64,000 nucleotides of DNA. It comes from an uncultured SAR86 cluster bacterium (GTDB taxonomy: Bacteria > Pseudomonadota > Gammaproteobacteria > Magnimaribacterales > D2472). The stretch lies in assembly GCA_902599315.1 (NCBI GenBank), contig CACKEY010000006.1, positions 1 to 64,000 on the forward strand, in the 5' to 3' direction. Both the position numbers and the translations under genes were made by a program. Below, piece after piece: positions 1 through 64,000 of the stretch. The stretch's first letter is position 1. Each line of letters starts with the position of its first letter. The notes below the pieces were generated by a model. That model was not told where the DNA came from. It searched no databases and saw only the letters and a program-made list of their open reading frames with translations.

Positions 1-1082
1 TCCACAACTTTGATGAATTAAAACGATTGGATCCTAGACCAGGAGACGGTGCTTTAATAAAAAGAGCTGGAGATGTTATCCCAAAAATGGTTGAGGTGAT
101 TCCAAAAAAGAAAAATAGATCGCACTCAATCAAAATTCCAAAAAAATGCCCATGTGGTAAAGCTGAAATTGTTATTAATTTTCAATCTGAGTGGACAATA
201 GTTGATACAAATACGTCTAAGCCAATAAAGAGGTTCTCAAGTAGTTACGAAGCAAAAAAATTTTTAGATGAAAATCAGGCATTAAAAATTCACATAGCTG
301 AAGAACGTTTTGAGACTCCATTTATGAAATGCTCCGGTGGTAATAATTGTCCTGAGATTTTTCAAGGTAAATTCACTCATTTTGTTTCTAGAAAGGCAAT
401 GGATATTGATGGGCTTGGTCAAGAGATATTATTAACTCTGATTAATCAAAAATTTATTAAGGATTTTGCTGATCTTTATTCCTTGAAGGACCATCGATTG
501 GAGCTTGAAAAGTTAGAGAGGTTTGGAAAGAAATCAGTTGATAATTTAATTAAGTCAGTAAAGAAATCAACTTCAGTTGAATTACACAGATTAATTTTTG
601 CTATAGGGATAGAGGAAGTTGGCGAAACAACCTCAAGAAATTTAGCTAATTATTTTGGGACTATGGATTCTTTACTTAAATCAAGCTATGAAGATTTAAT
701 TGCAGTGCCTGACATTGGCCCAAGGATGGCTGCAAAGATTACAGATTATATTCGTGATATTGAAAATAAAACTTCACTTGAAAAATTACTTAATTGTATA
801 AATATTATTAATCCTGATTTAAAAAGTTCTAATGAAGACTTATTATTCTCTGGAATACAAATTGCAATTACTGGAAAAGTATCCCCAATGTCTCGAGATG
901 ATTTAAAAAATATATTTATGTTGCAGGGTGCGAAAGTTACAAGCTCCATCTCAAATAAAACTAATTACTTAATTGCTGGTGAAAATGCCGGCTCAAAACT
1001 TGAAAAGGCAAAAACACTTGGTATCAAAATAGTGGATGCCACAGATATAGATGATTTTATAAATGATCCAAAAAAATTCTAG
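1..1082 (+). CDS. ligA: NAD-dependent DNA ligase LigA, C-terminal part (5' end outside window)
   Basis: Seals nicks in DNA using NAD+, in replication and repair. About 359 residues are visible. The reading frame is open to the left edge (base 3 is the first full codon), so the adenylation domain lies outside the window. Seen in order: the end of the OB fold (RRAGDVIP-type motif, here KRAGDVIPK), a four-cysteine zinc finger, helix-hairpin-helix repeats including VPDIGPRMA, and a C-terminal BRCT domain over the last 80 residues (GIQIAITGKV...NYLIAGENAGSKLEKA). The zinc finger is odd: the first pair is C-x-C (CPCG) instead of the usual C-x2-C, and 58 residues separate it from the second pair (CSGGNNC), where about 14 is usual. 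The stop overlaps the next gene by 20 bases. The identity is secure from the domain order. Confidence 0.95.
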   Translation, partial: HNFDELKRLDPRPGDGALIKRAGDVIPKMVEVIPKKKNRSHSIKIPKKCPCGKAEIVINFQSEWTIVDTNTSKPIKRFSSSYEAKKFLDENQALKIHIAEERFETPFMKCSGGNNCPEIFQGKFTHFVSRKAMDIDGLGQEILLTLINQKFIKDFADLYSLKDHRLELEKLERFGKKSVDNLIKSVKKSTSVELHRLIFAIGIEEVGETTSRNLANYFGTMDSLLKSSYEDLIAVPDIGPRMAAKITDYIRDIENKTSLEKLLNCINIINPDLKSSNEDLLFSGIQIAITGKVSPMSRDDLKNIFMLQGAKVTSSISNKTNYLIAGENAGSKLEKAKTLGIKIVDATDIDDFINDPKKF

Positions 1083-1671
1083 TAGCCTTTTAATTATCTT
1101 GCTGTTGATTATTTCCTCTTGTGTAAGTTCGCCTCCTGAAAAACCTGATAACATTTGTGAAATTTTTAACGAAAAGAGAGGTTGGTATAAAGCTGCAATT
1201 CAATCAGAGAAAAAATGGAAACTTCCTCCATATGTTTTGATGGCATTTATTCATCAAGAATCAAGTTTTCAAGCAAACATTAGACCAGAAAGAACTACCT
1301 TATTAGGAGTTATTCCTTGGCGAAGACCTTCATCGTCAGTGGGTTACTCGCAGGCTTTAAAGACTACGTGGCAAGATTATCAAGATGAAACTGGAAATTC
1401 TTGGGCTAGTAGATCTAATTTTAGCGATTCAGCTGATTTTGTTGGATGGTACGCTAGCAAAGGTTTTTATCAAGGTTTTTCTGCAACTGACGCCCGATCC
1501 TTGTATCTTGCATATCATGAGGGTTACGCAGGATTCAAAAAAAGAACTTATACAAAAAAAGCATGGTTAATAAAGGTTGCCGATAGAGTTCAAGCAAGAT
1601 CTAACATGTATCAAAAGCAGTATTGGAGCTGTGCGCAGGAACTAAAGAAAAAAAGGTTTTTCTTTTTTTAA
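1063..1671 (+). CDS. Lipoprotein with transglycosylase SLT-like domain
   Basis: A 202-residue predicted lipoprotein that probably cleaves peptidoglycan glycan strands at the outer membrane. An N-terminal hydrophobic stretch ends in the lipobox ISSC, with Cys20 as the likely lipidated residue. The SLT-type signature is AFIHQESSF, with Glu66 as the likely catalytic acid, followed by GYSQALKTTW, matching the GLMQ-type region of lysozyme-like transglycosylases, and YLAYHEGYAGF near the end. The start overlaps the end of ligA by 20 bases, suggesting coupled translation. The last residues KKKRFFFF are encoded by a hairpin that looks like a transcription terminator, so the gene ends inside its own terminator. 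The family assignment is good. The substrate and in vivo role are inferred. Confidence 0.8.
   Translation: MIQKNSSSLLIILLLIISSCVSSPPEKPDNICEIFNEKRGWYKAAIQSEKKWKLPPYVLMAFIHQESSFQANIRPERTTLLGVIPWRRPSSSVGYSQALKTTWQDYQDETGNSWASRSNFSDSADFVGWYASKGFYQGFSATDARSLYLAYHEGYAGFKKRTYTKKAWLIKVADRVQARSNMYQKQYWSCAQELKKKRFFFF
1644..1670 (+). terminator. AT-rich hairpin plus T run, overlapping the end of the transglycosylase gene
   Basis: A 9-bp inverted repeat AAAGAAAAA / TTTTTCTTT (1644-1652 with 1657-1665, loop AAGG) is followed by more T residues. It lies between convergent genes. On the opposite strand the same hairpin is followed by TTTCTTT, so it could serve both. The stem has a single G-C pair, so its strength is uncertain. 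Confidence 0.5.
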
Positions 1672-1673
1672 TA

Positions 1674-4513
1674 CTATACTTCTCTTAAATTTAATCCCAA
1701 TGAAGATGCTTCTTTTTTATAGGCCTCTCCAGCAAGAATTGATTTCTTAGATTGCTCAGAAAGGTATTTTTTACATACCCTGACTAGGTCCTCAATTGAA
1801 CAGTTGATCACTCGTTGTCTCATTTCAAGACGTTCTTTTACAGAAATTCCCTCTAAATTAAAATTAAAATCATTTTTCGCTTCTCCAACTGGCGATAGAG
1901 GTTTGTCGATTGATGATACAACTCCGAGGATTGCTTCTTCAAGATGCTGACTAGAAATAGATGTTTTTGCCCACTCAATTGCATCTTTAAATGCTTTGAA
2001 TGTTTCTGCGCATTTAGGATCTCTGTATGAGAAAAATTTAAAAGTATTTGTTGAGGTATCATTTGTTGCGCCTGCTCCGTATGCTCCTCCTTTTTCACGA
2101 ATGGCTGTGTGTAAAAAACCATTTCTTAAGACAGCTGCTAAAACAGAAAGAGCAGCAGAATCTGGATTATCTCTAGATACTCCTTGAAAAGCTTCAGCAC
2201 AGTAGCAAACTTGAGATCCTGTAAGCCATGCTATCTCGCTATCAATCGGTTGGATAAGTGATTGCTGTGGATTAGATTGAATATTCTTAAATTCTACTGT
2301 TAGATCTTGCATGGCTTTAGGAGAGCATGCAGTAAAAATTTTGAATGGAGTATTTAATATTTTTGAATGAATACTTTTTAGGATATTCAATATGAAAGTA
2401 GCATCATGGGAATTTTTTATTTTGGTAATAGCTTGTTTTGATTGATTTAACATTTGCAGTCCAGACATTTGAAATGCTGTTGCTGAATATGGATTTAGGC
2501 TACTAGCAGCTGAATTCATAGCCAAAACATGACCATTTTGATTGATTGACTCTTCATTTTTAGCAATAAATATATTAAATAAATCTAATAATCTACCTTC
2601 TTCATCAAAGCGAGCCTTTTCTAATGTATTAAAAATTAGTTTTTCCATTTCATTAAAATTACTTTCCAAACATTTGGAAGAAATGCTTAAGAAAAGATTT
2701 CCTGGAGCCTCTTGGTCATCTGTATTTAATCTAAATGAAGCACTTATACCACCTGTCACACTTGATTGAAGAGCTTGAATTTCCTCGTAGGAATTCTCCA
2801 TAAGACCTACCTCAGTCAATATAAAGGTATATAGAGGCGAGAATAGTAATTCTTGTTCAGTAAGATTTTTGCATGGAAATAAAAAATCTGAGTAAATTAG
2901 TCCATTTGTTCCAACTTCATATATGGATCTATTGCTTTTTGAAAAGGACTCATTAGCATATTCACGCTTTAGGGGGATGTCCTCTCTTGTAACCTTTGGT
3001 AAAATTTCAACATCATCTTTAGCTTCTTGACGAGCTTTTAATGCGTCTGCAAGATCATTTATTTCAACTTTTTCATTATCAGTTAATGATTTTTCTTTAT
3101 TTATAAGAGTAGTAGAAAAGAAATTTTCTAACTTTTCATTAAATTTTGAGTCAGGCTTTAATTCATAATTTAGTCTGTGCTGATTCTTGATAAGGCTGGT
3201 AGAAATTAATTCTTCTAAGTATCCTTTTTTTGAAAGAAGAGACTTAAGCTTTTTAAAGTTTGTATCAAGATCCAACATTGAAATTGGATCATCATGATGT
3301 ATACACGCATTCATGCATCCTAGCATTAACTGCAATCCATATGGCATTCCACCACTAGAAACTTCCCTTTGACTTATTTCTAATTGATGTAAAGATGAAT
3401 TTACTAGATCTTTGGGAACTCCATCACTGACCAGCTTCTCAAGAGTAGTTAGGATTAATTTTTCAACTTCTTCGGCATTACCTTCTTCTACTCCCTCTAA
3501 TCCAGCCATGAAAACAATTTCCTTATTACTTGGCTCAATGCCAAGGAATGGTGAAGGTGCTTTGCCTAGCTTTGATACCTCTAATGCTTTCTAAGAGGGG
3601 ATGCAGAATTATTCAGAAGAATATTTGATAAAAAATATTTCTCTAATAGATTCAATGGATCATGACTATCACCAAGCAACCAGCTAATAACAACATGATG
3701 ATTATTTTCATCACCGGGAAGGGGCTGGTATGTTCCGCTAGCCTTAACAGGATTTGTAAAAATTTTAGCAGGATTAATTTTCAGCTGGTCTGATGCAGGC
3801 GTAAATTTTTGGAAGACATTTTCTTCAAGATGAGCATGAACGTCATCAATAGAAACATTACCAAATGTAAAAAAAGTGGCATTACTTGGATGATAATGTT
3901 TTTGATGAAAGGCAACCAAATCATCATGCGTTAAGTCGATGATTTTTTCAGGATCGCCACCACTGTTATGATGATAGGTAGTTTCCTCAAAAAGATGTTT
4001 TGACATACCATGCCATAATTGGTCAGTAGGGGAGCTCATCGCTCCTTTCATTTCATTAAATACCACTCCTTTAATCTCTAATTTATCTTGGCTATCAATT
4101 TCAAGTCGATGGCCTTCTTGAGAAAAATCCAGAGGGTCTAATCTTGGAAAGAAAGCTGAATCAACATAAACATCTAGCAAATTTTTGAAATCTTTATTGT
4201 TTTGAGTTGCAAACGGGTAAGCAGTCCAATCACTTGAAGTGAAGGCATTCATGAATGAATTTAGGGACCGTCTTATCATCATAAAAAAAGGATCACGAAC
4301 AGGGTATTTTGCTGAGCCACACAGTGATGTATGTTCTAGGATATGAGCTACACCTGTGGAATCTTCTGGGATGGTTCGAAAAGCAACCATAAAAACCTTT
4401 TCATCATTGTCTGCGTCAAGATGAATATGTTGAGTATTAAATTTTGAATGTTTATACACTTGAGCATTAACATCCAATAATTCTATTTTTTTAGATTCTT
4501 TTAGTTCAAACAT
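1674..4513 (-). pseudogene. PreP/Cym1-like M16C insulinase-family metalloprotease, broken by a frameshift
   Basis: Two reading frames together cover one long M16C peptidase: 3581-4513 (310 residues, N-terminal catalytic part) and 1674 to about 3590 (more than 611 residues, the rest). The inverted zinc motif HILEH is present (His57, Glu60, His61) with a distal Glu in FNEMKG (Glu154). This is the presequence-protease type that degrades small peptides. The upstream frame ends NNSASPLRKH-stop. The downstream frame, read back to its upstream stop at 3591-3593, gives KALEVSKLGKAPSPFLGIEP, which continues the upstream SASPLRK if one base is added near 3588-3590 (an AGAAAG context on the minus strand). 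With that base the product would be 946 residues, close to family length. The break could be a real mutation, a sequencing error or a recoded site. Everything outside this point is intact. Confidence 0.85.
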
Positions 4514-4573
4514 GGTTTAAATATTAATTAAATGCCTTATATTAGTTATATTATAAGAGGATTACTATTACAT

Positions 4574-5089
4574 ATGACACTAAAAAGAAATTTTTCAATA
4601 CTTACAGCAATATTATTTTTTGCTTCGTGCACATCCACACCCTTTACAGAGTTAAATAGTAGGGATAATTTCCAGTTAGACGAAGGAACAACCTTTAAAG
4701 TTCAATTAAATAAGGACTCATTGCCAGTGGAGATGGACCCAATTTTAATTGAAAATTTAGGAGATGCTGCCAAAAATTATTTGGAAGGAGTAGGGCATAA
4801 ATTTTCAAATGATGCTTCGCTTTCTATTGATGTAAGTGTTACAACAAAAGATAAAATTAGATATGATGATTTCCGTTTCTATGGTTACCCAATGTATAGA
4901 AGTTATCTTTATGAGCCAGACAGAATTAATTCTATTCCAGAGTTTTTTCTTCGAATTTCTGTGATGGATGATGAGGTAGAAAAGACTTTATGGACTGGCC
5001 TAACAAAATGGCGCAAAGGTTCAAGCTATGCTCCCACTGATATGCAATCTGCTGAAATGTTAGTGGAGAATTTACTAGTTAATCTTTAA
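4574..5089 (+). CDS. Predicted lipoprotein, DUF4136-like
   Basis: A 171-residue protein of unknown function. The start at 4574 is chosen because it begins a classical lipoprotein signal (MTLKRNFSILTAILFFASC, lipobox FASC). The frame is open up to an ATG at 4532, which would put 14 extra residues before the signal. The mature part has a DUF4136-type layout: a region with IENLGDAAKNYLEG and the phrase LSIDVSV, then a basic and aromatic stretch (FRFYGYPMYRSYLY), then a C-terminal LWTGLTKW. DUF4136 lipoproteins are envelope proteins without a defined biochemical role. It converges on mnmC and overlaps it by 11 bases. Confidence 0.6.
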   Translation: MTLKRNFSILTAILFFASCTSTPFTELNSRDNFQLDEGTTFKVQLNKDSLPVEMDPILIENLGDAAKNYLEGVGHKFSNDASLSIDVSVTTKDKIRYDDFRFYGYPMYRSYLYEPDRINSIPEFFLRISVMDDEVEKTLWTGLTKWRKGSSYAPTDMQSAEMLVENLLVNL

Positions 5090-6905
5090 ATCTCAATGGC
5101 TCGATAGCTATAGCAATTCCTGAGGATATAGGGCTCGGAGTGTTATTGATTAATGATGCAACATGCTCTCCTAATATTGGACCTAAACTAAATCCTCTAG
5201 AGCCAAGCGCGCCTATAGCATAAACGTTTTCTTCAATTTTTCCTGCTAAAGGTAGCCTATCTTTGCTGCCAGTTCTTAGACGAGCCTCCATCAAGATGCC
5301 TGGCTCACTAATTAGATCAGTTTTAAAGTTTTCATTTATTCTTTTGATGAGCTCTACTCCAACCTCATAAGAAACTTGAATATCTTCATACTCTTTTTCA
5401 TGAGATGAACCAATCCAAGTAATATTTTCTAACTTTGGCAAAATATAGCCTGCTGAGTTCACTGGAAGATTAAGATCAATTGACTGATCGCCTTTTAAAC
5501 CAACTAGCTGTCCTTTTGAGATCTTCAGTCCAGATAAATATTTTTCTAGGCTTGGACCATTTGCAATAATTAAATCGTCATAAGCACATTTTTTTTCTTG
5601 ATTTAAAAATTCAATATCTAATTTAGATCCATTCTTAGACCATTTATCAAAACAATGATTTAAGGTTATTTTTATCTCAGGATGAGCAGTCATTTCTCGA
5701 CAAATTAATTTTGGAAAAAGATACCCACCTTTTTTAACTAACAGTCCATCAGATTTAAATCCATATAACTTTTCCATTTCTTTTTTATCTAAAATCTGAA
5801 ATAAGTCATCTCTATTTAAACTTTTGATGTCTTGAATCCATTCTTCCTGATAATTATTAGAGTGAGTAAATAAAAGACCAGTATTTTTATATGCATTCGG
5901 CATTTGTTTATACAATTTTTCTGCAAAAAAGTAACTTTGCGCAGTTAAAAAAGAATATGGCGAATTATTAACTGAAAATCTGGGATACATTGCAGCAACT
6001 GGATTGCCTGATGCGCCAGCAGCAATAGATTCTGCCGACTCAAACATTTCTACATCCGATCCATTTTGTACAGCTGCATAGGCCACAGAACAAGCTGCTA
6101 TACCAGTTCCAATGATACCTATTTTCTTTTTTTTATTTTGAAGAGTGCTCGCATGAGAAGCGCCAAATGATTTACTTCCAATAAGCTTATGACGTTTTTT
6201 TCCAAAGCCTTTCACTTTGTTTACCTCAAACCCAAATTTTTCTAGTCCTCTTTTGACAAAACCAGCCGAAGTAAAAGTTCCAAAAGTTGCATTTCTTGCA
6301 GACAAAAAATTTATATATTGAAAAACAGAATTACTCCACATAGATTTATTCTTGTTAGGATCAAATCCATCAAGGTACCAAGCATTAATTTGATTATTCT
6401 TTAGCCCAAGAAGATTTTTTAATCCTGACTCAACGTCATTTTGAATAAGCGTAAGTCTAATCTTTAGAGATGGAAAATAAATTCTTTTGGTATCATTATG
6501 TGTAAGATCGTAACTCTCTAAAAAAATATTACAGATCTCTTCCAGATCAGGAAAATTTCTAATGATTTTAAGTACCTGCGCTTTAGTAGGAAACGCCTCA
6601 TCAATTGCAAGATATTCTAGGTTATGAGAGTTAAGATCTTTATTATTCTCAAACCAAAATTTAGCAGTGACGAAAAAATTCAAACCAAGTCCAAATCCTA
6701 GTTCTCCAATACATATTTGAGAGGAATTTCTAATTCTTTCAAGGAGCTGATTAGGCTCTATAAAGATATTTGTAATTTCTGAGATCGCATCATCTTGAAA
6801 GAATCTGTCATGATATTTGTTCGAGAAGGGCAGGCCATCCTTCCATATAATTTCCTGGAAATTCTCTTCAAAGGGATTTTTAAAACAGCTATGATGAACT
6901 GGCAT
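5079..6905 (-). CDS. mnmC: Bifunctional tRNA 5-methylaminomethyl-2-thiouridine biosynthesis protein MnmC
   Basis: Completes the mnm5s2U modification of wobble uridine 34 in Lys, Glu and Gln tRNAs. The C-terminal FAD domain removes the carboxymethyl group, and the N-terminal domain methylates with S-adenosylmethionine. In 608 residues the methyltransferase half has GELGFGLGLNFF (about residues 67-78) and WYLDGFDPNKN. The oxidoreductase half begins at about residue 260 with the FAD-binding IGIIGTGIAACSVAYA and ends with the FAD-domain motif AIGALGSRGFSLGP. The length fits the fused MnmC of Gammaproteobacteria. It is followed by the 3' end of a convergent lipoprotein gene, overlapping 11 bases. 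Confidence 0.93.
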   Translation of the reverse strand: MPVHHSCFKNPFEENFQEIIWKDGLPFSNKYHDRFFQDDAISEITNIFIEPNQLLERIRNSSQICIGELGFGLGLNFFVTAKFWFENNKDLNSHNLEYLAIDEAFPTKAQVLKIIRNFPDLEEICNIFLESYDLTHNDTKRIYFPSLKIRLTLIQNDVESGLKNLLGLKNNQINAWYLDGFDPNKNKSMWSNSVFQYINFLSARNATFGTFTSAGFVKRGLEKFGFEVNKVKGFGKKRHKLIGSKSFGASHASTLQNKKKKIGIIGTGIAACSVAYAAVQNGSDVEMFESAESIAAGASGNPVAAMYPRFSVNNSPYSFLTAQSYFFAEKLYKQMPNAYKNTGLLFTHSNNYQEEWIQDIKSLNRDDLFQILDKKEMEKLYGFKSDGLLVKKGGYLFPKLICREMTAHPEIKITLNHCFDKWSKNGSKLDIEFLNQEKKCAYDDLIIANGPSLEKYLSGLKISKGQLVGLKGDQSIDLNLPVNSAGYILPKLENITWIGSSHEKEYEDIQVSYEVGVELIKRINENFKTDLISEPGILMEARLRTGSKDRLPLAGKIEENVYAIGALGSRGFSLGPILGEHVASLINNTPSPISSGIAIAIEPLRFKD

Positions 6906-7007
6906 CTATATGAATTTTAGCAGGAAATAAAAAACCAATTCTTGAAATCACAAATTACAATCTAACTTCTGATAAAGATATCCGTCTTCCTAATTTTTTA
7001 ACAGCAT

Positions 7008-8240
7008 TTATGCCTTTGTTGGAATATCTTTAAAAGCCAAGCCTTTGTCGGCTCTTGGATCTTGAGGCAAGCCTAGGACTCTCTCAGCTATTACATTTCT
7101 TAAAATCTCATCAGTTCCGCCAGCAATTCTTAAACCAGGTGCTCCAAGCCATGCTCCTTGAAATGAGCTTACGCCATCATTCTCATCAATTAACATTCCA
7201 GCCATATCATCGGAATCGATTCCAAAGTTACCAATTTCTTGCAACTTATTTGCACTTACGATTTTTGTAATGGAAGCTTCTGGCCCAGGAGCCTCTCCTT
7301 TTGAGAGAGCAGAGATTGTTCTAAATTTAGTATATTTAAGACCATTGGCTTCACAAAACCAATCAGCAAGTTTTTCTCTCACTGAGTCATTTTTTATCAT
7401 TGCTTCACCAGCATCATCTTTGGTTTTAGACAAGATTAATGCCTCTTCAATGTCAGAACCTCTAGCATCGCCAACAGCTAGTCTTTCATTCATAAGAGTA
7501 GTAATGGCTACTTTCCATCCATCTCCAATTTCTCCAAGACGTTGAGAATCGGGAATACGAACATCATCAAAGTAAACTTCATTAAACCCAGCACCAGTTC
7601 CTGCTTGACCTGTGATTTGTTTAATTGGCTTCACGGTTATTCCTGGAGATTTCATATCTACAAAAAAGAATGTAAGCCCTTTATGTTTGGCTAAATTAGG
7701 ATCGTGGCGCACAACCAAGATACCAAAATCAGAATAATGTGCTCCAGAAGTCCAAACCTTTTGACCATTAATTATCCAATCATCACCATCTCTTTCAGCT
7801 TTGCTTCTAAGACCAGCAACATCTGAACCTGCTGCAGGTTCAGAAAATAACTGACACCAAATTTCTTTTCCTTCAGCCATGGGTGCTAAATACCGATCTT
7901 TTTGATCTTCAGTAGCATATTGCATCATTACAGGACCACACATGCCAAGACCAATTTCAAATATACCACCCGGGACATTAAATTTAGCTTCTTCTTGTCC
8001 CCATATAATCCTTTCAATTGGGGAGGCCTCTATACCACCATATTCTTTTGGCCAATGAAGCATAGCCCAGCCTGCTTCATATTTTTTTTGTTGCCATGCT
8101 TTTGCAACTTTTAAATGATCTTCAAGCGTTGAATCGGCATGCCCACCGCTTTTATTTTCTTTAAGTTCTGCATTTGCTTCAAGCCACTCTCTGCATTTTG
8201 CCCTAAATTTAGCCTGTTCTGGTGTGTCGTTAAAATCCAT
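7008..8240 (-). CDS. Acyl-CoA dehydrogenase (subunit A of an adjacent pair)
   Basis: A 410-residue flavoprotein of the acyl-CoA dehydrogenase family. It oxidises an acyl-CoA thioester to the enoyl-CoA with FAD, passing electrons to ETF. Seen: an N-terminal helical part (DFNDTPEQAKFRAKCREWL), the flavin-side motif SEPAAGSDVAGLRSKAERDG followed by QKVWTSGAHYSD, and a C-terminal GGTDEILRNVIAERVLGLP. It lies three bases downstream of a second, shorter acyl-CoA dehydrogenase, so the two are surely cotranscribed. Such pairs (for example FadE28-FadE29 and FadE26-FadE27 of actinobacteria) form heteromers acting on bulky or steroid-side-chain substrates. A heteromer is likely here, but the substrate is unknown. 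Confidence 0.88.
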   Translation of the reverse strand: MDFNDTPEQAKFRAKCREWLEANAELKENKSGGHADSTLEDHLKVAKAWQQKKYEAGWAMLHWPKEYGGIEASPIERIIWGQEEAKFNVPGGIFEIGLGMCGPVMMQYATEDQKDRYLAPMAEGKEIWCQLFSEPAAGSDVAGLRSKAERDGDDWIINGQKVWTSGAHYSDFGILVVRHDPNLAKHKGLTFFFVDMKSPGITVKPIKQITGQAGTGAGFNEVYFDDVRIPDSQRLGEIGDGWKVAITTLMNERLAVGDARGSDIEEALILSKTKDDAGEAMIKNDSVREKLADWFCEANGLKYTKFRTISALSKGEAPGPEASITKIVSANKLQEIGNFGIDSDDMAGMLIDENDGVSSFQGAWLGAPGLRIAGGTDEILRNVIAERVLGLPQDPRADKGLAFKDIPTKA

Positions 8241-8243
8241 ATT

Positions 8244-9365
8244 TTATCCTTTTGCTAATGTGTTGATTTTTTCTAAGTTAGAAACTAGCTTCTCTTTCCA
8301 AGTCGCTTCAGATCCAAGCAAAACAGAAAGAACTTTTGATCTTTTGTAAAATAAATGACAATCATACTCCCATGTAAAGCCATTTCCACCATGAGTTTGA
8401 ATATTTTCTTTTGAGCATAATTGAAAAGCTTTTGTTGCACTCACTCTTGCAGTGGCAGCAGCAAGAGGTAGTTCTGCAGACTCTGATGATAGCGCCCAGG
8501 CTCCATAATAACAATTTGATTTAGCAAGTGTGACAGCAATATACATATCAGCAAGTTTATGTTTTATGGCTTGATAAGATCCAATTTGCCTGCCAAATGC
8601 GAATCTTTCCATAGAATATGCTTTCGCCATATCTAACGCTGCTTGAGACCCCCCAACTTGTTCAAATGCAAATAAAACAGCTGCTTGATCAAGCAAATGT
8701 TGAATGTAAGTCCAACCCTTACCAGTTTCTCCAAGTAATTTTGATGGAGTATCTTTAAATTCAACTTTAAAAAAAGCTCGAGAGGTATCAAGATTCTTTT
8801 GAGGTGTAACTGTTACCGAAGTGTCATCAAGATCAACTAGTCTTAAATCAGTACCAGATTCAGACTTAACAACAAGAATCATATGGGAGGCAATCCCTGC
8901 ATCCGGAACAGCGATTTTAATTCCACTGATTTTTTCAGACGTTACAGTTACACTTAAATTTGATTCTGTTGCTTGATGAGTATCTTCAGCAATTCCATAG
9001 GTGCCAACTGCATCACCAGAGACTAATTTAGGCAATAACTCAGATTTAATTTCCTCATTAGCAAATTTTATTAGTGCTTCAGTAAAAAAATAAACAGAAG
9101 AAGAAAATGGAACTGGCGCAAGAGATCTTCCAAGCTCTTCAGCAATGACACAAAGTTCTAAGTGACCTAAACCAAGACCATCATAGTCCTCAGGGATTCT
9201 GACTCCTGTCCAGCCTAATTCAATAATTTTCTGCCAAAGTTTTTCATCACCTTCAAGCGAGTTATCCATTACTGCTCTTGCATTTGCAAGTCCACCTTCT
9301 TTATCAAAGAATTTTTTTGCTTCATCTTGCAAAAACTTTTGATCATCTGAGAAATCTAAATTCAT
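8244..9365 (-). CDS. Acyl-CoA dehydrogenase (subunit B of an adjacent pair)
   Basis: A 373-residue acyl-CoA dehydrogenase-family protein, first gene of a two-gene operon. Seen: an N-terminal start MNLDFSDDQKFLQDEAKKFF, an alpha-helical first domain with GWTGVRIPEDYDGLGLGHLE, a reduced middle beta domain with TYGIAEDT in place of the usual TEP-x-AGSD flavin motif, and a C-terminal domain with AFGRQIGSYQAIKHKLADMY and QTHGGNGFTWEYDCHLFYKR. The weak middle motif alongside a normal one in the partner at 7008-8240 fits a heteromer in which the flavin and active site are supplied unequally. Being first in the operon, it probably carries the promoter in the 97-base gap facing the divergent gene at 9463. 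Confidence 0.87.
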   Translation of the reverse strand: MNLDFSDDQKFLQDEAKKFFDKEGGLANARAVMDNSLEGDEKLWQKIIELGWTGVRIPEDYDGLGLGHLELCVIAEELGRSLAPVPFSSSVYFFTEALIKFANEEIKSELLPKLVSGDAVGTYGIAEDTHQATESNLSVTVTSEKISGIKIAVPDAGIASHMILVVKSESGTDLRLVDLDDTSVTVTPQKNLDTSRAFFKVEFKDTPSKLLGETGKGWTYIQHLLDQAAVLFAFEQVGGSQAALDMAKAYSMERFAFGRQIGSYQAIKHKLADMYIAVTLAKSNCYYGAWALSSESAELPLAAATARVSATKAFQLCSKENIQTHGGNGFTWEYDCHLFYKRSKVLSVLLGSEATWKEKLVSNLEKINTLAKG

Positions 9366-9462
9366 TATATTCTTATATAGTTTTGAGTTAGAGCTTATAA
9401 TTTAATGAAAGATATTAGAACATATTATTTAATACAATTTAAGACACTAACTCTTATTACTT

Positions 9463-10095
9463 ATGGCCAAGAAAATTTCAGCAACTAAAGATGAGAACGG
9501 ATATATAAACAAAAATAAAAGTGGTCTATTTTTGGGTGTAGTTTTCGTTTCGTTGCTTTTTGCAATTTTAAGTCTCTCTATTTGGGTTTCTCAGCTATCA
9601 AAAACATCTCAAAATGTAAATTCTAAGTTCGAATCAAGGCTTACAATTTTAGAGGAACAACTTCAATTGGCTGATTCAACCTCTACTGAATTTTTATCAG
9701 ATATAAATACGCAACTTCAATTTCTTGATAAAGAAATAAGAAAATTATGGGATTTGAGCAACAAGCGAAATAAAGTCAATATAACTAAATTAACAAAAGA
9801 AATAGATAAACACTCTACCGCACTAAAACAAATAGCATTGACTCAAACAAATGATCAAAAAAATATCATAAATATCAAAAACCAGTCTCAAAAATTGTCT
9901 GATTCTGTAGAGGAATTATCTCAGTTGTCTCAGAATAATCTAGAAGTTCAAAATAAAATTGATGAATTGAGTAAGAGTTTCTTGTTGCTGGAAGAAACAG
10001 TTCAAGCATTTGACTCATACAGAAGGCAAAATAATGAAATGCTTCAAGAGATGCAGCTAGAAATCTCTAGCATAAATATGAGTAATACTCCCTAA
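9463..10095 (+). CDS. Membrane-anchored coiled-coil protein of unknown function
   Basis: A 210-residue protein I do not recognise. After about 22 polar residues there is one transmembrane segment (LFLGVVFVSLLFAILSLSIWV, about residues 22-43). The rest is hydrophilic and heptad-rich, with long helical stretches full of Leu, Gln, Asn, Lys and Glu (for example FESRLTILEEQLQLAD, VEELSQLSQNNLEVQNKIDELSK), pointing to an extended coiled coil. Such a single-pass coiled-coil layout is common in cell-division and envelope-spacing proteins, but nothing specific identifies it. It is divergent from the acyl-CoA dehydrogenase pair and upstream of the TonB receptor, with a weak hairpin after it. Confidence 0.6.
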   Translation: MAKKISATKDENGYINKNKSGLFLGVVFVSLLFAILSLSIWVSQLSKTSQNVNSKFESRLTILEEQLQLADSTSTEFLSDINTQLQFLDKEIRKLWDLSNKRNKVNITKLTKEIDKHSTALKQIALTQTNDQKNIINIKNQSQKLSDSVEELSQLSQNNLEVQNKIDELSKSFLLLEETVQAFDSYRRQNNEMLQEMQLEISSINMSNTP

Positions 10096-10105
10096 AATTC
10101 ATTTT

Positions 10106-10124
10106 ACTTTTTAGTAAAAAGTTT
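10106..10124 (+). terminator. Weak hairpin after the coiled-coil gene
   Basis: An inverted repeat ACTTTTT / AAAAAGT (10106-10112 with 10116-10122, three-base loop) lies in the gap before the TonB receptor. The stem is AT-rich and only TT follows directly, so termination is uncertain. Confidence 0.3.
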
Positions 10125-10173
10125 GGGATTTTGTGAAAAAAAAGGTATATTTTTAGTTAAACATCTTCAATTT

Positions 10174-10181
10174 GGAGGGGG
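10174..10181 (+). promoter_or_regulatory. Strong ribosome binding site of the TonB receptor
   Basis: GGAGGGGG lies six bases before the ATG at 10188. Most genes in this window have weak or no Shine-Dalgarno sequences, so this one suggests high translation of the receptor, and it fixes the start codon. Confidence 0.7.
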
Positions 10182-10187
10182 AAAACC

Positions 10188-12677
10188 ATGAAGAGACTAT
10201 TAAGTGTATTAAGTATTATTGCTTTTACAGCAATTCCAAACGTAACTTTTGCCCAAGATGGTGCATTAGTTCTTGAGGAAGTTGTTGTTACAGCAACAAA
10301 GAAAGAAGAAAACGTTCAAGATATTGCGCAAACTGTTAACGCAGTAACTGGAACAACTCTAGATGATTATCAAATAAGAGATTTAAGCGAGTTATCTCAA
10401 ATTGTATCTGGCGTTGAGTTTACTCAAATAGATCCAAGAAGGGCAAAAATCATGATTCGTGGACAAACCTTAGATCCTGATGGTGGTAATGATCAGCCTG
10501 TCCAAGGTTATCTTGACGAAGTCCCCCTTAGAACTGGTGAAATCTTCCTTCAAATGTATGACACAGAAAGGGTTGAAATTCTTAAAGGTGCTCAAGGTAC
10601 ATTGCAAGGTGTGGTTAGTTCAGGTGGCGCATTGCACATTTATACAAGATCTGCGCAAGTGGGAAGTGGTGAGAGAAATGGCTATGTAAAAACAACTTGG
10701 GCCGATAATATGACATCCATCGTTGAGGCAGCAAGTGATTTTCATTTTTCAGACACACTTTCAATGAGATTTGCTGCGGTTACAAATAGCAATGATGGAA
10801 CTGAGGTTACAAATACCAGGACTGGAGTCAATGAAAATCACCAATATGACTCAGGTAGAATCAGCGTTTCATGGGAACCATCCGATAACCTTTCTGTGAA
10901 ATATAAATATCAGAATATGGAAGTTGACTCTATATATCCTCAACCTGTTGCAGGCTCTAACGGCACTCCCTCATTTGCACAAGTTGTTGATGCATACGTT
11001 GCTAATGTTGCTCTAGCAGAACAATTTGGTCTAGCTCCTGCAGGTTCAGCAGCTCAGTTAACGTTTCTTGATAGACCAAACTATTCAGATATACCAGCCA
11101 ATGGTTTAAGCCCAGAGGATAGAGTTGCATTACATTTTCAAAATCCTAGACAAAACACAAGTGCATTTGTCCATAATCTAATGATTGACTATGATGCAGG
11201 CTCGCATTTGGTAGCAATGAGATATTCTAAAGCAGAAAGTGATGCCATGGGAATGATTGATAGAGATTTTGCTGGTGCATTTACTTATGGATATCCTCAA
11301 GAAGTTAGAACCAATACTGGTATCGAAACCATGGAGTTTAGATTGTCTAATCAAGATAATGATACACTCGAATATACCGTTGGGTTTTTCTCTAGGGATT
11401 CTCAAACCTATACAGATGCTGATTTAGACAGAACTTTTTCAGCTTATCAAGCAGCACCGCAAATGCTAAAACCACTTGTTGGTCCTGGCATGACTTATAA
11501 AACACCGAATCAAGCTTGTGAGGCAGCCAGAGAAAATCCAACTATCTTTGCTAGTCAGATGGTTATCATAACTTGTATGGGAATTCCGGTTGACGCAAAA
11601 ACAGAGGCCGTGTTTGCGAACTTTAAATATAATTTAAGCGAGCGAACATTTGTTCAAGTTGGTGTTCGTGATCAAGAGACTGAGACTTATAATGCTCAAA
11701 ATTTATACTTACCTCTTTCTGCTGCTGTCGGTGCTGCATCAGGTGGTGGAATGACAATTCCTAGGACTCCTGTTGAATTGCAAAGAACAACTCCTGAATC
11801 TACAACAGGCAGTTTAAAAGTAGGGCACTATATTGATGATGACGTATTAATTTATGTCAGTAGTGAAACTGGATATAGAAGACCATCATCCACAATCGCG
11901 CCTACACCAATTCTTCCTTCATTAACTATATTTGATGAGGAAGAAAGTACCATGTTTGAAATTGGTATGAAGGGTACTTTCTTGGATGGAAGACTAAGGC
12001 TGAATGCAGCATATTTTGATTTTGATATAGAGGGCTTTCAATCCAAATGGGACAACGTAACAGCAAGAACCTACACTGCTACTGGTCCTGGACCCACATC
12101 TCAAGTTATGGGCGGAATTTTTACTAACAATGATGCCACAATCACTGGATTAGACATTGATTATGCATATGTTGTAAATCCAAATTTAACACTTGGAGGA
12201 AGCTATACAGCCAATGATTCTGAATACGCTGCTGGTTCTATGGGCTATGCAAATGATCCATCATACACAGGTATGGCAGCTGCAATGAGAGATGTTAGTG
12301 GCACTCCCGTGAACGATGCTGCAGAATCATCTCTTTCATTTTATCTTGATCATGTAGTTCCTGCTTCATGGGGTGGTGAAAGATATACAAGGTATAACTT
12401 AAGTTGGAGAGACGAGCGCACCAGCGCTATCAACCCTGACTTAAAAATTAAAGCTTTATATCTAGCGAATATTATTGTCGGCTGGAGATCATCCGATGGT
12501 ATTTGGGATGCAAGCTTTTTCGTTAAAAATATTATTGACGATGTTGATTTAACTAATATTCAGGGCTACTACTCAGATTATTCTATTCTCGGTGGAGATG
12601 GACTATCTTCTAAGTTTTATGCTGGTAATGCGAATATGGGCAGACAAATCGGAGCTCAGATCGTTTATAATTTCTGA
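10188..12677 (+). CDS. TonB-dependent outer-membrane receptor
   Basis: An 829-residue outer-membrane transporter that imports a substrate using energy from TonB-ExbB-ExbD. Seen: a signal peptide (MKRLLSVLSIIAFTAIPNVTFA), a TonB box region VLEEVVVTATKKEE, a plug domain with LSQIVSGVEFTQIDPRRAKIMI and RVEILKGAQGTLQG, then a barrel ending in the terminal aromatic motif IGAQIVYNF. The substrate cannot be read from the sequence. The barrel strands RRPSSTIAPTP and YFDFDIEGFQSKW are typical of the large marine Gammaproteobacteria receptor family often near catabolic genes. A strong ribosome binding site precedes it and a factor-independent terminator follows it. The DUF3604 gene next door suggests a shared substrate, which is inference. 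Confidence 0.93.
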   Translation: MKRLLSVLSIIAFTAIPNVTFAQDGALVLEEVVVTATKKEENVQDIAQTVNAVTGTTLDDYQIRDLSELSQIVSGVEFTQIDPRRAKIMIRGQTLDPDGGNDQPVQGYLDEVPLRTGEIFLQMYDTERVEILKGAQGTLQGVVSSGGALHIYTRSAQVGSGERNGYVKTTWADNMTSIVEAASDFHFSDTLSMRFAAVTNSNDGTEVTNTRTGVNENHQYDSGRISVSWEPSDNLSVKYKYQNMEVDSIYPQPVAGSNGTPSFAQVVDAYVANVALAEQFGLAPAGSAAQLTFLDRPNYSDIPANGLSPEDRVALHFQNPRQNTSAFVHNLMIDYDAGSHLVAMRYSKAESDAMGMIDRDFAGAFTYGYPQEVRTNTGIETMEFRLSNQDNDTLEYTVGFFSRDSQTYTDADLDRTFSAYQAAPQMLKPLVGPGMTYKTPNQACEAARENPTIFASQMVIITCMGIPVDAKTEAVFANFKYNLSERTFVQVGVRDQETETYNAQNLYLPLSAAVGAASGGGMTIPRTPVELQRTTPESTTGSLKVGHYIDDDVLIYVSSETGYRRPSSTIAPTPILPSLTIFDEEESTMFEIGMKGTFLDGRLRLNAAYFDFDIEGFQSKWDNVTARTYTATGPGPTSQVMGGIFTNNDATITGLDIDYAYVVNPNLTLGGSYTANDSEYAAGSMGYANDPSYTGMAAAMRDVSGTPVNDAAESSLSFYLDHVVPASWGGERYTRYNLSWRDERTSAINPDLKIKALYLANIIVGWRSSDGIWDASFFVKNIIDDVDLTNIQGYYSDYSILGGDGLSSKFYAGNANMGRQIGAQIVYNF

Positions 12678-12701
12678 TAATTATTAGTACAGAATTTAAA
12701 G

Positions 12702-12727
12702 CGGCAACTTAGGTTGCCGTTTTTTTT
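12702..12727 (+). terminator. Rho-independent terminator after the TonB receptor
   Basis: A perfect 7-bp GC-rich stem CGGCAAC / GTTGCCG (12702-12708 with 12713-12719, loop TTAG) is followed by eight T. It is the clearest plus-strand terminator in the window. Only 13 bases separate it from the start of the DUF3604 gene, so that gene depends on read-through or on a promoter inside this hairpin region. Confidence 0.88.
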
Positions 12728-12740
12728 AAGCGTAAATTAA

Positions 12741-14558
12741 ATGAAAATTAATATCTTACTATTCCTATTCGCTTTATCCACTTTCATATCTGCAAATGAT
12801 AAACAAGCATATCTTTTTGAAGATCGTGAACCATGCAATGTATACGTAGAAAATAAAATGCCATTATTTGGAGATTTGCATGTTCATACTGCATTATCGT
12901 TGGATGCAAATACTCAAGGCACCATATTGACAGCTGAAGATGCATATTTATATGCAAAAGGACAACCTTTATACCTTCAGCCATATAATCCTGATGGAAC
13001 TAGCTCTAGAGTATCAAGATTAAATAAGCCATTAGATTTTGCAGCAGTCACTGATCACGCAGAACTCTTAGGCGAGGTTAGGATGTGTACAGATCCAGAC
13101 AGTCAATATTTTAACCATCTTACTTGCAGGTTTTATAGAGATTTTCCTAGGCTTTCATATTTCTACATAAATGCGAAAGCAAGTTTAGGTAAGTCTCTTG
13201 GGATGTGCGGTAATGATAGAGAGTTATGTCTTGCTGAGGCACAAGTTCCTTGGTTGCAGACAATTGAAGCAGCTGAAAAGCATTACGATAGGTCAGAAGA
13301 TTGTAAGTTTACCTCATTTATAGGATATGAGTGGACAGGAGCAGTTTACTCAGGAAGCAACCTTCATAGAAATATTATTTTCAATAATTCAAATGTTCCT
13401 TTTTCACCGGTGAGTTTCTTAGACGCGCCCTCGCGGCAAGAACTTTGGAGCAAGCTTGATCAAGGATGCTCAGTGGACTGTGATTATGTTGTTATTCCCC
13501 ATAATTCTAATTTAAGTAATGGATTCATGTTTGAGGAGCCTAATCAGGACGAGTTATCTATCCAAAACATAAAAGAACCACTGATTGAAATATTCCAACA
13601 TAAAGGAAGCTCAGAATGTGCAATAGATTCAGACGATTCTTTGTGTTCTTTTGAGCAATTACCATACAAAGATTTTAGGGCCAAATTTAGCAACGATTTT
13701 TCTCTGGCTCCCAAGTCAAGTTATGTAAGAGATGCTTTGAATCAAGGCCTGAAAATTAAAGAAAGCAGAAATATAAATCCATTTAAATATGGATTTATTG
13801 GAAGCACAGACACACATTTAGCTATACCTGGAGCAACCGATGAGGAATATTTTCAAGGTCATGGGGGTGCTGGAAAATCATATAGGGATTCTATTCCTCA
13901 AGGACTACCAGATGATATTGAGTTTAATCCAGGTGGACTTGCCGTGGTATGGGCTGAGGAAAATAGCAGAAGTTCTATTTTTCAAGCTTTGCAAAGAAAA
14001 GAGGTTTATGGAACTTCAGGACCTAGATTTTTAGTGAGATTTTTTGCAGGAAATGACTTCGATAAAAATTTATGCGACTCCCCAAATGCAATTTCTGAAG
14101 CTTATCAAGACGGTGTCCCGATGGGAGCAACACTTGATCTATCTAGTTTATCCAATCTAAGTATTTTTATAACTGCACAGGCAGATGCTTCTCAAGCAGA
14201 TCAATATCTTGAGAAGGTGCAAATTATTAAAGGAGTATTAAAAGATGAAAAGGTTAATACAACGGTAATTAATGTTGTAAATTTTCAAGATACAAATTTA
14301 GATGATTCTACCTGTGAGGTGATTGGAAAGGGTAAGAAGTCAATATGCGCAGTCTGGCAGGATCCCAATTTTGATAACCAAGAAAATGCTTACTATTATG
14401 CAAGAGTGGTAGCTAATAAGTCATGTCGATGGTCCCATCAATTATGTATAACTAATCCTGATTATTGTTTAGATAAACCAGATTTTGAGACTCCAACATT
14501 TATTCAAGAAAGAGCATGGACTTCTCCAGTGTGGCTTGAAAATTTACAAGATATTTGA
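12741..14558 (+). CDS. DUF3604 family periplasmic protein (PHP-like)
   Basis: A 605-residue exported protein of the DUF3604 family, related to PHP-type metal-dependent hydrolases, with no settled function. Seen: a signal peptide (MKINILLFLFALSTFISA), the metal-binding-like motif LFGDLHVHTALSLDA (about residues 41-55), LDFAAVTDHAELLGEV, SFIGYEWTGA, YVVIPHNSNLSNG, GFIGSTDTHLA and VYGTSGPRFLVRFF, which are the conserved histidine and aspartate blocks of the family. The many cysteines, several in close pairs, suggest disulfides in the periplasm. Marine bacteria often carry DUF3604 genes next to TonB receptors, as here. A phosphoesterase-like activity is possible but unproven. Confidence 0.85.
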   Translation: MKINILLFLFALSTFISANDKQAYLFEDREPCNVYVENKMPLFGDLHVHTALSLDANTQGTILTAEDAYLYAKGQPLYLQPYNPDGTSSRVSRLNKPLDFAAVTDHAELLGEVRMCTDPDSQYFNHLTCRFYRDFPRLSYFYINAKASLGKSLGMCGNDRELCLAEAQVPWLQTIEAAEKHYDRSEDCKFTSFIGYEWTGAVYSGSNLHRNIIFNNSNVPFSPVSFLDAPSRQELWSKLDQGCSVDCDYVVIPHNSNLSNGFMFEEPNQDELSIQNIKEPLIEIFQHKGSSECAIDSDDSLCSFEQLPYKDFRAKFSNDFSLAPKSSYVRDALNQGLKIKESRNINPFKYGFIGSTDTHLAIPGATDEEYFQGHGGAGKSYRDSIPQGLPDDIEFNPGGLAVVWAEENSRSSIFQALQRKEVYGTSGPRFLVRFFAGNDFDKNLCDSPNAISEAYQDGVPMGATLDLSSLSNLSIFITAQADASQADQYLEKVQIIKGVLKDEKVNTTVINVVNFQDTNLDDSTCEVIGKGKKSICAVWQDPNFDNQENAYYYARVVANKSCRWSHQLCITNPDYCLDKPDFETPTFIQERAWTSPVWLENLQDI

Positions 14559-14589
14559 CAGCTATTAAAAAAGAATGTTCCATTAGGTT

Positions 14590-14802
14590 ATGAATAAATT
14601 ATTACTTCAATTATTTTTAGTTCTAGCATTTATTCCTATTGCTATATTAATAAGCTCTATCATCATTACGCTGGCACCATTGTACTGCTGGGGACTCGCA
14701 ATAAATGCTTATCGTTACGGTAATTCAAAAGAATTATATTTTTGGCTGGCTATGGGTGTGGTTGCTTTTTTCTTAGCATTATTTGTTCTTGGAGTTTTGT
14801 AG
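14590..14802 (+). CDS. Small membrane protein, two transmembrane segments
   Basis: A 70-residue protein of unknown function. The first segment spans about residues 4-28 and the second about residues 49-69, joined by a short loop with YCWGLAINAYRYGNSKELYFW. Its stop codon TAG is followed directly by the ATG of the next gene, so the two are translated together. Nothing recognisable beyond the membrane topology. Confidence 0.6.
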   Translation: MNKLLLQLFLVLAFIPIAILISSIIITLAPLYCWGLAINAYRYGNSKELYFWLAMGVVAFFLALFVLGVL

Positions 14803-15189
14803 ATGTTGAAGCTCTGTATTATTTTTTCAGCTTTGTGTTTATTAACTATTGGTTGTTATGTAATGTTTAAGCCTGATCTAAGTGATCTTGGTATTATCCC
14901 TGTTGTTGCAACTAATCCAGAGACTGCATCAGAGTTCAGATCATTATTTGCCGGATCATTTATAGCATATGCTTATTTGTTGATACGCTTTGCGTATTCA
15001 TATAAACCTATTTCTATTGGACTTTGTATTGCCTATATTATGAGTTTTATTGCTTTTGGACGTTTGGTAAGTTTTTTATATGAGGGGTTTAATTTTTTTG
15101 GACTCTTTGTTTTTCTTGGAGAGATTTTTTTAGTCATGGTTCTTATTCTGGCTCATCGAAAAAGAAAAAATGAAATCCCATACTACTAG
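14803..15189 (+). CDS. DUF4345-like four-helix membrane protein
   Basis: A 128-residue integral membrane protein. Four hydrophobic segments are seen, with the family-like pattern of an extracytoplasmic loop (PDLSDLGIIPVVATNPETASEFRSLFAG) between helices 1 and 2, ending in a basic tail (AHRKRKNEIPYY). DUF4345 proteins have no known function. A longer relative lies at 20135-20593, also after a small membrane protein gene, so the window holds two similar pairs. The gene follows the 70-residue membrane protein with no gap. Confidence 0.55.
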   Translation: MLKLCIIFSALCLLTIGCYVMFKPDLSDLGIIPVVATNPETASEFRSLFAGSFIAYAYLLIRFAYSYKPISIGLCIAYIMSFIAFGRLVSFLYEGFNFFGLFVFLGEIFLVMVLILAHRKRKNEIPYY

Positions 15190-15213
15190 CCTATAGCGAT
15201 CCAATAAAACTTC

Positions 15214-15241
15214 TTAACATTTCTTCATTCTGTAATATAAT
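15214..15241 (+). promoter_or_regulatory. Sigma-70 promoter of tRNA-Leu
   Basis: A -35 box TTAACA at 15214-15219 and a -10 box TATAAT at 15236-15241, spaced 16 bases, end 13 bases before the tRNA. The -10 is a perfect match and the -35 matches five of six positions. Transcription should start near 15248. Confidence 0.75.
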
Positions 15242-15254
15242 TCTTTTTCTTTCT

Positions 15255-15339
15255 GGGGATGTGGTGGAACTGGTAGACACGCTTGGCTTAGAACCAAGTG
15301 CCGAAAGGTGTGGGGGTTCGACTCCCTCCATCCCTACCA
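15255..15339 (+). tRNA. tRNA-Leu (anticodon UAG)
   Basis: An 85-base type II tRNA with an encoded CCA end. The acceptor stem GGGGATG pairs with CATCCCT (one G-U), the anticodon stem CTTGG / CCAAG encloses loop CTTAGAA with anticodon TAG, the extra arm is long as expected for leucine, and the T arm has GGTTCGACTCC. It reads CUA and probably other CUN codons. A serine hydrolase gene starts 13 bases after it, so both may share one transcript. Confidence 0.96.
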
Positions 15340-15352
15340 ATATAATGTGCTA

Positions 15353-16660
15353 ATGAAAAAATTTATTATTGGATTTTTTACATTCATCTCTTCATTTTCA
15401 ATTATTTTTACAATTTTATATTTAAATCCTGGAGTGTCCCTACCAAACATTCCCCCAGCAAATACTGAAATTAGTAAGGAAAAAAATCTTTCATGGCTTT
15501 CTCGTGCTGCTCTTGATTTTTATTTTGATATAAACATTCTGCGCAAGGCTGATGCAGGTTATGTTGCTATTATCGCAAAGAATGGACAAATCATTCATGC
15601 AACCGCAAAAGGCATGGCTGATATTGAAAATCATATTCCTATGAATACTAAAACGAGATTTAGAATTGCATCCATGACTAAGCCAATAACCGCAGTTGCA
15701 ACACTCATTTTAATTGAAGAAGGTAAATTGAAACTTGATGATCCCATAGAGAAATATTTACCTCTGGCCAGTCAAATATCGGTGGCTCTTCCCGACAATC
15801 AAATTACAGACAACACATTTGCCACAGAACCTTTAAAAAGATCCATTACAATTTTAGACTTACTTACATTTAGCTCCGGGGCAGGTTACAACGACTCTGT
15901 GGATCATAAGGGCCAATCAAAATTAGCAAATCTATGGGCAGAAAATGATATCTACGATGGCTTTGGATCACTTGAAGACAGAGTTAATAAAATAATGAAA
16001 CTACCTTTTTTTGAGCAACCTGGAGAGAGATGGCGTTACGGTTGGTCAACAGATATTTTAGCTAGAGTAATTGAAGTGGCATCTCAAAAACCATTCAGCG
16101 AATTCCTTGAAGAAAAAATTTTTTCACCATTAGATATGGATGATACTAATTTTTTAAGTCAAGAAAATAAGGCTAATGAAATTGCTGAAGTGTATTCTCG
16201 AAATGGTGTCTTCAATTTAACACTTGTTGAAAATCCAAGAAGCAATCCATTAGATTGGACACCAGGAAGCAGCGGTTTGGTCTCAAATGCAGAGGACTAT
16301 ATTAAATTTGGTCTCATGCTTTGGAACGATGGTGAATATAATGGACATAAAATTTTATCATCTGAATCAATTGCATTAATGTCTTATCCCCATATTAAGT
16401 CTGGAGTTCTTTCCACTCAAGTTGAAGGTATGGGTTTTGGTTTAGGTGTTGGTGTTGTTATGGATGCAGAAAAAACTATTCTTATAGACAAAGAAAACGA
16501 TTTTTTTTGGAGTGGTTTTTACGGTACTAATTTTTTTGTCAGTCCTCAAACAGGATTAGTTGGTGTAATTATGTCTCAAAATCAACCGCCGCCTTCATCT
16601 CCATGGCCAGGTTCTTTTGGAGTGTTTATAGCACCAGCTTTTGCTTTTTTGGGGATTTAA
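15353..16660 (+). CDS. Beta-lactamase-fold serine hydrolase (CubicO/EstB-like)
   Basis: A 435-residue class C beta-lactamase-fold protein, probably an esterase or peptidase of the envelope. The start at 15353 is chosen because the frame before it runs into the tRNA-Leu gene, and because it gives an N-terminal hydrophobic signal or anchor (MKKFIIGFFTFISSFSIIFTILYL). The catalytic motif is SMTK (Ser107, Lys110) in RIASMTKPITAVATL. A YGWS motif stands where Y-x-N is usual (WRYGWSTDILARV), and WSGFYGTNFFV lies near the end. The substrate is unknown. It lies just after tRNA-Leu with no visible promoter of its own. Confidence 0.85.
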   Translation: MKKFIIGFFTFISSFSIIFTILYLNPGVSLPNIPPANTEISKEKNLSWLSRAALDFYFDINILRKADAGYVAIIAKNGQIIHATAKGMADIENHIPMNTKTRFRIASMTKPITAVATLILIEEGKLKLDDPIEKYLPLASQISVALPDNQITDNTFATEPLKRSITILDLLTFSSGAGYNDSVDHKGQSKLANLWAENDIYDGFGSLEDRVNKIMKLPFFEQPGERWRYGWSTDILARVIEVASQKPFSEFLEEKIFSPLDMDDTNFLSQENKANEIAEVYSRNGVFNLTLVENPRSNPLDWTPGSSGLVSNAEDYIKFGLMLWNDGEYNGHKILSSESIALMSYPHIKSGVLSTQVEGMGFGLGVGVVMDAEKTILIDKENDFFWSGFYGTNFFVSPQTGLVGVIMSQNQPPPSSPWPGSFGVFIAPAFAFLGI

Positions 16661-16706
16661 TGCCCAAATTAACACTATTATTTTTTTTTAATTCCAATAT
16701 CATTAA

Positions 16707-18395
16707 ATGATGAAAAATTATGACTTTATTATTTTAGGGGCAGGCTCTGCAGGATGTGTGCTAGCTAATAGGCTTAGTAAAGATCCAAATACATCAGTTT
16801 GTTTAATTGAAGCAGGTTCAAAAGATAATGATCCCAGAATACACGTGCCCATTGGTTTTGCTTTTGGAATGACAAAAAGTAAGTACAGTTGGTCATTTGA
16901 TACAGTTCCACAGAAAGAATTTGAAAAGGTAACAGTTACCGAGCCTGAGTCAGTTGTGGTGGATTCTGCTGGTGGAACTCATAAAATGATCAGTGAAAGT
17001 CAAGAACACAGAAAAGGTTTCCAGCCCAGAGGAAAAACATTAGGTGGCTCAAGTTCAATAAATGCTATGTTATATGTGAGAGGCCATCGTTGGGACTATG
17101 ATCACTGGTCGGACCTTGGCAATGAAGGGTGGTCATATGACGAAATATTACCTTATTTTAAAAAAGCTGAGCACAATGAAGTGCATAATGATGAATATCA
17201 TGGTCAAAATGGCCCATTAAATGTTTGTGATATTCGTCATCAGCCTGAATCATGCAAATCTTTTGTTGAGGCTGGATCAAAGATATTTAATTACAACGAT
17301 GATTTTAACGGAGCTGAGCAAGAAGGCTTTGGCTATTATCAAACAACTCAGATTAATGGTAAAAGATGCAGTGCAGCGAAAGCTTATTTAGTTCCAGCTC
17401 TAGATAGAGATAATCTTACGGTATTGACTGATACTCAAGTAAATAAAATTCTCATAGATGGCAAGCATGCAAAAGGTGTAGAGTGTATTGGAAGTGATAA
17501 TAATTCTTTTACAATAAATGCTTCAAAAGAAGTGATCCTTTCGTCTGGAGCATTTGGGTCTCCTCAAATACTTTTACGATCAGGAGTAGGACCAGCCAAT
17601 GAGATTACCAGGCATGGCATTGATCACCTAATAGATCTGCCTGGGGTGGGAAAAAATCTTCAAGATCACATTGACTACATTACGGTTCATAAGTACAACT
17701 CAATGAAATTGATAGGGTTTAGTTTAAAAAATATATTTTTTAAGTACCCATATGAGGTCTTAAAATATCTTTTTACAAAATCAGGTCTCTTCACTTCTAC
17801 GGTTGCAGAGGCTGGCGCTTTTGTTAAAACAAAAGAGGAGTTAGAAATTCCTAATATTCAATTTCATTATGCGCCTGCAATGATTGTTGATCATGGAAGA
17901 ACTCCATTATGGGGAACAGGTATGAGCTGTCATTCATGTTTATTAAGACCTAAATCTCGTGGTGAGGTAACTCTTGCATCTGCAGATCCATTTGCAGATC
18001 CACTAATTGATCCGAAATTTTTAAGCCATCCGGACGATATGAAAGACATGGTGGAAGGCTATAAGATTATGATGAAAGTTCTTAGCACCGAACCATTTAG
18101 CAAATATATATCTGATCATACTAGAAGACCAATAGATATTAATGATGATGCTGATATTGAACAAGCCATGCGTGAAGAAGCAGATACAGTTTATCATCCT
18201 GTAGGAACCTGCAAGATGGGAGATGATTCCATGTCAGTAGTTGACAGCAGGTTAAAAGTTCATTCTATGAATGGCCTAAGAGTTGTTGATGCATCAATTA
18301 TGCCGACATTAGTTGGGGGCAATACAAATGCACCTACGATCATGATTGGAGAAAAAGCATCAGATATGATTCTCGAGGACTGGAATCTCAATTAA
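16707..18395 (+). CDS. GMC family FAD-dependent oxidoreductase (choline dehydrogenase-like)
   Basis: A 562-residue flavoprotein that oxidises an alcohol group. Seen: the ADP-binding IILGAGSAGCVLANRLS (residues 7-23), GKTLGGSSSINAMLYVRGH, the substrate-domain region FGSPQILLRSGVGP, and the C-terminal active-site segments YHPVGTCKMG (catalytic His) and GGNTNAPTIMIGEKAS (second catalytic residue Asn in NTN). It resembles BetA and alcohol dehydrogenases such as AlkJ. A stretch of about 30 residues after the first domain (around TVTEPESVVVDSAGG) looks like an extra loop. No betaine aldehyde dehydrogenase is adjacent, so choline as substrate is not supported. Confidence 0.88.
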   Translation: MMKNYDFIILGAGSAGCVLANRLSKDPNTSVCLIEAGSKDNDPRIHVPIGFAFGMTKSKYSWSFDTVPQKEFEKVTVTEPESVVVDSAGGTHKMISESQEHRKGFQPRGKTLGGSSSINAMLYVRGHRWDYDHWSDLGNEGWSYDEILPYFKKAEHNEVHNDEYHGQNGPLNVCDIRHQPESCKSFVEAGSKIFNYNDDFNGAEQEGFGYYQTTQINGKRCSAAKAYLVPALDRDNLTVLTDTQVNKILIDGKHAKGVECIGSDNNSFTINASKEVILSSGAFGSPQILLRSGVGPANEITRHGIDHLIDLPGVGKNLQDHIDYITVHKYNSMKLIGFSLKNIFFKYPYEVLKYLFTKSGLFTSTVAEAGAFVKTKEELEIPNIQFHYAPAMIVDHGRTPLWGTGMSCHSCLLRPKSRGEVTLASADPFADPLIDPKFLSHPDDMKDMVEGYKIMMKVLSTEPFSKYISDHTRRPIDINDDADIEQAMREEADTVYHPVGTCKMGDDSMSVVDSRLKVHSMNGLRVVDASIMPTLVGGNTNAPTIMIGEKASDMILEDWNLN

Positions 18396-18444
18396 TCTTT
18401 CATAACGCTAAAAACAATAAAGATAAAGATTTTCGCTAATCGTC

Positions 18445-18450
18445 TATAAT
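18445..18450 (+). promoter_or_regulatory. TATAAT -10 element just before a GTG start
   Basis: A perfect TATAAT ends five bases before the GTG start at 18456, so a transcript starting seven bases downstream would begin at or near the start codon (a leaderless message). No convincing -35 is seen at the expected distance. Confidence 0.35.
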
Positions 18451-18455
18451 GCTTT

Positions 18456-19229
18456 GTGGACAATAAATATGATATAGCTAAAGATTGGCTCCCAAGATAT
18501 ACGGGCATGCCTGTAGATAAGTTTGGAGACTACATTCTTTTAACAAATTTTCAGGACTATGTTGAAGAATTCGCTAGTCAATTTTCTTGTGATATCGAAG
18601 GTCAAAACAGACCAATGTCTTCTTCTACTAATGATGCAGGTTTAAGTATTATTAACTTTGGAATAGGTTCTCCCAATGCCGCCACTGTAATGGATTTACT
18701 GGTTGCAAGACAACCCAAAGGAGTCCTTTTCCTTGGAAAATGTGGCGGATTAAAAGATTCATCTGAAATTGGAAACTTGATACTCCCAATAGCAGCAATA
18801 AGGGGGGATGGAACTTCAAATGATTATTTTCCTCCAGAGGTACCAGCATTACCTTCTTTTAAATTACACAAATTTGTTTCTGATAAGATTTTAGACTCAG
18901 GTACTGATTATCGAACGGGAGTCATTTATACGACTAATAGAAGGGTTTGGGAGCATGATAAAAACTTTCTAAAAAAACTAAAAAAGACAACAGCAATAGG
19001 AATTGATATGGAAGTTGCAACTATTTTTATTGTTGGTCACTATAATGAAATTCCCCGGGGTGCATTACTGCTAGTTTCAGATGTTCCAGTAACACCTGAT
19101 GGAGTTAAAACGGAAAAATCAGATCAGGCTGTTACATCTAAGTGGGCTAAGCAACATCTTGAAATTGGTATTGATGCAATGACTGATTTAAGAAATAGCA
19201 GGGATAAAATAAAGCATTTTCGTTACTAG
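18456..19229 (+). CDS. AMP nucleosidase-like phosphorylase-fold protein
   Basis: A 257-residue protein of the nucleoside phosphorylase/nucleosidase fold, resembling the short AMP nucleosidases that split AMP into adenine and ribose 5-phosphate. Seen: the N-terminal family signature DWLPRYTGMP...FGDYILLTNF, a glycine-rich core LFLGKCGGLKDSSEIGNLILP, the ribose-site region IGIDMEVATIFIVGHY with Glu-Val-Ala, and LLLVSDVPVTPDGVKTEKSD. The start is GTG because no in-frame ATG exists before the conserved PRYTG block. Whether it uses AMP or another nucleotide is not decided by the sequence. Confidence 0.75.
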   Translation: MDNKYDIAKDWLPRYTGMPVDKFGDYILLTNFQDYVEEFASQFSCDIEGQNRPMSSSTNDAGLSIINFGIGSPNAATVMDLLVARQPKGVLFLGKCGGLKDSSEIGNLILPIAAIRGDGTSNDYFPPEVPALPSFKLHKFVSDKILDSGTDYRTGVIYTTNRRVWEHDKNFLKKLKKTTAIGIDMEVATIFIVGHYNEIPRGALLLVSDVPVTPDGVKTEKSDQAVTSKWAKQHLEIGIDAMTDLRNSRDKIKHFRY

Positions 19230-19235
19230 TTAAGC

Positions 19236-19670
19236 TTAACTAATAAACTTTTGAAAGTAGTTAAAAATTTCTTGAGATGAGAGTTCTCTTGCCATACGCA
19301 TGGCGTCATTTGAATCTAAATTGATATTTAAACCTCTTTTATCCATGATAAAGACCCTTGGAATTCCATCATTAATATCAGAATCAAAAAAATTAAAAAG
19401 TTCCGTATTGATTTCATATTTTCTGATATCTATATTTAAAATATTTACATATTTTTTAAGAAAACTATTTACAGTTGGCAGTTGCATAACTGCTTCTAAA
19501 AATTTTGCATCTGGACACCAGTTTGCCCCAAAAATAACTAAAGACTGCTTGTTTTGATCAACTGATTTTTTAATAAATTCTCTCAACTCATTCAGGGAAA
19601 CTTTTATTTCCTTATAGGGTTCTGGATAAGGAGTATGAGGATATTCATTAGAATTTATAACTATGCTCAT
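19236..19670 (-). CDS. Thioredoxin-fold protein with a single active-site cysteine
   Basis: A 144-residue cytoplasmic protein. The thioredoxin fold is suggested by SLVIFGANWCPDAKFLEA followed by NILNIDIRKYEINTEL and a cis-proline-like IPRVFIMDKRG. The active site is WCPDA: the second cysteine of the usual C-x-x-C is replaced, so a normal disulfide exchange is unlikely. It may be a monothiol enzyme acting with glutathione or a binding protein. It converges on the AMP-nucleosidase-like gene with a six-base gap and has no signal peptide. Confidence 0.7.
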   Translation of the reverse strand: MSIVINSNEYPHTPYPEPYKEIKVSLNELREFIKKSVDQNKQSLVIFGANWCPDAKFLEAVMQLPTVNSFLKKYVNILNIDIRKYEINTELFNFFDSDINDGIPRVFIMDKRGLNINLDSNDAMRMARELSSQEIFNYFQKFIS

Positions 19671-19724
19671 CTTTTATAAGTTATGAAAATATTTAATATT
19701 TATATAATTTAAGTGTATCCTAAT

Positions 19725-20126
19725 ATGTTAATGGACAGGCTTGTAAAATTTTCATTAATCATTATTGCTTTGTATACTGCAATGAGAACAATAATTGCCA
19801 TATTTTTTTATGATCAATTTCCCATAGCATTTCTTTCAGGCGATTTTAATCAAAGTCAAATGGATGAATACAGAGCTAGAGTCCTGTTGCCCGCATTTTT
19901 TTTAACTTTAATCTATTTTATTTTTAGATATTTTTCAGGTAAAAATCCTACCTCCCCATTGTGGCCTATATATGTAATTGCTGTTTCGCTTGTTATCACT
20001 CAGATCATAGCTTTTCTAACCTTTCTTCCTTTTAATCAAGCTACCATCCAATTTTTTATTATTACTTTATTTATAGGTTTTATTGCTAGACAAGGTCATA
20101 ATAAAAGAAAAAACGAAATCATTTAG
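19725..20126 (+). CDS. Integral membrane protein of unknown function, four helices
   Basis: A 133-residue protein with four predicted transmembrane segments (about residues 6-27, 45-65, 77-98 and 105-123) and a basic tail (RQGHNKRKNEII). The start at 19725 (MLMDRLVKF) is preferred; ATG at 19731 and GTG at 19713 are in the same frame. It is followed eight bases later by a DUF4345-like membrane protein, parallel to the 14590-15189 pair. The basic tail ending (KRKNEI) resembles that of the protein at 14803-15189, so they may be distant relatives. Confidence 0.55.
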   Translation: MLMDRLVKFSLIIIALYTAMRTIIAIFFYDQFPIAFLSGDFNQSQMDEYRARVLLPAFFLTLIYFIFRYFSGKNPTSPLWPIYVIAVSLVITQIIAFLTFLPFNQATIQFFIITLFIGFIARQGHNKRKNEII

Positions 20127-20134
20127 AGTTTATT

Positions 20135-20593
20135 ATGATTTGGATAATTAGATTATTTTTGCTGGCTTATGCTGTTTTATATTTTGGTATAGGTGCATGG
20201 GCAATCATAGATCCAGTCAGAGATGCATTAGAGCTTGGAGATATTCCATCCTTTATGAAAGCAGTGGGTCTGCAAGTTACTGATGAGATAGGATACTCAG
20301 AAGTTGCTGGTTTGTATGGCGGGATTAATATGGTGATAGGTCTTTTATGCTTTCTTGCTCTTTTTAGCAGAGGGATAACAACATATGTTTTATCGCTCCT
20401 TGCATTTTTGACCTTTAGTATTGCGCTTGGCAGATATTTGTTCTCACTAATTCCAAGTACACCAACTTTTTACAATGCTTTCTTTGTTTTTGAAGTTGCA
20501 ACATTTGTAATATCGCTATCTTTTTTCTTGTATGTGAAATATTTATATAATCCCAGCAAGAGTGGCGATATAGAAAAAGTAGCTGAAGATTAA
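20135..20593 (+). CDS. DUF4345-like membrane protein
   Basis: A 152-residue membrane protein with four hydrophobic segments. The loop after helix 1 (PVRDALELGDIPSFMKAVGLQVTD) is followed by a small-residue segment (EVAGLYGGINMVIGLLCFLALF), then GRYLFSLIPSTPTFYNAFFVFE, the arrangement seen in DUF4345 proteins. Function unknown. Its 3' end overlaps the convergent antiporter gene by 51 bases, the longest convergent overlap here, so the C-terminal residues of both proteins are encoded by the same DNA. Confidence 0.6.
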   Translation: MIWIIRLFLLAYAVLYFGIGAWAIIDPVRDALELGDIPSFMKAVGLQVTDEIGYSEVAGLYGGINMVIGLLCFLALFSRGITTYVLSLLAFLTFSIALGRYLFSLIPSTPTFYNAFFVFEVATFVISLSFFLYVKYLYNPSKSGDIEKVAED

Positions 20594-21484
20594 TAAAATT
20601 CCTGAGACCATATATAGACTTTTTATAAATCTTAACTTCGTTAATGCGATAGCTAGCAAAACAAAGACTATGCTTAAAATAAGTAAAATATAAAAGTCTC
20701 TTTGTAAAACTGTTTGGCTGATTTGCATGGCTCCAAAAAATCCAATTATCGGTAATACAAACACTAGATTTAAAACATTCGAACCAATAATATTCCCTAC
20801 AACCATTTGATGCCTGCCTTTTCTTAAAGCAGCAACAGTCGCTGCTAATTCAGGCAAACTCGTTCCTAGAGCCATAATAGTTAAACCAATTATTAACTCT
20901 GAAATTCCCAAAAGAAGTGCTGTATTTTCGGCAAAAATAATTGATATATTGGCTCCTGCAATTAGTCCCACAAGACCTACTGTTGATAAAAAAAGGCTTT
21001 TTGATAATGCACTGGACTCAGATTTCTCTTCTTCTGGTATCCCCTCGGTTTTTAATAAAATATACATAAATAGTACAAACAGACCCACTAAACCCAAACT
21101 TTCATTGAATGAAATTTTTCCATCAGCAATGATTAATCCTAACATTAGGATCGATAAACCAAATGGTATTAAGTTTGATAAATTAGTTTTAGAGGCAGTG
21201 CTGAGGTATAAACACGAGACGCCAAAAATCAGGGCAATGTTTGAGATATTTGAACCTATTGCTGTTCCAAAAGCTATGTCTTCATTTCCGTTGATCACTG
21301 CAGAGATTGCAACGAATATCTCAGGCGCTGAAGTTCCGGCAGCAATTAGGGTTAACCCTACAACCAGATCATTAATTCCTAAATGTTTTGCAATAACTGA
21401 AGAATGATCAACAAATTTATTTGCTCCCCATACAAGTATTGTAATCCCCAAAAGGAGTTGGATTAAATTTATTGCTAACTCCAT
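20543..21484 (-). CDS. Calcium/sodium antiporter (YrbG/CaxA family)
   Basis: A 313-residue inner-membrane exchanger of the CaCA superfamily. It exchanges Ca2+ for Na+ across the membrane. Two alpha repeats are visible: GLTLIAAGTSAPEIFVAI (about residues 43-60) with GTAIGSNISNIALIFG, and GLTIMALGTSLPELAATVAA (about residues 200-219) with GNIIGSNVLNLVFVLP. The pair of G-(T)-S-x-P-E motifs and GSN motifs is diagnostic, with acidic Glu residues in each. Ten membrane segments are expected. It may tie in with the calcium-type channel at 43135, but they lie far apart and no link is shown. Confidence 0.92.
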   Translation of the reverse strand: MELAINLIQLLLGITILVWGANKFVDHSSVIAKHLGINDLVVGLTLIAAGTSAPEIFVAISAVINGNEDIAFGTAIGSNISNIALIFGVSCLYLSTASKTNLSNLIPFGLSILMLGLIIADGKISFNESLGLVGLFVLFMYILLKTEGIPEEEKSESSALSKSLFLSTVGLVGLIAGANISIIFAENTALLLGISELIIGLTIMALGTSLPELAATVAALRKGRHQMVVGNIIGSNVLNLVFVLPIIGFFGAMQISQTVLQRDFYILLILSIVFVLLAIALTKLRFIKSLYMVSGILLIFSYFFYIATLAGII

Positions 21485-21567
21485 GACAGTATTCTAAATG
21501 TAATGCTATTGAATTCATAATCATTTCAAGAGAACATAAGAAGATATTAAGAAAAGAAAGGGTAATT

Positions 21568-22371
21568 ATGAAAATTTCAGAATTGTTTAATGTATCTGGA
21601 AAAGTTGCAATCGTAACTGGTGGCTCTAGAGGCATTGGTGAAATGATTGCAGCAGGTTTTTTAGCAAATGGGGTCAAAGTTTATATAACCGCACGAAAAG
21701 AAGCTGCTTTAATTGAAAAAGCAAATGAACTAAGTGCAAAGTATGCGTGCGAATGTATTCCTGTTCCATGTGATTTAAGTACTATGGAGGGAATGACTAA
21801 TTTTGTTAATTTCATTGAATCTGCTGAAGAACATATTGATTTTTTAATTAACAATGCCGGAGCTTCATGGGGAGAGCCTTATGCTGAATATTCAGAAAAA
21901 GGTTGGGACAAGGTTATGGACTTAAATGTAAAGAGTATATTTTACTTGACTCAAAAACTTACTCCTATACTTAAAACAAAAGCTTCTATTGATAATCCTT
22001 CAAGAGTCGTCAATATTGGATCAATTGATGGTTTAAATGTTCCAGCTTTAGAAAGCTATGCATATGGAGCTTCAAAAGCTGCTGTTCATCATTTAACTCG
22101 TGTACAGGCTAAAAAACTGGTTGGAGAAAATATTCTTGTAAACGCAATCGCTCCTGGTCCTTACGAATCTATGATGCTTGGAGCTGCCGTTAATCACGAT
22201 TATTCTTTAATAGAATCAAGAAATCCAAGAAAAAGAATTGGTTCTCCAGAGGATATTGCAGGACTGGCAATTTTTTTGTGTTCAAGAGCAGGAGCCTATA
22301 CAGTTGGAGCAGTAATTCCCTCTGATGGAGGCTTGGTTGGAACTGCTGGACATGATCTGAGTCAAATATGA
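21568..22371 (+). CDS. Short-chain dehydrogenase/reductase
   Basis: A 267-residue classical SDR using NAD(P)H. Seen: the cofactor motif VTGGSRGIGEMIA (about residues 16-28), NNAGASWG (about 91-98), the catalytic Ser-Tyr-Lys set with NIGSIDGL and SYAYGASKAAVHH, and the PG motif NAIAPGPYESMM. The arrangement GGSRGIG with an Arg after the third residue suggests NADP. The substrate is unknown; rhamnolipid-biosynthesis RhlG-type and gluconate-dehydrogenase-type SDRs look similar. Its stop overlaps the ATG of the methyltransferase (ATGA), so the two are translationally coupled. Confidence 0.88.
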   Translation: MKISELFNVSGKVAIVTGGSRGIGEMIAAGFLANGVKVYITARKEAALIEKANELSAKYACECIPVPCDLSTMEGMTNFVNFIESAEEHIDFLINNAGASWGEPYAEYSEKGWDKVMDLNVKSIFYLTQKLTPILKTKASIDNPSRVVNIGSIDGLNVPALESYAYGASKAAVHHLTRVQAKKLVGENILVNAIAPGPYESMMLGAAVNHDYSLIESRNPRKRIGSPEDIAGLAIFLCSRAGAYTVGAVIPSDGGLVGTAGHDLSQI

Positions 22372-22984
22372 GCCTTTATGATAAATATTTACTTCCAAAG
22401 CTTTTGGATTGTTGTTGTAGCATGGAGGGGTTTCAAAAAAAAGAGCACAAATTGTACCCATGGCCTATGGTAGGGTTTTAGAAATAGGAATAGGATCAGG
22501 TCTTAATTTTGATTTTTACGACTTTGACAAGGTTAGCGAAATAGTTGGTGTTGATCCAGCAGTAAATTCGGTAGCTATAGCGAAGTCAAGAGCCTCAAAA
22601 TACCAGTCAAAAATTTCTTTTGTTGAAACAACTGCTGAATCCATTGATCTTGAATCTTCATCATTTGATAGTGTGGTAATTGGATACAGTCTTTGTACAA
22701 TCCCAGATCCAATAAAAGCTTTAAATGAGGCATATCGATTACTAAAACCTAATGGATCACTATTTTTTATGGAGCATGGGTTGGCTCCTGAACCGAATAT
22801 TCAAAAATGGCAAAATCGCATAGCACCATTTTGGAAAAAAATCGGTGGAGGTTGTAATCTAAACAGAGATATGGAAGCGCTAATTCTTTCCGGCGGATTT
22901 AAATTTAAGGACTTAAATAAGAAATATATTAAAGGACCAAAGATAGCCTCATATTTATATTACGGCGAAGCCCCTAAAGTTTGA
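22368..22984 (+). pseudogene. Class I SAM-dependent methyltransferase with an A8-run frameshift
   Basis: A small methyltransferase of the UbiE/Methyltransf_11 type. The ATG at 22368 overlaps the SDR stop as ATGA and opens a typical family N-terminus (MSLYDKYLLPKLLDCCCSM). After FQKK the frame is lost. The rest of the protein (RAQIVPMAYGRVLEIGIGSG onward, with the SAM motif EIGIGSGLNFDFYDF) continues in another frame from 22442. One extra A in the run of eight A at 22435-22442 would join them into a 205-residue protein of normal size. The ATG at 22460 gives a protein lacking the conserved N-terminus, so it is probably not the true start. The break may be a mutation, a sequencing error in a homopolymer, or a slippage site. 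Confidence 0.75.
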
Positions 22985-23885
22985 TTGAGCTAACCTGCTT
23001 GAAAGACTCTGCGATAAGATTTCGCATCCAAATATGAGATCCATCATTATCATCACTTCTGTGCCAGATTAAATATTGCTCGAGAGGGGGAACATTTAGT
23101 GGAATTTCTAGATAACTTAAACCATGTTTTTTTGCGAAAGTCTCAGAGCAAAGCAAACATAAGTCAGATGATCTAACTATCTCGGGTGTTACTAAGTAAT
23201 GTTGTGCTCGCAGAGCAATTTCAGGTTGCAATTGCATTTTTTGCATTTCCATTTCAACGACAGAAGCTCCACGTTTTCTGTTTGAAATATTGATGTATTT
23301 TAAATTTAACATTTCATCTAGAGTCATTTCTGAAACTTTAGTTACAGGGTGATTGGCTCGATGAGCAATAACAAATTGATCGGTAAAAACTTTTAATGAA
23401 TTTGTATCTTTAGAATTTGGAATAAAAGGATCTACAGCAAAGCTTAATTCATTTGTTGCCAATGCATGAGGAACCTGATCCCTTGCAGTGTAGTAACATT
23501 CAAGCTTTACATTTGGAGCTTGCTCCTCCATTTTGCCCATTAGGATTGCCAGTATTCGGCCTTCATTGATATCACCAAGGGAAATTCTAAAAGTTTTTTG
23601 ACTGGTCTCTGGGTTAAATTCGTCAGGTTCGTTTACACTTTTTTGCATTAATTGCAGAGCATTTTGAATGTCCTTAATTATGTTTTCTGTTTTTTGAGTA
23701 GGGACCATGCCGCTGCCGGTCCTGACAAAGAGCTCATCATCGAATTTATCTCTTAACCGAGATAATGCATTAGACACGGCTGGTTGGGTAATACCAACGA
23801 CTTCTGCTGCTTTAGTTAGGCTTCCCTCTGTATAAATGGAGTTCATGATAACAAAAAGGTTTAGATCAAAAGAACTAATTTTCAT
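22974..23885 (-). CDS. LysR-family transcriptional regulator
   Basis: A 303-residue DNA-binding regulator. Seen: the N-terminal winged helix-turn-helix (FDLNLFVIMNSIYTEGSLTKAAEVVGITQPAVSNALSRLRDKFDDELFVRTG), which is the family signature, and a C-terminal periplasmic-binding-protein-like effector domain. Of the known groups it looks most like NodD/LeuO/SyrM-type regulators (MVPTQKTENI). It is divergent from the acyl-CoA dehydrogenase at 24023 and probably regulates it, which is the usual arrangement. The effector is unknown. Confidence 0.92.
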   Translation of the reverse strand: MKISSFDLNLFVIMNSIYTEGSLTKAAEVVGITQPAVSNALSRLRDKFDDELFVRTGSGMVPTQKTENIIKDIQNALQLMQKSVNEPDEFNPETSQKTFRISLGDINEGRILAILMGKMEEQAPNVKLECYYTARDQVPHALATNELSFAVDPFIPNSKDTNSLKVFTDQFVIAHRANHPVTKVSEMTLDEMLNLKYINISNRKRGASVVEMEMQKMQLQPEIALRAQHYLVTPEIVRSSDLCLLCSETFAKKHGLSYLEIPLNVPPLEQYLIWHRSDDNDGSHIWMRNLIAESFKQVSSIKL

Positions 23886-23960
23886 TTTTATTGAATCCTA
23901 TAGCTTTGCATGTTGCTTACAGTTATTATGGTTAAGAATAATTTAAATACTTATAATAAA

Positions 23961-23973
23961 GTTATTTTATAAC
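23961..23973. promoter_or_regulatory. Palindrome in the LysR / acyl-CoA dehydrogenase intergenic region
   Basis: GTTAT-TTT-ATAAC is a perfect 5-bp inverted repeat in the 137-base gap between the divergent LysR gene and the acyl-CoA dehydrogenase gene. It fits the T-N11-A form of LysR sites only in a loose way. The gap is very AT-rich, so chance palindromes are likely. Confidence 0.3.
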
Positions 23974-24022
23974 ATTCACAACACTTATATTATAAATAAC
24001 ATCTATTAATAAGAGGAAAATA

Positions 24023-25279
24023 ATGCGAGATTTAAAACCAGAAGTTCAGGCTTTTCTTGAGAGAGTATCTAATTTTATTGATACTGAAATAAGACCTAAT
24101 GAAACAACTTACGCAAAGCAAGTTGAAGAGGGTGGTCGTTGGTGTGTTCCTCCAATTATGGAGGAAATGAAAGCTAAGGCCAAAGCAGAAGGCTTATGGA
24201 ATTTTTTCTTGCCTGGTTATGAGGGCGAATTTGGTACAGGCTTGACTAATTTTGAGTACTCGCATCTAGCAGAAAAAATGGGAGCTGTTGGCATTGCATC
24301 TGAGGTATTTAACTGCTCAGCACCTGATACTGGAAACATGGAAGTTTTAGAAAGATATGGTACTGAAGAGCAACAAGAAGAGTGGCTCAAGCCTTTGCTT
24401 GCAGGTGAGATAAGATCAGCGTTTGGTATGACAGAACCAGGCGTCGCCTCCTCTGATGCAACCAACATGGCAGCAACAGCAGTACTTGATGGTGATGAGT
24501 ACGTGATCAATGGCGAAAAGTGGTGGACATCTGGCGCGGGTGATCCCCGTTGTAAGATCATTATTTTTATGTGTGTTACTGATCAAGATCCAGATTCGCC
24601 AAGACACAAAAGACATTCTCAAATTCTTGTACCAATGGATTCTGAAGGCATAGAAGTTAGAAAAATGATGGAAGTCTTTGGTTGGGATGATGCACCTCAT
24701 GGGCACGCACATCTTAAGTTTACCAATGTGAGGGTTCCTAAAAGCAATATGATTCTTGGTGAAGGCAGAGGCTTTGAAATTGCTCAGGGTCGATTAGGGC
24801 CAGGAAGGATTCATCATTGCATGAGAGCAGTAGGTTTGGGCGAAAGAGCATTGCAGATGATGTGTGAAAGATCGCAAAGCAGAGTGGCTTTTGGTAAGCC
24901 TTTATCGCAGCTGGGCGGCAACATGGATATCATTGCTAATTCAAGAATTGAGCTCAACATGGCAAGGCTTTTAACACTTCAAGCTGCACACATGATGGAT
25001 ACAGTTGGAAATAAAGTTGCAGCAAGTGAGATTGCGCAAATAAAAGTCATTGTTCCTAACATAGTAAGTGATGTAATTGATCGAGCAATTCAAATGCATG
25101 GTGGAGCAGGTGTTTCTCAAGTTTTCCCTTTAGCAAGAATGTATGCGGGAATGAGAACCTTGCGTCTTGCTGATGGGCCAGATGAGGTGCATAGAAGATC
25201 AGTGGCTAGATATGAGCTTGGAAAGTATTCTGAGTATGATAAGTCGAAAGTAGAGTCATCTAATGTCAGCAGATCCTAG
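24023..25279 (+). CDS. Acyl-CoA dehydrogenase (ACAD10/11-like)
   Basis: A 418-residue acyl-CoA dehydrogenase. Seen: the N-terminal ACAD10/11-type opening ([13 protein letters not shown]...[21 protein letters not shown]), the flavin motif [33 protein letters not shown], and the C-terminal [25 protein letters not shown] with [17 protein letters not shown]. This type works on long or branched acyl chains and 4-hydroxy acids in other organisms, but the substrate here is unknown. A Shine-Dalgarno-like AAGAGG precedes the ATG. It is divergently transcribed from a LysR regulator that probably controls it, and is seven bases from sbcB. Confidence 0.9.
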
Positions 25280-25286
25280 TAGATAG

Positions 25287-26690
25287 TTGATAAATAATTT
25301 AATCTTTTACGATACTGAAACGACGGGCTTAATAAAAGATTTTGCTCAGATTCTTCAGTGTGGATCAATTCAGGCTAACCGTAATTTAGAAATTCAAGAT
25401 GAGCAAAACCTAGGTTGTGCTCCTTTGCCATGGGCAATACCGCACCCAATGGCTATGGTAACAAATAAGAAAACTCACCTTTTTAAGTCTAATGTTTCTC
25501 ACTATGAAATGATGCGGGATCTTAATCGTCAATGGAGACAGTGGACCATAGATGAACCCGCAGTTTTTATCACTTTTAACGGCATGTCTTATGATGAGGA
25601 GTTGGTTAGAAGGCAATTTTATTGGAATTTATTTGAGTCCTATCTCACAAATACTAATGGAAATAGTCGTCTTGACATTTTGTTAATGATTCATAATGTT
25701 GCAGCATTTTTCCCAAATATTTTAAACATACCTTTCTTCGAAGGAGGTCCTGGAATAAGTATTAAGCAAGCTGATATTGCTGCAGCAAATGGATTTGAGA
25801 TTGGTGATGCTCATGATGCAATTGCAGACTGTAAGTTAATGATTTCTCTGCTAGAAAAAATGAATCAAGAGAAACCTGAGTTAATAGATTTCTTTTTAAA
25901 AATTTCTTCTAAAAAAGGTGTGCAAGAAGCTGTTCAGCAGCAGGGATTTTTGGGATTAGGAGAAGTTTTTAAACGAGAAATTTTTAGATATCCAGTTGTC
26001 CCGTGCGGAAGCAAGGCCCCTAATGATTTAATGTTTTTTGATCTCAGTTTTGACCCTCAGGAAATATTCGATCTTGATACGCAAGAAATATATTCAATGG
26101 TTCAAAAGCCAGGTAAATCTGGTCCCTTTAAAAAATATGGAATCAATAAAACCATACCAATATGTCCAAGTGAAATGATAGATAACAAAGATGCTTTTGA
26201 TACCGATTTTGCTCTCTTAGAAGACAGAGCTAAGCAGGTCAGAAACAACATTGATTTTCAGTCTCTCGTCAGCCAAGCCATGGCAGATAAAATAAATAAT
26301 TGGAATAATGAATATGATCACATAGAGCAAATGATTTATGCAGGAGGATTTCCATCAAAGCAAGATAAAGATTTGATGGCTGATTTTCATCGCATTGATT
26401 CTGCTCAAGAACGAATAAAAATATGTCGTAACATAGAAGATCAAAGGCACAGGCTCTTCGCAGAGAGATTAATCTGTCAGTTTTATCCTCAAGAGGCACC
26501 CGAAGATATGATGAATCGTTATCAGTCCCTAATCACTCAACGCTTAAATGAAGACGGGCCATGGGGTTCAATGAGTAAAATCATGACGGATCTTGAAAGT
26601 CTTATAGAGAAAGACAATCCTGCAGAGACTCAGCAAATTCTTAAAGAGACAAAAGAGTTTTTAATCCAGCGCTCAGAATCTTTGAGTTAA
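25287..26690 (+). CDS. sbcB: Exodeoxyribonuclease I
   Basis: A 467-residue 3'-to-5' single-strand DNA exonuclease for recombination and repair. Seen: the DEDDh exonuclease motifs FYDTETTG (near residue 8), FNGMSYDEELVRRQF (where FDD is usual), and DAHDAIADCKLMISLLEK with the catalytic His and Asp. The rest matches the SH3-like and helical C-terminal domains (PLPWAIPHPMAM, LEDRAKQVRNNIDF). The length is close to the E. coli protein. The start is TTG at 25287: a stop lies one codon upstream in frame and there is no ATG before the active site, so TTG is the only reasonable choice. Confidence 0.88.
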   Translation: MINNLIFYDTETTGLIKDFAQILQCGSIQANRNLEIQDEQNLGCAPLPWAIPHPMAMVTNKKTHLFKSNVSHYEMMRDLNRQWRQWTIDEPAVFITFNGMSYDEELVRRQFYWNLFESYLTNTNGNSRLDILLMIHNVAAFFPNILNIPFFEGGPGISIKQADIAAANGFEIGDAHDAIADCKLMISLLEKMNQEKPELIDFFLKISSKKGVQEAVQQQGFLGLGEVFKREIFRYPVVPCGSKAPNDLMFFDLSFDPQEIFDLDTQEIYSMVQKPGKSGPFKKYGINKTIPICPSEMIDNKDAFDTDFALLEDRAKQVRNNIDFQSLVSQAMADKINNWNNEYDHIEQMIYAGGFPSKQDKDLMADFHRIDSAQERIKICRNIEDQRHRLFAERLICQFYPQEAPEDMMNRYQSLITQRLNEDGPWGSMSKIMTDLESLIEKDNPAETQQILKETKEFLIQRSESLS

Positions 26691-26695
26691 AGCTG

Positions 26696-26701
26696 TATAA
26701 T
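26696..26701 (+). promoter_or_regulatory. -10 box of tRNA-Val
   Basis: A perfect TATAAT lies just after the sbcB stop codon and 16 bases before the tRNA. No convincing -35 is seen 16-18 bases upstream. The box is at the right distance for tRNA transcription. Confidence 0.55.
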
Positions 26702-26717
26702 GCTCAAATATTTTTTT

Positions 26718-26796
26718 AGACCCGTAGCTCAGTTTTGGTTAGAGCGTCGCATTGACATTGCGAAGGTCGATGGTTCGAGTCCATTCGGGTCTACCA
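26718..26796 (+). tRNA. tRNA-Val (anticodon GAC)
   Basis: A 79-base tRNA with an encoded CCA. The acceptor stem AGACCCG / CGGGTCT is perfect, the D arm is GCTC / GAGC with an 11-base loop, and the anticodon stem TCGCA / TGCGA encloses loop TTGACAT with anticodon GAC. The T arm has GG-TTCGAGT-CC. It reads GUC and GUU. A hydrolase gene starts 16 bases after its end. Confidence 0.95.
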
Positions 26797-26812
26797 ATTC
26801 TGAGCATAAGCA

Positions 26813-27541
26813 ATGAAAAATTCAGAAACATATTTTCGAAATTTTGAATCTATTGATTATGATAAAAAATCAATTCTTTTTATTGCCGGTGCCGGTATGG
26901 ATCACAGATTAGTTAGATCACTTAAGCTGCCCGATGCAGAGTTTAATAAACCATTAATTATTGATTTACCTGGACACGGGGACTCAAAAGGCACTTCTAG
27001 CAATACCATTGAGTCCTATAGTAAGTTCTTAATTGAATGTTTAGAAAGCTATGATTTTAATAAATTGAGTTTATGCGGTCACAGTATGGGTGGATTAATT
27101 GCTCTTGAGATGGCGATGCAAAAAAACTTTTCAGTTCAATCTATTATTTTAGTCAACAGTATTTATCCAACAAGAGTTGCTGAGCCACTGCTTGCTAAAG
27201 CAAAAGCCAGCAATGGTGGCGCAGCTGATTTTATTATTAAATATGGACTTTACAAAAGGCTCTTAGGAATAAAAAATGCATTTTCGGATGAAGATGATCT
27301 AGTAATGCTAGATGATTTAGAGGCATGTAATAGCTACCAATTGGATTTAAATGTTATTAAAGATCTAGAAATTCCAATATCTATAATCCTAGGAAGCAAA
27401 GATAAGTTGGTTGATTTAAAGGCCGTTGAATCATTTGCAAATACAGTGCCTTGTAAAACTCACACTGTTGAAGAAGCAGGGCATTTCCTATTTTTTGAGC
27501 AACCCAATGAGCTTAGTAAACTAATTGCTCAAGTTGCTTAA
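26813..27541 (+). CDS. Alpha/beta hydrolase
   Basis: A 242-residue alpha/beta-hydrolase-fold protein, probably an esterase or similar. Seen: the oxyanion-region SILFIAGAGMDHRLVR, the turn DLPGHGDSKG, the nucleophile elbow LCGHSMGGLIAL with Ser91, the acid-bearing stretch ISIILGSKDKLVD (Asp), and the terminal EEAGHFLFFEQP (catalytic His). No signal peptide, so it is cytoplasmic. It has almost no gap from tRNA-Val and no promoter of its own visible, so it is likely on the tRNA transcript. It ends nine bases from a convergent transporter gene. Substrate unknown. Confidence 0.85.
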   Translation: MKNSETYFRNFESIDYDKKSILFIAGAGMDHRLVRSLKLPDAEFNKPLIIDLPGHGDSKGTSSNTIESYSKFLIECLESYDFNKLSLCGHSMGGLIALEMAMQKNFSVQSIILVNSIYPTRVAEPLLAKAKASNGGAADFIIKYGLYKRLLGIKNAFSDEDDLVMLDDLEACNSYQLDLNVIKDLEIPISIILGSKDKLVDLKAVESFANTVPCKTHTVEEAGHFLFFEQPNELSKLIAQVA

Positions 27542-27549
27542 TAATTAGC

Positions 27550-29316
27550 CTAAGTCCATACAAATAAAATCATTGGAATTGAAATGGCAACAATGACACA
27601 TTCCAATGGCAGACCCAAACGCCAATAATCTCCAAATTTATAGTTACCAGGAGCCATCACCAAAGTATTGCATTGATGCCCAATCGGCGATAAAAATGCA
27701 CAACTTGCCCCAACAGCTACTGCCATTAAAAAGGGTTCAACCGGCTGTCCTACTTGAAGAGCAAGATTTGCTGCAATAGGAGCCATGATCACAGCAGTTG
27801 CAGCATTATTCACAATATCTGATACAAACATTGTGATCACCAAGATCATCAAGATTAACCACGGTAGAGCCATGCCATCAGTAGTTGAAGATATGAAATT
27901 GGCTATATTTAATGAAATTCCTGAAGTCTCGAGCGCCTGCCCAACAGGAATCATAGCTGCCAGCATAACAACAACAGGCCATTCAATGTTTCTATAAAGA
28001 TTGCCGTTTAGAACTCTTATTGAAATAAAAGCTATAACACATAGTAAGAAGGCGACAACAATATCCACGACATTAAACGCAGTTAGACCTATTGCTAAAC
28101 CAAAGAAGACCAAGCTTTTTAAAAGGCGGCTCCTGCTTGGAATGGTCTGAAGATCTCTTTCCATAAGAGGCATTAATCCTAAATGTTTAATACGTTCTTT
28201 GACACCCTCATCATCAATTGTTCTGACTCCTAACAACAAGACGTCTCCAACTTTAAATGCCTCCCTAGCTAGCCTTGTTCTGAATTTTGCACCTTGTCTC
28301 CACAAGCCAAGCAAGGCCAAATCTTCTGATGCAAGTCTTTTAAGAAATTCATGCTTTCGTCCAATCAGTCTTGAGCCAGCTGTTACCATGACTTCAATTT
28401 CTGCCAGATCAGATTCTTTGACTGTTACCAAATCATCTGCAATTTCAAATCCTAAAGCTTCTTGAATTTTAGAAATATCATCAGGAGAGGTTTTTATTAC
28501 TAAAGTTTGTCCAGGTTGAATTTTTCTACCCATCGAAACTCTTGATACGCTTCCACTCTCATTAACTAAACCAAGCACTTCAGTCTCTTGCCCTGAAATC
28601 TTTTTAATTTCAGACAGTCTCATTCCAATTGCTTTGCTGTCTTCCTTGACCCTAACTTCAAAAAGATAGTTTTTTAGATCAATAAGTCTTGTTGCATCGT
28701 TGGTGTTTTCTCTAACCTTTACCAGCTTAAATCCAATTACTGCAATGAATATAACGCCCAGTATGCTTACCGCAAGACCAACGAATGAATAGTCAAAGAA
28801 ATTAAACGCCACACCTGTGTAATCTTGTCTATACTGCGCAATGATAATGTTAGGAGGAGTACCAATAACAGTATTCATTCCTCCAAGGATGCTGGCAAAA
28901 GCTAATGGCATAAGAAATTTTGAAGGATTCCACTCCATTTTTTGACACAATGAAAGAGTGATTGGCAATAACAATGCCATGGCACCAATGTTGTTCATAA
29001 ACGAAGACAAAAACGCCGCAACTATCATGATTAATATCAGATATTGATTTTCGCCCAAAGTAAGTCGAGAGATAAAATTACCAGCTAAACTAACCATTCC
29101 AGCCTCTTGCAAGCCTCTGCTGATTAAAAGGACTAAAGCCACCGTAATGACAGCTGGGTGTCCAAAGCCAGAAAAGGCACTTTCTGCAGGCACAACTCCA
29201 AATAAAACTAATGCTGCAAGACATACAAGAGTAACAGCGTCATATCGCCACTTTCCCCAAATAAGTAGACCTATCAAAACAACTATGGTTAACGCAAGAA
29301 TCGTTTGATCAGTCAT
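27550..29316 (-). CDS. SLC13/DASS-family anion transporter with two TrkA-C domains
   Basis: A 588-residue inner-membrane carrier of the divalent-anion:Na+ symporter group, transporting sulfate, phosphate or dicarboxylates. The membrane part is split by a cytoplasmic insert at about residues 200-380 with two RCK_C (TrkA-C) regulatory domains (IGMRLSEIKKISGQE...VSRVSMGRKIQPGQTL and IEVMVTAGSRLIGRKHEFLK...FKVGDVLLLG). The transporter motifs FMNNIGAMALLLPI, GGMNTVIGTPPNI and GASCAFLSPIGHQCNTLVMAPGNYKFGDYW are typical of this family, which includes sulfate transporters. The substrate is not fixed. Confidence 0.9.
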   Translation of the reverse strand: MTDQTILALTIVVLIGLLIWGKWRYDAVTLVCLAALVLFGVVPAESAFSGFGHPAVITVALVLLISRGLQEAGMVSLAGNFISRLTLGENQYLILIMIVAAFLSSFMNNIGAMALLLPITLSLCQKMEWNPSKFLMPLAFASILGGMNTVIGTPPNIIIAQYRQDYTGVAFNFFDYSFVGLAVSILGVIFIAVIGFKLVKVRENTNDATRLIDLKNYLFEVRVKEDSKAIGMRLSEIKKISGQETEVLGLVNESGSVSRVSMGRKIQPGQTLVIKTSPDDISKIQEALGFEIADDLVTVKESDLAEIEVMVTAGSRLIGRKHEFLKRLASEDLALLGLWRQGAKFRTRLAREAFKVGDVLLLGVRTIDDEGVKERIKHLGLMPLMERDLQTIPSRSRLLKSLVFFGLAIGLTAFNVVDIVVAFLLCVIAFISIRVLNGNLYRNIEWPVVVMLAAMIPVGQALETSGISLNIANFISSTTDGMALPWLILMILVITMFVSDIVNNAATAVIMAPIAANLALQVGQPVEPFLMAVAVGASCAFLSPIGHQCNTLVMAPGNYKFGDYWRLGLPLECVIVAISIPMILFVWT

Positions 29317-29443
29317 GTCTAACTTTTACACCCTTAATGTGAAACGTCTAAGGATATCCTAACAAAAAAACTTAAGATGTATTTATTATTTGAGTCTATA
29401 GATAAGAATTTTTTATATCTGTCACACAAGTTATACTGACCCA

Positions 29444-30472
29444 ATGAAAAGATTACTGGATATTACGAATAATTTATTTGGGTTAGTCATTGCTCTAAAT
29501 ATTTTTCATCAAATCGTCTCAAGCACAGGGTATCTTTCTATAAGCATTCCGATCATAAAAGTACTTTACTGGGTGTCAATGATCATTTTTGTAATAGAAT
29601 TACTACTTCGAATTGGTAGTGAAAAAAAACTCTCTTTTTTAATTTCGATCGATACCCTTGTTCTAATTAATCAACTTTTTTTTTCTGTGTATGATTTAAG
29701 AATTTTAAGATTATTCAGACTATTCGATATTTTCAGCCAATCCAGGTTTTTATTACCCACAAATACTCTCATAAAGACAATTGTTAAACAAAAAAATGCT
29801 TTGCTGGGATCACAGATTATGGTGATCTCAATATTATTAATTGTTTCAACATTTATCTATTTTCTTGAATCAGCTGTCCAGCCGGAAGTTTTTGGCAGCA
29901 TACCCTCAACAATGTGGTGGGGTATAGCAACTCTTACAACTGTTGGCTATGGAGATGTAGTCCCAATGACAGATTTAGGTAAGTTATTGGCAAGCTTTAC
30001 GATGCTAGTAGGCATTGGTATGTTTGCACTGCCGGCAGCAATTCTAGCCTCTGCATACTATGAGGAAATTCAAAAGAAAAACTTTTTGGTCAGCTTTGAG
30101 GCTATTGCTTCTGTACCATTATTTCAGGAGCTCCCAATTGGAGCTGTAGGAAAAATTAATGAAAAACTACAAGTAATTCTTTTGGCAGAGCATGAAACAA
30201 TATTTTCAAAAGGTGACGAGGCTGACTCTATGTTTATTATTGAATATGGCAAAGTCAAAGTTGAAATAGACAATCCAGTTTACTTAGTAGCAGGAGATTT
30301 TTTTGGAGAGATGGGTTTGCTAGGTAATGCACCTCGAAATGCGACCATTACAGCAGCAGACGATACAAAATTACTTGAGTTAACAAAAGCAGATTTAGAG
30401 GAACTATCAGAAGAACATCCAGGGCTGTTCAAAGAATTAGAGTTAAGCGCTTCTTCAAGAACTTCTAGTTAA
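29444..30472 (+). CDS. Cyclic-nucleotide-gated potassium channel (MloK1/SthK-like)
   Basis: A 342-residue tetrameric-type channel of the inner membrane. Six transmembrane segments with an S4-like arginine ladder (YDLRILRLFRLF), then a K+ filter TTVGYGD (residues 165-171) in IATLTTVGYGDVVP. A cytoplasmic cyclic-nucleotide-binding domain fills residues 215-335, with the phosphate-binding cassette GDFFGEMGLL...PRNATITA: Glu289 and Arg298, the residues that contact the ribose and phosphate of cAMP, are both present. Length and layout match bacterial CNG channels. An adenylate cyclase lies 2 kb downstream on the other strand, so cAMP from it is a reasonable ligand (inference). Confidence 0.9.
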   Translation: MKRLLDITNNLFGLVIALNIFHQIVSSTGYLSISIPIIKVLYWVSMIIFVIELLLRIGSEKKLSFLISIDTLVLINQLFFSVYDLRILRLFRLFDIFSQSRFLLPTNTLIKTIVKQKNALLGSQIMVISILLIVSTFIYFLESAVQPEVFGSIPSTMWWGIATLTTVGYGDVVPMTDLGKLLASFTMLVGIGMFALPAAILASAYYEEIQKKNFLVSFEAIASVPLFQELPIGAVGKINEKLQVILLAEHETIFSKGDEADSMFIIEYGKVKVEIDNPVYLVAGDFFGEMGLLGNAPRNATITAADDTKLLELTKADLEELSEEHPGLFKELELSASSRTSS

Positions 30473-31635
30473 TCATCGCCCTTATCAGGGGCAGCAGAAT
30501 GAGAAATATCTTTTGATTTTAAACCATCTGAAGAATATTCAGATATATCTAATGGATCTGTGTTTTCGACGTAAACCGAAGTAGAAGGGTAAGCAAATTC
30601 AGAACCATTGCTACGCACTATTTTAATTATTTCAAAAATTAGATTTTGTTTTATTTTAGAAAAATCAGTTAGTCCAACAGGGTCTGTATAACATAAAACA
30701 CGCAGATCAATGGAGCTTGAAGCTAGCTCTTCAGTTCTGGCAAATGACTCTTGGCCAGGATTGATTGCAAATTCTTCAGAAGTATTGATGAAGGTTGAAA
30801 TCTCCTCACAAATTGTTGCTAGCTGCTCTTGGGTGGTTGAATAGATCAAGTTTATCGTCCAGCTGATTCTTCGATACTCCATGTTGCCATGATTGATAAC
30901 CTTTACATCGGAAAGATCTTTATTAGGAACAAGCATTGGAGCCGTATCAAACATTCTGACTAAAGTTGATCGAAAGCCTATATCTTCAACTATGCCATGC
31001 AACGAGCCAGGAACTTCAATTCGATCACCTGGCTGAAATCTATTTTCACCAATAATTAAAAGACCTGAGATTAAATTTTTAAATAAATCTTGCGCACCAA
31101 GCGCTACAGCCACTGAAAACAACCCAAGCCCTGCGACTAGGGGACCAATCTGTATGCCAAAAATATCTAAGATAATCCCAAGACCAATGATCCAAATAAT
31201 GATTCGCGCAGCTCTTTCAAGCCACATGGTCATGGATCTAGTTAAAACCGAACTAGAGGTAAAAATTTGAAAAACTGGAGCAATACTATTAGCCAAGGCA
31301 CTAAAAATTGTAAAGGCTATCATGGCTTTAACAAGATTAGTTGCAAAGGTATCAGCAACGCCCGATAAAGGTAGATAAACCGTTATGAAATAAAGAGCAA
31401 CCGTTATAGGTATATAGCCCAAGGGTTTTTTTAAAGATTCTAAAAGTACATCGTCAATCTCTGAGTCAGTATTGGCGGTGAGAGTTTCCAACCATTTTAA
31501 TACCCTGCCAACGAAAAATGCTCTCCCAATTGCGCCAGCTATAAATATCAACAAAGAAACAATAATTTCTGTGATACCAATGCCTAGGAAACCTTCATCC
31601 CAAACATTCATAATAATCTCTGTTAATCCTTCCAT
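30469..31635 (-). CDS. MscS-family mechanosensitive channel
   Basis: A 388-residue inner-membrane channel that opens under membrane tension or acts in osmotic relief. Three or more transmembrane segments are followed by the pore helix and beta domain signature GLGLFSVAVALGAQDLFKNLISGLLIIGENRFQPGDRIEVPG. The C-terminal cytoplasmic domain has the family repeat NEST (SWTINLIYSTTQEQL). The stop overlaps the convergent CNG channel by four bases at a TTAA. The start overlaps the upstream barrel gene by 13 bases, so MscS, barrel protein and cyclase form one operon. Confidence 0.9.
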   Translation of the reverse strand: MEGLTEIIMNVWDEGFLGIGITEIIVSLLIFIAGAIGRAFFVGRVLKWLETLTANTDSEIDDVLLESLKKPLGYIPITVALYFITVYLPLSGVADTFATNLVKAMIAFTIFSALANSIAPVFQIFTSSSVLTRSMTMWLERAARIIIWIIGLGIILDIFGIQIGPLVAGLGLFSVAVALGAQDLFKNLISGLLIIGENRFQPGDRIEVPGSLHGIVEDIGFRSTLVRMFDTAPMLVPNKDLSDVKVINHGNMEYRRISWTINLIYSTTQEQLATICEEISTFINTSEEFAINPGQESFARTEELASSSIDLRVLCYTDPVGLTDFSKIKQNLIFEIIKIVRSNGSEFAYPSTSVYVENTDPLDISEYSSDGLKSKDISHSAAPDKGDD

Positions 31636-32396
31636 ACTTCACTCAAATTATATGAAAACATCGTTGAAATAGACTCATCTGATTTCTCTGCCAGCATCGG
31701 TGGATCCGAGTCGTGAAATGATGAATATTGCAACATTATTTTAAAATCTTTATTTACCTTAAAATCTATGGCTAGAATCATACTTGTTTTGTAGTCATTC
31801 TCAAAATCATCAAGACTTGGTTGAAAATAGATTGTTGGATTAAAAGAAATATTTTCAGCTAATTCAAAAATATTGTGAAGATAAAAACCAAGGCGATCTG
31901 TCTGCATAGATTTTCCCGCAAGATCTGTCTCATCTTCGCCCAATAAACCGGCGCCAAATCGAGCAGTTTTTGACAGCTCATACCTTAATCCACCACCAAA
32001 CACCGATCTTTTTTTATAATTTCGAAAGGGGTTTTCACTGTACTGAGCAAAGATTTCCCAATTAACTTGCTCCTTCCCAACTAAAATGTATCTGCCGTGC
32101 ATGAAGGTTGATTCATCCATGGTAATTTCATTAGATTTTCTCTCACTTTGCTGCAGAATAAGAAAAGACTCTGCATTTTCAGAGTTATTATCAAACCTGA
32201 GTTGAAGTGAGTAATAGTCTCTGTCTCTGTTTCCTCTAGATGCATCAAGACTAGCTGAAATACTAGTAAAAAATCCTATTTCTCCTTCTCGTCTTAAATC
32301 TTCAATGTTTACAATAGCTTGTGTTAGAACGTTTGAAGACAAGGCACTAAAAACAGCAACAAAGATAAATTGAAGCTTATTTATTTTGTGCAACAT
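31623..32396 (-). CDS. Predicted outer-membrane beta-barrel protein
   Basis: A 257-residue exported protein with no clear family. The start at 32396 is chosen because it opens a signal peptide (MLHKINKLQFIFVAVFSALSSNVLTQA); the frame also runs to 32441. The mature part has alternating polar and hydrophobic stretches with aromatic ends (IGFFTSISASLDAS, DYYSLQLRFDN, SVFGGGLRYELSKTARFGAG, SFNPTIYFQPSLDD, FKIMLQYSSFHDSD), like a small barrel of DUF481 type. It overlaps the cyclase stop by 20 bases and MscS by 13 bases. Its presence in a cyclase-MscS operon suggests envelope sensing, which is inference. Confidence 0.55.
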   Translation of the reverse strand: MLHKINKLQFIFVAVFSALSSNVLTQAIVNIEDLRREGEIGFFTSISASLDASRGNRDRDYYSLQLRFDNNSENAESFLILQQSERKSNEITMDESTFMHGRYILVGKEQVNWEIFAQYSENPFRNYKKRSVFGGGLRYELSKTARFGAGLLGEDETDLAGKSMQTDRLGFYLHNIFELAENISFNPTIYFQPSLDDFENDYKTSMILAIDFKVNKDFKIMLQYSSFHDSDPPMLAEKSDESISTMFSYNLSEVWKD

Positions 32397-34560
32397 AGAC
32401 TCCCTCCCATCCAGCAGGCGGCGGATTAGTTGTAAATTCATCTATCCTTAATTTCATATGCTCGTAGTATAGTTCAAGCTCTTTAGATGATGAGATTAAT
32501 TCATTGATTAAAATCTTGGCTTGCTCCCAGTCTTGAGAACGATATTTATCCAAGAAATTCATATGTTTTGTCAGGCAATCATTGGTTAATTTTGCATTTG
32601 ATTCAAAACACGTAAAAATTGTTTCTGCAGTTGTCTTACCTTTAACTGCAATTTTATCTATTTCAATGATTTGAAAAGCAGAATTATTTAAAAAAGTATT
32701 TTCTCCGATGATCATGCTCAGTCCGTAGTTAGATGACTGACTTTCAAGTCTAGAAGCTAGATTTACAGCGTCGCCTAATACCGTATAGTCAAAGCGCTTG
32801 TCTGATCCCATGTTCCCAACAATGCATTCTCCAGAATTAATGCCAATGCCTATTTCCAACTTGAAATTTAGACTATCTTTCATCTCTTCGTTTAATTGAG
32901 ACAAAGCTTTATTCATAGCATGAGCTGCCTTAATGGCTAATTCGCGGTGGTCAAGTTGATCAGTAGGTGCATTCCAAAAGGCCATAATGCAATCACCCAT
33001 GTATTTATCTATGGTGCCACCATGATCCAAAATTGCATTTGATAAGACGGTAAGTAAACGGTTAATGAGTTGCGTAAGAGCTTCAGGATCATCTTTGTAT
33101 TGCTCTGAAATTTTGGTGAAACCTCTTATGTCAGAAAATAAAAAAGTCATCTCTTTTCTTTCCCCCCCAAGAACCAATGCATCGCTTGATTCAGCTAAGC
33201 GATTGACCATTTCTGGAGATAAGTATTGCGCAAAGGCGCCTCTGACTCGACTGCGCTCAAATTCAGTGAACAAGAAATTAAAGAAAGTAACGGCTACATA
33301 TACAATTAATGAAATGATTAAGGGTGAAATTGGGTCTACCAAAAACAGTTTAGATTTAAAGAAATAGTAGCTTGAACCAATAATCCCACCAGAGCCCACA
33401 ACAAATACACTTAATCCTCCAATCGGGCCTAAAGCTTGGATGGCAAGAGTGATAAGTAAAGCCAAAACTAATCCAGTAATAAACTCTGCTCCAAATAACC
33501 AATCTGGTCTTTGTAAAAATTCATTAGCAAAGATTTGTTGAATAAATTGAGCAATGACAGTTACTCCAGGAATATTTTTTTCAATTGGAGTTGAGCGCAG
33601 GTCTAATAATCCAGAGGCTGAGGTTCCAACCAATGCAACTTTACCCTCAAAAAATTCTGGCTCAATAACTCCTGATAAGACATCAGCAGCTGAAACAGTC
33701 TGAATATTTTTTGATGGAGCAAAATAAATCCAAGCATTTCCGCTTGCAGAGGTTGGAATAGTTAGGGGGCCTAATTTGACATGATTGATGCCGGTTTGCG
33801 ATCCAAACGCTTCTTCGCTTGAGGCATTTGAAGATTTTATTTGATAAGTCGATGCCCCAATAGCAACTCTTGTGATTTCCAATGCAAGGCTTGGAATCAA
33901 TTGATCGCCAACTCTTTCAAAAGTAGGCAGTTGACGAACTATTGCATCATTGTTACCTATGCTCATTGACCCGATACCTTGGGCAGCATCTTCTAATGAC
34001 TCGATATTATCTTGAATGCCTAGATAGTTTGCAAGAAATTGTTTTGGATCATCGCCTTGAGTCACCAATCCATACTTATTGCTGACACTTAATGATTGAT
34101 TTTGATTACTCAAGGCTTGACCCAGCACAACTGTGCCGTGATTTGCAATGGCGTCTGCAAATAATTGATCATTGTTGGGAAGGGCATTTAATTCTTTGCT
34201 TAGAATTTCGTTTTCAGGATAAAGTGAAATTAAATTCTGTGGATTAGATCTATCAGGTTCAGCAAAGACTATATCAAAGCCCAAAGCTGCAGCTAAATAT
34301 GCTTGATTGGTTAATTCAGCTAAGGTATTCCGTGACCAAGGCCATTGACCAATTTGGGCAAGAGAATTGTCATCTATATCAATTATTACAACAGGATCTT
34401 CAGCATAAATATTTCTTGGCAAGATTCCTTGAAAAGTATCAAAAGAAAAATTTTGTAAGTTCGTAAAAATTTGTAAAGGATTTATTAAGGGTAAAAAGCT
34501 TATTAATACAGCAAAACCAAGGAGACCAAGTCTGGAATATTTTTTAAAGTTTTTTTTCAT
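32377..34560 (-). CDS. CHASE2-domain membrane adenylate cyclase
   Basis: A 727-residue sensor cyclase that makes cAMP from ATP. Layout: an N-terminal anchor (about residues 11-30), a periplasmic CHASE2 domain (about 40-340, with PVVIIDIDDNSLAQIGQWPW and GKVALVGTSASGLLDLRSTP), three transmembrane segments (about 355-435), then a class III cyclase domain (about 460-650). Metal-binding Asp477 lies in FLFSDIRGF and Asp523 (KYMGD) is also kept. Lys519 and Asp591 (DYTVLGDAVNLASR) are the adenine-selecting pair, and Asn600 and Arg604 complete the site, so it should be an adenylate rather than guanylate cyclase. A helical tail of about 80 residues follows. FecR-type proteins often sit near CHASE2 cyclases, as here. 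Confidence 0.9.
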   Translation of the reverse strand: MKKNFKKYSRLGLLGFAVLISFLPLINPLQIFTNLQNFSFDTFQGILPRNIYAEDPVVIIDIDDNSLAQIGQWPWSRNTLAELTNQAYLAAALGFDIVFAEPDRSNPQNLISLYPENEILSKELNALPNNDQLFADAIANHGTVVLGQALSNQNQSLSVSNKYGLVTQGDDPKQFLANYLGIQDNIESLEDAAQGIGSMSIGNNDAIVRQLPTFERVGDQLIPSLALEITRVAIGASTYQIKSSNASSEEAFGSQTGINHVKLGPLTIPTSASGNAWIYFAPSKNIQTVSAADVLSGVIEPEFFEGKVALVGTSASGLLDLRSTPIEKNIPGVTVIAQFIQQIFANEFLQRPDWLFGAEFITGLVLALLITLAIQALGPIGGLSVFVVGSGGIIGSSYYFFKSKLFLVDPISPLIISLIVYVAVTFFNFLFTEFERSRVRGAFAQYLSPEMVNRLAESSDALVLGGERKEMTFLFSDIRGFTKISEQYKDDPEALTQLINRLLTVLSNAILDHGGTIDKYMGDCIMAFWNAPTDQLDHRELAIKAAHAMNKALSQLNEEMKDSLNFKLEIGIGINSGECIVGNMGSDKRFDYTVLGDAVNLASRLESQSSNYGLSMIIGENTFLNNSAFQIIEIDKIAVKGKTTAETIFTCFESNAKLTNDCLTKHMNFLDKYRSQDWEQAKILINELISSSKELELYYEHMKLRIDEFTTNPPPAGWEGVYVAQNK

Positions 34561-34569
34561 ACTAAATCT

Positions 34570-35175
34570 TTATTCATTCACGTAATCAGCTACTTTTTGA
34601 AGGTATTTTTGCTGAGTTTTCTTTGTTAGATCTAAAAGGTTTACTGCAGTCATTAAATCATTAAAGACTTCAATTGATTTTCGCCCCCTGAGTAATTCTC
34701 GGAGAGCATTTTGATAGGTCCAATGAATATATAGTGACGCCATTTTAAAGTGGATGAGATTATTGTCATTTAAATTTGGCTCCTCTTTGAGTTCAATCGC
34801 ATTTTGCAGCCAATTTGAGCTAATAGGACGAGTCAATTTCCATGCCTCATTAATGCTCGAAGGATGTTGAATTAGCCAGTTTGCAGTATATTCGTCTTTG
34901 AATAAATCTATAGCAACGTACCAACCATAATAAATTTTAAAAAGATTAGATTTTTCTTTTTTTAATTCTCTTTCTAACTCAGCAGCTTCATCTAAAAGCA
35001 CTTGTATGATTGCTGCCTCATGAATCTCATCAAGGTTGTTAAAGTATCTGTAGAAGCTGCCATAAGCACAACCTGCTTCTTTTCCTATGCTAGTAACAGA
35101 TATTTTTTCTCCGTTATTCTTCAGAGCTATAAGCGCATTAATCATACTGTTTCTTGTGAGCTCTGACTTTTTCAT
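34570..35175 (-). CDS. TetR-family transcriptional regulator
   Basis: A 201-residue repressor-like protein. The start at 35175 is chosen because it places the helix-turn-helix near the N-terminus (MKKSELTRNSMINALIALK); the frame is open up to 35220. The DNA-binding helices are ISVTSIGKEAGCAYGSFYRYFNNLDEIHEAAI, the diagnostic TetR block with YGSFYRYF. The C-terminal part is helical with no recognised effector. It lies nine bases upstream of the CHASE2 cyclase and is divergent from the exporter gene. A palindrome in the intervening gap suggests it controls the exporter and giant protein and perhaps itself. Confidence 0.85.
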   Translation of the reverse strand: MKKSELTRNSMINALIALKNNGEKISVTSIGKEAGCAYGSFYRYFNNLDEIHEAAIIQVLLDEAAELERELKKEKSNLFKIYYGWYVAIDLFKDEYTANWLIQHPSSINEAWKLTRPISSNWLQNAIELKEEPNLNDNNLIHFKMASLYIHWTYQNALRELLRGRKSIEVFNDLMTAVNLLDLTKKTQQKYLQKVADYVNE

Positions 35176-35209
35176 ACAGCAATTATAACCCCATAGATAA
35201 ATGCGTCTC

Positions 35210-35254
35210 TGACATATCAATAAAAATGATATTTTGTCATTTATTACCTATAAT
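35210..35254. promoter_or_regulatory. Inverted repeat next to a -10 box between TetR and exporter genes
   Basis: TGACATATCA (35210-35219) is mirrored by TGATA (35227-35231) and TGTCA (35235-35239), an imperfect palindrome in the 119-base gap. It lies just upstream of a perfect TATAAT at 35249-35254, which faces the exporter gene starting at 35295. A TetR dimer bound here would cover the -35 region, so this is a candidate operator. Confidence 0.5.
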
Positions 35255-35294
35255 ACCGAATAATTTCAAGGAAATACTTAAGCTTAAAATTTAA

Positions 35295-36626
35295 ATGCAA
35301 TATAAGTTTTGCCCCTTTATCTTGGCCTGTTTAATTTTTACCGGTCTTAACATATCGGCACAAAATGTAGCTCCAACAATCTCTGATCCTCAAGCGCTCG
35401 AGGCCATTGAGAAGAAGAAAGAAGAGGTTTTTCAACAACTATTTAAGGATCCAACCAATCTTTCACTGCTATTTGAATATGCCAACTTATCAATAATAGT
35501 TGGAGATTTAGAAGGGGCTATTGGAGTTTTTGAGCAAATGCTAATTTATGATTCAGCTCTTCCCAGGATAAGATTAGAGCTCGGCGTTTTATATTTTCGC
35601 TTAGGCGCCTTTGCCTTAGCGAATAACTATCTTAAAAGTGTGAAGGAATATGATCCGCCGCCAGCAGTGCTTGATAAAGTCGATCAATTCTTAGCTGCCA
35701 TAGAGGATGCAGAGAATCCAATTCAATGGCAACAAAATATCAGCATTGGCTTTAAAAGAACCACCAATGGTAACTCAGGTATCAACGCTGATTTTATTGA
35801 GATTGGAGATTTTCTCTTAGATGTAGATTCAAGTTCAAAAAGGCAAAGTGATCGATCACGGCTCATGAATTATTCATTAAATATCACCCATGATCTTAAA
35901 CACCCTAGAGGTGACAATGCTCAATACTTTTTTGCATATGGGGCAGATCGTTTGGATACATTCTCTCAATTTGATATTCAAACAAACATCTTTTCTGCTA
36001 GAAGGAACTTTAATCTAGATGAAAATTATTTTTCTTTTTTTAATTTAGAAGATGCTGTTTTTGCTCCTAACATTAATTTTCTTAGGGTTGTGTTAAATAG
36101 GGTAGAGATTTTGCAAAGTATCAGAACCTCATTAGACTATAGCGGCCAGTTAGACAATGGATCTTCGATGCTTTTTAGTTATTATAAAGATGCAAAAGCC
36201 TTTGATACCAGTTCACAAAAAAATGGTCATTTAACCGGCATCAGCTTTGGTCAAAGCTTTGTTGGCATGGGCTCACAAGCATTGATTGGATATAAATTAT
36301 CCATAGAAAACTATAGAGCAAATGCTAAATATGAATATTATGAAAATTATGGGGTTGAATTTAGTTATGCTAAGCCCTTAGGAAACAATTGGCAGTTTTC
36401 TTCCAAATACTCTTTGCAAGATAAGACTCATGATGATGATTATCCTTTATTTGGCGATCGACATGATCAGCTGGAAGCGTTGAGATTTAATTTGCTTAAG
36501 CCCTATGGCAGCTGTTGGGCATTCAATTTTGGCATGGTTTTTTCAGATAGCAAAAGTACCATCAACATATATAAAAGACGATCTAATAATTTTACTGCAC
36601 AAGTTAACTATCAGTGTTTCAAATAA
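35295..36626 (+). CDS. TPR plus beta-barrel outer-membrane protein, Slam/type XI-like exporter
   Basis: A 443-residue outer-membrane protein. Signal peptide (MQYKFCPFILACLIFTGLNISAQ), then a periplasmic tetratricopeptide region (about residues 35-135, with LLFEYANLSIIVGDLEGAIGVFEQML and RIRLELGVLYFRLGAFALANNYL), then a barrel of about 300 residues (from GFKRTTNGNSG to the end, with TPR-to-barrel linker at NPIQWQQN). This is the Slam (surface lipoprotein assembly modulator) / DUF560 layout of type XI secretion, which moves cargo with TbpB-like barrels across the outer membrane. The next gene, two bases on, encodes a secreted protein ending in such a barrel-like domain, which supports the assignment. 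I see no diagnostic single residue, so the call rests on architecture and context. Confidence 0.7.
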   Translation: MQYKFCPFILACLIFTGLNISAQNVAPTISDPQALEAIEKKKEEVFQQLFKDPTNLSLLFEYANLSIIVGDLEGAIGVFEQMLIYDSALPRIRLELGVLYFRLGAFALANNYLKSVKEYDPPPAVLDKVDQFLAAIEDAENPIQWQQNISIGFKRTTNGNSGINADFIEIGDFLLDVDSSSKRQSDRSRLMNYSLNITHDLKHPRGDNAQYFFAYGADRLDTFSQFDIQTNIFSARRNFNLDENYFSFFNLEDAVFAPNINFLRVVLNRVEILQSIRTSLDYSGQLDNGSSMLFSYYKDAKAFDTSSQKNGHLTGISFGQSFVGMGSQALIGYKLSIENYRANAKYEYYENYGVEFSYAKPLGNNWQFSSKYSLQDKTHDDDYPLFGDRHDQLEALRFNLLKPYGSCWAFNFGMVFSDSKSTINIYKRRSNNFTAQVNYQCFK

Positions 36627-36628
36627 TA

Positions 36629-39600
36629 ATGAAGATTATAAATAAAGTTTCGTTATTTTTTATGCTTTTGAGTGTTAACTCTGCTTTCTCTCAAGAACAA
36701 ATAGGCGTGGCTTCTGCAGTTAATAAAAACACCACCGATCTCACACTTGAACAAGAACGCAAGCTCATTGATGCTGGATATGAAATCATTCAAAACCATA
36801 CCATCGAAACTGATGAAATTGGACGCGCTCAAATGTTGTTATTGGACGGCACAGCATTTTCTATTGGCCCAAATTCAAGCGTTATCTTAGATAGATTTAT
36901 TTATAACCCGGAGACTGCTGAAGGTTCACTTGAGGTTACAGCCAGAGGTCTACTGAGGATAGTTGGCGGCAAAGTTACAAAAAAACAACCTGCACTTATT
37001 CGAACGAATTCTGCCACGGTTGGCATTAGAGGTGGCATAGGTATTGTAAAAACTGAGGGTCCACAAACTACAGCAACTTTTCTTTATGGTGACGAAATGA
37101 CGGTCACACCTAACTGCGTTGATTTAGATTCTTTTGGCGATCAATGTTCAGCTGATTATCAAACCACTGTCACCGAACCAGGTTTTTCAGTCACTGTGGA
37201 GGATGAAGACTCTGAACCCAGCGAGCCGGTGGAAGTCACTGAAGAAAGCCTGGATGAAATGCAAGAGGACTTGGAAGCTTCTGATGAAGAGCCAGAGGAT
37301 TCTTCTTCAGCCGAAGCTGATGAATCCGAAAATGATCAAACTGAAGAGGATTCTTCATCATCTGAGGCTGAAGAATCTCAAAATGAAGATACAAATGAAG
37401 AAGAACCAGCGCCAATTTCTAGTGATGAAAGTGAGGATAATACTGAGCCTATAGATGACAATACTCCTGCAGAGGAAACAGCGGATACCACTGATGATGC
37501 AGGTGAATCAAGCGATGTAGATGTGGATGAGAGCATGCTAGATTCTTCTGGAGTTTCTGAAGCTTCGTCAGATGTGGAACCAGAAGATCTTGGCACAGCA
37601 GATGCATATGAGGCTGAGGTAGAGGCAGAAACTGTTGAAGCAGATGACATGAATGAAGACCCTACTGAGGATGTCGGTGAGGCAGCAACAGAAAGCACTC
37701 AAGAGGCAACAGCAGAAGTTGCACCTATATTTCAAGTTGATATTGCCGATCCAAAAGAATCAATTGATGAGAACATAATTGATGAGGTATTAGCGCCTTT
37801 AACCTTTATTAATCCAGGTGATCTATCATTCACGGTTTCAATTTCTGGTGATGATGCAGATTTTGTGCAATTTGATGATGAGAGTTTTTCTATCGTGCTT
37901 ATAGAGGCATTAGATTATGAGACTCAAACCAATCTTAATTTTGTTGTCACCATTGAATCAGAAAATGGAGATATTTCAGAAATTTCATTTGATATTAATG
38001 TTATTGATGAGGATGAGCCCGTTGACTTATCATCCTCACTAACCGCTGATTCATTTGCAGAAAATCTTGATGTAGGCTCGATCATTGCCGAAACTTCCGC
38101 TATTGATCCAGAAGGGAGTGAAATTACCTATTCACTCTCAGGAGAGGGCAGTGATGATTTTGAAGTCGATGCAAATGGAAATATTTCTATTAAAAATCCT
38201 TTGGACTATGAGAGTATTACCGAATACTCATTAACTCTCTCAGTTAGTGATGGCAATAATATTTCAACTCAGGAGATATCAATTGTTATCGCAGATATCA
38301 ATGAAGCTCCTGTTGTTTCAAGTGCTATTAATGCAGATTCATTTGCTGAGGATATTGCATCAGGCTTTGCAATAGCATCCATAGATGCAACTGATCCAGA
38401 ATCATCTGACATTACTTTTTCCCTTTCTGGCGATGGCAGCGACTTATTTAGCATTGATGCAGAGGGTAACATTACCTTAGCTGGTAATTTAGATTACGAA
38501 ACTAATACAAGTTTTAACATTACTATTTCAGCCAGTGATGGTAAAAATATCACCACCTCTGAGATACTCATTTCAGTTAGTGACGTCAATGAAGCACCTG
38601 CATTATCAGCTGCAACTTCTGCAGCTTCATTTGCTGAGGATATTACCACTGGTTCTCAAATAGCCACCTTCAGTGCAATCGATCCTGAAGCTGAAAATTT
38701 AACTTATTCATTGTCTGGAACAGGTAGCGAACTTTTTTCAATTGATGCTGCAGGAAATATCACCCTCAATTCAAATTTTGATTTTGAAACAGCATCAAGT
38801 TACAGCTTAACCTTGACAGTGACTGATGGTGTTCATCAAGTGTCTGAGGTCATCTCTATAACAATTACAGATGTTAATGAGGCTCCTATTTCCTCTATTG
38901 CAATGACTTCAAGCTCTTTTTCAGAGGATGTTGCAGTTGGGACAACCATTGCTAATGCATCCGCAACTGATCCTGAGGGTGGCAGCATTACTTACACTTT
39001 AACGGGCGAGGGAAGCGATAAATTTACAGTTGATAGCAATGGCCAAATTTCACTCAGTGGTGCTTTAGATTATGAGACAGTCTCATCATTTTCATTTACC
39101 TTGACCGTTAGCGATGGAGTTAATTCAACCTCTGAAGTAATTAGTTTCTCAGTGCTTGATGTTGTTGAGCTCTCCATTGCACTTGCAAGTAGCACCATCT
39201 CGATAAGCGAAGGCGCTGCTTCAGGATCTGCCGTGACAACCACCGAAACAACCACTGATGGCAGTGGCACAGTGACTTACTCCTTATCTGGAACCGGCAG
39301 CGATAAGTTTAGTGTTTCCAGCGATGGCACCATCACCACCAACGGTTCTTTTGATTATGAGACGACTTCATCATACTCCATCACTTTAACGGCAACAGAT
39401 GGCACTAACACGGTAACCGAAACATTTTCGGTCAACATTACTGATTTAGATTTATCCATACAATTAGCCAATAGCTCAATTTCAATAAGCGAAGGCGCAA
39501 GCTATGGCTCCTCAGTGACTACCACTACTGTTACTGAATCAGAGGGCACCGTTTCATATTCTTTATCTGGAACCGGCAGTGATAAGTTCAGTGTTTCCAG

Positions 39601-42600
39601 CGATGGTACCATCACCACCAATGGTTCTTTTGATTATGAAACGACTTCATCATATTCCATCACTTTAACGGCAACAGATGGCACCAGCACAGTGACTGAG
39701 ACATTTACGGTGAGTATAACAAATGAGGTAATCAATGGTCTGTCAGTAAGCCTTGCCAACAGCGGTGCGGCGATAGGGGAAAGTTCAAGTTCTGGTAGCA
39801 GCGTGGCCTCATCAAGTATCAATAATCCAGATAGCGATTCTGTGACTTACTCTTTAAGCGGAACTGGCAGCAGTAATTTTAGTGTCGATAGTAGTGGTAA
39901 TGTTACCACCAATGCAACTTTAGACTTTGAAACTGCAAAAAGTTATTCCGTGACCCTTACCGCAACCACTGGAGATACAACTGTCACCGATACTTTTACC
40001 GTCAATGTGGGCAATGTAGAAGAGCTTGAATCAGCGGTGTTGCGCTATTCTGCAGCTTATAATTCAGTTTCTAGAAGCGGTTTTAGTGCCACGGCTACCC
40101 GTGGTCCATCTGGATCAAGCCTTGCTGCCTACACTTTAGAGCAAGTCGGTACCACCAATTCAACTGACATTACTAGTGTGGATGATACGTCTAACAATTA
40201 TGTGCCAGTAGAGATCAATTCTGGAACCAGATTGAATTGGCGCTACTATTTCCCCATTGATACCGTTGCCAATGGACAATTTACTTTTGCGCCAAATTCT
40301 TCTGCAATCGATGGAATGTATTTCAGCAATCTAGGCACGAATGTAACTACCACCATAGCCAATGCTGATTTCCTGACTGCAGGACGGCTAGAAAGCGCTG
40401 AGTATTGGTTCATGACCACCGATAAATCAGCTGCCGATGTAAGTTATACATCCGCAACCGGATTTCGCACTTATGGGGTTGTTGTAGGCGATAACAGCTA
40501 CTACGGAAGCCAATACTCCAGTAACGGCACACATCCTAGTTATAATACTTCTTGGGCAACTGCTATCACCGGTGCAGGTTACACATATCTAAATTGCTTT
40601 GGATTGAATGTTTCAACTTGTTTAAGTGATGCCGGCATCAGTCTAGATGATGTTGGCTTTATTGCCAGTAACACACTTGGAACAATTAATTTTGGATACA
40701 CCAATAGCCAAATAGCTGATTGGATAGATGGTGGTGGAAATATGTTCATGGTGGTCGGTGAGCATCCAGGCTGGGGTGGCCCAAGGCTTGAGAACAATAC
40801 ACAAGTTCAAGCAATATTTAGTGAGCTTGGATGGAGTGGTTTTGCACTTGATACCACTAGATCCAACTTTAACGCTACTACAACTATCAGCTCGACAATG
40901 ACTAATGCTATTACAAATGCAGGTGGTACCCTAGATTATTCGGGTATCGTGGGTCAAGTTTACTCACCAGCTGCCTCAGGATATTTTTCAATACCATCGG
41001 TTTGTAATGCGCTCATTGACCTAATTCTTATGGTATGCGATCCAGGGCGAACAGGCGCATCAGGGACTTTTGGCGGAGTTGCCGATACTAACCCATTTGC
41101 AACCTCAGTTAATTTTGGAGATAACTATGACATCATGCAATGGTTTGCTGGCCTAGGTAATGGAACTGCAACCACATCCACCTATAGTCTCTATGAAGAT
41201 CAAGTAACACTAGCCGGTGAGGTTTATAAGGATGCTAACTTTGTATCCTTTACCAATGGAAATAAAAGAGTCATCGCCATGGTAGTCATTCCGCTTGAAA
41301 ACTTTGCTGCCAGTGGAACCAGCGATGATTATTTTATTCCTAATTTCATTCCAAAAACGCTATGGTCTTATGGTGATGTTGGACACGATTATTGCTTGGG
41401 TGTAGGCAATAATGCCTCGGCATGTAATACCTATGATAATTACTATGATTTTTCTAGCATCGCCCTTGATAGCTCTAACATGCTTGATACCTCAAGATTT
41501 AATGGCAGCACAAATGAGTTGCCTGAGGGTCAATCCATGTGGTGGCAGGTTCTCAATCCAAGTGGCGTCGGGGTTGGTCTGTGGGCACAAATTTCCTTTA
41601 AAGATTCTTATGATGGTGCCTCAGGTAGCACAACTCGAGACGATCAACAGAGTCTTTTGAATGTGGTGATATCTAACGTGGATTATCGCAAAAATGATAC
41701 CACTCGATACTCAGCAGGAGATACTGGCTTGGGCATGGATGGTTATCATTATTGGTCCTATCAGGGTGCAACCAATGCAGATAATGATGGTCTGGGCATT
41801 AACTATGGTACTTCCCCAATTGAGTGCGCAACCTCCAATGATAGCGGCTGCTTTTGGGGTGATAACTCTAATCAACCTGGCGGCGCCATGATCACATCTT
41901 CTGATCCTTACAAGTCAGGTAATATGACGTTGGGAGTTAATTATAACTCCAACAATGACACCTTCAGCACCGGCTCCTTCAATATTTCAGCTGTGGTGCA
42001 AGATGTTAAACCTTCAAGCTCATCTTATGCAGATTATGCAAGCTTAAGTGATTTTAGGTCCTCTGATTTTTATACCTCGAGTGCTACAGGTTACAGTGGA
42101 TTTTTCAGCGGCATTTTAGAATTTGATGTCAGTGGCACAGGTAACTCTCAGCTGTCTTCAATTCGTTCCAGCAGTACCTTGGCTAGCTTTACGTTTGATA
42201 CGACGAACGATGATGTGCAAGTGGTGGTTCCGATGACCATTAGCGCAGCACCTTCGAATAATTACACCTCAAATTGGACGACCGTGGATACTGGCTCTAT
42301 GACTCTAAAGTTTGGTGATGCCACCAATGATGCAGCAAAATCAGCTTACATTTCAAGTGAAGTCTTTGCAGCAGAAATTCAAGACGATGGGGCGCAAATT
42401 GATGGCACTTCGGGGGGTTCAAATAATCTAGCTGGAGTCATGGTTTCTTACAACACTTTGGATAAAGAAGATTCTGATTTGTTTCACTCAGGCGGTAATG
42501 ATTCCATGCCCGATACCGAATATTCCACTTGGGGTTTTTGGGCCATGAGCGCGGCTGATATTTCTCCCAATGCTGGCACGCAAAATGCTTCAGTCCACTT

Positions 42601-43087
42601 GGGTACATGGGTCGGCGGTGAAGTGGTCGATCAAAGTGAGATACCAACCTCAGGCTCAGCTTCTATGAGTGGGGCTGCGGTGGTGAATGTGGCTTATCGT
42701 TACAATCAAACCGGCACCAACTATGACGTGCATAAATACACCACCAGCGCCGATGTAGCAGCAACCTTTAATTGGGGCTCCAGCGGCTATTCTGGAACCT
42801 TAGCCTTTACCAATTTTGATGATAAAAATCCTATTGTCTCAAACGCTGGCTTTTCATCCTTTAATGTTGCCATCACTGGAACAACGAACACTTACACAGG
42901 CAGTTCAACTGACAGTCTCAGTAATTCTTGGCTGGGTGGGGCATCGGTTGCCGGTGCTTTGTATGGTGGCTCATCACCGGATGAGAGTGGTGGTAGAGTG
43001 AATGTCAATTTATATAAATCAGGCGATACAGGCACAGCAGGCGCTAATGATTTTTACATGGCTGAGGGAATTTATCTTGTTGACTAG
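36629..43087 (+). CDS. Giant secreted protein: FecR domain, acidic linker, cadherin-like repeats, TbpB-like barrel
   Basis: A 2152-residue exported protein. Start at 36629 gives a clean signal peptide (MKIINKVSLFFMLLSVNSAFS) without a lipobox; a GTG at 36614 is in frame. Order: FecR domain (about residues 25-165, VTARGLLRIVGGKVTKKQPA and TNSATVGIRGG); Ser/Glu/Asp-rich linker (about 180-360); eight cadherin-like repeats (about 365-1130), the first linked by calcium-type D-x-N-E-A-P segments, the last three lacking them; a large unassigned region with a GATase-like stretch (SQIADWIDGGGNMFMVVGEH, near residue 1365); and a C-terminal region (about 2005-2152) with SSPDESGG resembling the TbpB barrel recognised by Slam exporters. 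Translationally coupled to the exporter upstream. By eye, it is richer in G+C than its neighbours. Likely a surface or released adhesin or sensor. Confidence 0.8.
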   Translation: MKIINKVSLFFMLLSVNSAFSQEQIGVASAVNKNTTDLTLEQERKLIDAGYEIIQNHTIETDEIGRAQMLLLDGTAFSIGPNSSVILDRFIYNPETAEGSLEVTARGLLRIVGGKVTKKQPALIRTNSATVGIRGGIGIVKTEGPQTTATFLYGDEMTVTPNCVDLDSFGDQCSADYQTTVTEPGFSVTVEDEDSEPSEPVEVTEESLDEMQEDLEASDEEPEDSSSAEADESENDQTEEDSSSSEAEESQNEDTNEEEPAPISSDESEDNTEPIDDNTPAEETADTTDDAGESSDVDVDESMLDSSGVSEASSDVEPEDLGTADAYEAEVEAETVEADDMNEDPTEDVGEAATESTQEATAEVAPIFQVDIADPKESIDENIIDEVLAPLTFINPGDLSFTVSISGDDADFVQFDDESFSIVLIEALDYETQTNLNFVVTIESENGDISEISFDINVIDEDEPVDLSSSLTADSFAENLDVGSIIAETSAIDPEGSEITYSLSGEGSDDFEVDANGNISIKNPLDYESITEYSLTLSVSDGNNISTQEISIVIADINEAPVVSSAINADSFAEDIASGFAIASIDATDPESSDITFSLSGDGSDLFSIDAEGNITLAGNLDYETNTSFNITISASDGKNITTSEILISVSDVNEAPALSAATSAASFAEDITTGSQIATFSAIDPEAENLTYSLSGTGSELFSIDAAGNITLNSNFDFETASSYSLTLTVTDGVHQVSEVISITITDVNEAPISSIAMTSSSFSEDVAVGTTIANASATDPEGGSITYTLTGEGSDKFTVDSNGQISLSGALDYETVSSFSFTLTVSDGVNSTSEVISFSVLDVVELSIALASSTISISEGAASGSAVTTTETTTDGSGTVTYSLSGTGSDKFSVSSDGTITTNGSFDYETTSSYSITLTATDGTNTVTETFSVNITDLDLSIQLANSSISISEGASYGSSVTTTTVTESEGTVSYSLSGTGSDKFSVSSDGTITTNGSFDYETTSSYSITLTATDGTSTVTETFTVSITNEVINGLSVSLANSGAAIGESSSSGSSVASSSINNPDSDSVTYSLSGTGSSNFSVDSSGNVTTNATLDFETAKSYSVTLTATTGDTTVTDTFTVNVGNVEELESAVLRYSAAYNSVSRSGFSATATRGPSGSSLAAYTLEQVGTTNSTDITSVDDTSNNYVPVEINSGTRLNWRYYFPIDTVANGQFTFAPNSSAIDGMYFSNLGTNVTTTIANADFLTAGRLESAEYWFMTTDKSAADVSYTSATGFRTYGVVVGDNSYYGSQYSSNGTHPSYNTSWATAITGAGYTYLNCFGLNVSTCLSDAGISLDDVGFIASNTLGTINFGYTNSQIADWIDGGGNMFMVVGEHPGWGGPRLENNTQVQAIFSELGWSGFALDTTRSNFNATTTISSTMTNAITNAGGTLDYSGIVGQVYSPAASGYFSIPSVCNALIDLILMVCDPGRTGASGTFGGVADTNPFATSVNFGDNYDIMQWFAGLGNGTATTSTYSLYEDQVTLAGEVYKDANFVSFTNGNKRVIAMVVIPLENFAASGTSDDYFIPNFIPKTLWSYGDVGHDYCLGVGNNASACNTYDNYYDFSSIALDSSNMLDTSRFNGSTNELPEGQSMWWQVLNPSGVGVGLWAQISFKDSYDGASGSTTRDDQQSLLNVVISNVDYRKNDTTRYSAGDTGLGMDGYHYWSYQGATNADNDGLGINYGTSPIECATSNDSGCFWGDNSNQPGGAMITSSDPYKSGNMTLGVNYNSNNDTFSTGSFNISAVVQDVKPSSSSYADYASLSDFRSSDFYTSSATGYSGFFSGILEFDVSGTGNSQLSSIRSSSTLASFTFDTTNDDVQVVVPMTISAAPSNNYTSNWTTVDTGSMTLKFGDATNDAAKSAYISSEVFAAEIQDDGAQIDGTSGGSNNLAGVMVSYNTLDKEDSDLFHSGGNDSMPDTEYSTWGFWAMSAADISPNAGTQNASVHLGTWVGGEVVDQSEIPTSGSASMSGAAVVNVAYRYNQTGTNYDVHKYTTSADVAATFNWGSSGYSGTLAFTNFDDKNPIVSNAGFSSFNVAITGTTNTYTGSSTDSLSNSWLGGASVAGALYGGSSPDESGGRVNVNLYKSGDTGTAGANDFYMAEGIYLVD
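39281..39427 (+). repeat. Direct repeat copy 1 within cadherin-like repeats
   Basis: A 147-base unit, repeated 279 bases (93 codons) further on with few differences, most of them silent. It encodes the SLSGTGSDKFSVSSDGT to TVTETF part of repeats 6 and 7. The near-identity points to recent duplication or gene conversion inside the gene. Confidence 0.85.
39560..39706 (+). repeat. Direct repeat copy 2 within cadherin-like repeats
   Basis: The second copy of the 147-base unit found at 39281. The protein differs mainly at one Asn-to-Ser change (GTNTVTETF versus GTSTVTETF). Such pairs can mediate in-frame loss or gain of one repeat. Confidence 0.85.
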
Positions 43088-43134
43088 TTTAAAAGTTGTA
43101 AAAAAGAAACATATCTTTATGATGAGGTGCTTAT

Positions 43135-43869
43135 ATGAATAGTTTTGTAGAGTTCTTTCTTACTATAAGAAACAGCAAAGTCTTCAGTACCATCGTCATT
43201 GCTGTTATTGTTGCCTCTGCCGTGTATGCGGGTGTCAGCTCTTATAACATAGCTCCTGAATACACCATTTATCTAGATCTTTTTGACTATGCGATCACCT
43301 TATTTTTTCTCATAGAGATTATCATTCGGATAATTTCAGAGCGCTCATTGAAGAAATTCTTTAGCGATGGGTGGAATGTGTTTGATTTTTTAATTGTGAC
43401 CATATCCCTGGTACCAATTAACAATGTTGAAAGTGTCTTTGTAGCAAGGCTCCTCAGAATTATTCGAGTCCTACGAATCATAACAGTGGTACCAGCGTTT
43501 CGTCATATCATTGATTCTTTAATTAAAACCATTCCAAGGGTCGGCTTTATTGCGCTGCTCATGTTTATCTTTATGTATGTTTGGGGCGCAATTGGCACCA
43601 TGTTTTTTGGGAGAGTCGATCCAGAAAACTGGGGTAACATAGGCTTGGCCTTGATTACCCTTGTTCAAGTTGCAACTTATGATGATTGGGCTGCAATCAT
43701 GGGGCAAGTCACAGAAGTTTATCCATTTGCGTGGATTTTCTTTGTGTCTTTTATCATTATCAATGCTGTCATACTTTTAAATATGGTCATAGGCGTAATC
43801 GTTGATGTTATGACAGGTGGCAGTGGAATCGATGATTTAATTAAAGCAGAAGAAAATTCTACGGATTAG
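43135..43869 (+). CDS. Single-domain voltage-gated cation channel (BacNav-like, calcium-type filter)
   Basis: A 244-residue channel of the NaChBac family, working as a homotetramer. Six transmembrane segments; S4 carries four arginines at three-residue spacing (RLLRIIRVLR, residues 105-114). The pore is LITLVQVATYDDWAAIM: the filter reads TYDDWAA (181-187) where sodium channels have TLESWAS or TLESWSM. The two adjacent aspartates resemble the engineered calcium-selective filters TLDDWSD and LDDWAD. The S6 helix (VSFIIINAVILLNMVIGVIVDVM) carries the usual Asn. The cytoplasmic tail is short. It follows the giant protein gene by 47 bases and overlaps a convergent dehydratase gene by 11. Ion selectivity is inference. 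Confidence 0.9.
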   Translation: MNSFVEFFLTIRNSKVFSTIVIAVIVASAVYAGVSSYNIAPEYTIYLDLFDYAITLFFLIEIIIRIISERSLKKFFSDGWNVFDFLIVTISLVPINNVESVFVARLLRIIRVLRIITVVPAFRHIIDSLIKTIPRVGFIALLMFIFMYVWGAIGTMFFGRVDPENWGNIGLALITLVQVATYDDWAAIMGQVTEVYPFAWIFFVSFIIINAVILLNMVIGVIVDVMTGGSGIDDLIKAEENSTD

Positions 43870-44848
43870 CTTTAGCCAAGCACTCAGAAAATGTTTTTTG
43901 ATCAACGTTGCCACCAGAGAGCATGACCAAAGTTCTGGAACCTTTAAATTTTTCTTTGTTTTGCAATAAACAAGCCAAAGCTACGGCACCGCTGGGCTCT
44001 AGCTTTAAATTAAGTCGATTAAAAGCAAAGCGCATTGCTTCACATACTGCCTGATCCGATGCAGCCAAGCCCTTAACTCCAAAATGTGTATTAATAGCGA
44101 AAGGAATTTCACCTGGCATTGGAGTTAGCAAACCATCACAAAGTCCGCCACGATTAGTATCCATGGCAACCCTCTCATTTTTTTCAAAAGACAATTGATG
44201 ATCATTCCATTCCTCTGGCTCTGCGGTAAAGACACTGCATTCGGGATTAATATGTTTAATTGAAATGCATGAGCCTGCTGTAAGACCGCCACCACCAGCG
44301 CAAATGATTGCGTTATCAAGCTTGGGATTATTGGCATCATTGATAACTTCATAGGCCGCAGTGCCCTGACCATAAATGGTTGCAAGGGCATCGTAGGGAT
44401 TAATGATGACCAAATCTCTTTCTTTGGCAATTTCAACACTCATTTCCTCTCTGCTTTCGGTGCGTCGATCATAAAATATTACTTCTGCACCCAGAGCTTG
44501 AGCGTTAGCAATCTTTCTTGCCGGAGCATCTTTGGGCATAACCACAGTTGCAGGAGTGTTAAAAACCTTGGCTGCATGGGCAACTCCTTGAGCGTGATTG
44601 CCAGACGAATAAGCTATTACTCCGCGTTTGAGTTCTTTTTTAGAGAGCCTTGATATAGCTGAAAGAGCGCCCCTGACTTTAAAAGAACCTGTGATTTGTA
44701 AAGATTCAGGTTTGAAAAGATACATGCCATCCAATTCCTCATTTAAATCAGGGCAAGTGACCAGTTGAGTGTGATGGATATGTGGTGAAATGAGGTGATA
44801 AGTTTTTACGACCTCATCAAACCAAACATTTGGCTCGAGTTTTATCAT
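43859..44848 (-). CDS. PLP-dependent threonine/serine dehydratase-like enzyme
   Basis: A 329-residue fold-type II PLP enzyme, deaminating threonine or serine to the oxo acid, or acting as a serine racemase. The cofactor lysine is Lys57 in ITGSFKVRGAL, the substrate loop is SSGNHAQGVA, and the phosphate-binding glycine loop is CAGGGGLTAGSC. The absence of a C-terminal ACT-like domain fits the catabolic or racemase type (TdcB, SR) and not biosynthetic IlvA. It ends three bases before the YwaF-like gene in the same direction, so they are cotranscribed. Confidence 0.85.
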   Translation of the reverse strand: MIKLEPNVWFDEVVKTYHLISPHIHHTQLVTCPDLNEELDGMYLFKPESLQITGSFKVRGALSAISRLSKKELKRGVIAYSSGNHAQGVAHAAKVFNTPATVVMPKDAPARKIANAQALGAEVIFYDRRTESREEMSVEIAKERDLVIINPYDALATIYGQGTAAYEVINDANNPKLDNAIICAGGGGLTAGSCISIKHINPECSVFTAEPEEWNDHQLSFEKNERVAMDTNRGGLCDGLLTPMPGEIPFAINTHFGVKGLAASDQAVCEAMRFAFNRLNLKLEPSGAVALACLLQNKEKFKGSRTLVMLSGGNVDQKTFSECLAKANP

Positions 44849-44850
44849 GC

Positions 44851-45579
44851 TTATTTGTTATTTAATTTATCTTTAATTTGAAATGGTAAATAGGCAATAT
44901 AAAACAGAATGACAGCCAATGGAATCACTGCAATTAAGTGTAGCGGAGGATCTGGGAAGTAATCCATTAAAGTGCCATCAACTGGTCTATCAACAAGATA
45001 CCAATAATTTGCAGGAGAGCCTATTAAAAGGTTGGCTATGTAAACCAGAATCAACAAGGCTAAGGTTACCCCGATAACTTTGAGAATATCTACTAGGTAG
45101 GGCCTTTCCTTGAATACCATCACAACATACAAAACAGCCAAAAGAATAAAGCTGTGACCCCAAAAAAAAGGAGAATATTCGCCATGAGGAAATCCATATT
45201 CGAGATCTGGGGTTGCTAAGGCCATTGTTGCGCCACAAATTCCCCAAAAATATGCGCAGTTAAAAAGAATTTTTGGTGCATTATCTTTAAGTAAATAAAT
45301 AATCATAGCAATCATTGAAAAGTCACACATGTGCAGAGGAAACTCACCCTGCCATGGCAAATCAAACAGCATAACGTCATAGATTGGCTGAGTAAGCATG
45401 TGGATGATGATAATGACGGCAACAACTTTTCCACCCAAGATTTGTCTAGATTCAGTTTGAATTTGGAAGTATTTAATATAGCTATAGATTAAAGCAGCAC
45501 ATATCGATAGAGTAATCAGATGCTGAGTCCCAAATACTTCAAATGCTGGATAATTCATTTTATTAAATAAATTTTCCAA
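44851..45579 (-). CDS. YwaF/TIGR02206-like membrane protein
   Basis: A 242-residue integral membrane protein of unknown function. Seven hydrophobic segments are visible. The opening FEVFGTQHLITLS and the central motif WQGEFPLHMCDFSMIAMIIYLL, with conserved His and Asp, then CGATMALATPDLEYGFPHGEY, match the TIGR02206 family. It is two bases upstream of the PLP enzyme in transcript order. No function can be assigned, though the conserved charged residues inside membrane segments suggest a transport or metal-binding role. Confidence 0.75.
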   Translation of the reverse strand: MENLFNKMNYPAFEVFGTQHLITLSICAALIYSYIKYFQIQTESRQILGGKVVAVIIIIHMLTQPIYDVMLFDLPWQGEFPLHMCDFSMIAMIIYLLKDNAPKILFNCAYFWGICGATMALATPDLEYGFPHGEYSPFFWGHSFILLAVLYVVMVFKERPYLVDILKVIGVTLALLILVYIANLLIGSPANYWYLVDRPVDGTLMDYFPDPPLHLIAVIPLAVILFYIAYLPFQIKDKLNNK

Positions 45580-45704
45580 CTATGTTATATCAGAGTCCCA
45601 AAAAAATACATGGTAAGCAATTAATGTCACAAATTTGTCATCTTAATAGGGTTTTTATTTACACAAATTAATGTAATATTTTATAAAATAACTAATAAAA
45701 ATTT

Positions 45705-46223
45705 ATGTCTCAAGATTGTTTACTTTTAAATGGAAATGGCCGCCCAGTCAGTTATCTTCCGTTATCAGTTTTAAATTGGAAAACAGCTATAAAACTTAGC
45801 ATTACAAGAGATGTAATAGTTATTAAAGAACATGCTGATTGGGTGGTGAGGTCGCCTTCAGTGGAGATGAAGGTTCCAAGTATTTTGATGCTGCAAAGCT
45901 ACCATCCTTTTCACAGTTACGTTAAATTTTCTCGAACCAATGTTTTTTTAAGAGATCTTTATACTTGTCAGTATTGCTTTGATATCTTTGAAAAGAAAGA
46001 TTTAACCATGGACCATGTTGTGCCCAAATGCAGAAACGGGGGCTCTAATTGGGAGAATGTTGTCACAGCATGTAAACGATGTAATTTGCAAAAAAGTGAT
46101 AAAGACATCCGACCCAAAGTTGACCCCATTAAGCCTACATTAAGTCATCTGATTCGTGGCCATCAAATTGATAAAAGCAATTTTCCAGACACGGAATGGA
46201 ATAAATATATTTTTCAGTCGTAG
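45705..46223 (+). CDS. HNH endonuclease family protein
   Basis: A 172-residue protein with an HNH zinc-type nuclease fold at about residues 87-135: two Cys pairs (CQYC and CKRC) frame the LTMDHVVPKCRNGGSNWENVVTA motif with the HNH histidine and asparagine. The N-terminal part (LLLNGNGRPVSYLPLSVLNWKTAIKL) is the conserved front of this common chromosomal family, found in many marine bacteria without a link to phage. Its role, perhaps in DNA repair or processing, is unknown. It ends 10 bases inside a convergent gene. No mobile element features are seen near it. Confidence 0.85.
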   Translation: MSQDCLLLNGNGRPVSYLPLSVLNWKTAIKLSITRDVIVIKEHADWVVRSPSVEMKVPSILMLQSYHPFHSYVKFSRTNVFLRDLYTCQYCFDIFEKKDLTMDHVVPKCRNGGSNWENVVTACKRCNLQKSDKDIRPKVDPIKPTLSHLIRGHQIDKSNFPDTEWNKYIFQS

Positions 46224-46846
46224 TTATATTTAACGCTGCAGCCATAGGCAACCGTTGAACTTATTTCTAATTGACGGTTATCTTTAACATCGTTTAGTTG
46301 AATTGCAACGTAATTTATCGCATCTTTTAATGAGGCTGAAAAAAACTGCATGCCCTTGCCAACATCATCAATTGCGCCCTTGTATCTGAGGATTCCCTCG
46401 CTATCAATCATGTACATATGAGGCGTAGTTTTGGCTCCATATTTCATCCCGATATCTCCTGATTCATCAAGTAAAACATGAGACGGATAAGCGCTTCTTA
46501 GTTCAGTCAATTCATTAGCTTTGTTTGGCTTTACATGGCCCTGATCTCCTGGAGTGGAGGATATGATACTTAGCCAAATAAAACCTTCTTTTTTAGCCTG
46601 TTCTTGGACCGCTTGCATGTTATTTTCATCATAATGTTTAGCCACATATGGGCATTCATGATTGGTCCACTCAAGAATCACTGGTTGCCCTAAAAAATCC
46701 GATAAATTGATTGTATTGCCATATGAATCAATTCCCGAAAAAGCAGGAGCTTGTTCATTGACTTTGGGATTTTGTAAAACAATTTCGACAGCCATTACAT
46801 TAGAGCTGAGGATTAAAAAAGTTAAAAAATTGAGCATTAATTTCAT
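46214..46846 (-). CDS. Exported thioredoxin-fold protein (AhpC/TSA-like)
   Basis: A 210-residue periplasmic protein. Signal peptide (MKLMLNFLTFLILSSNVMA), then a thioredoxin fold of peroxiredoxin/TlpA type with PVILEWTNHECPYVAKHYDENNM, TPHMYMIDSEGILRYKGAIDD and a late GCSVKY. The active cysteine stands alone in the motif (HECPYV), so the enzyme is probably a peroxiredoxin-like or DsbD-dependent protein. Its start overlaps the stop of the DsbD-like gene (ATGA), which supports a shared electron-transfer pathway. A second cysteine near the end (GCSVKY) could form a resolving pair. Confidence 0.75.
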   Translation of the reverse strand: MKLMLNFLTFLILSSNVMAVEIVLQNPKVNEQAPAFSGIDSYGNTINLSDFLGQPVILEWTNHECPYVAKHYDENNMQAVQEQAKKEGFIWLSIISSTPGDQGHVKPNKANELTELRSAYPSHVLLDESGDIGMKYGAKTTPHMYMIDSEGILRYKGAIDDVGKGMQFFSASLKDAINYVAIQLNDVKDNRQLEISSTVAYGCSVKYNYD

Positions 46847-48783
46847 TTTAGATACCTTATCAAAAGATCCTCGGTTAACACAGCAGGCAAAATTTTAGAC
46901 TGACTCATCCCAGGTTTCCAGAAAATATAAAGAGGGATGCCGGTTCGATTGTACTGAGCCAAACCTACTGCGATATCTTCATTTCTATTGGTCCAATCAG
47001 CTTTAATGTATTGAATGTCTTCTTTTATGAGATATGCTTGCACCTCATCTCTACCCAAAGCAGCTTTTTCATTGGTTTGACATGTAATGCACCAGGCAGC
47101 AGTAAAATTGATTAGATATGCCTTATTGTTAGATTGCAGCTCTGATTCAATTGTAGGAGTCCAGCTGATTGAATTAGCGTCTGCTTGCATGACTGAGGGG
47201 GTGGGCAGGTTATTAAAAATTTGAATTGAAAGGATGATTGTAGCCAGCAAACCAAACCACTTCCATTTTTTCTCAAAGGTAGCTATCAGCCATATAGCTG
47301 CACCCAAGCAAAGACCTAAAATTAAAAGTTGTATTAATGCATCACCTGAAGTCTGCACCATGAATACCCACATTAACCATAAAGCAGTTGCAATCATTGG
47401 GAATGCAAAGAACTGCTTCAATGTTTCCATCCATGCTCCGGGTTTAGGTAGCGCGCTTATCCATTCAGGCTTGATTGCAAGAATTAAGTATGGACCTGCA
47501 AATCCAAGTCCTAAAGATAAAAATATTGGCAAAGTTGCAAACGAGGGCTGGAGAAGTGCATAGCCAACGGCTGCACCCATAAATGGAGCTGTGCATGGTG
47601 AAGCAACAACAACAGCTAATACCCCAGTAAAAAAAGAACCTGAGTAATCATTTCTTGATTGAATGTTAGTGCCCATGCTCGTTAAACCTGAGGCAATATT
47701 GATATTTGTAAGCAGGATTAAACCAATGCCTAACATAATTAAAGTTAAAATACCCACCACTACAGGGGATTGAAGTTGATAACCCCAACCAATCATGGAG
47801 CCAGTTGATCTAATAATCATCAGGGCTGTTGCAATTGAAAGAAAAGTAGACATTACTCCTCCGACAAAGGCCAATGCATGATTGCGAATTTTTGTATGAT
47901 CATCACCGCCCATCGAAACAAAGCTTAAGACTTTTAATGATATGACCGGAAAAACGCAGGGCATGAGATTTAGAATTAGGCCCCCGAGCAAGGCAAACAA
48001 TATAGCCTGCCATAATGACATGCCACCTGTTGTGGATTGAAGTTCTTCTTTAACTAAAAAACCTTCACCATCTAAACTTAGAATTCCTGAGAAGGATTCT
48101 AAATTTGTGCTCACTAAAGGAATTGAAATTTCATAGGTATTATCAGTCACATTTTCTAGCTGTTGAGTTTCGGGATATGAAAAATAGTTATCCTCTCGAG
48201 GGAACAAGTATGCATTTAAAAAGGGTGTATCACTTTGAAAACGAACCACTAGGTTATCGCCTTTAATTGAACTTTCTGTAGAGATTAGTTTTGTTGGCAG
48301 AGACCTTATCTGCTTGTCTAAAACTTCACTAGGAGCAATGACTGATAAGTCTAAAGAAAGTGATGCTGATTCAGGAATACAAATATCAGCACAAATTAAA
48401 AAATTAAAATCTACCTTTATTTCTTTGAGGTTTGTTTCTTGGGATCTAAAAACTTGAAAAGGAAATACAATATCTCCCTCATAACCGTAAGTCATCAAAG
48501 GAGGATAGGGAATGGTTATTGGTGTTGGCCATTGAACATTTTCAACTATAACGCCCTCATCAGTTACCCACTTAGCATCAAAGGGACTGCCAGAATCTCC
48601 AGGATTCTCCCAGTAGGTATGCCAACCTTCTTGCATTTGCAGTCGGATGCCAACGTAAAATGATTCTTGGTTTGAGTTTTGAAGGTTGCTAATTAAGCTG
48701 GCCTTTGCATGCCCAGTTTCAACAGGATTAGCAAAAAGCAATGAGCTTAAAAATATAGCGCAGCTCAATAAGATATTTTTCAT
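46843..48783 (-). CDS. DsbD-family thiol:disulfide interchange protein
   Basis: A 646-residue inner-membrane protein that passes reducing power from cytoplasmic thioredoxin to the periplasm. The start at 48783 gives a signal peptide (MKNILLSCAIFLSSLLFA); the frame also holds ATG at 48792 and 48825. Layout: N-terminal periplasmic domain (about residues 20-240, with EGWHTYWENPGDSGSP and the cysteine motif ICADICIPE), eight hydrophobic helices (about 255-520) with LMPCVFPVISLK and VASPCTAPFMGAAV, and a C-terminal thioredoxin domain with AAWCITCQTNE (C-x-x-C). The split into these three parts matches DsbD and the ScsB group. It is followed by a DsbD-dependent thioredoxin-fold protein. Confidence 0.88.
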   Translation of the reverse strand: MKNILLSCAIFLSSLLFANPVETGHAKASLISNLQNSNQESFYVGIRLQMQEGWHTYWENPGDSGSPFDAKWVTDEGVIVENVQWPTPITIPYPPLMTYGYEGDIVFPFQVFRSQETNLKEIKVDFNFLICADICIPESASLSLDLSVIAPSEVLDKQIRSLPTKLISTESSIKGDNLVVRFQSDTPFLNAYLFPREDNYFSYPETQQLENVTDNTYEISIPLVSTNLESFSGILSLDGEGFLVKEELQSTTGGMSLWQAILFALLGGLILNLMPCVFPVISLKVLSFVSMGGDDHTKIRNHALAFVGGVMSTFLSIATALMIIRSTGSMIGWGYQLQSPVVVGILTLIMLGIGLILLTNINIASGLTSMGTNIQSRNDYSGSFFTGVLAVVVASPCTAPFMGAAVGYALLQPSFATLPIFLSLGLGFAGPYLILAIKPEWISALPKPGAWMETLKQFFAFPMIATALWLMWVFMVQTSGDALIQLLILGLCLGAAIWLIATFEKKWKWFGLLATIILSIQIFNNLPTPSVMQADANSISWTPTIESELQSNNKAYLINFTAAWCITCQTNEKAALGRDEVQAYLIKEDIQYIKADWTNRNEDIAVGLAQYNRTGIPLYIFWKPGMSQSKILPAVLTEDLLIRYLK

Positions 48784-48808
48784 GAAGCTCATGTTAAACC
48801 ATTGTAAT

Positions 48809-48833
48809 AAAAAAAGGGGAGCCAAGGCTCCCC
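48809..48833 (-). terminator. Rho-independent terminator after hsp20
   Basis: Read on the minus strand, GGGGAGCC-TT-GGCTCCCC (8-bp perfect stem, 48816-48833) is followed by seven T (48809-48815). It ends the hsp20 message. The DsbD-like gene starts only 25 bases further on, leaving almost no room for a separate promoter. Confidence 0.92.
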
Positions 48834-48851
48834 GATCACATTATGAATGAG

Positions 48852-49304
48852 TTATTTGCTACCTAAAACTTTAGGTGTCTTAATATCAATCATGCGTGGC
48901 TTTTGAGCATCAGGAATGATTTTTTCTAACTCTAAAGTTAACATTCCATTGGTTAAATCAGCACCATGAACTTCAACGTTTTCAGCTAAAGTAAATTGTT
49001 GCTTGAATGCTCGCTGAGCTATGCCTTGATAGACAACTTCATTCTCACCATTTAACAGTTCAGCTTTTGGGCCTTTGTGCTCAATGGTTAATACGCCTTC
49101 TGCCAATTCTATGTTGAGGTCTTCTTTTGCAAGACCAGCAACTGCAACATCGATGAAGATCTTATTTTGATCTCTTCTAATGTTATATGGCGGATAGCTT
49201 GAAGATCTTTCTGTAGATTCAGAAAATCTTTGCAGTCTATCAAACAGGCTTTCAAACCCTAACACACGAGTTGTTAGGAACGGATCGGTAAAATTAAGTA
49301 CCAT
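48852..49304 (-). CDS. Small heat shock protein (Hsp20/IbpA-like)
   Basis: A 150-residue chaperone that holds unfolding proteins. The alpha-crystallin domain covers about residues 38-130, with YNIRRDQNKIFIDVAVAGLAKEDLNIELAEGVLTIEH, GIAQRAFKQQFTLAENV and ADLTNGMLTLELEKIIP; the N-terminal opening FTDPFLTTRVLGFESLFDRL and the C-terminal extension are typical of proteobacterial IbpA/HspA. The promoter region carries a sigma-32-type element and a ROSE-like hairpin over the ribosome binding site, so both transcription and translation should rise with heat. A terminator follows. Symbol not given because ibpA and ibpB cannot be told apart. Confidence 0.93.
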   Translation of the reverse strand: MVLNFTDPFLTTRVLGFESLFDRLQRFSESTERSSSYPPYNIRRDQNKIFIDVAVAGLAKEDLNIELAEGVLTIEHKGPKAELLNGENEVVYQGIAQRAFKQQFTLAENVEVHGADLTNGMLTLELEKIIPDAQKPRMIDIKTPKVLGSK

Positions 49305-49308
49305 AATA

Positions 49309-49330
49309 TAGTCCTCCTTAGTAGCGACTA
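49309..49330 (-). promoter_or_regulatory. ROSE-like RNA thermometer hairpin over the hsp20 ribosome binding site
   Basis: On the minus strand the 22-base segment just before the ATG forms UAGUC ... GACUA, continuing with CU-AG after a bulged G. The motif UCGCU (a U-Y-G-C-U form) pairs with AGGA of the AGGAGG Shine-Dalgarno at 49313-49318, leaving one unpaired G, which is the hallmark of ROSE elements in front of small heat shock genes. A second hairpin lies upstream at 49336-49356 (GCATAC / GTATGC with inner CC / GG). Seen in sequence; the temperature response is inferred. Confidence 0.65.
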
Positions 49331-49397
49331 AATGTGCATACCCAAATGGCGTATGCGGTTAATATACGTAGACCCTAATGGCATCTACAATACTTAT

Positions 49398-49423
49398 ATA
49401 TGTACCTTTGAAAGGATTTCAAG
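49398..49423 (-). promoter_or_regulatory. Sigma-32-type heat-shock promoter of hsp20
   Basis: On the minus strand CTTGAAA (49417-49423) is a perfect match to the sigma-32 -35 element. A weaker -10, GTACATAT (49398-49405) against CCCCATnT, follows at 11 bases, within the permitted range. The transcript would start near 49390, giving a leader of about 85 bases that contains both hairpins. Confidence 0.5.
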
Positions 49424-49438
49424 TAAGGAATAAAAGAA

Positions 49439-49999
49439 TTATTCGTTCCAGTGAGTCACAAATTTATCTAGATTAAGCTCGGGTATTTTCTTTGCAGTTC
49501 CTGACGGAGTTCCTACATATAAATAGCCAATCACTTCGTGGTCAGAACTTAAATTTAAGTATTGCGCTAATTTTTCATTAAACGCAAATTTTCCAGTTCT
49601 CCACATTCCTGCAAAGTTCTTCGCATGCAACGCAAGTAGGATATTTTCAGCTGCAGTAGCTGTTGAGAGCATCTGTTCAACTTTTGGTACCTTTGGATGT
49701 TCTGTCACTTTGGTGGTTAAGATAATAATCATGGGCGCCCTAAATGGAGCAGCTCGATATTTTTCCAGTTGCTCTGGCGTCACATCTTCAAATTCGTTTT
49801 TAGCAAATTCAACAAAAATCTTTGATAGTTTTTCCAAACCTTTACCAGTAACTTCTATAAAACGTGAAGGCCTGAGCCACGCATGATCAGGAGCTCTGAG
49901 GGCAGCTTGATAGATTTCCTGCATTTCTGCACTCGAAGGTATTGGGCTAGTTAATTCTCTTGGAGAATTTCTAGTTAGAATGTTTTTCATTGCTTCCAT
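49439..49999 (-). CDS. Nitroreductase family protein (YdjA-like)
   Basis: A 186-residue FMN enzyme that reduces nitro or quinone compounds with NAD(P)H. The short length, the opening MKNILTRNSPRELTSPIPS and the flavin-binding ALRAPDHAWLRPSRFIEVTG match the small YdjA type; FAGMWRTGKFAF and GYLYVGTPSGTA are late family blocks. The start could be 49999 or the ATG at 49990 (MKNIL). It lies upstream of the hsp20 promoter region but is transcribed in the same direction, with no gene between. Natural substrate unknown. Confidence 0.85.
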   Translation of the reverse strand: MEAMKNILTRNSPRELTSPIPSSAEMQEIYQAALRAPDHAWLRPSRFIEVTGKGLEKLSKIFVEFAKNEFEDVTPEQLEKYRAAPFRAPMIIILTTKVTEHPKVPKVEQMLSTATAAENILLALHAKNFAGMWRTGKFAFNEKLAQYLNLSSDHEVIGYLYVGTPSGTAKKIPELNLDKFVTHWNE

Positions 50000-50092
50000 A
50001 AAGGGTATCTTAGTTGAAAAAGTCTTTATTTGAGAAAAAATAAAATATTTTGCATGATAAGATTAATTTAACTTTCTTAAAATTTATTAATT

Positions 50093-50476
50093 ATGGAAAT
50101 TACACTTTTATACACCTCTTTGCTAACAATTCTTGCTATTTTTTTAGCAATAAAAGTAGGAATGAACAGAACTGAAACAAACACGATGCTAGGTGAGGGA
50201 GAGTCCTCAGTGCTTCTTCAGTCAATTCGCGCTCATGGCAATCTTATTGAATATGCACCTTTTACTTTGATTTTATTAGCATTACTTGAAATGCAAAATA
50301 CTTCTGATTGGGTACTGCATCTTTGTGGGTCATTATTTTTTCTTGCAAGAATCTTACATGCATATGGAGTTTCCATTTCTCGTGAAAGTACTCCTTATCG
50401 TCTCGTTGGCGCATTGGCAACCTGGCTGATTATGTTGGTAATGAGTGTGCTGGGAATATATATCTATGTTTCATAA
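50093..50476 (+). CDS. MAPEG family membrane protein
   Basis: A 127-residue integral membrane protein of the MAPEG (eicosanoid and glutathione metabolism) family. Four transmembrane helices are seen, with the early charged block TLLAIFLAIKVG, then RAHGNLIEYAPFTLILLALLEMQ (with the Arg, His, Asn and Glu of the family's glutathione site) and LARILHAYGVS. Members may conjugate glutathione, but bacterial roles are unclear. The gene precedes a small exported protein with a 49-base gap. Confidence 0.88.
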   Translation: MEITLLYTSLLTILAIFLAIKVGMNRTETNTMLGEGESSVLLQSIRAHGNLIEYAPFTLILLALLEMQNTSDWVLHLCGSLFFLARILHAYGVSISRESTPYRLVGALATWLIMLVMSVLGIYIYVS

Positions 50477-50525
50477 AATCAAAAGCATGCATGAACTTAT
50501 TAGCTTAAAAAATGTCAAAGCTTAT

Positions 50526-50942
50526 ATGTTTAAAAGAATATTTTTATTAGGATTGTTTGTAATCATTCCTTTTGCACAGGGATTAGAGAAGGATGAATCA
50601 GAGAATCCTCAAACCGGGAGTATTTGGCAGTTAGTAAAAAATGGATCTCCTAATTTATCCTCAGGGCCTGGACAAGTAGTCTATTTTTTCTCAAGTGATG
50701 CATATCAAACATACAGAAGCAGGAAATTTCAAATGTGGGATCAATTTTCGTCAGTGGATAGTAGGAACTTAGTCAGATTGCAGAAGAAGGATGCTATAAA
50801 AATACTTGATTATAAATTTGAAGGAGCTATATATAAAGTAGAGCTGTTAGATGGTTTCCACAAAGGCAAAAAATATTATCTTATTGGTGAAGAATTAAAA
50901 AAGAATTTTGAAGAGGAGAATAATCAGGATGAAAATGTCTAA
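50526..50942 (+). CDS. Exported protein of unknown function
   Basis: A 138-residue predicted periplasmic protein I do not recognise. The start at 50526 is chosen because it opens a signal peptide (MFKRIFLLGLFVIIPFAQG); further ATG codons at 50466 and 50487 and the upstream frame to 50445 would put extra residues before it. The mature part is small and mixed, with SIWQLVKNGSPNLSSGPG, a YFFSSDAYQTYRSRKFQMWD stretch and IKILDYKFEGAIYKVELLDGFHKGKKYYLIGEEL, an SH3-like length and pattern. The end overlaps the next gene by 14 bases. Confidence 0.55.
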   Translation: MFKRIFLLGLFVIIPFAQGLEKDESENPQTGSIWQLVKNGSPNLSSGPGQVVYFFSSDAYQTYRSRKFQMWDQFSSVDSRNLVRLQKKDAIKILDYKFEGAIYKVELLDGFHKGKKYYLIGEELKKNFEEENNQDENV

Positions 50943-51393
50943 AAATATCATAGCAATTACTTTTGCATTGTTAATGGTAAGTTGCTCATATAGTTCATTG
51001 AGACCTGAAGTGGTAGATCGAGCGGATGCACAAAGAATGCAAACTGTTATTTTTGCAACTGTTGTTTCTATTGATAGAGTTATCTTATCTGGTGATGGAG
51101 ACACTGGAGCTGTTGCGGGTGCAGTTATTGGTGGCGTTGCAGGATCTTCTGTGACCGATTCTGAAAAAGAGTCTGATATTGCAGGCGTTTTGGGAGCTCT
51201 AGTGGGCTCAGCTGTTGGCTCAAAAATTGGCGATGCTGCTACGAGGAAACCTGCAATTGAGCTTTTATTAGATTTAGATTCTGGAAAAACAATTTCTATC
51301 ATTCAAGAAGAAGGAGACTATAGTTTTGCTGTTGGACAAAGAGTTAAAATTATAAAAAATAGAGGCAAGTCAAGGGTGCTGCCTTTGCAATGA
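50929..51393 (+). CDS. Glycine-zipper lipoprotein (SlyB/PCP-like)
   Basis: A 154-residue outer-membrane lipoprotein. The start at 50929 (MKMSKNIIAITFALLMVSC, lipobox MVSC) is preferred over the upstream frame to 50908. A glycine-zipper segment GAVAGAVIGGVAGSS and ALVGSAVGSKIGD (about residues 62-112) can span or line the membrane. A beta-rich tail follows. Relatives (SlyB, PCP) help outer-membrane stability. It overlaps the preceding exported-protein gene by 14 bases and recX by four (ATGA). Confidence 0.75.
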   Translation: MKMSKNIIAITFALLMVSCSYSSLRPEVVDRADAQRMQTVIFATVVSIDRVILSGDGDTGAVAGAVIGGVAGSSVTDSEKESDIAGVLGALVGSAVGSKIGDAATRKPAIELLLDLDSGKTISIIQEEGDYSFAVGQRVKIIKNRGKSRVLPLQ

Positions 51394-51830
51394 CCTCAGA
51401 AGCATTCACTGTAATATACAACAAAGCACTTGATTTGGTTTCGAGGCGAGAGCACTCTCAATACGAGCTTATTCAAAAACTAAACAAGCGTTTTCCTGAA
51501 ACCATGCCTATTATTGAAGAAGTAGTTAAAAAACTAGCTGTAAATAATATTTTAAATGATGAGCGTTTCGCAGAGATGTATCTTAATTCAAGAGCTAGAA
51601 AGGGATTTGGACCCAAAAAAATTGAGATGGAATTAAATTTTAAAAAAGTAGATTCTTCATTCATTGCCATTGCCATAGCAGAGTATGAAAGCTGGACTGA
51701 GAATGCGCAAAATGAATTATTGAAGAAATTTAAAGGGGTCAAACCAACTGATTACAATTCAAAGATGAAGCAGAAACAATTTCTGTTTAATAGGGGGTTT
51801 AGCTCGCAAATTATTGAACGGATTTTATAA
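51390..51830 (+). CDS. recX: Regulatory protein RecX
   Basis: A 146-residue inhibitor of RecA filaments. Seen: the helical repeat layout with YNKALDLVSRREHSQYELIQKLNKRF, LAVNNILNDERFAEMYLNSRARKGFGPKKIEMELNFKKV, and the C-terminal FLFNRGFSSQIIERIL. The block ERFAEMYLNSRARKGFGPKKIE is the RecX signature. The start overlaps the preceding lipoprotein stop by four bases (ATGA). No recA is seen in the window, so recX is apart from its usual partner. Confidence 0.88.
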   Translation: MTSEAFTVIYNKALDLVSRREHSQYELIQKLNKRFPETMPIIEEVVKKLAVNNILNDERFAEMYLNSRARKGFGPKKIEMELNFKKVDSSFIAIAIAEYESWTENAQNELLKKFKGVKPTDYNSKMKQKQFLFNRGFSSQIIERIL

Positions 51831-51854
51831 ATTGACATGGTATGATTTACTATT

Positions 51855-53492
51855 ATGTCCTTTCAGGTTCTTGCTAGAAAATATCGGCCCGCCACCTTCT
51901 CTGAAGTGGTTGGACAAGAACATATCTTAAAAGCCCTAGAAAATAGTATTCATCACAATAAGCTGCATCAAGCATATATTTTTAGTGGTACTAGGGGAGT
52001 TGGAAAAACAACCATTGCAAGGGTTTTTGCTAAATGCCTTAACTGCCAAAAGGGAGATGCACCGCAACTAGAACCATGCAATGAATGCAGCGCCTGCTTA
52101 GAAATTAAAGCAGGGCGCCACATTGAATTTTTAGAAGTTGATGCAGCATCAAGGACTGGTGTTGATGATATGAGAGAGTTACTTGAATCTGTTCAATACA
52201 AGCCTGCAAATGCAAGGTATAAAATCTATCTCATTGATGAGGTCCACATGCTCTCTAAAAGCAGCTTTAATGCTTTATTAAAAACTCTAGAAGAACCACC
52301 GGCTCATGTAATGTTTTTAATGGCAACTACTGAGATAGAAAAAGTTCCTAAGACCGTTTTATCACGTTGTCTACAACTGAATCTTAAGATTATTCCAGAG
52401 CATCAAATAAGAGATCACATTAAGTCTTTGCTTGATCTTGAGGGAATAAAATATGATGAGGAATCATTATTTCTCATTGCAAACTCAGCTCAGGGATCCA
52501 TTCGCGATGGATTAACACTATTAGATCAAGCTATTGCTCATGGCAATGGAATGCTGGAGTCAGATCAGGTAAAAGCATTGTTGGGAACTATTGATCAATC
52601 TTATATCATTGAGCTCATAAATTATGTGGCTAGCTCTGATGGAGATGGAGCTTATTTAGCATTAAATAAAATTACTGAATTAAACGTTGAGTATGAACAA
52701 GTACTAAAAATTATTATTTCTGTTTTTCATAAAATTTCATTGCATCAACACCTTCAGAATAGTGAAGATGAAGGTATAAAACAATTAGCGGAAAATATTG
52801 ATCCTCAGATCATTCAATTGCACTATGAGATCTCTCTCAATGCTTTAAGTAAATTCCATGTTCATCCTCACCCTAAGCAAGCTCTTGAATTATGCATTTT
52901 ACGTATGCTTGCTTTTCAACCTCTTTCAGAGAGTTCAGCTCCAAAAATAGAAAAAAAAAATCTTAAACTAGCATCTGAGTCCAAATTATTAAAAAAGAAT
53001 ATTGATAAGTCTGATGTGCCCCCGCAAGATGTGCAGCAGTCAAGAGACACAATAACTATTGCAGCTGCCTCAAAGGAATTAAGTGCCGAAAATTCAGCCA
53101 TGCTTAAAGATCTTGATATGCAAAGTTGGAATTCGATATTTAATTCACTTAATTTATCTATGTTTGTCAGCCAAGTGTTCTCAGAGTTTGAGTTTGAAAG
53201 CTTTGCTGATAATGTATTGACACTAAAAAAATCTGATGAACTTATCAATCCAACTGAGGGACTAAAAACCGAATTTTTAGAGGCTATTGCTGTTCAGCTG
53301 GGCCAAAGGATCTCATTAGTCATAGAAAGTGGAGAGGTGAGAGAATCACCTGCAGCTTTTGAGAAAAAAATGGCTCAAAATCAGCTTGATGAAGATAAAG
53401 ATGCTCTTTTAAAGAATGCAGCTGTCAAAGACATTCTTGATAGCTTTGGTGGAAAAATTATTGATGAATCTATTAAAAAGGCTAGCTCATGA
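51855..53492 (+). CDS. dnaX: DNA polymerase III tau/gamma subunit DnaX
   Basis: A 545-residue clamp-loader subunit. Seen: SGTRGVGKTTIARVFAKCLNC (Walker A, about residues 44-64), a zinc finger with four Cys in CLNCQKGDAPQLEPCNECSACLE, KIYLIDEVHMLSKSSFNALLKTLEEPP (Walker B and sensor 1 region), a clamp-loader C-terminal domain ending near LELCILRMLAFQP (about residue 358), and a tau-specific tail of about 175 residues with no recognised motif. A run of ten A (52951-52960) at codons 366-369 lies just after the clamp-loader domain: slippage either way hits a stop within four codons, so a gamma form of about 370 residues is plausible. Its stop overlaps the recR start (ATGA). Confidence 0.95.
   Translation: MSFQVLARKYRPATFSEVVGQEHILKALENSIHHNKLHQAYIFSGTRGVGKTTIARVFAKCLNCQKGDAPQLEPCNECSACLEIKAGRHIEFLEVDAASRTGVDDMRELLESVQYKPANARYKIYLIDEVHMLSKSSFNALLKTLEEPPAHVMFLMATTEIEKVPKTVLSRCLQLNLKIIPEHQIRDHIKSLLDLEGIKYDEESLFLIANSAQGSIRDGLTLLDQAIAHGNGMLESDQVKALLGTIDQSYIIELINYVASSDGDGAYLALNKITELNVEYEQVLKIIISVFHKISLHQHLQNSEDEGIKQLAENIDPQIIQLHYEISLNALSKFHVHPHPKQALELCILRMLAFQPLSESSAPKIEKKNLKLASESKLLKKNIDKSDVPPQDVQQSRDTITIAAASKELSAENSAMLKDLDMQSWNSIFNSLNLSMFVSQVFSEFEFESFADNVLTLKKSDELINPTEGLKTEFLEAIAVQLGQRISLVIESGEVRESPAAFEKKMAQNQLDEDKDALLKNAAVKDILDSFGGKIIDESIKKASS
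52951..52960 (+). other. A10 slippage run in dnaX, possible gamma-subunit site
   Basis: Ten A occur in frame as GAA-AAA-AAA-AAT. One extra A gives AAA-TCT-TAA, a stop after two more codons. One fewer A gives ATC-TTA-AAC-TAG. Thermus dnaX uses an A9 run for transcriptional slippage to make its short form, and E. coli uses a programmed -1 frameshift. The run sits right behind the last conserved clamp-loader segment. Confidence 0.5.
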
Positions 53493-54076
53493 GCAAAGAT
53501 TTATTATATGAGCTTATAGAAGCTCTTACTATTTTGCCGGGAGTTGGTAAGAAATCTGCTCAGCGCATGGCTTTATTTTTGCTAGATAAAAATAAAGATG
53601 GTGCTTTACATTTAGCACAAACGTTGCAAGAGTGTCTTGAATCCATTCAACGATGTGAGGTATGTCGACAATTAACGTCAGAACCCATTTGTAGAATTTG
53701 TAGTGATCAATCGCGGGATGCATACAGTTTGTGTGTAGTTGAAAGTCCCTCAGATGTTTTAGCCATAGAATCTACTGGAGGTTTTAAGGGTAAATATTTT
53801 GTTCTGATGGGTCGCCTTTCACCAATTGATGGAGTATCGCCTGATGATCTCGGCATTCCAGATTTATTACGTCATATTAAAGGCGCAAAAATTGAAGAAG
53901 TCATTCTTGCAACTAGCTCAACCGTTGAGGGCGATGCAACAGCATCTTTTATCAATGATCATCTTGAGAGTGTTAAAGTTTCAAGAATTTCCTATGGTAT
54001 TCCTATTGGTGGAGAGTTAGAGTATGTCGACGGCAACACTATTGCGCGAGCTATCCAAGGGAGGATCGAAATTTAA
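53489..54076 (+). CDS. recR: Recombination protein RecR
   Basis: A 195-residue ring-forming protein that helps load RecA with RecO (and RecF). Seen: the helix-hairpin-helix [18 protein letters not shown], the four-cysteine zinc finger [18 protein letters not shown], and the Toprim domain [43 protein letters not shown]. Translation is coupled to dnaX by ATGA. In most Gammaproteobacteria ybaB (ebfC) lies between the two; here it is missing from this position. The start of dcd overlaps its stop by one base. Confidence 0.95.
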
Positions 54077-54645
54077 TGTCTATTAAACCGGATGTATGGA
54101 TTAAAAAAATGGCTGAATTAGAGGGGATGATTGAGCCTTTCTCTGAAAATCAGGTGCGATTAGATGAAAAAGGTGAAAAACTCATTTCATATGGTGTCTC
54201 AAGCTTTGGTTATGATGTTCGTTGCGCCAATGAGTTTAAAGTTTTTACAAACATCCACTCAGCAACCGTTGATCCTAAAGCTTTTGATGATGATAGTTTC
54301 GTAGATATAACCTCGGATGTATGTATTATTCCTCCAAATTCTTTTGCTCTAGCTAGAACAGTTGAATACTTTCGGATTCCGAGAAACGTTCTAACAATAT
54401 GTTTAGGGAAGTCAACATATGCAAGATGCGGCATTATCGTCAACGTTACACCACTTGAGCCTGAATGGGAGGGGCATGTAACCCTTGAGTTTTCAAATAC
54501 CACCAATCTTCCTGCAAAAATATATGCCGGAGAGGGCGTTGCACAAATGATTTTCTTTGAATCCGATGAAGAATGCGAAGTTAGTTATAAGGACAGGGGA
54601 GGAAAGTATCAGGGACAAACAGGTGTCACTCTCCCAAAAACCTAA
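54076..54645 (+). CDS. dcd: dCTP deaminase
   Basis: A 189-residue homotrimeric enzyme turning dCTP to dUTP for thymidylate synthesis. The family signatures [77 protein letters not shown] and the C-terminal [14 protein letters not shown] are intact, with Glu138-type catalytic glutamate in the [12 protein letters not shown] region. Its start shares one base with the recR stop (TAATG), so it ends a recX-dnaX-recR-dcd style cluster. It overlaps a convergent DUF3108 gene by four bases. Confidence 0.93.
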
Positions 54646-55322
54646 TACAATTTCTTGAGTTCAAGCGAGGTATCGCCATCTTGGTCCTCATCCTCAACCT
54701 TAATAATTAAATAGTCTAGATCAGGTGCTAAAAAATAGCGGGTAGTTCTATCATCCTGAAGTCTGATGCGCTCCACAATGATGCATGGAAAATTTGTGCC
54801 TTCTACTTCAAATTCTCCATTTTCAACAACTTTATAATTATTTGCTTCAATTTCTCCTGTTTTTAAATCTGGAAGCATTAATGAAAATTCTTTTATGCCA
54901 GCAATAATATTTTTTCTAATTTGAATCTGAACATTCAAAGGATCAAATACATTTTCATTTACTGGCAAATCTTGGCTCCATTCAAACTTTCCTGATGAGG
55001 TTAAAAGTCCTGAAACTTGATCAAAATTTAAAGTTCTTTTATCAGTAATTAAAGTCCACTTAACATCAACAAAATATTTAGTAGAACTTATTAGATTATT
55101 TTTTTCAGAGAAATCTGAAATTATTTTAATTTTTCCAAGTGGAAATTTTGCATTAAATTGAATTGTTCTTTTGCCAGCCTCCTCATGAGTAATTAGCTCT
55201 CTAATTCCTTTCATGGAAACTCGTGAGTTAGTAAAAACATATTCACCTTTGTAGTCAGGAATCTCTTGAGCCAACAGATCAAAAGAAATCAACACAAATA
55301 AAATTCCAATACACCTATACAT
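54642..55322 (-). CDS. DUF3108 domain-containing exported protein
   Basis: A 226-residue predicted periplasmic protein of the DUF3108 family. The start at 55322 begins a signal peptide ([18 protein letters not shown]); the frame extends up to 55367. Conserved blocks: [52 protein letters not shown] and [20 protein letters not shown]. In Gammaproteobacteria DUF3108 genes commonly follow purN, as here; the start overlaps the purN stop by eight bases. Function unknown; envelope-associated at most. Confidence 0.8.
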
Positions 55323-55962
55323 TAAAGAACTCCATGTGATTTGGACCAAAATGACTTTCAGATTCAAATTTAACTTGATCGCCTTGAAGTGAGATATATC
55401 CTTTTGCTATATCTGCAATGACTTTTGGATAAATCATGTGCTCAATTTTATGAATTCGATTAATTAGTTTTCTCTCAGATTGTGAGGGATCTATTTTTAA
55501 AGCGCCCTGTGTAATTATTGGCCCACCATCAAGCTCATTATTGACGTAATGCACAGATATACCATGCATTAAGTCTCCATTTTCAATAGCTTGCTTATGC
55601 GTATTTAATCCAGGATAGTTGGGCAATAATGAAGGATGGATATTGATTAGTTTTCCACTTAAAGCGTCTGTAAAATCCTTTGAAAGAATTCGCATAAATC
55701 CAGCAAGCACAACTAAGTCTGGTTCTATAGGAAGTATCTGTTCTAATAAAGCCTGATCAAATTCTTCTCTTGAATTATATTTTTGATGTTCAATAACCTT
55801 GCTCATCAAATGAAATTTTTTAGCACGTTCCAAACCTTTGACATCAGTTTGATTTGAAATTACAAGTTCAACGGAAGCTGGTATGTTGCCTATTTGACAT
55901 GCTTTCGCAATGGCTTCTAAATTGGAGCCACCGCCTGAAATTAGCACCACTATTTTTTTCAT
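55315..55962 (-). CDS. purN: Phosphoribosylglycinamide formyltransferase
   Basis: A 215-residue purine-pathway enzyme moving a formyl group from 10-formyltetrahydrofolate to GAR. Seen: the phosphate loop VVLISGGGSNLEAI, the motif VVLAGFMRIL, INIHPSLLPNYPGLNTHKQAIENGDLMHGISVHYVNNELDGGPII (catalytic His and Asp with Asn) in full. It is two bases downstream of purM, the standard gene pair in Gammaproteobacteria. Confidence 0.95.
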   Translation of the reverse strand: MKKIVVLISGGGSNLEAIAKACQIGNIPASVELVISNQTDVKGLERAKKFHLMSKVIEHQKYNSREEFDQALLEQILPIEPDLVVLAGFMRILSKDFTDALSGKLINIHPSLLPNYPGLNTHKQAIENGDLMHGISVHYVNNELDGGPIITQGALKIDPSQSERKLINRIHKIEHMIYPKVIADIAKGYISLQGDQVKFESESHFGPNHMEFFNV

Positions 55963-55964
55963 TA

Positions 55965-56984
55965 TTAATAATATCGAATTTGTTCTTTGAGATTACTTTT
56001 AGTAATTGAGCCAATTTCAAAGGTACGCAACTTATGACTTGATAAAATTTTTTGTGCTTTTGCTAGATCTGTTTTGTCTATGATATATATCATTCCGATT
56101 CCGCAATTAAATATCTTCAACATGTCTGCTTGAGAAATTCTTCCTTTTTCTTGAAGCCACTTGAAAGCCTTAGGAAATTTCCATGATGATAAATTTATAT
56201 CTGCCACCAATCCACTTTTAAGAATTCGAGGAATATTTTCTGTTAAACCGCCTCCAGTAATATGTGCCATACCTTTGACATTAATTTTTTTAATTAGTTC
56301 TAAAATAGGCGCAGTATACAAATGAGTCGGTTTGAGCAATGCATTCAGTATAGAGTCAGGAGCTTTATGTTTTTTAATAATTGAGCGTATTAATGAATAG
56401 CCATTTGAATGAGGGCCACTAGATTCAATTCCAATAATTATATGTCCAGACTTTATATTTTTCCCATCAATTATTTTGCTCTTCTCAACAACTCCAACTG
56501 AAAATCCAGCTAAATCAAAATTATTCTTTGCATAGTGACCTGGCATTTCAGCGGTTTCTCCTCCTAGAAGGGCACAATTACTTTTTTTACAAGCTTTAGC
56601 AATGCCCTTTACAATTTTTGCAGTTGATCTAGGTTCGAGTTTTGAGGCAGCAAAGTAATCTAAGAAAAATAATGGTTCTGCACCACATGTGATCATATCA
56701 TTAACACACATAGCAACTAAGTCTTGACCAGTGAGATGTATTTTATTGTGTGCTTGACTGAGAGATACTTTAGTTCCAACGCCATCGGTGCAACCTACTA
56801 AAACAGGATTTTTATACTTAGATCCAAGTTCAAAAAGACCCGCAAAACCTCCAATTCCTCCGAGGACTCTTTTATCATGAGTTGCATTAACACTAGCTTT
56901 AATAGATTTAACAAGCTTATTACCCTTTTCAATATTTACGCCAGCCTTTGCATAAGGGTCTGTAGGTTTTGTTTTACTAGTCAT
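55965..56984 (-). CDS. purM: Phosphoribosylformylglycinamidine cyclo-ligase
   Basis: A 339-residue ATP-dependent enzyme that closes the imidazole ring of purines. Signatures: DPYAKAGVNIEKGNKLV at the N-terminus, IGGFAGLFEL, LVGCTDGVGTKVSLSQAHNKIHLTGQDLVAMCVNDMITCGAEPLFFLDYFA, ALLGGETAEMPGHY and MAHITGGGLTENIPRIL. Head-to-head with the DUF2066 gene (13 bases). The purM-purN-DUF3108 / DUF2066-hda arrangement is the conserved gammaproteobacterial neighbourhood. Confidence 0.95.
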   Translation of the reverse strand: MTSKTKPTDPYAKAGVNIEKGNKLVKSIKASVNATHDKRVLGGIGGFAGLFELGSKYKNPVLVGCTDGVGTKVSLSQAHNKIHLTGQDLVAMCVNDMITCGAEPLFFLDYFAASKLEPRSTAKIVKGIAKACKKSNCALLGGETAEMPGHYAKNNFDLAGFSVGVVEKSKIIDGKNIKSGHIIIGIESSGPHSNGYSLIRSIIKKHKAPDSILNALLKPTHLYTAPILELIKKINVKGMAHITGGGLTENIPRILKSGLVADINLSSWKFPKAFKWLQEKGRISQADMLKIFNCGIGMIYIIDKTDLAKAQKILSSHKLRTFEIGSITKSNLKEQIRYY

Positions 56985-56997
56985 TTACAATAAAAAT

Positions 56998-58017
56998 ATG
57001 AATCAAAAATTTAAAATCTTATTTTTGCTGAACTTCCTTTTAATCAATTTAGTATCTAGCAAAGAGTTACCAACATTGTTTGAAATAACGATTTCTTCTG
57101 ATCAGTATACCAACACTAACGATGGATTGAACAAAGCTTTCAATAGATTGATTCAAAAACTTTCTGGATCAAGAAGTAAAAAATTTTTATGGAGAATTGG
57201 TGATGCTGAGATCAAAAAGATTGATTTTGTCTCTTCTTATTCTACTCAAATGATAGAGGACAAAGAATATTTATCAGTTTTGTTTAATAGTGATTTGCTT
57301 ATTCCACAATTACGTCAATTAGACATACCCCTAATAGGTTTTAACCGGCCAGTTATTCTCTTTTTAATTAAACTTGATACTGGTGAGTCATCTCCAATTT
57401 ACATAGACGGAAGCCAATCTGCTAATTCATTTGCAGTTGAGATAAAACAAATGTTTGAGGATATATCTCGAGATAGAGGAGTTTATCTTGAGCTGCCTGA
57501 ATTTGACTTAGAGGATCAAAATTTACTTAAGCAAACAAATATACTTTTCTCTCCATCAACCCATATACAAGAAAAATTTTATAACGATGCTTTTTTATCA
57601 ATTGAGATGATAAGGATTGGTATTAATCAATGGACCATTAGCGGGGACTTGAAAACTCCTTCAACCATTCAAGGAAAGGAGGTAATAAATTATCTCCAAA
57701 ATGACGTTCAGAACTTTTTAGATAATTTTCTTGAAGTTCAGCAACTAGAACCTGGAAAATCAGGAGAAAAGGTTATTATTTCTGTTACTGGTTTGAATAA
57801 TTTTGAGGATTTTCAATCAGTTGAGTCTGAGCTGGATAAAATTTTTGCTATTGAATCGAGAACTTTTCGCTCATTTAAACCAAATAGGATTGATTACAGT
57901 GCTCAATTATTTCAAACAAAAGAATCATTAATAAAAGAACTTCGAGGCAGCACTAATTTCTTGATTAAAAAATATAAAGAACAGAATAATCAATTAGAAC
58001 TGGAATATTTAAATTAG
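56998..58017 (+). CDS. DUF2066 family exported protein
   Basis: A 339-residue protein of the DUF2066 family, divergent from purM in many Gammaproteobacteria. A signal peptide (MNQKFKILFLLNFLLINLVSS) is followed by DGLNKAFNRLIQKLSGS near the start, and by FNRPVILFLIKLD in the middle. The family has no assigned function. It stands at the head of a three-gene operon with the phosphatidyltransferase and hda. The only 13-base space to purM implies overlapping promoters. Confidence 0.85.
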   Translation: MNQKFKILFLLNFLLINLVSSKELPTLFEITISSDQYTNTNDGLNKAFNRLIQKLSGSRSKKFLWRIGDAEIKKIDFVSSYSTQMIEDKEYLSVLFNSDLLIPQLRQLDIPLIGFNRPVILFLIKLDTGESSPIYIDGSQSANSFAVEIKQMFEDISRDRGVYLELPEFDLEDQNLLKQTNILFSPSTHIQEKFYNDAFLSIEMIRIGINQWTISGDLKTPSTIQGKEVINYLQNDVQNFLDNFLEVQQLEPGKSGEKVIISVTGLNNFEDFQSVESELDKIFAIESRTFRSFKPNRIDYSAQLFQTKESLIKELRGSTNFLIKKYKEQNNQLELEYLN

Positions 58018-58019
58018 CA

Positions 58020-58571
58020 ATGAGTAAATATTTTATATTTATCCCCAATTTACTCTCCATAATCAGAATTTATCTGATGTATCCATTGCTTACTTTCATT
58101 GCAGAGGAAAATTATATTTTTGCTTTATATGTATTCATAATTGCTGCTGCTACTGATGGTCTTGATGGTTATCTGGCAAGAGTTATGAGTTGGCAAACAG
58201 ACCTTGGCAAGATCCTTGATCCAGTTGCTGACAAAGTCTTGTTGATTGGAACTATTTTAATCTTGTGGATTAATAACTATATTCCAATTTTCGTATTTGC
58301 AGTTTTTGTACTTCGAGATTTCATCATCATTATGGGCGCAGCGTTTCATATGACCGTCTATGACACTGCAACTCCAAATCCTAATATTTTCGGAAAAATT
58401 ACTACCTTTGTTCATATCGGTTATCTTGCAGGTGTTTTTATAGATATTATTTTTGCACTTAACATTGTTAACTTTTTTATTGATGTATTCGTAGCCTTGA
58501 TCACTATAATTAGCTTACTTTTATATGGTTTCAACTGGTTGAAACTCACTGCTGAGTTAAATCGTGAATAA
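58020..58571 (+). CDS. CDP-alcohol phosphatidyltransferase
   Basis: A 183-residue membrane enzyme joining a CDP-diacylglycerol to an alcohol, probably glycerol 3-phosphate (PgsA-like). The core motif DGLDGYLARVMSWQTDLGKILDPVADK contains the D-G-x2-A-R-x8-G-x3-D-x3-D pattern (here DGLDGYLAR...GKILDPVAD), the metal and CDP site. Six hydrophobic segments are present. In this neighbourhood the gene is often annotated as PgsA or cardiolipin-synthase-like, and the sequence does not separate them. It overlaps hda by eight bases. Confidence 0.88.
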   Translation: MSKYFIFIPNLLSIIRIYLMYPLLTFIAEENYIFALYVFIIAAATDGLDGYLARVMSWQTDLGKILDPVADKVLLIGTILILWINNYIPIFVFAVFVLRDFIIIMGAAFHMTVYDTATPNPNIFGKITTFVHIGYLAGVFIDIIFALNIVNFFIDVFVALITIISLLLYGFNWLKLTAELNRE

Positions 58572-59268
58572 TCCTAAACAACTCATTTTTCCATTTCAGG
58601 TAAATCAAAGGGCATCTTTTGAAAATTTTTTCTGCTCGTCAGATAATCGTTTCCTCTTAACCAGACTTAGTGATTTTGTTTCAAGTAATGATGCACAGGA
58701 ATTAATAATAAGTGGAGAGAAGGACGTAGGAAAATCTTTCTTGATACAAGCGATTTGTAACGAGCTAGGCTTGAGGGATAGAAAATTCGCTTTTATTCCG
58801 ATGAATAAAGCTATCAATATGGATATTGGAATTTTTCAAGATTTAGCATCTTTGGATGTGATATGTATTGATGATCTTCAACTTATATTGGCAAATGAAG
58901 ACTGGGAAAAAGCTCTATTTAATTTAATAAATGAGTGTCAACAATCCTGCTGCAGTCTAATTCTATCTATTGGAGATACTCAATCATTAGAGGAAGTCAC
59001 AAAATTGCCTGATTTGCTGTCAAGAATTAAGCGCATGGAATTTATGATTTTACGAGAGGTACAAAATGATCAATTAGAGCAAGCATTAGGTTTTGTGTCT
59101 AAAAAATTAGACATTAAAATAGAAAAAGCTGAATTAGATTTTTTATTAAAGCATCAGACTAGGAAGTTTTCTAACTTAGTTGAAAATCTTCTTTCCTTGG
59201 ATCAGCAAGCAGCCTCTCTAAAAAGAAGGATAACTATTCCTTTGATTAAAGAGACTCTCAAACTTTAA
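58564..59268 (+). CDS. hda: DnaA regulatory inactivator Hda
   Basis: A 234-residue AAA+ protein, homologous to DnaA domain III, that promotes ATP hydrolysis on DnaA when bound to the sliding clamp. Seen: the N-terminal clamp-binding stretch QLIFPF, the Walker A ISGEKDVGKSFLIQA, the Walker B VICIDDLQLILANEDWEKALFNLINE, and LPDLLSRIKRMEFMILREV with the arginine finger region. Start is GTG at 58564, overlapping the previous stop. It ends the DUF2066 operon and converges on sppA with a four-base overlap. Confidence 0.93.
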   Translation: MNNPKQLIFPFQVNQRASFENFFCSSDNRFLLTRLSDFVSSNDAQELIISGEKDVGKSFLIQAICNELGLRDRKFAFIPMNKAINMDIGIFQDLASLDVICIDDLQLILANEDWEKALFNLINECQQSCCSLILSIGDTQSLEEVTKLPDLLSRIKRMEFMILREVQNDQLEQALGFVSKKLDIKIEKAELDFLLKHQTRKFSNLVENLLSLDQQAASLKRRITIPLIKETLKL

Positions 59269-61094
59269 TCAAGATCAATCATACAATCTTGACAAGTAAA
59301 CAGTGCTTTAGGCTGTTGGATTTCTGCGAGTGTTTCATATAGATTTGCTATACCATCAAGGGCAGATAAAACTTTTGTTTCTGTGACAGAAATATCAAAA
59401 TTTTCGAGAAGTTCTTTAATAATAAGCTCTTCTGGAGAAAGTTTCTGACCATAATATTCAACCTGATAATCATCTAATTCAGCCATGCTAGCAGCATAAG
59501 CAATTGCATTCTCAATGCCTCCAATCTCATCTATCAAACCTATCTCTTTTGCGCTTGTGGCGATCCAGACTCTGCCACCAGCAATTTTATTTATGTCTTC
59601 GTATGATTGAGATCTTGAATCAGCTACAAAGTTAACAAATCGATCATATGCATCAGCTCCCCATGCAGCAAATATTTTATCCAATTCATCATCAATAGCC
59701 TGAGTTGGATCCCAACCGCCATGCTTAGAAGTAACCACACCATCATAATTAACTCCAATGTAATCCATTGCGTCTTCTAATGTTGGTATTGCAATTGCTA
59801 CACCTATAGATCCAGTGATGGTTGTTGGTTCAGCAAAAATATAATCTGCTGGGGTCGAGATATAAACTCCTCCAGATGCTGCATAATCACCCATAGAGAC
59901 CACTATATTAATGCCTTTTTTCTTAGCTGCAGATAATTCATCTCTCATCATTTCACTGGCAATGATAGAGCCACCTGGGCTATTAACTCTAAATACAATA
60001 GCTTTTGTATTTTCGTCTTCATGAGCAGACCTAATTTGTTTTACAACTCCATTTGCACCAGCAACACCTGGAGCTATGTCACCTGGCATGATTGCACCTT
60101 CTGCTGTAATTACAGCAATTTGATTATCGCTATCAGACATTTCCTTATCTAGTTGCTTAAAATATTCTTTGAAAGATATAGTTTTATAAGTCTCTGTATC
60201 AGCTCCCTCATCTAGACCAAATTCTTCAATCATGTATTGGCGAAATTCAGGAAATGATTTTGTGCCATCAATAATATTATTTGCTTCGGCATAGGCGATA
60301 TTTCCCATTGCCGCTTCACCAAAAAAACCTACATAGTTATCAGCAAATGCTTGAACATCGCTAGATTTAATTCCACGTCCCTCAGCCATGAGAGATTTCA
60401 TTTCACCCCAAATTGGGTTGAGCAGGGCTTCTCTTTGTAACCTATCATTTTCTGACATTTCAGTTCTTGTATTTCCCTCTACTGCAGATTTAAAGTCCCC
60501 TTGAGAATAATTATGAAAATTAATTTTTAAATTTTCGAATAACTCTTTTTGATACGGACGAACGCCACCGAGACCTTGAACGCTTACGCTGCCTACTGGA
60601 TGAACCCATACTTCCGAGGCTTGAGATGCCATTAGATATGAACTTGTTGTCATGAGATCGCTATATGCTATGACTCTTTTACCTGATTCTCGAAGTGCCT
60701 TTAATTCTTTTGCTATGTTAATCGCCGTTGTTGGACCTGCAAATCCTGTAGATGAGAAATCAATAAACACAGCAGGAATGGATTCATGATCAGCCACTGC
60801 TCTGATTAATTTTACTAGATCTCTTGCTTGAATTTGATCTGATGATGGGCCAGCGGCAAGGCTAGCAAGAAAATCCGATCCAAAAACTTCTTGATCAACC
60901 ACAATTCCTTGTGGATCAATGAAGAGAACTCTGCCACTTGGATCTAAGGCTTTTGGTCCAGTTGATGTAAGGGCACCAATAATCAAAACTGTAAAGAATA
61001 TTAAAACAATTGCTGTTCCAAGATTAAGCATTATTGCCCTAGCTTTATCTAAAAATCTTCCTAACCAAGCAAAAATCGATCTAAGTGCGTTCAT
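59265..61094 (-). CDS. sppA: Signal peptide peptidase SppA (67 kDa type)
   Basis: A 609-residue serine-lysine peptidase of the inner membrane that digests released signal peptides. An N-terminal anchor (MLNLGTAIVLIFFTVLIIGAL, about residues 23-43), then two tandem ClpP-like domains. The Lys of the dyad lies in QGDFKSAVEGNTR (about residue 206), and the Ser in TTITGSIGVAI (about residue 425), as expected for the E. coli-type enzyme that splits the two. VFRVNSPGGSIIASEMMRDEL is a further landmark. It overlaps hda by four bases and stands alone on its strand. Confidence 0.93.
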   Translation of the reverse strand: MNALRSIFAWLGRFLDKARAIMLNLGTAIVLIFFTVLIIGALTSTGPKALDPSGRVLFIDPQGIVVDQEVFGSDFLASLAAGPSSDQIQARDLVKLIRAVADHESIPAVFIDFSSTGFAGPTTAINIAKELKALRESGKRVIAYSDLMTTSSYLMASQASEVWVHPVGSVSVQGLGGVRPYQKELFENLKINFHNYSQGDFKSAVEGNTRTEMSENDRLQREALLNPIWGEMKSLMAEGRGIKSSDVQAFADNYVGFFGEAAMGNIAYAEANNIIDGTKSFPEFRQYMIEEFGLDEGADTETYKTISFKEYFKQLDKEMSDSDNQIAVITAEGAIMPGDIAPGVAGANGVVKQIRSAHEDENTKAIVFRVNSPGGSIIASEMMRDELSAAKKKGINIVVSMGDYAASGGVYISTPADYIFAEPTTITGSIGVAIAIPTLEDAMDYIGVNYDGVVTSKHGGWDPTQAIDDELDKIFAAWGADAYDRFVNFVADSRSQSYEDINKIAGGRVWIATSAKEIGLIDEIGGIENAIAYAASMAELDDYQVEYYGQKLSPEELIIKELLENFDISVTETKVLSALDGIANLYETLAEIQQPKALFTCQDCMIDLD

Positions 61095-61111
61095 AAATTA
61101 TCTCCTGTAAG

Positions 61112-61324
61112 TTAAAAAATTAAAAAAAGAAACATTGAGGCGAGGTTTTTTAGCAACATCAACAATACAACTATCAAAAGAGTTGAAGATGCCATAATAA
61201 TTAAAACTAGTGACATTAAAAAAGTAATTAAAGCTAGAATAATTGAAATGATTTCTGAGAGAAAAAAACTCATACATATCGCTAATCCTGTAACTGCGAT
61301 TATCAATAATGTAAGAGCTACCAT
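61112..61324 (-). CDS. Small hydrophobic membrane protein
   Basis: A 70-residue, almost entirely hydrophobic protein with two predicted transmembrane helices (VALTLLIIAVTGLAICMSFFL and IISIILALITFLMSLVLIIMAS). The start at 61324 is chosen because it lies just past the stop of the XRE gene with GAGGATGAC as a ribosome binding site; the frame is open to 61348. It forms the last gene of an operon with the XRE regulator and a larger membrane protein. Function unknown. Confidence 0.5.
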   Translation of the reverse strand: MVALTLLIIAVTGLAICMSFFLSEIISIILALITFLMSLVLIIMASSTLLIVVLLMLLKNLASMFLFLIF

Positions 61325-61325
61325 C

Positions 61326-61526
61326 TTAATCGTCATCCTCAAAAACAAAAATTTTTTCTAAATCTACTTTAAAATATCTCGTCATCTTCATAACCAATTT
61401 TAATGATGGATCAAATTTACCTGTTTCAATAGAGTTAATTGTTTGTCTGCTAACTTTTAAAATTGATGCAAGCTCATCTTGGCTAATATTATTCTTATTT
61501 CTAAGACTTTTAAGGTGATTTTCCAT
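61326..61526 (-). CDS. Small XRE-family DNA-binding protein
   Basis: A 66-residue helix-turn-helix regulator (Cro/C1 type), nearly a single domain: LRNKNNISQDELASILKVSRQTINSIETGKFDPSLKLVMKMTRYFKVDLEKIF. The QDELASILKVSRQTI stretch is the classic fold. Like YozG-type regulators it sits in an operon with membrane proteins; its start shares one base with the stop of the upstream gene (TAATG). It probably binds the palindrome at 62019-62053 that covers the operon promoter, and so may shut off its own transcription. Confidence 0.85.
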   Translation of the reverse strand: MENHLKSLRNKNNISQDELASILKVSRQTINSIETGKFDPSLKLVMKMTRYFKVDLEKIFVFEDDD

Positions 61527-61984
61527 TAATCAGCTATATATTTTTTATAAAATAAATACCCACCAATGCAAGCACCAACTGTAAATGCTAAAAAAAATTC
61601 ATAAAAAGTGGGCTGAAAATTAAAATATGGTGAAAATACGCTGACCAAAGTGCCAAAAACGACAAACCCATACGCCCCGCCTGCAAATGTTGCGTTGTGA
61701 TAGCTTTTAAAAAAGTCATCTTGTGCTTGATAGAACATTTTGTAATAGATTGATGCAATAAGAAAACAAGCTATTACCAATAATCTAATTATAAATATAA
61801 ATGGCTTTGCGGAGTCACGAACATCTATAGGCTCGCCACCTACAAATCCTGTAAATGCTAAGTGAATGCCTAGAAAAAAACCTCCAAGTGTAAAGAAAAT
61901 AAGCGATCTAATGTAATTTTTTTTGTCTTTTGGATTCAAGGAAGCAACTTCTATCCAAAGACCCTTATAAGTAATTTTTGCCAT
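61526..61984 (-). CDS. Membrane protein with four helices, unknown function
   Basis: A 152-residue protein with four predicted transmembrane segments (about residues 24-46, 55-80, 95-115 and 125-145). The N-terminal part is cytoplasmic (MAKITYKGLWIEVASLNPKDKKNY), and the central loop has VGGEPIDVRDSAKPF. Nothing identifies it, although a partner membrane gene with an XRE regulator is the layout of DUF2178/YozG-type cassettes. It is first in a three-gene operon with a near-perfect sigma-70 promoter upstream. Confidence 0.6.
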   Translation of the reverse strand: MAKITYKGLWIEVASLNPKDKKNYIRSLIFFTLGGFFLGIHLAFTGFVGGEPIDVRDSAKPFIFIIRLLVIACFLIASIYYKMFYQAQDDFFKSYHNATFAGGAYGFVVFGTLVSVFSPYFNFQPTFYEFFLAFTVGACIGGYLFYKKYIAD

Positions 61985-62012
61985 TTTAATATTTGAAATT
62001 TAGTTTTAAGAA

Positions 62013-62041
62013 ATCATATGTAAAGTTTACTTGACTGTCAA
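62013..62041 (-). promoter_or_regulatory. Sigma-70 promoter of the XRE membrane-protein operon
   Basis: On the minus strand TTGACA (62036-62041) and TATGAT (62013-62018) are separated by exactly 17 bases, with one mismatch in twelve against consensus. This is the best promoter in the window. Transcription starts near 62006, about 22 bases before the ATG at 61984. Confidence 0.85.
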
Positions 62042-62053
62042 GTTTACTTTACA
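62019..62053. promoter_or_regulatory. 35-bp palindromic operator over the XRE operon promoter
   Basis: TGTAAAGT-TT-ACTTGAC-T-GTCAAGT-TT-ACTTTACA is a palindrome of 35 bases, with only the TT positions unpaired. It fills the promoter spacer and includes the -35 box. It can also be read as two overlapping copies of AAGTTTACTT. It overlaps the DUF2069 stop codon. It fits the operator of a small XRE dimer or two dimers. Confidence 0.8.
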
Positions 62054-62370
62054 TTTAGGTGTTCCCTTGCAGCGTAGACTCCGACAAAAAATAAAGAAAC
62101 TATTAATAATAGTTCTAACCAGTTCAAAAGACCGGGATTGGGTAGACCAAAAACAACAAGACATGAACTCATAAAATAGATCAGAATAATAAAACCAAAG
62201 ACTTGATAAACCTTTGCGGTTGGATTTGTGTATGCTTTGTATTCAAAAATCATTAAAGGAAGGGACCAAATCAATAATCCTATCCAAGGAGTTCCAATAA
62301 GCACACCTTTTATTAGGTGATTAAAAATAAGCAATCCATTAAGTATGAGAAAACTTTTTCTAAGATTCAT
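62044..62370 (-). CDS. DUF2069 family membrane protein
   Basis: A 108-residue integral membrane protein of the DUF2069 family, usually found next to wrbA in Gammaproteobacteria, as here. The start at 62370 (MNLRKSFLILNGLLIF) is chosen because it lies just inside the wrbA 3' end and opens the first helix; the frame is open to 62424. Four helices are visible, with the family stretch WIGLLIWSLPLMIFEYKAYTNPTAKVYQVFGFI. Its stop lies in the operator of the next operon. No known function. Confidence 0.85.
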   Translation of the reverse strand: MNLRKSFLILNGLLIFNHLIKGVLIGTPWIGLLIWSLPLMIFEYKAYTNPTAKVYQVFGFIILIYFMSSCLVVFGLPNPGLLNWLELLLIVSLFFVGVYAAREHLNVK

Positions 62371-62965
62371 CACTATTAAATTTAAAAATGAGCTCAGCCA
62401 TTCGCTTACCTGTTGCTTCAGCAATTTCTTTTTCGGAAGAAGTTATGCCTCCGGATTGATTAGTGTTTGCAACATGTGATGGTCCATAAGGCGTACCACC
62501 ACTTTTTGTACTGGAAAGATCAGAAATTGAGTATGGTGATCCAACAAAGATAACTCCTTGGTGCAATAGATAGGTCATCAGGTTAAATAAAGTAATTTCC
62601 TGTCCACCATGCATTGATCCAGTCGATGTAAATACGCAGCCAAGTTTATTTTCTAGTTCATTATTTGACCAAATATCTCCAGTTGAATCTAAAAAATATT
62701 TTAAAGGAGCGGCCATAGATCCAAATCTAGTTGGAGATCCAAGTGCTATTCCAGCACAATTGATTAAGTCTTCCTTAGTGCAATATATAGGTCCTTCATC
62801 GGGAATGCTTGGCTCAACCGCTTCAGCTACCGAGGAAACCTTTGGCACCGTTCTAATTCTAACCTCAAGACCTTTTTTCTCAGCTCCATCAGCAATGGCA
62901 TGAGCAAGATTCTTTACAGCCCCTGATGCTGAATAAAATAAGATTAGAAGATATTTTTGATGCAT
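62360..62965 (-). CDS. wrbA: NAD(P)H:quinone oxidoreductase WrbA
   Basis: A 201-residue flavodoxin-like tetramer that reduces quinones by two electrons. The flavin-phosphate loop is FYSASGAVKNLAHAIADGAEKKG, with GSPTRFGSMAAPLKYFLDSTGDIW, VFTSTGSMHGGQEITLFNLMTYLLHQGVIFVGSPYS and GGTPYGPSHVAN as further WrbA blocks. It overlaps DUF2069 by 11 bases, the usual gammaproteobacterial pair. Confidence 0.93.
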   Translation of the reverse strand: MHQKYLLILFYSASGAVKNLAHAIADGAEKKGLEVRIRTVPKVSSVAEAVEPSIPDEGPIYCTKEDLINCAGIALGSPTRFGSMAAPLKYFLDSTGDIWSNNELENKLGCVFTSTGSMHGGQEITLFNLMTYLLHQGVIFVGSPYSISDLSSTKSGGTPYGPSHVANTNQSGGITSSEKEIAEATGKRMAELIFKFNSDES

Positions 62966-62994
62966 AATAGTTTCCTTTTGGATTACTATAAAAC

Positions 62995-63447
62995 ATGAAA
63001 ATTAAATTACCATTAACTTTATTTTGTCTTTTTCTTATTTCATGTGAAAAGGGCGATATAGAGATTTTTGATTCTAAGCCTATTTTTAGTTCAAGCCTAA
63101 ATGGAGAATGGATTTTAGTTAATTACTGGGCTGATTGGTGTCCGCCATGTATCAAGGAAATACCCGAAATCGTTTCTTTTTCAAAAAAAAATCCAGAAGT
63201 TAAAGTTTTTGCATTTAATTTTGATCGATTAGATGCAGAGGACTTAAGACCGCAGATTAAAAAATTTGGTATTACCTATCCTTCAATGATTACTCATCCT
63301 AAAACATTGTGGGGTATTGAAACACCAAAAACACTTCCTGCGACTTATTTTATTTCACCGACTGGAGAGATTGTTTTTGCCAGTTTACAACCTCAAGATG
63401 AAGCAAGCCTGTCACTAATCTACAGAGATTTACAGAATGGAGTTTAA
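62995..63447 (+). CDS. TlpA-like lipoprotein thiol:disulfide oxidoreductase
   Basis: A 150-residue predicted lipoprotein with a thioredoxin domain. The lipobox is LISC (MKIKLPLTLFCLFLISC, Cys17), then NYWADWCPPCIKEIPEI with the active-site C-x-x-C, LRPQIKKFGITYPS and a cis-proline block TPKTLPATYFISPTGEIV. It acts in the envelope as a reductase of the TlpA/ResA type, perhaps for cytochrome c maturation. It is divergent from wrbA and ends 18 bases inside a convergent peptidase gene. Confidence 0.85.
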   Translation: MKIKLPLTLFCLFLISCEKGDIEIFDSKPIFSSSLNGEWILVNYWADWCPPCIKEIPEIVSFSKKNPEVKVFAFNFDRLDAEDLRPQIKKFGITYPSMITHPKTLWGIETPKTLPATYFISPTGEIVFASLQPQDEASLSLIYRDLQNGV

Positions 63448-64000
63448 ATAATCTTTTTGGATTAAAGATTCTGGGTTAACTTTATTACCATCAAAGTATA
63501 CGGTCCAATGAAGGTGTGGCCCTGTCACTCTTCCTGTTGACCCAACCTTTCCAATTGGATCAGATTGCTCTAAAAGGTCGCCAAATTTAGCTTGTATTTC
63601 ACTCATGTGGGCATAAGAGGAAAAAAGTCCGTAACCATGATCAAGAATTACAGTTAGACCTGTATAAAAGTAATCACCCACTAAAACCACTTTTCCTTTT
63701 AATGGAGAGATAATTTGAGTTCCAATTGCGCCACTTAGATCTAGTGCTAGATGGGCTGATCTTGGCATATCATTTATAAATCTCTGTTTGCCAAATGGAG
63801 ATGTTACTCGTCCAGGGACAGGTGGTATAAAGTTAAAGGAAGGTGTAATTTCAGTTGTTGATGATTTTAAGGCTTCTTTAATCTCTAATGCTTCTCTGTT
63901 CGCCCTTGCTTGATCGCTATCGTTTAAGGTTACTTTACTAGTATCTGTAATTGTAATCCTTGATTCACCGAAGTTAACCCAATTAACTTTTATATCTATG
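63430..64000 (-). CDS. M23 family metallopeptidase, C-terminal part (5' end outside window)
   Basis: A LytM-type peptidoglycan endopeptidase or its inactive relative. The frame has no stop from 63430 to the right edge, so more than 189 residues are present. Visible in order: a mixed N-terminal part (ending TTEITPSFNFIPPVPG), the domain opener GRVTSPFGKQRFIND, then PRSAHLALDLSGAIGTQI (first zinc His and Asp), SYAHMSEIQAKFGDLLEQ and the terminal GPHLHWTVYFDG (second His-x-His). All four zinc and catalytic residues appear intact, so an active enzyme is likely. Similar proteins are periplasmic; a signal would lie outside the window. Confidence 0.85.
   Translation of the reverse strand, partial: IDIKVNWVNFGESRITITDTSKVTLNDSDQARANREALEIKEALKSSTTEITPSFNFIPPVPGRVTSPFGKQRFINDMPRSAHLALDLSGAIGTQIISPLKGKVVLVGDYFYTGLTVILDHGYGLFSSYAHMSEIQAKFGDLLEQSDPIGKVGSTGRVTGPHLHWTVYFDGNKVNPESLIQKDYLNSIL

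What the first reader, a model, noticed from the sequence alone, without database searches (positions are those of the whole stretch)
35295..43087. Putative type XI (Slam-like) exporter paired with a FecR-cadherin giant cargo
The TPR plus barrel protein has the Slam/DUF560 layout and its neighbour, two bases on, is a 2152-residue secreted protein whose C-terminal 150 residues end in a TbpB-like pattern (SSPDESGG). Known Slam cargo are small lipoproteins or hemophilin-like proteins. A giant cargo with a FecR domain, a long acidic linker and cadherin repeats would be new. The cargo has a plain signal peptide without lipobox, so it would be secreted or surface-bound without lipid.
Basis: partly seen in the sequence, partly recalled or inferred. 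Interest (0 to 1): 0.85.

Follow-up and report, generated by a model that had tools for sequence, protein, structure and literature searches.

The report
Slam-like exporter with giant FecR-cadherin fibre
A marine SAR86 bacterium carries a distant relative of the Slam protein-export pore next to a giant, fibre-like protein with a swappable head, and both sit beside a cyclic-nucleotide signalling enzyme, which suggests a surface fibre that may also report to the inside of the cell.

Summary
The 443-aa protein (35295-36626) is a divergent Slam/DUF560 (type XI, T11SS) protein: its barrel aligns end to end with 19 canonical Slams (profile probability 98.3%, E 1.3e-14; 60 shuffles at most 0.6%). The 2152-aa neighbour (36629-43087) has a signal peptide without lipobox, FecR, an acidic linker, about eight cadherin repeats, a head and a C-terminal barrel matching TbpB barrels (95.5%, E 1.6e-8; shuffles at most 0.4%). 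Single-sequence Pfam misses both matches. The genes are adjacent in two SAR86 families; in a third the cargo lies elsewhere but co-occurs. Best reading: a T11SS-type, C-terminally addressed, non-lipidated surface fibre, perhaps plugged by FecR and read by the cyclase. Export is untested; no structure could be predicted; most FecR partners elsewhere show no recognised barrel.

The parts
35295..36626 (+). Exporter: divergent Slam/DUF560 (T11SS) outer-membrane protein, N-terminal TPRs and C-terminal barrel, 443 aa
35430..35705 (+). TPR region of the exporter (about residues 46-137)
   Evidence: Pfam TPR hits at residues 70-129; conserved block in A1; TPR_Slam in 20 of 44 members at E up to 1
35727..36623 (+). 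Barrel region of the exporter (about residues 145-443), ending in a Slam-like strand pattern
   Evidence: profile match to 19 canonical Slams, 98.3%, E 1.3e-14; end pattern aligned
36629..43087 (+). Cargo: 2152-aa secreted fibre protein, two bases after the exporter
36629..36694 (+). Plain signal peptide without lipobox (residues 1 to about 22)
   Evidence: read from the sequence; no Cys before residue 163
36800..37090 (+). FecR domain (residues 58-154)
   Evidence: PF04773, E 3.9e-6
37199..37753 (+). Acidic linker (residues 191-375): 41% D/E, no K/R
37754..39988 (+). Rod of about eight cadherin-like repeats (residues 376-1120)
   Evidence: PF00028, E 4.5e-74; motif spacing
39989..41998 (+). 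Head region (residues 1121-1790)
   Evidence: alignment A5 for residues 1140-1640
40496..41158 (+). Hypervariable cassette inside the head (about residues 1290-1510)
42071..42583 (+). Conserved region before the barrel (about residues 1815-1985), in the place of the T11SS cargo 'pedestal'
   Evidence: alignment A4; no TbpB match of its own (1.1%)
42596..43084 (+). C-terminal TbpB-like barrel (about residues 1990-2152), presumed export address
   Evidence: profile match 95.5%, E 1.6e-8; 60 shuffles at most 0.4%
32377..34560 (-). CHASE2 adenylate/guanylate cyclase, divergent from the exporter (a gene with a sub-cut-off TetR_N match, 34570-35220, lies between)
   Evidence: PF05226 E 5.9e-50 and PF00211 E 2e-23; linkage and co-occurrence
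43135..43869 (+). Ion channel just after the cargo; possible member of the unit
   Evidence: PF00520 E 1.1e-40; homologue in 18 of 57 loci, 36 bp after the exporter in five of them where no cargo follows
29444..30472 (+). Cyclic-nucleotide-binding ion channel; possible read-out of the cyclase
   Evidence: PF00520 and PF00027; homologue in 42 of 57 exporter loci

Best explanation
A T11SS (Slam-type) exporter carries a giant, non-lipidated surface fibre. Shown by homology: a TPR plus Slam-type barrel in the exporter; a TbpB-type barrel at the C-terminus of the fibre; adjacency or co-occurrence of the two. Inferred: the fibre crosses the inner membrane by its signal peptide; its C-terminal barrel is recognised by the exporter and leaves first; the head and the cadherin rod follow through the pore; the N-terminal FecR domain stays in the periplasm, joined by the acidic linker running through or beside the pore, and so anchors a protein that has no lipid. 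The hypervariable cassette in the head is the part that meets the changing outside world (prey, particle, phage or neighbour) and is replaced by recombination. The periplasmic FecR domain then lies where the CHASE2 sensor of the neighbouring cyclase could read it, so that the fibre may report contact as a cyclic-nucleotide signal. My own odds: exporter-cargo relation about 0.7; FecR anchoring about 0.4; signalling to the cyclase about 0.35.
For: Exporter: profile 98.3% to 19 canonical Slams over 287 columns, 60 shuffles at most 0.6%; 98.4% to 15 PF04575 relatives, 40 shuffles at most 0.6%; DUF481 control 0.4%. Cargo barrel: 95.5% to 29 TbpB_B_D stretches, 60 shuffles at most 0.4%; three other regions of the cargo at most 1.1%. 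Pairing: adjacent in f1 and f2; of 45 exporter loci with a same-strand ORF starting within 150 bp, 27 have a FecR-bearing one there; 28 of 29 exporter genomes carry cargo (26 by C-terminus; G006 and G016 by the FecR end at a contig edge); in f3 the two are unlinked and still co-occur in 8 of 9 against 0 of 4. Wider family: of 15 genomes found across the phylum, 12 have a FecR gene near the exporter and 3 a TbpB-barrel gene near it, one protein having both. Cyclase: strong hits in exactly the 29 exporter genomes; divergent neighbour in 47 of 53 loci with enough upstream sequence, including an alphaproteobacterium, L183. Head: two tandem cargo in G021 share a run of 3,065 identical bases and are 16-24% identical over residues 1301-1500; 39 distinct cassettes form 26 clusters; one is 92% identical between an f1 and an f2 cargo whose exporters are 42% identical.
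Against: No experiment and no structure. Single-sequence Pfam does not find SlipAM in the exporter or TbpB_B_D in the cargo C-terminus; 7 of 44 exporters also match DUF2860 weakly; PDB profile searches with A3 and A4 found no relative. In other genomes the FecR partners are mostly smaller, and of 14 FecR ORFs in 12 phylum-wide loci only 2 matched a barrel profile; the C-termini of four small alphaproteobacterial FecR partners gave 0.3% against the SAR86 barrel and 58.8% against TbpB barrels. So FecR, not the barrel, is the constant partner, which fits signalling better than export. In f3 the exporter stands apart from the cargo, and in g15 cargo the last stretch differs. G082 has exporter and cyclase but no cargo found; G004, G012 and G015 have cargo but no exporter found (63-78% complete). 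Exporter and cyclase are linked, so their shared distribution is not many independent events. No TonB receptor among the 10 neighbours scanned, unlike T11SS cluster 1.
Confidence: 0.62

Rival explanations
1. The TPR-barrel protein is not an exporter but a receptor or anchor in a FecR/CHASE2 signalling unit like NsrA-CyaK of Sinorhizobium. The fibre is its extracellular antenna and is exported by another route.
For: FecR is the most constant partner: 12 of 15 phylum-wide loci, with a recognised barrel in only 2 of the 14 FecR ORFs. The cyclase has the exporter's distribution and stays with the exporter even where the cargo does not. CHASE2 cyclase, FecR outer-membrane protein and TPR protein cluster in Campylobacterota and are proposed to be one pathway (PMC9239204, passages); NsrA, an outer-membrane barrel, is needed for CyaK signalling (PMC7529298, passages).
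Against: The barrel is homologous to canonical Slams over its whole length; the SAR86 cargo ends in a TbpB-type barrel, and 3 of 15 phylum-wide loci have a TbpB-barrel gene beside the exporter. No RTX, LPxTG or PEP-CTERM motif in the cargo, and no other secretion family among the 10 neighbours scanned.
Confidence: 0.22
2. A shed T11SS product: the whole protein, FecR included, is released, and FecR only holds the unfolded cargo in the periplasm; the cyclase merely regulates expression.
For: Soluble T11SS cargo are known (hemophilin, HrpC; PMC8406197, passages). The cargo has no lipid anchor.
Against: A 41% acidic, K/R-free linker and a long cadherin rod have no evident purpose in a free protein (inference); FecR proteins without a recognised barrel stand beside the exporter in other genomes.
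Confidence: 0.1
3. A predatory, toxin-like or phage-defence surface weapon whose variable cassette is the active part.
For: Strong diversification of one cassette inside a fixed frame, with exchange between families.
Against: Pfam and NCBIfam show no enzymatic or toxin domain in the cargo over a curated cut-off, and none of the 10 neighbours scanned matches a toxin or immunity family at E up to 0.01; the defence library PADLOC was not searched. The cassette is internal, not terminal.
Confidence: 0.05

Closest known systems
Slam / DUF560 / T11SS outer-membrane proteins with TbpB-barrel cargo (PMC8406197, passages; PMC12282271, abstract, passages and two sections)
   Same: TPR plus barrel exporter beside a cargo with a C-terminal TbpB-type barrel and a variable N-terminal part; a non-lipidated cargo as in TXISS-1B
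   Different: Too diverged for Pfam in the window protein; cargo is 2152 aa with FecR, linker, cadherin rod and an internal hypervariable cassette; CHASE2 cyclase and no TonB gene among 10 neighbours. The words FecR, cadherin and SAR86 do not occur in the main text of PMC12282271, nor FecR and cadherin in that of PMC8406197; supplements were not read
CHASE2 cyclase + FecR protein + TPR protein clusters of Campylobacterota (PMC9239204, passages)
   Same: The same three kinds of gene together (with a phosphodiesterase), proposed there to be one signal pathway
   Different: The passages do not call the TPR protein Slam-like; here FecR is the N-terminus of a giant fibre
NsrA-CyaK and SMc02177 (FecR) of Sinorhizobium meliloti (PMC7529298, PMC5498481, PMC13001267, passages; the NsrA paper itself is not held)
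   Same: Outer-membrane barrel and FecR protein tied to CHASE2 cyclases
   Different: NsrA was not compared by sequence here; no fibre or TbpB-like barrel is mentioned in what I saw
BiofilmReg operon, FecR-LysM + CHASE2 kinase (PMC5192318, passages)
   Same: FecR with a CHASE2 sensor in one operon
   Different: Histidine kinase instead of cyclase; no exporter or fibre named in the passages
RTX adhesins of the LapA kind (recalled, no call)
   Same: N-terminal retention part, repeat rod, ligand part near the C-terminus, C-terminal export signal first
   Different: Type I export and calcium repeats; the cargo here has no GGxGxD motif

Membership tests
T11SS outer-membrane protein (Slam/DUF560) | N-terminal TPR region | tested here: met
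   Pfam TPR hits, best TPR_19 3.7e-5; TPR_9 and TPR_19 in 44 of 44 members, TPR_Slam PF24575 in 20 of 44, best 0.0011
T11SS outer-membrane protein (Slam/DUF560) | C-terminal DUF560/SlipAM barrel, homology | tested here: met
   Profile-profile 98.3% to 19 canonical Slams and 98.4% to PF04575 relatives, with shuffle and DUF481 controls
T11SS outer-membrane protein (Slam/DUF560) | Single-sequence match to PF04575 | tested here: not met
   No hit in the window protein at E up to 1; own-genome search 0 of 1 (its control rang nowhere); 6 of 44 family members match, best 3.7e-5. A detection criterion, not a property of the family
T11SS outer-membrane protein (Slam/DUF560) | Barrel fold in the outer membrane | not testable with these tools
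   Structure prediction busy in 18 tries, then switched off
T11SS outer-membrane protein (Slam/DUF560) | Exports its cargo | not testable with these tools
   Needs an experiment
T11SS cargo | Sec signal peptide, lipidated or not | tested here: met
   Read by eye from the sequence; no signal-peptide program was at hand
T11SS cargo | C-terminal TbpB-type barrel, homology | tested here: met
   95.5%, E 1.6e-8 against 29 stretches; PF01298 by hmmscan hit none in the window protein and 1 of 15 members at E 1.4
T11SS cargo | Barrel fold and pedestal domain before it | tested here: inconclusive
   A conserved ~170-residue region lies there; its fold could not be predicted
T11SS cargo | Gene beside or co-occurring with the exporter | tested here: met
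T11SS cluster 1 locus | TonB or TonB-dependent receptor nearby | tested here: not met
   None among 10 neighbouring proteins scanned
FecR/CHASE2-cyclase signalling unit (NsrA-CyaK kind) | CHASE2 cyclase, FecR domain and outer-membrane barrel encoded together | tested here: met
   the barrel by homology only
FecR/CHASE2-cyclase signalling unit (NsrA-CyaK kind) | Outside signal raises cAMP through the barrel protein | not testable with these tools
   Needs an experiment
FecR/CHASE2-cyclase signalling unit (NsrA-CyaK kind) | Sequence homology to NsrA | not tested
   NsrA was not fetched; tblastn of a relative's exporter (L244) in the plasmid collection found nothing

The most novel reading that the evidence does not exclude
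An outside-in sensor made by merging two known machines: a Slam-type pore exports a ~2,000-residue fibre C-terminus first, the N-terminal FecR domain stays behind as plug and as ligand for the CHASE2 domain of the neighbouring cyclase, and a recombining head cassette decides what the fibre feels. T11SS would then be a signalling platform and not only an export route, and the FecR/CHASE2/TPR clusters seen across Proteobacteria and Campylobacterota would be its plainer forms.
Probability: 0.3. Interest if true: 0.87.

Novelty: new variant of a known kind. Interest (0 to 1): 0.73.

Why it matters
SAR86 is among the commonest surface-ocean bacteria and is usually seen as a streamlined free drifter (both recalled), yet some members keep a giant fibre with a head that is swapped like a phage-receptor or adhesin tip. 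If the exporter carries it, T11SS handles a cargo architecture far from the ones it is known for, and does so without a lipid anchor. The steady company of FecR and a CHASE2 cyclase would join two literatures, type XI secretion and FecR/CHASE2 signalling: no paper in the open-licence library held 'FecR' with 'surface lipoprotein assembly modifier', and none of the four listed mentions T11SS. It also offers a test of what CHASE2 domains sense.

Tried and rejected
Structure prediction of exporter (A3) and cargo C-terminus (A4): no job was accepted, so fold search was not used either. PDB sequence searches: the exporter alone gives mainly TPR proteins, A3 nothing at 0.01, A4 three hits at E above 1 to an anti-CRISPR protein, taken as chance. 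NCBIfam on both proteins: only matches far below their cut-offs. PF04575 in the own genome: none.

Considered and rejected: recent transfer of the whole cargo as the cause of its conserved C-terminus. Window against L157 (f2): over residues 2001-2150 four-fold identity is 0.17-0.33, as in the rod, while amino acids are 84-92% identical, so selection holds that end; raised four-fold identity lies in and around the head and up to about residue 1900, which fits recombination there. Also rejected: my early reading that L157 shares the window's cassette (a partial BLAST segment); one search shows it does not. RTX, LPxTG and PEP-CTERM motifs: none.

Rows dropped: weak hits G048 (exporter, TPR part only) and G007 (cyclase); 4 of 19 PF04575 matches not used in A2; 5 of 34 TbpB_B_D loci not used; 7 of 26 PF04575 matches not used; 3 of 17 cargo C-termini not used in A4. 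In one search L240's FecR gene is about 2 kb from the exporter and its cyclase hit is weak (E 9e-9); both are counted. L245's contig ends just after the exporter. Many loci are the same genomes as under public names, and a few genomes give two loci; searches count the set only, and removes identical cassettes. The 39 cassettes include divergent f3 ones whose alignment is loose.
Full report
What is there. The window is contig 6 of a 1.44-Mb genome of 89.8% completeness; most relatives with public names are SAR86 cluster bacteria. ORF 35295-36626 encodes 443 aa and ORF 36629-43087 encodes 2152 aa, two bases on. In several relatives the mechanically called start of the second ORF overlaps the end of the first, which may mean translational coupling (inference).

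The exporter. Pfam gives only TPRs and the PDB mainly TPR proteins. I aligned 24 SAR86 homologues (A1), and 44 including alphaproteobacterial ones (A3), and compared profiles. Against 15 of 19 PF04575 matches from the class (A2) the full length gives 99.7%, E 2.1e-26; the barrel alone 98.4%, E 4e-15, with 40 column shuffles at most 0.6%. Against 19 canonical Slams (PF04575 E-values 3e-41 to 5e-106), all from genomes that also hold TbpB_B_D matches, the barrel gives 98.3% over 287 columns (A3) or 96.4% (SAR86 only), 60 shuffles at most 0.6%. A DUF481 barrel from the same loci gives 0.4%. Of 44 members scanned singly, 6 match SlipAM (best 3.7e-5), 20 TPR_Slam (best 0.0011) and 7 another family, DUF2860 (best 4.5e-4). 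I take it as a divergent member of the DUF560 superfamily.

The cargo. From the N-terminus: signal peptide without lipobox; FecR (58-154); a linker of 41% D/E without K/R (191-375); about eight cadherin-like repeats; a head (1121-1790); a conserved region; a C-terminal barrel. The barrel, as a profile of 33 sequences, matches 29 TbpB_B_D stretches at 95.5%, E 1.6e-8; 60 shuffles reach 0.4%, the reversed profile 0.1%. Cadherin repeats, FecR and the region before the barrel give 0.4, 0.2 and 1.1% against the same profile.

Pairing in SAR86. Of 99 relatives besides the own genome, 29 have the exporter, 29 the cargo C-terminus and 29 the cyclase (two weak hits set aside); exporter and cargo share 26, exporter and cyclase all 29 (Fisher p 2e-17 and 1e-25; related genomes and linked genes are not independent). 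G006 and G016 hold the FecR end of the cargo at a contig edge, so 28 of 29 exporter genomes carry cargo; G082 does not. G004, G012 and G015 (63-78% complete) have cargo without exporter. In f1 and f2 the genes are adjacent. In f3 the exporter stands elsewhere, followed by purU or an ion channel, yet 8 of 9 exporter genomes have cargo (three or more of them a divergent form) and 0 of 4 without exporter do (no FecR end in those four either); two cargo genes may lie in tandem there. This unlinked co-occurrence is the best evidence that the two work together, though genus membership alone could produce it.

Beyond SAR86. A scan of named genomes gave 57 loci, among them five alphaproteobacterial ones (labelled Ferrovibrio, Rhizobium, Reyranella twice, and one without genus) whose exporter homologue is followed by a FecR protein. 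In 398 genomes across the phylum the A3 profile found 15 besides the own. In my neighbourhood scan 12 of the 15 have a FecR gene, 3 a TbpB-barrel gene (one protein has both) and 9 a cyclase resembling the window's, one of these weakly. Of the 14 FecR ORFs only 2 matched a barrel profile, and several are 263-284 aa. The C-termini of four small alphaproteobacterial FecR partners gave 58.8% against TbpB barrels and 0.3% against the SAR86 barrel. So FecR is the constant companion and the barrel is recognised in a minority.

The cyclase. The gene at 32377-34560 is a CHASE2 cyclase. It lies divergent within 1.1 kb of the exporter in 47 of 53 loci with 1.5 kb or more upstream; the six without are three alphaproteobacterial loci and three SAR86 ones. 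The 47 include loci of the f3 type, where the cargo is away, and Ferrovibrio. A cyclic-nucleotide-binding channel lies in 42 of the 57 loci. FecR with CHASE2 has been reported: a FecR-LysM/CHASE2-kinase operon (PMC5192318, passages); CHASE2 cyclase, FecR outer-membrane protein, TPR protein and phosphodiesterase in Campylobacterota (PMC9239204, passages); NsrA, an outer-membrane barrel, with CyaK in Sinorhizobium (PMC7529298, PMC13001267, passages), and a FecR protein of the same regulon (PMC5498481, passages). I found no paper linking these to T11SS; the searches that could have shown one were made, on open-licence papers, supplements not read.

The variable head. Against its nearest relative (L031, exporter 95% identical) the cargo is 82-100% identical in 18 of 22 bins of 100 residues, 67-73% in two and 20-42% in the two over residues 1301-1500. 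In G021 two tandem copies share a run of 3,065 identical bases and are 16-24% identical in that stretch; a misassembly of this one contig is not excluded. Conversely the window shares its cassette with another genome of its genus (G024, L131) at 82-94% amino acid and 0.94-1.00 four-fold identity per bin over 1301-1500, against 0.33-0.68 over the last 200 residues. An f1 and an f2 cargo (L034, L049) share a cassette at 92%, with four-fold identity 0.80-0.91 there and 0.16-0.46 in the linker and rod bins from 201 to 1000, although their exporters are 42% identical. 39 distinct cassettes fall into 26 clusters at 70% identity and coverage. I read this as exchange of a head module by recombination, within and between families.

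How it most likely works. Shown: homology of both proteins, pairing, cyclase company, head exchange. Inferred: C-terminal barrel as export address, C-terminus-first passage, FecR as periplasmic anchor, the head as contact surface, the CHASE2 cyclase as reader. The order of parts resembles RTX adhesins of the LapA kind (recalled), reached by another export route.

What it is called. Exporter: a member of the DUF560/T11SS superfamily by homology, function untested. Cargo: an architecture not described in the two T11SS surveys whose main text I searched. Large cargo as such are not new: surface proteins of Psychrobacter and Sphingomonas with several barrels are described (PMC12282271, section read), and a 1,770-aa ORF with several barrels appears. 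Hence 'new variant of a known kind'. What would raise it is proof that the fibre signals.

Noticed in passing
window 29444-30472, 30469-31635, 43135-43869: Three ion-channel genes (cyclic-nucleotide-binding channel, MscS-type, Ion_trans/polycystin-like) surround the cyclase-exporter-cargo unit; homologues lie in 42, 30 and 18 of 57 exporter loci. The last follows the exporter by 36 bp in five loci without adjacent cargo.
   Followed up: partly
L051:11192-12043 (-) and similar f3-type loci: In f3 genus g15 the exporter is directly followed by purU (formyltetrahydrofolate deformylase; identified in L051); T11SS genes are reported to co-occur with one-carbon metabolism (PMC12282271 abstract).
   Followed up: partly
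L051:8685-11192 (+): A Met-zincin (DUF4953/DUF5117) metalloprotease lies next to purU and the exporter.
   Followed up: no
L038:5309-11752 and L130:476-6970: Two tandem cargo genes of one genome (G021) with a 3,065-base identical run and different heads.
   Followed up: yes
L242:1-7285: A locus of the same class with a 1152-aa protein that carries both FecR and a TbpB barrel, a second FecR gene and two exporter-like genes.
   Followed up: no
window 44851-45579: A TMEM164-related integral membrane acyltransferase-like gene.
   Followed up: no
L174:1-852 (-) with L174:4398-5777 (+): MAGs labelled Woeseiaceae carry the cyclase-exporter pair and, in L174, a FecR-linker protein start at a contig end; the label may be wrong or the system shared.
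   Followed up: no
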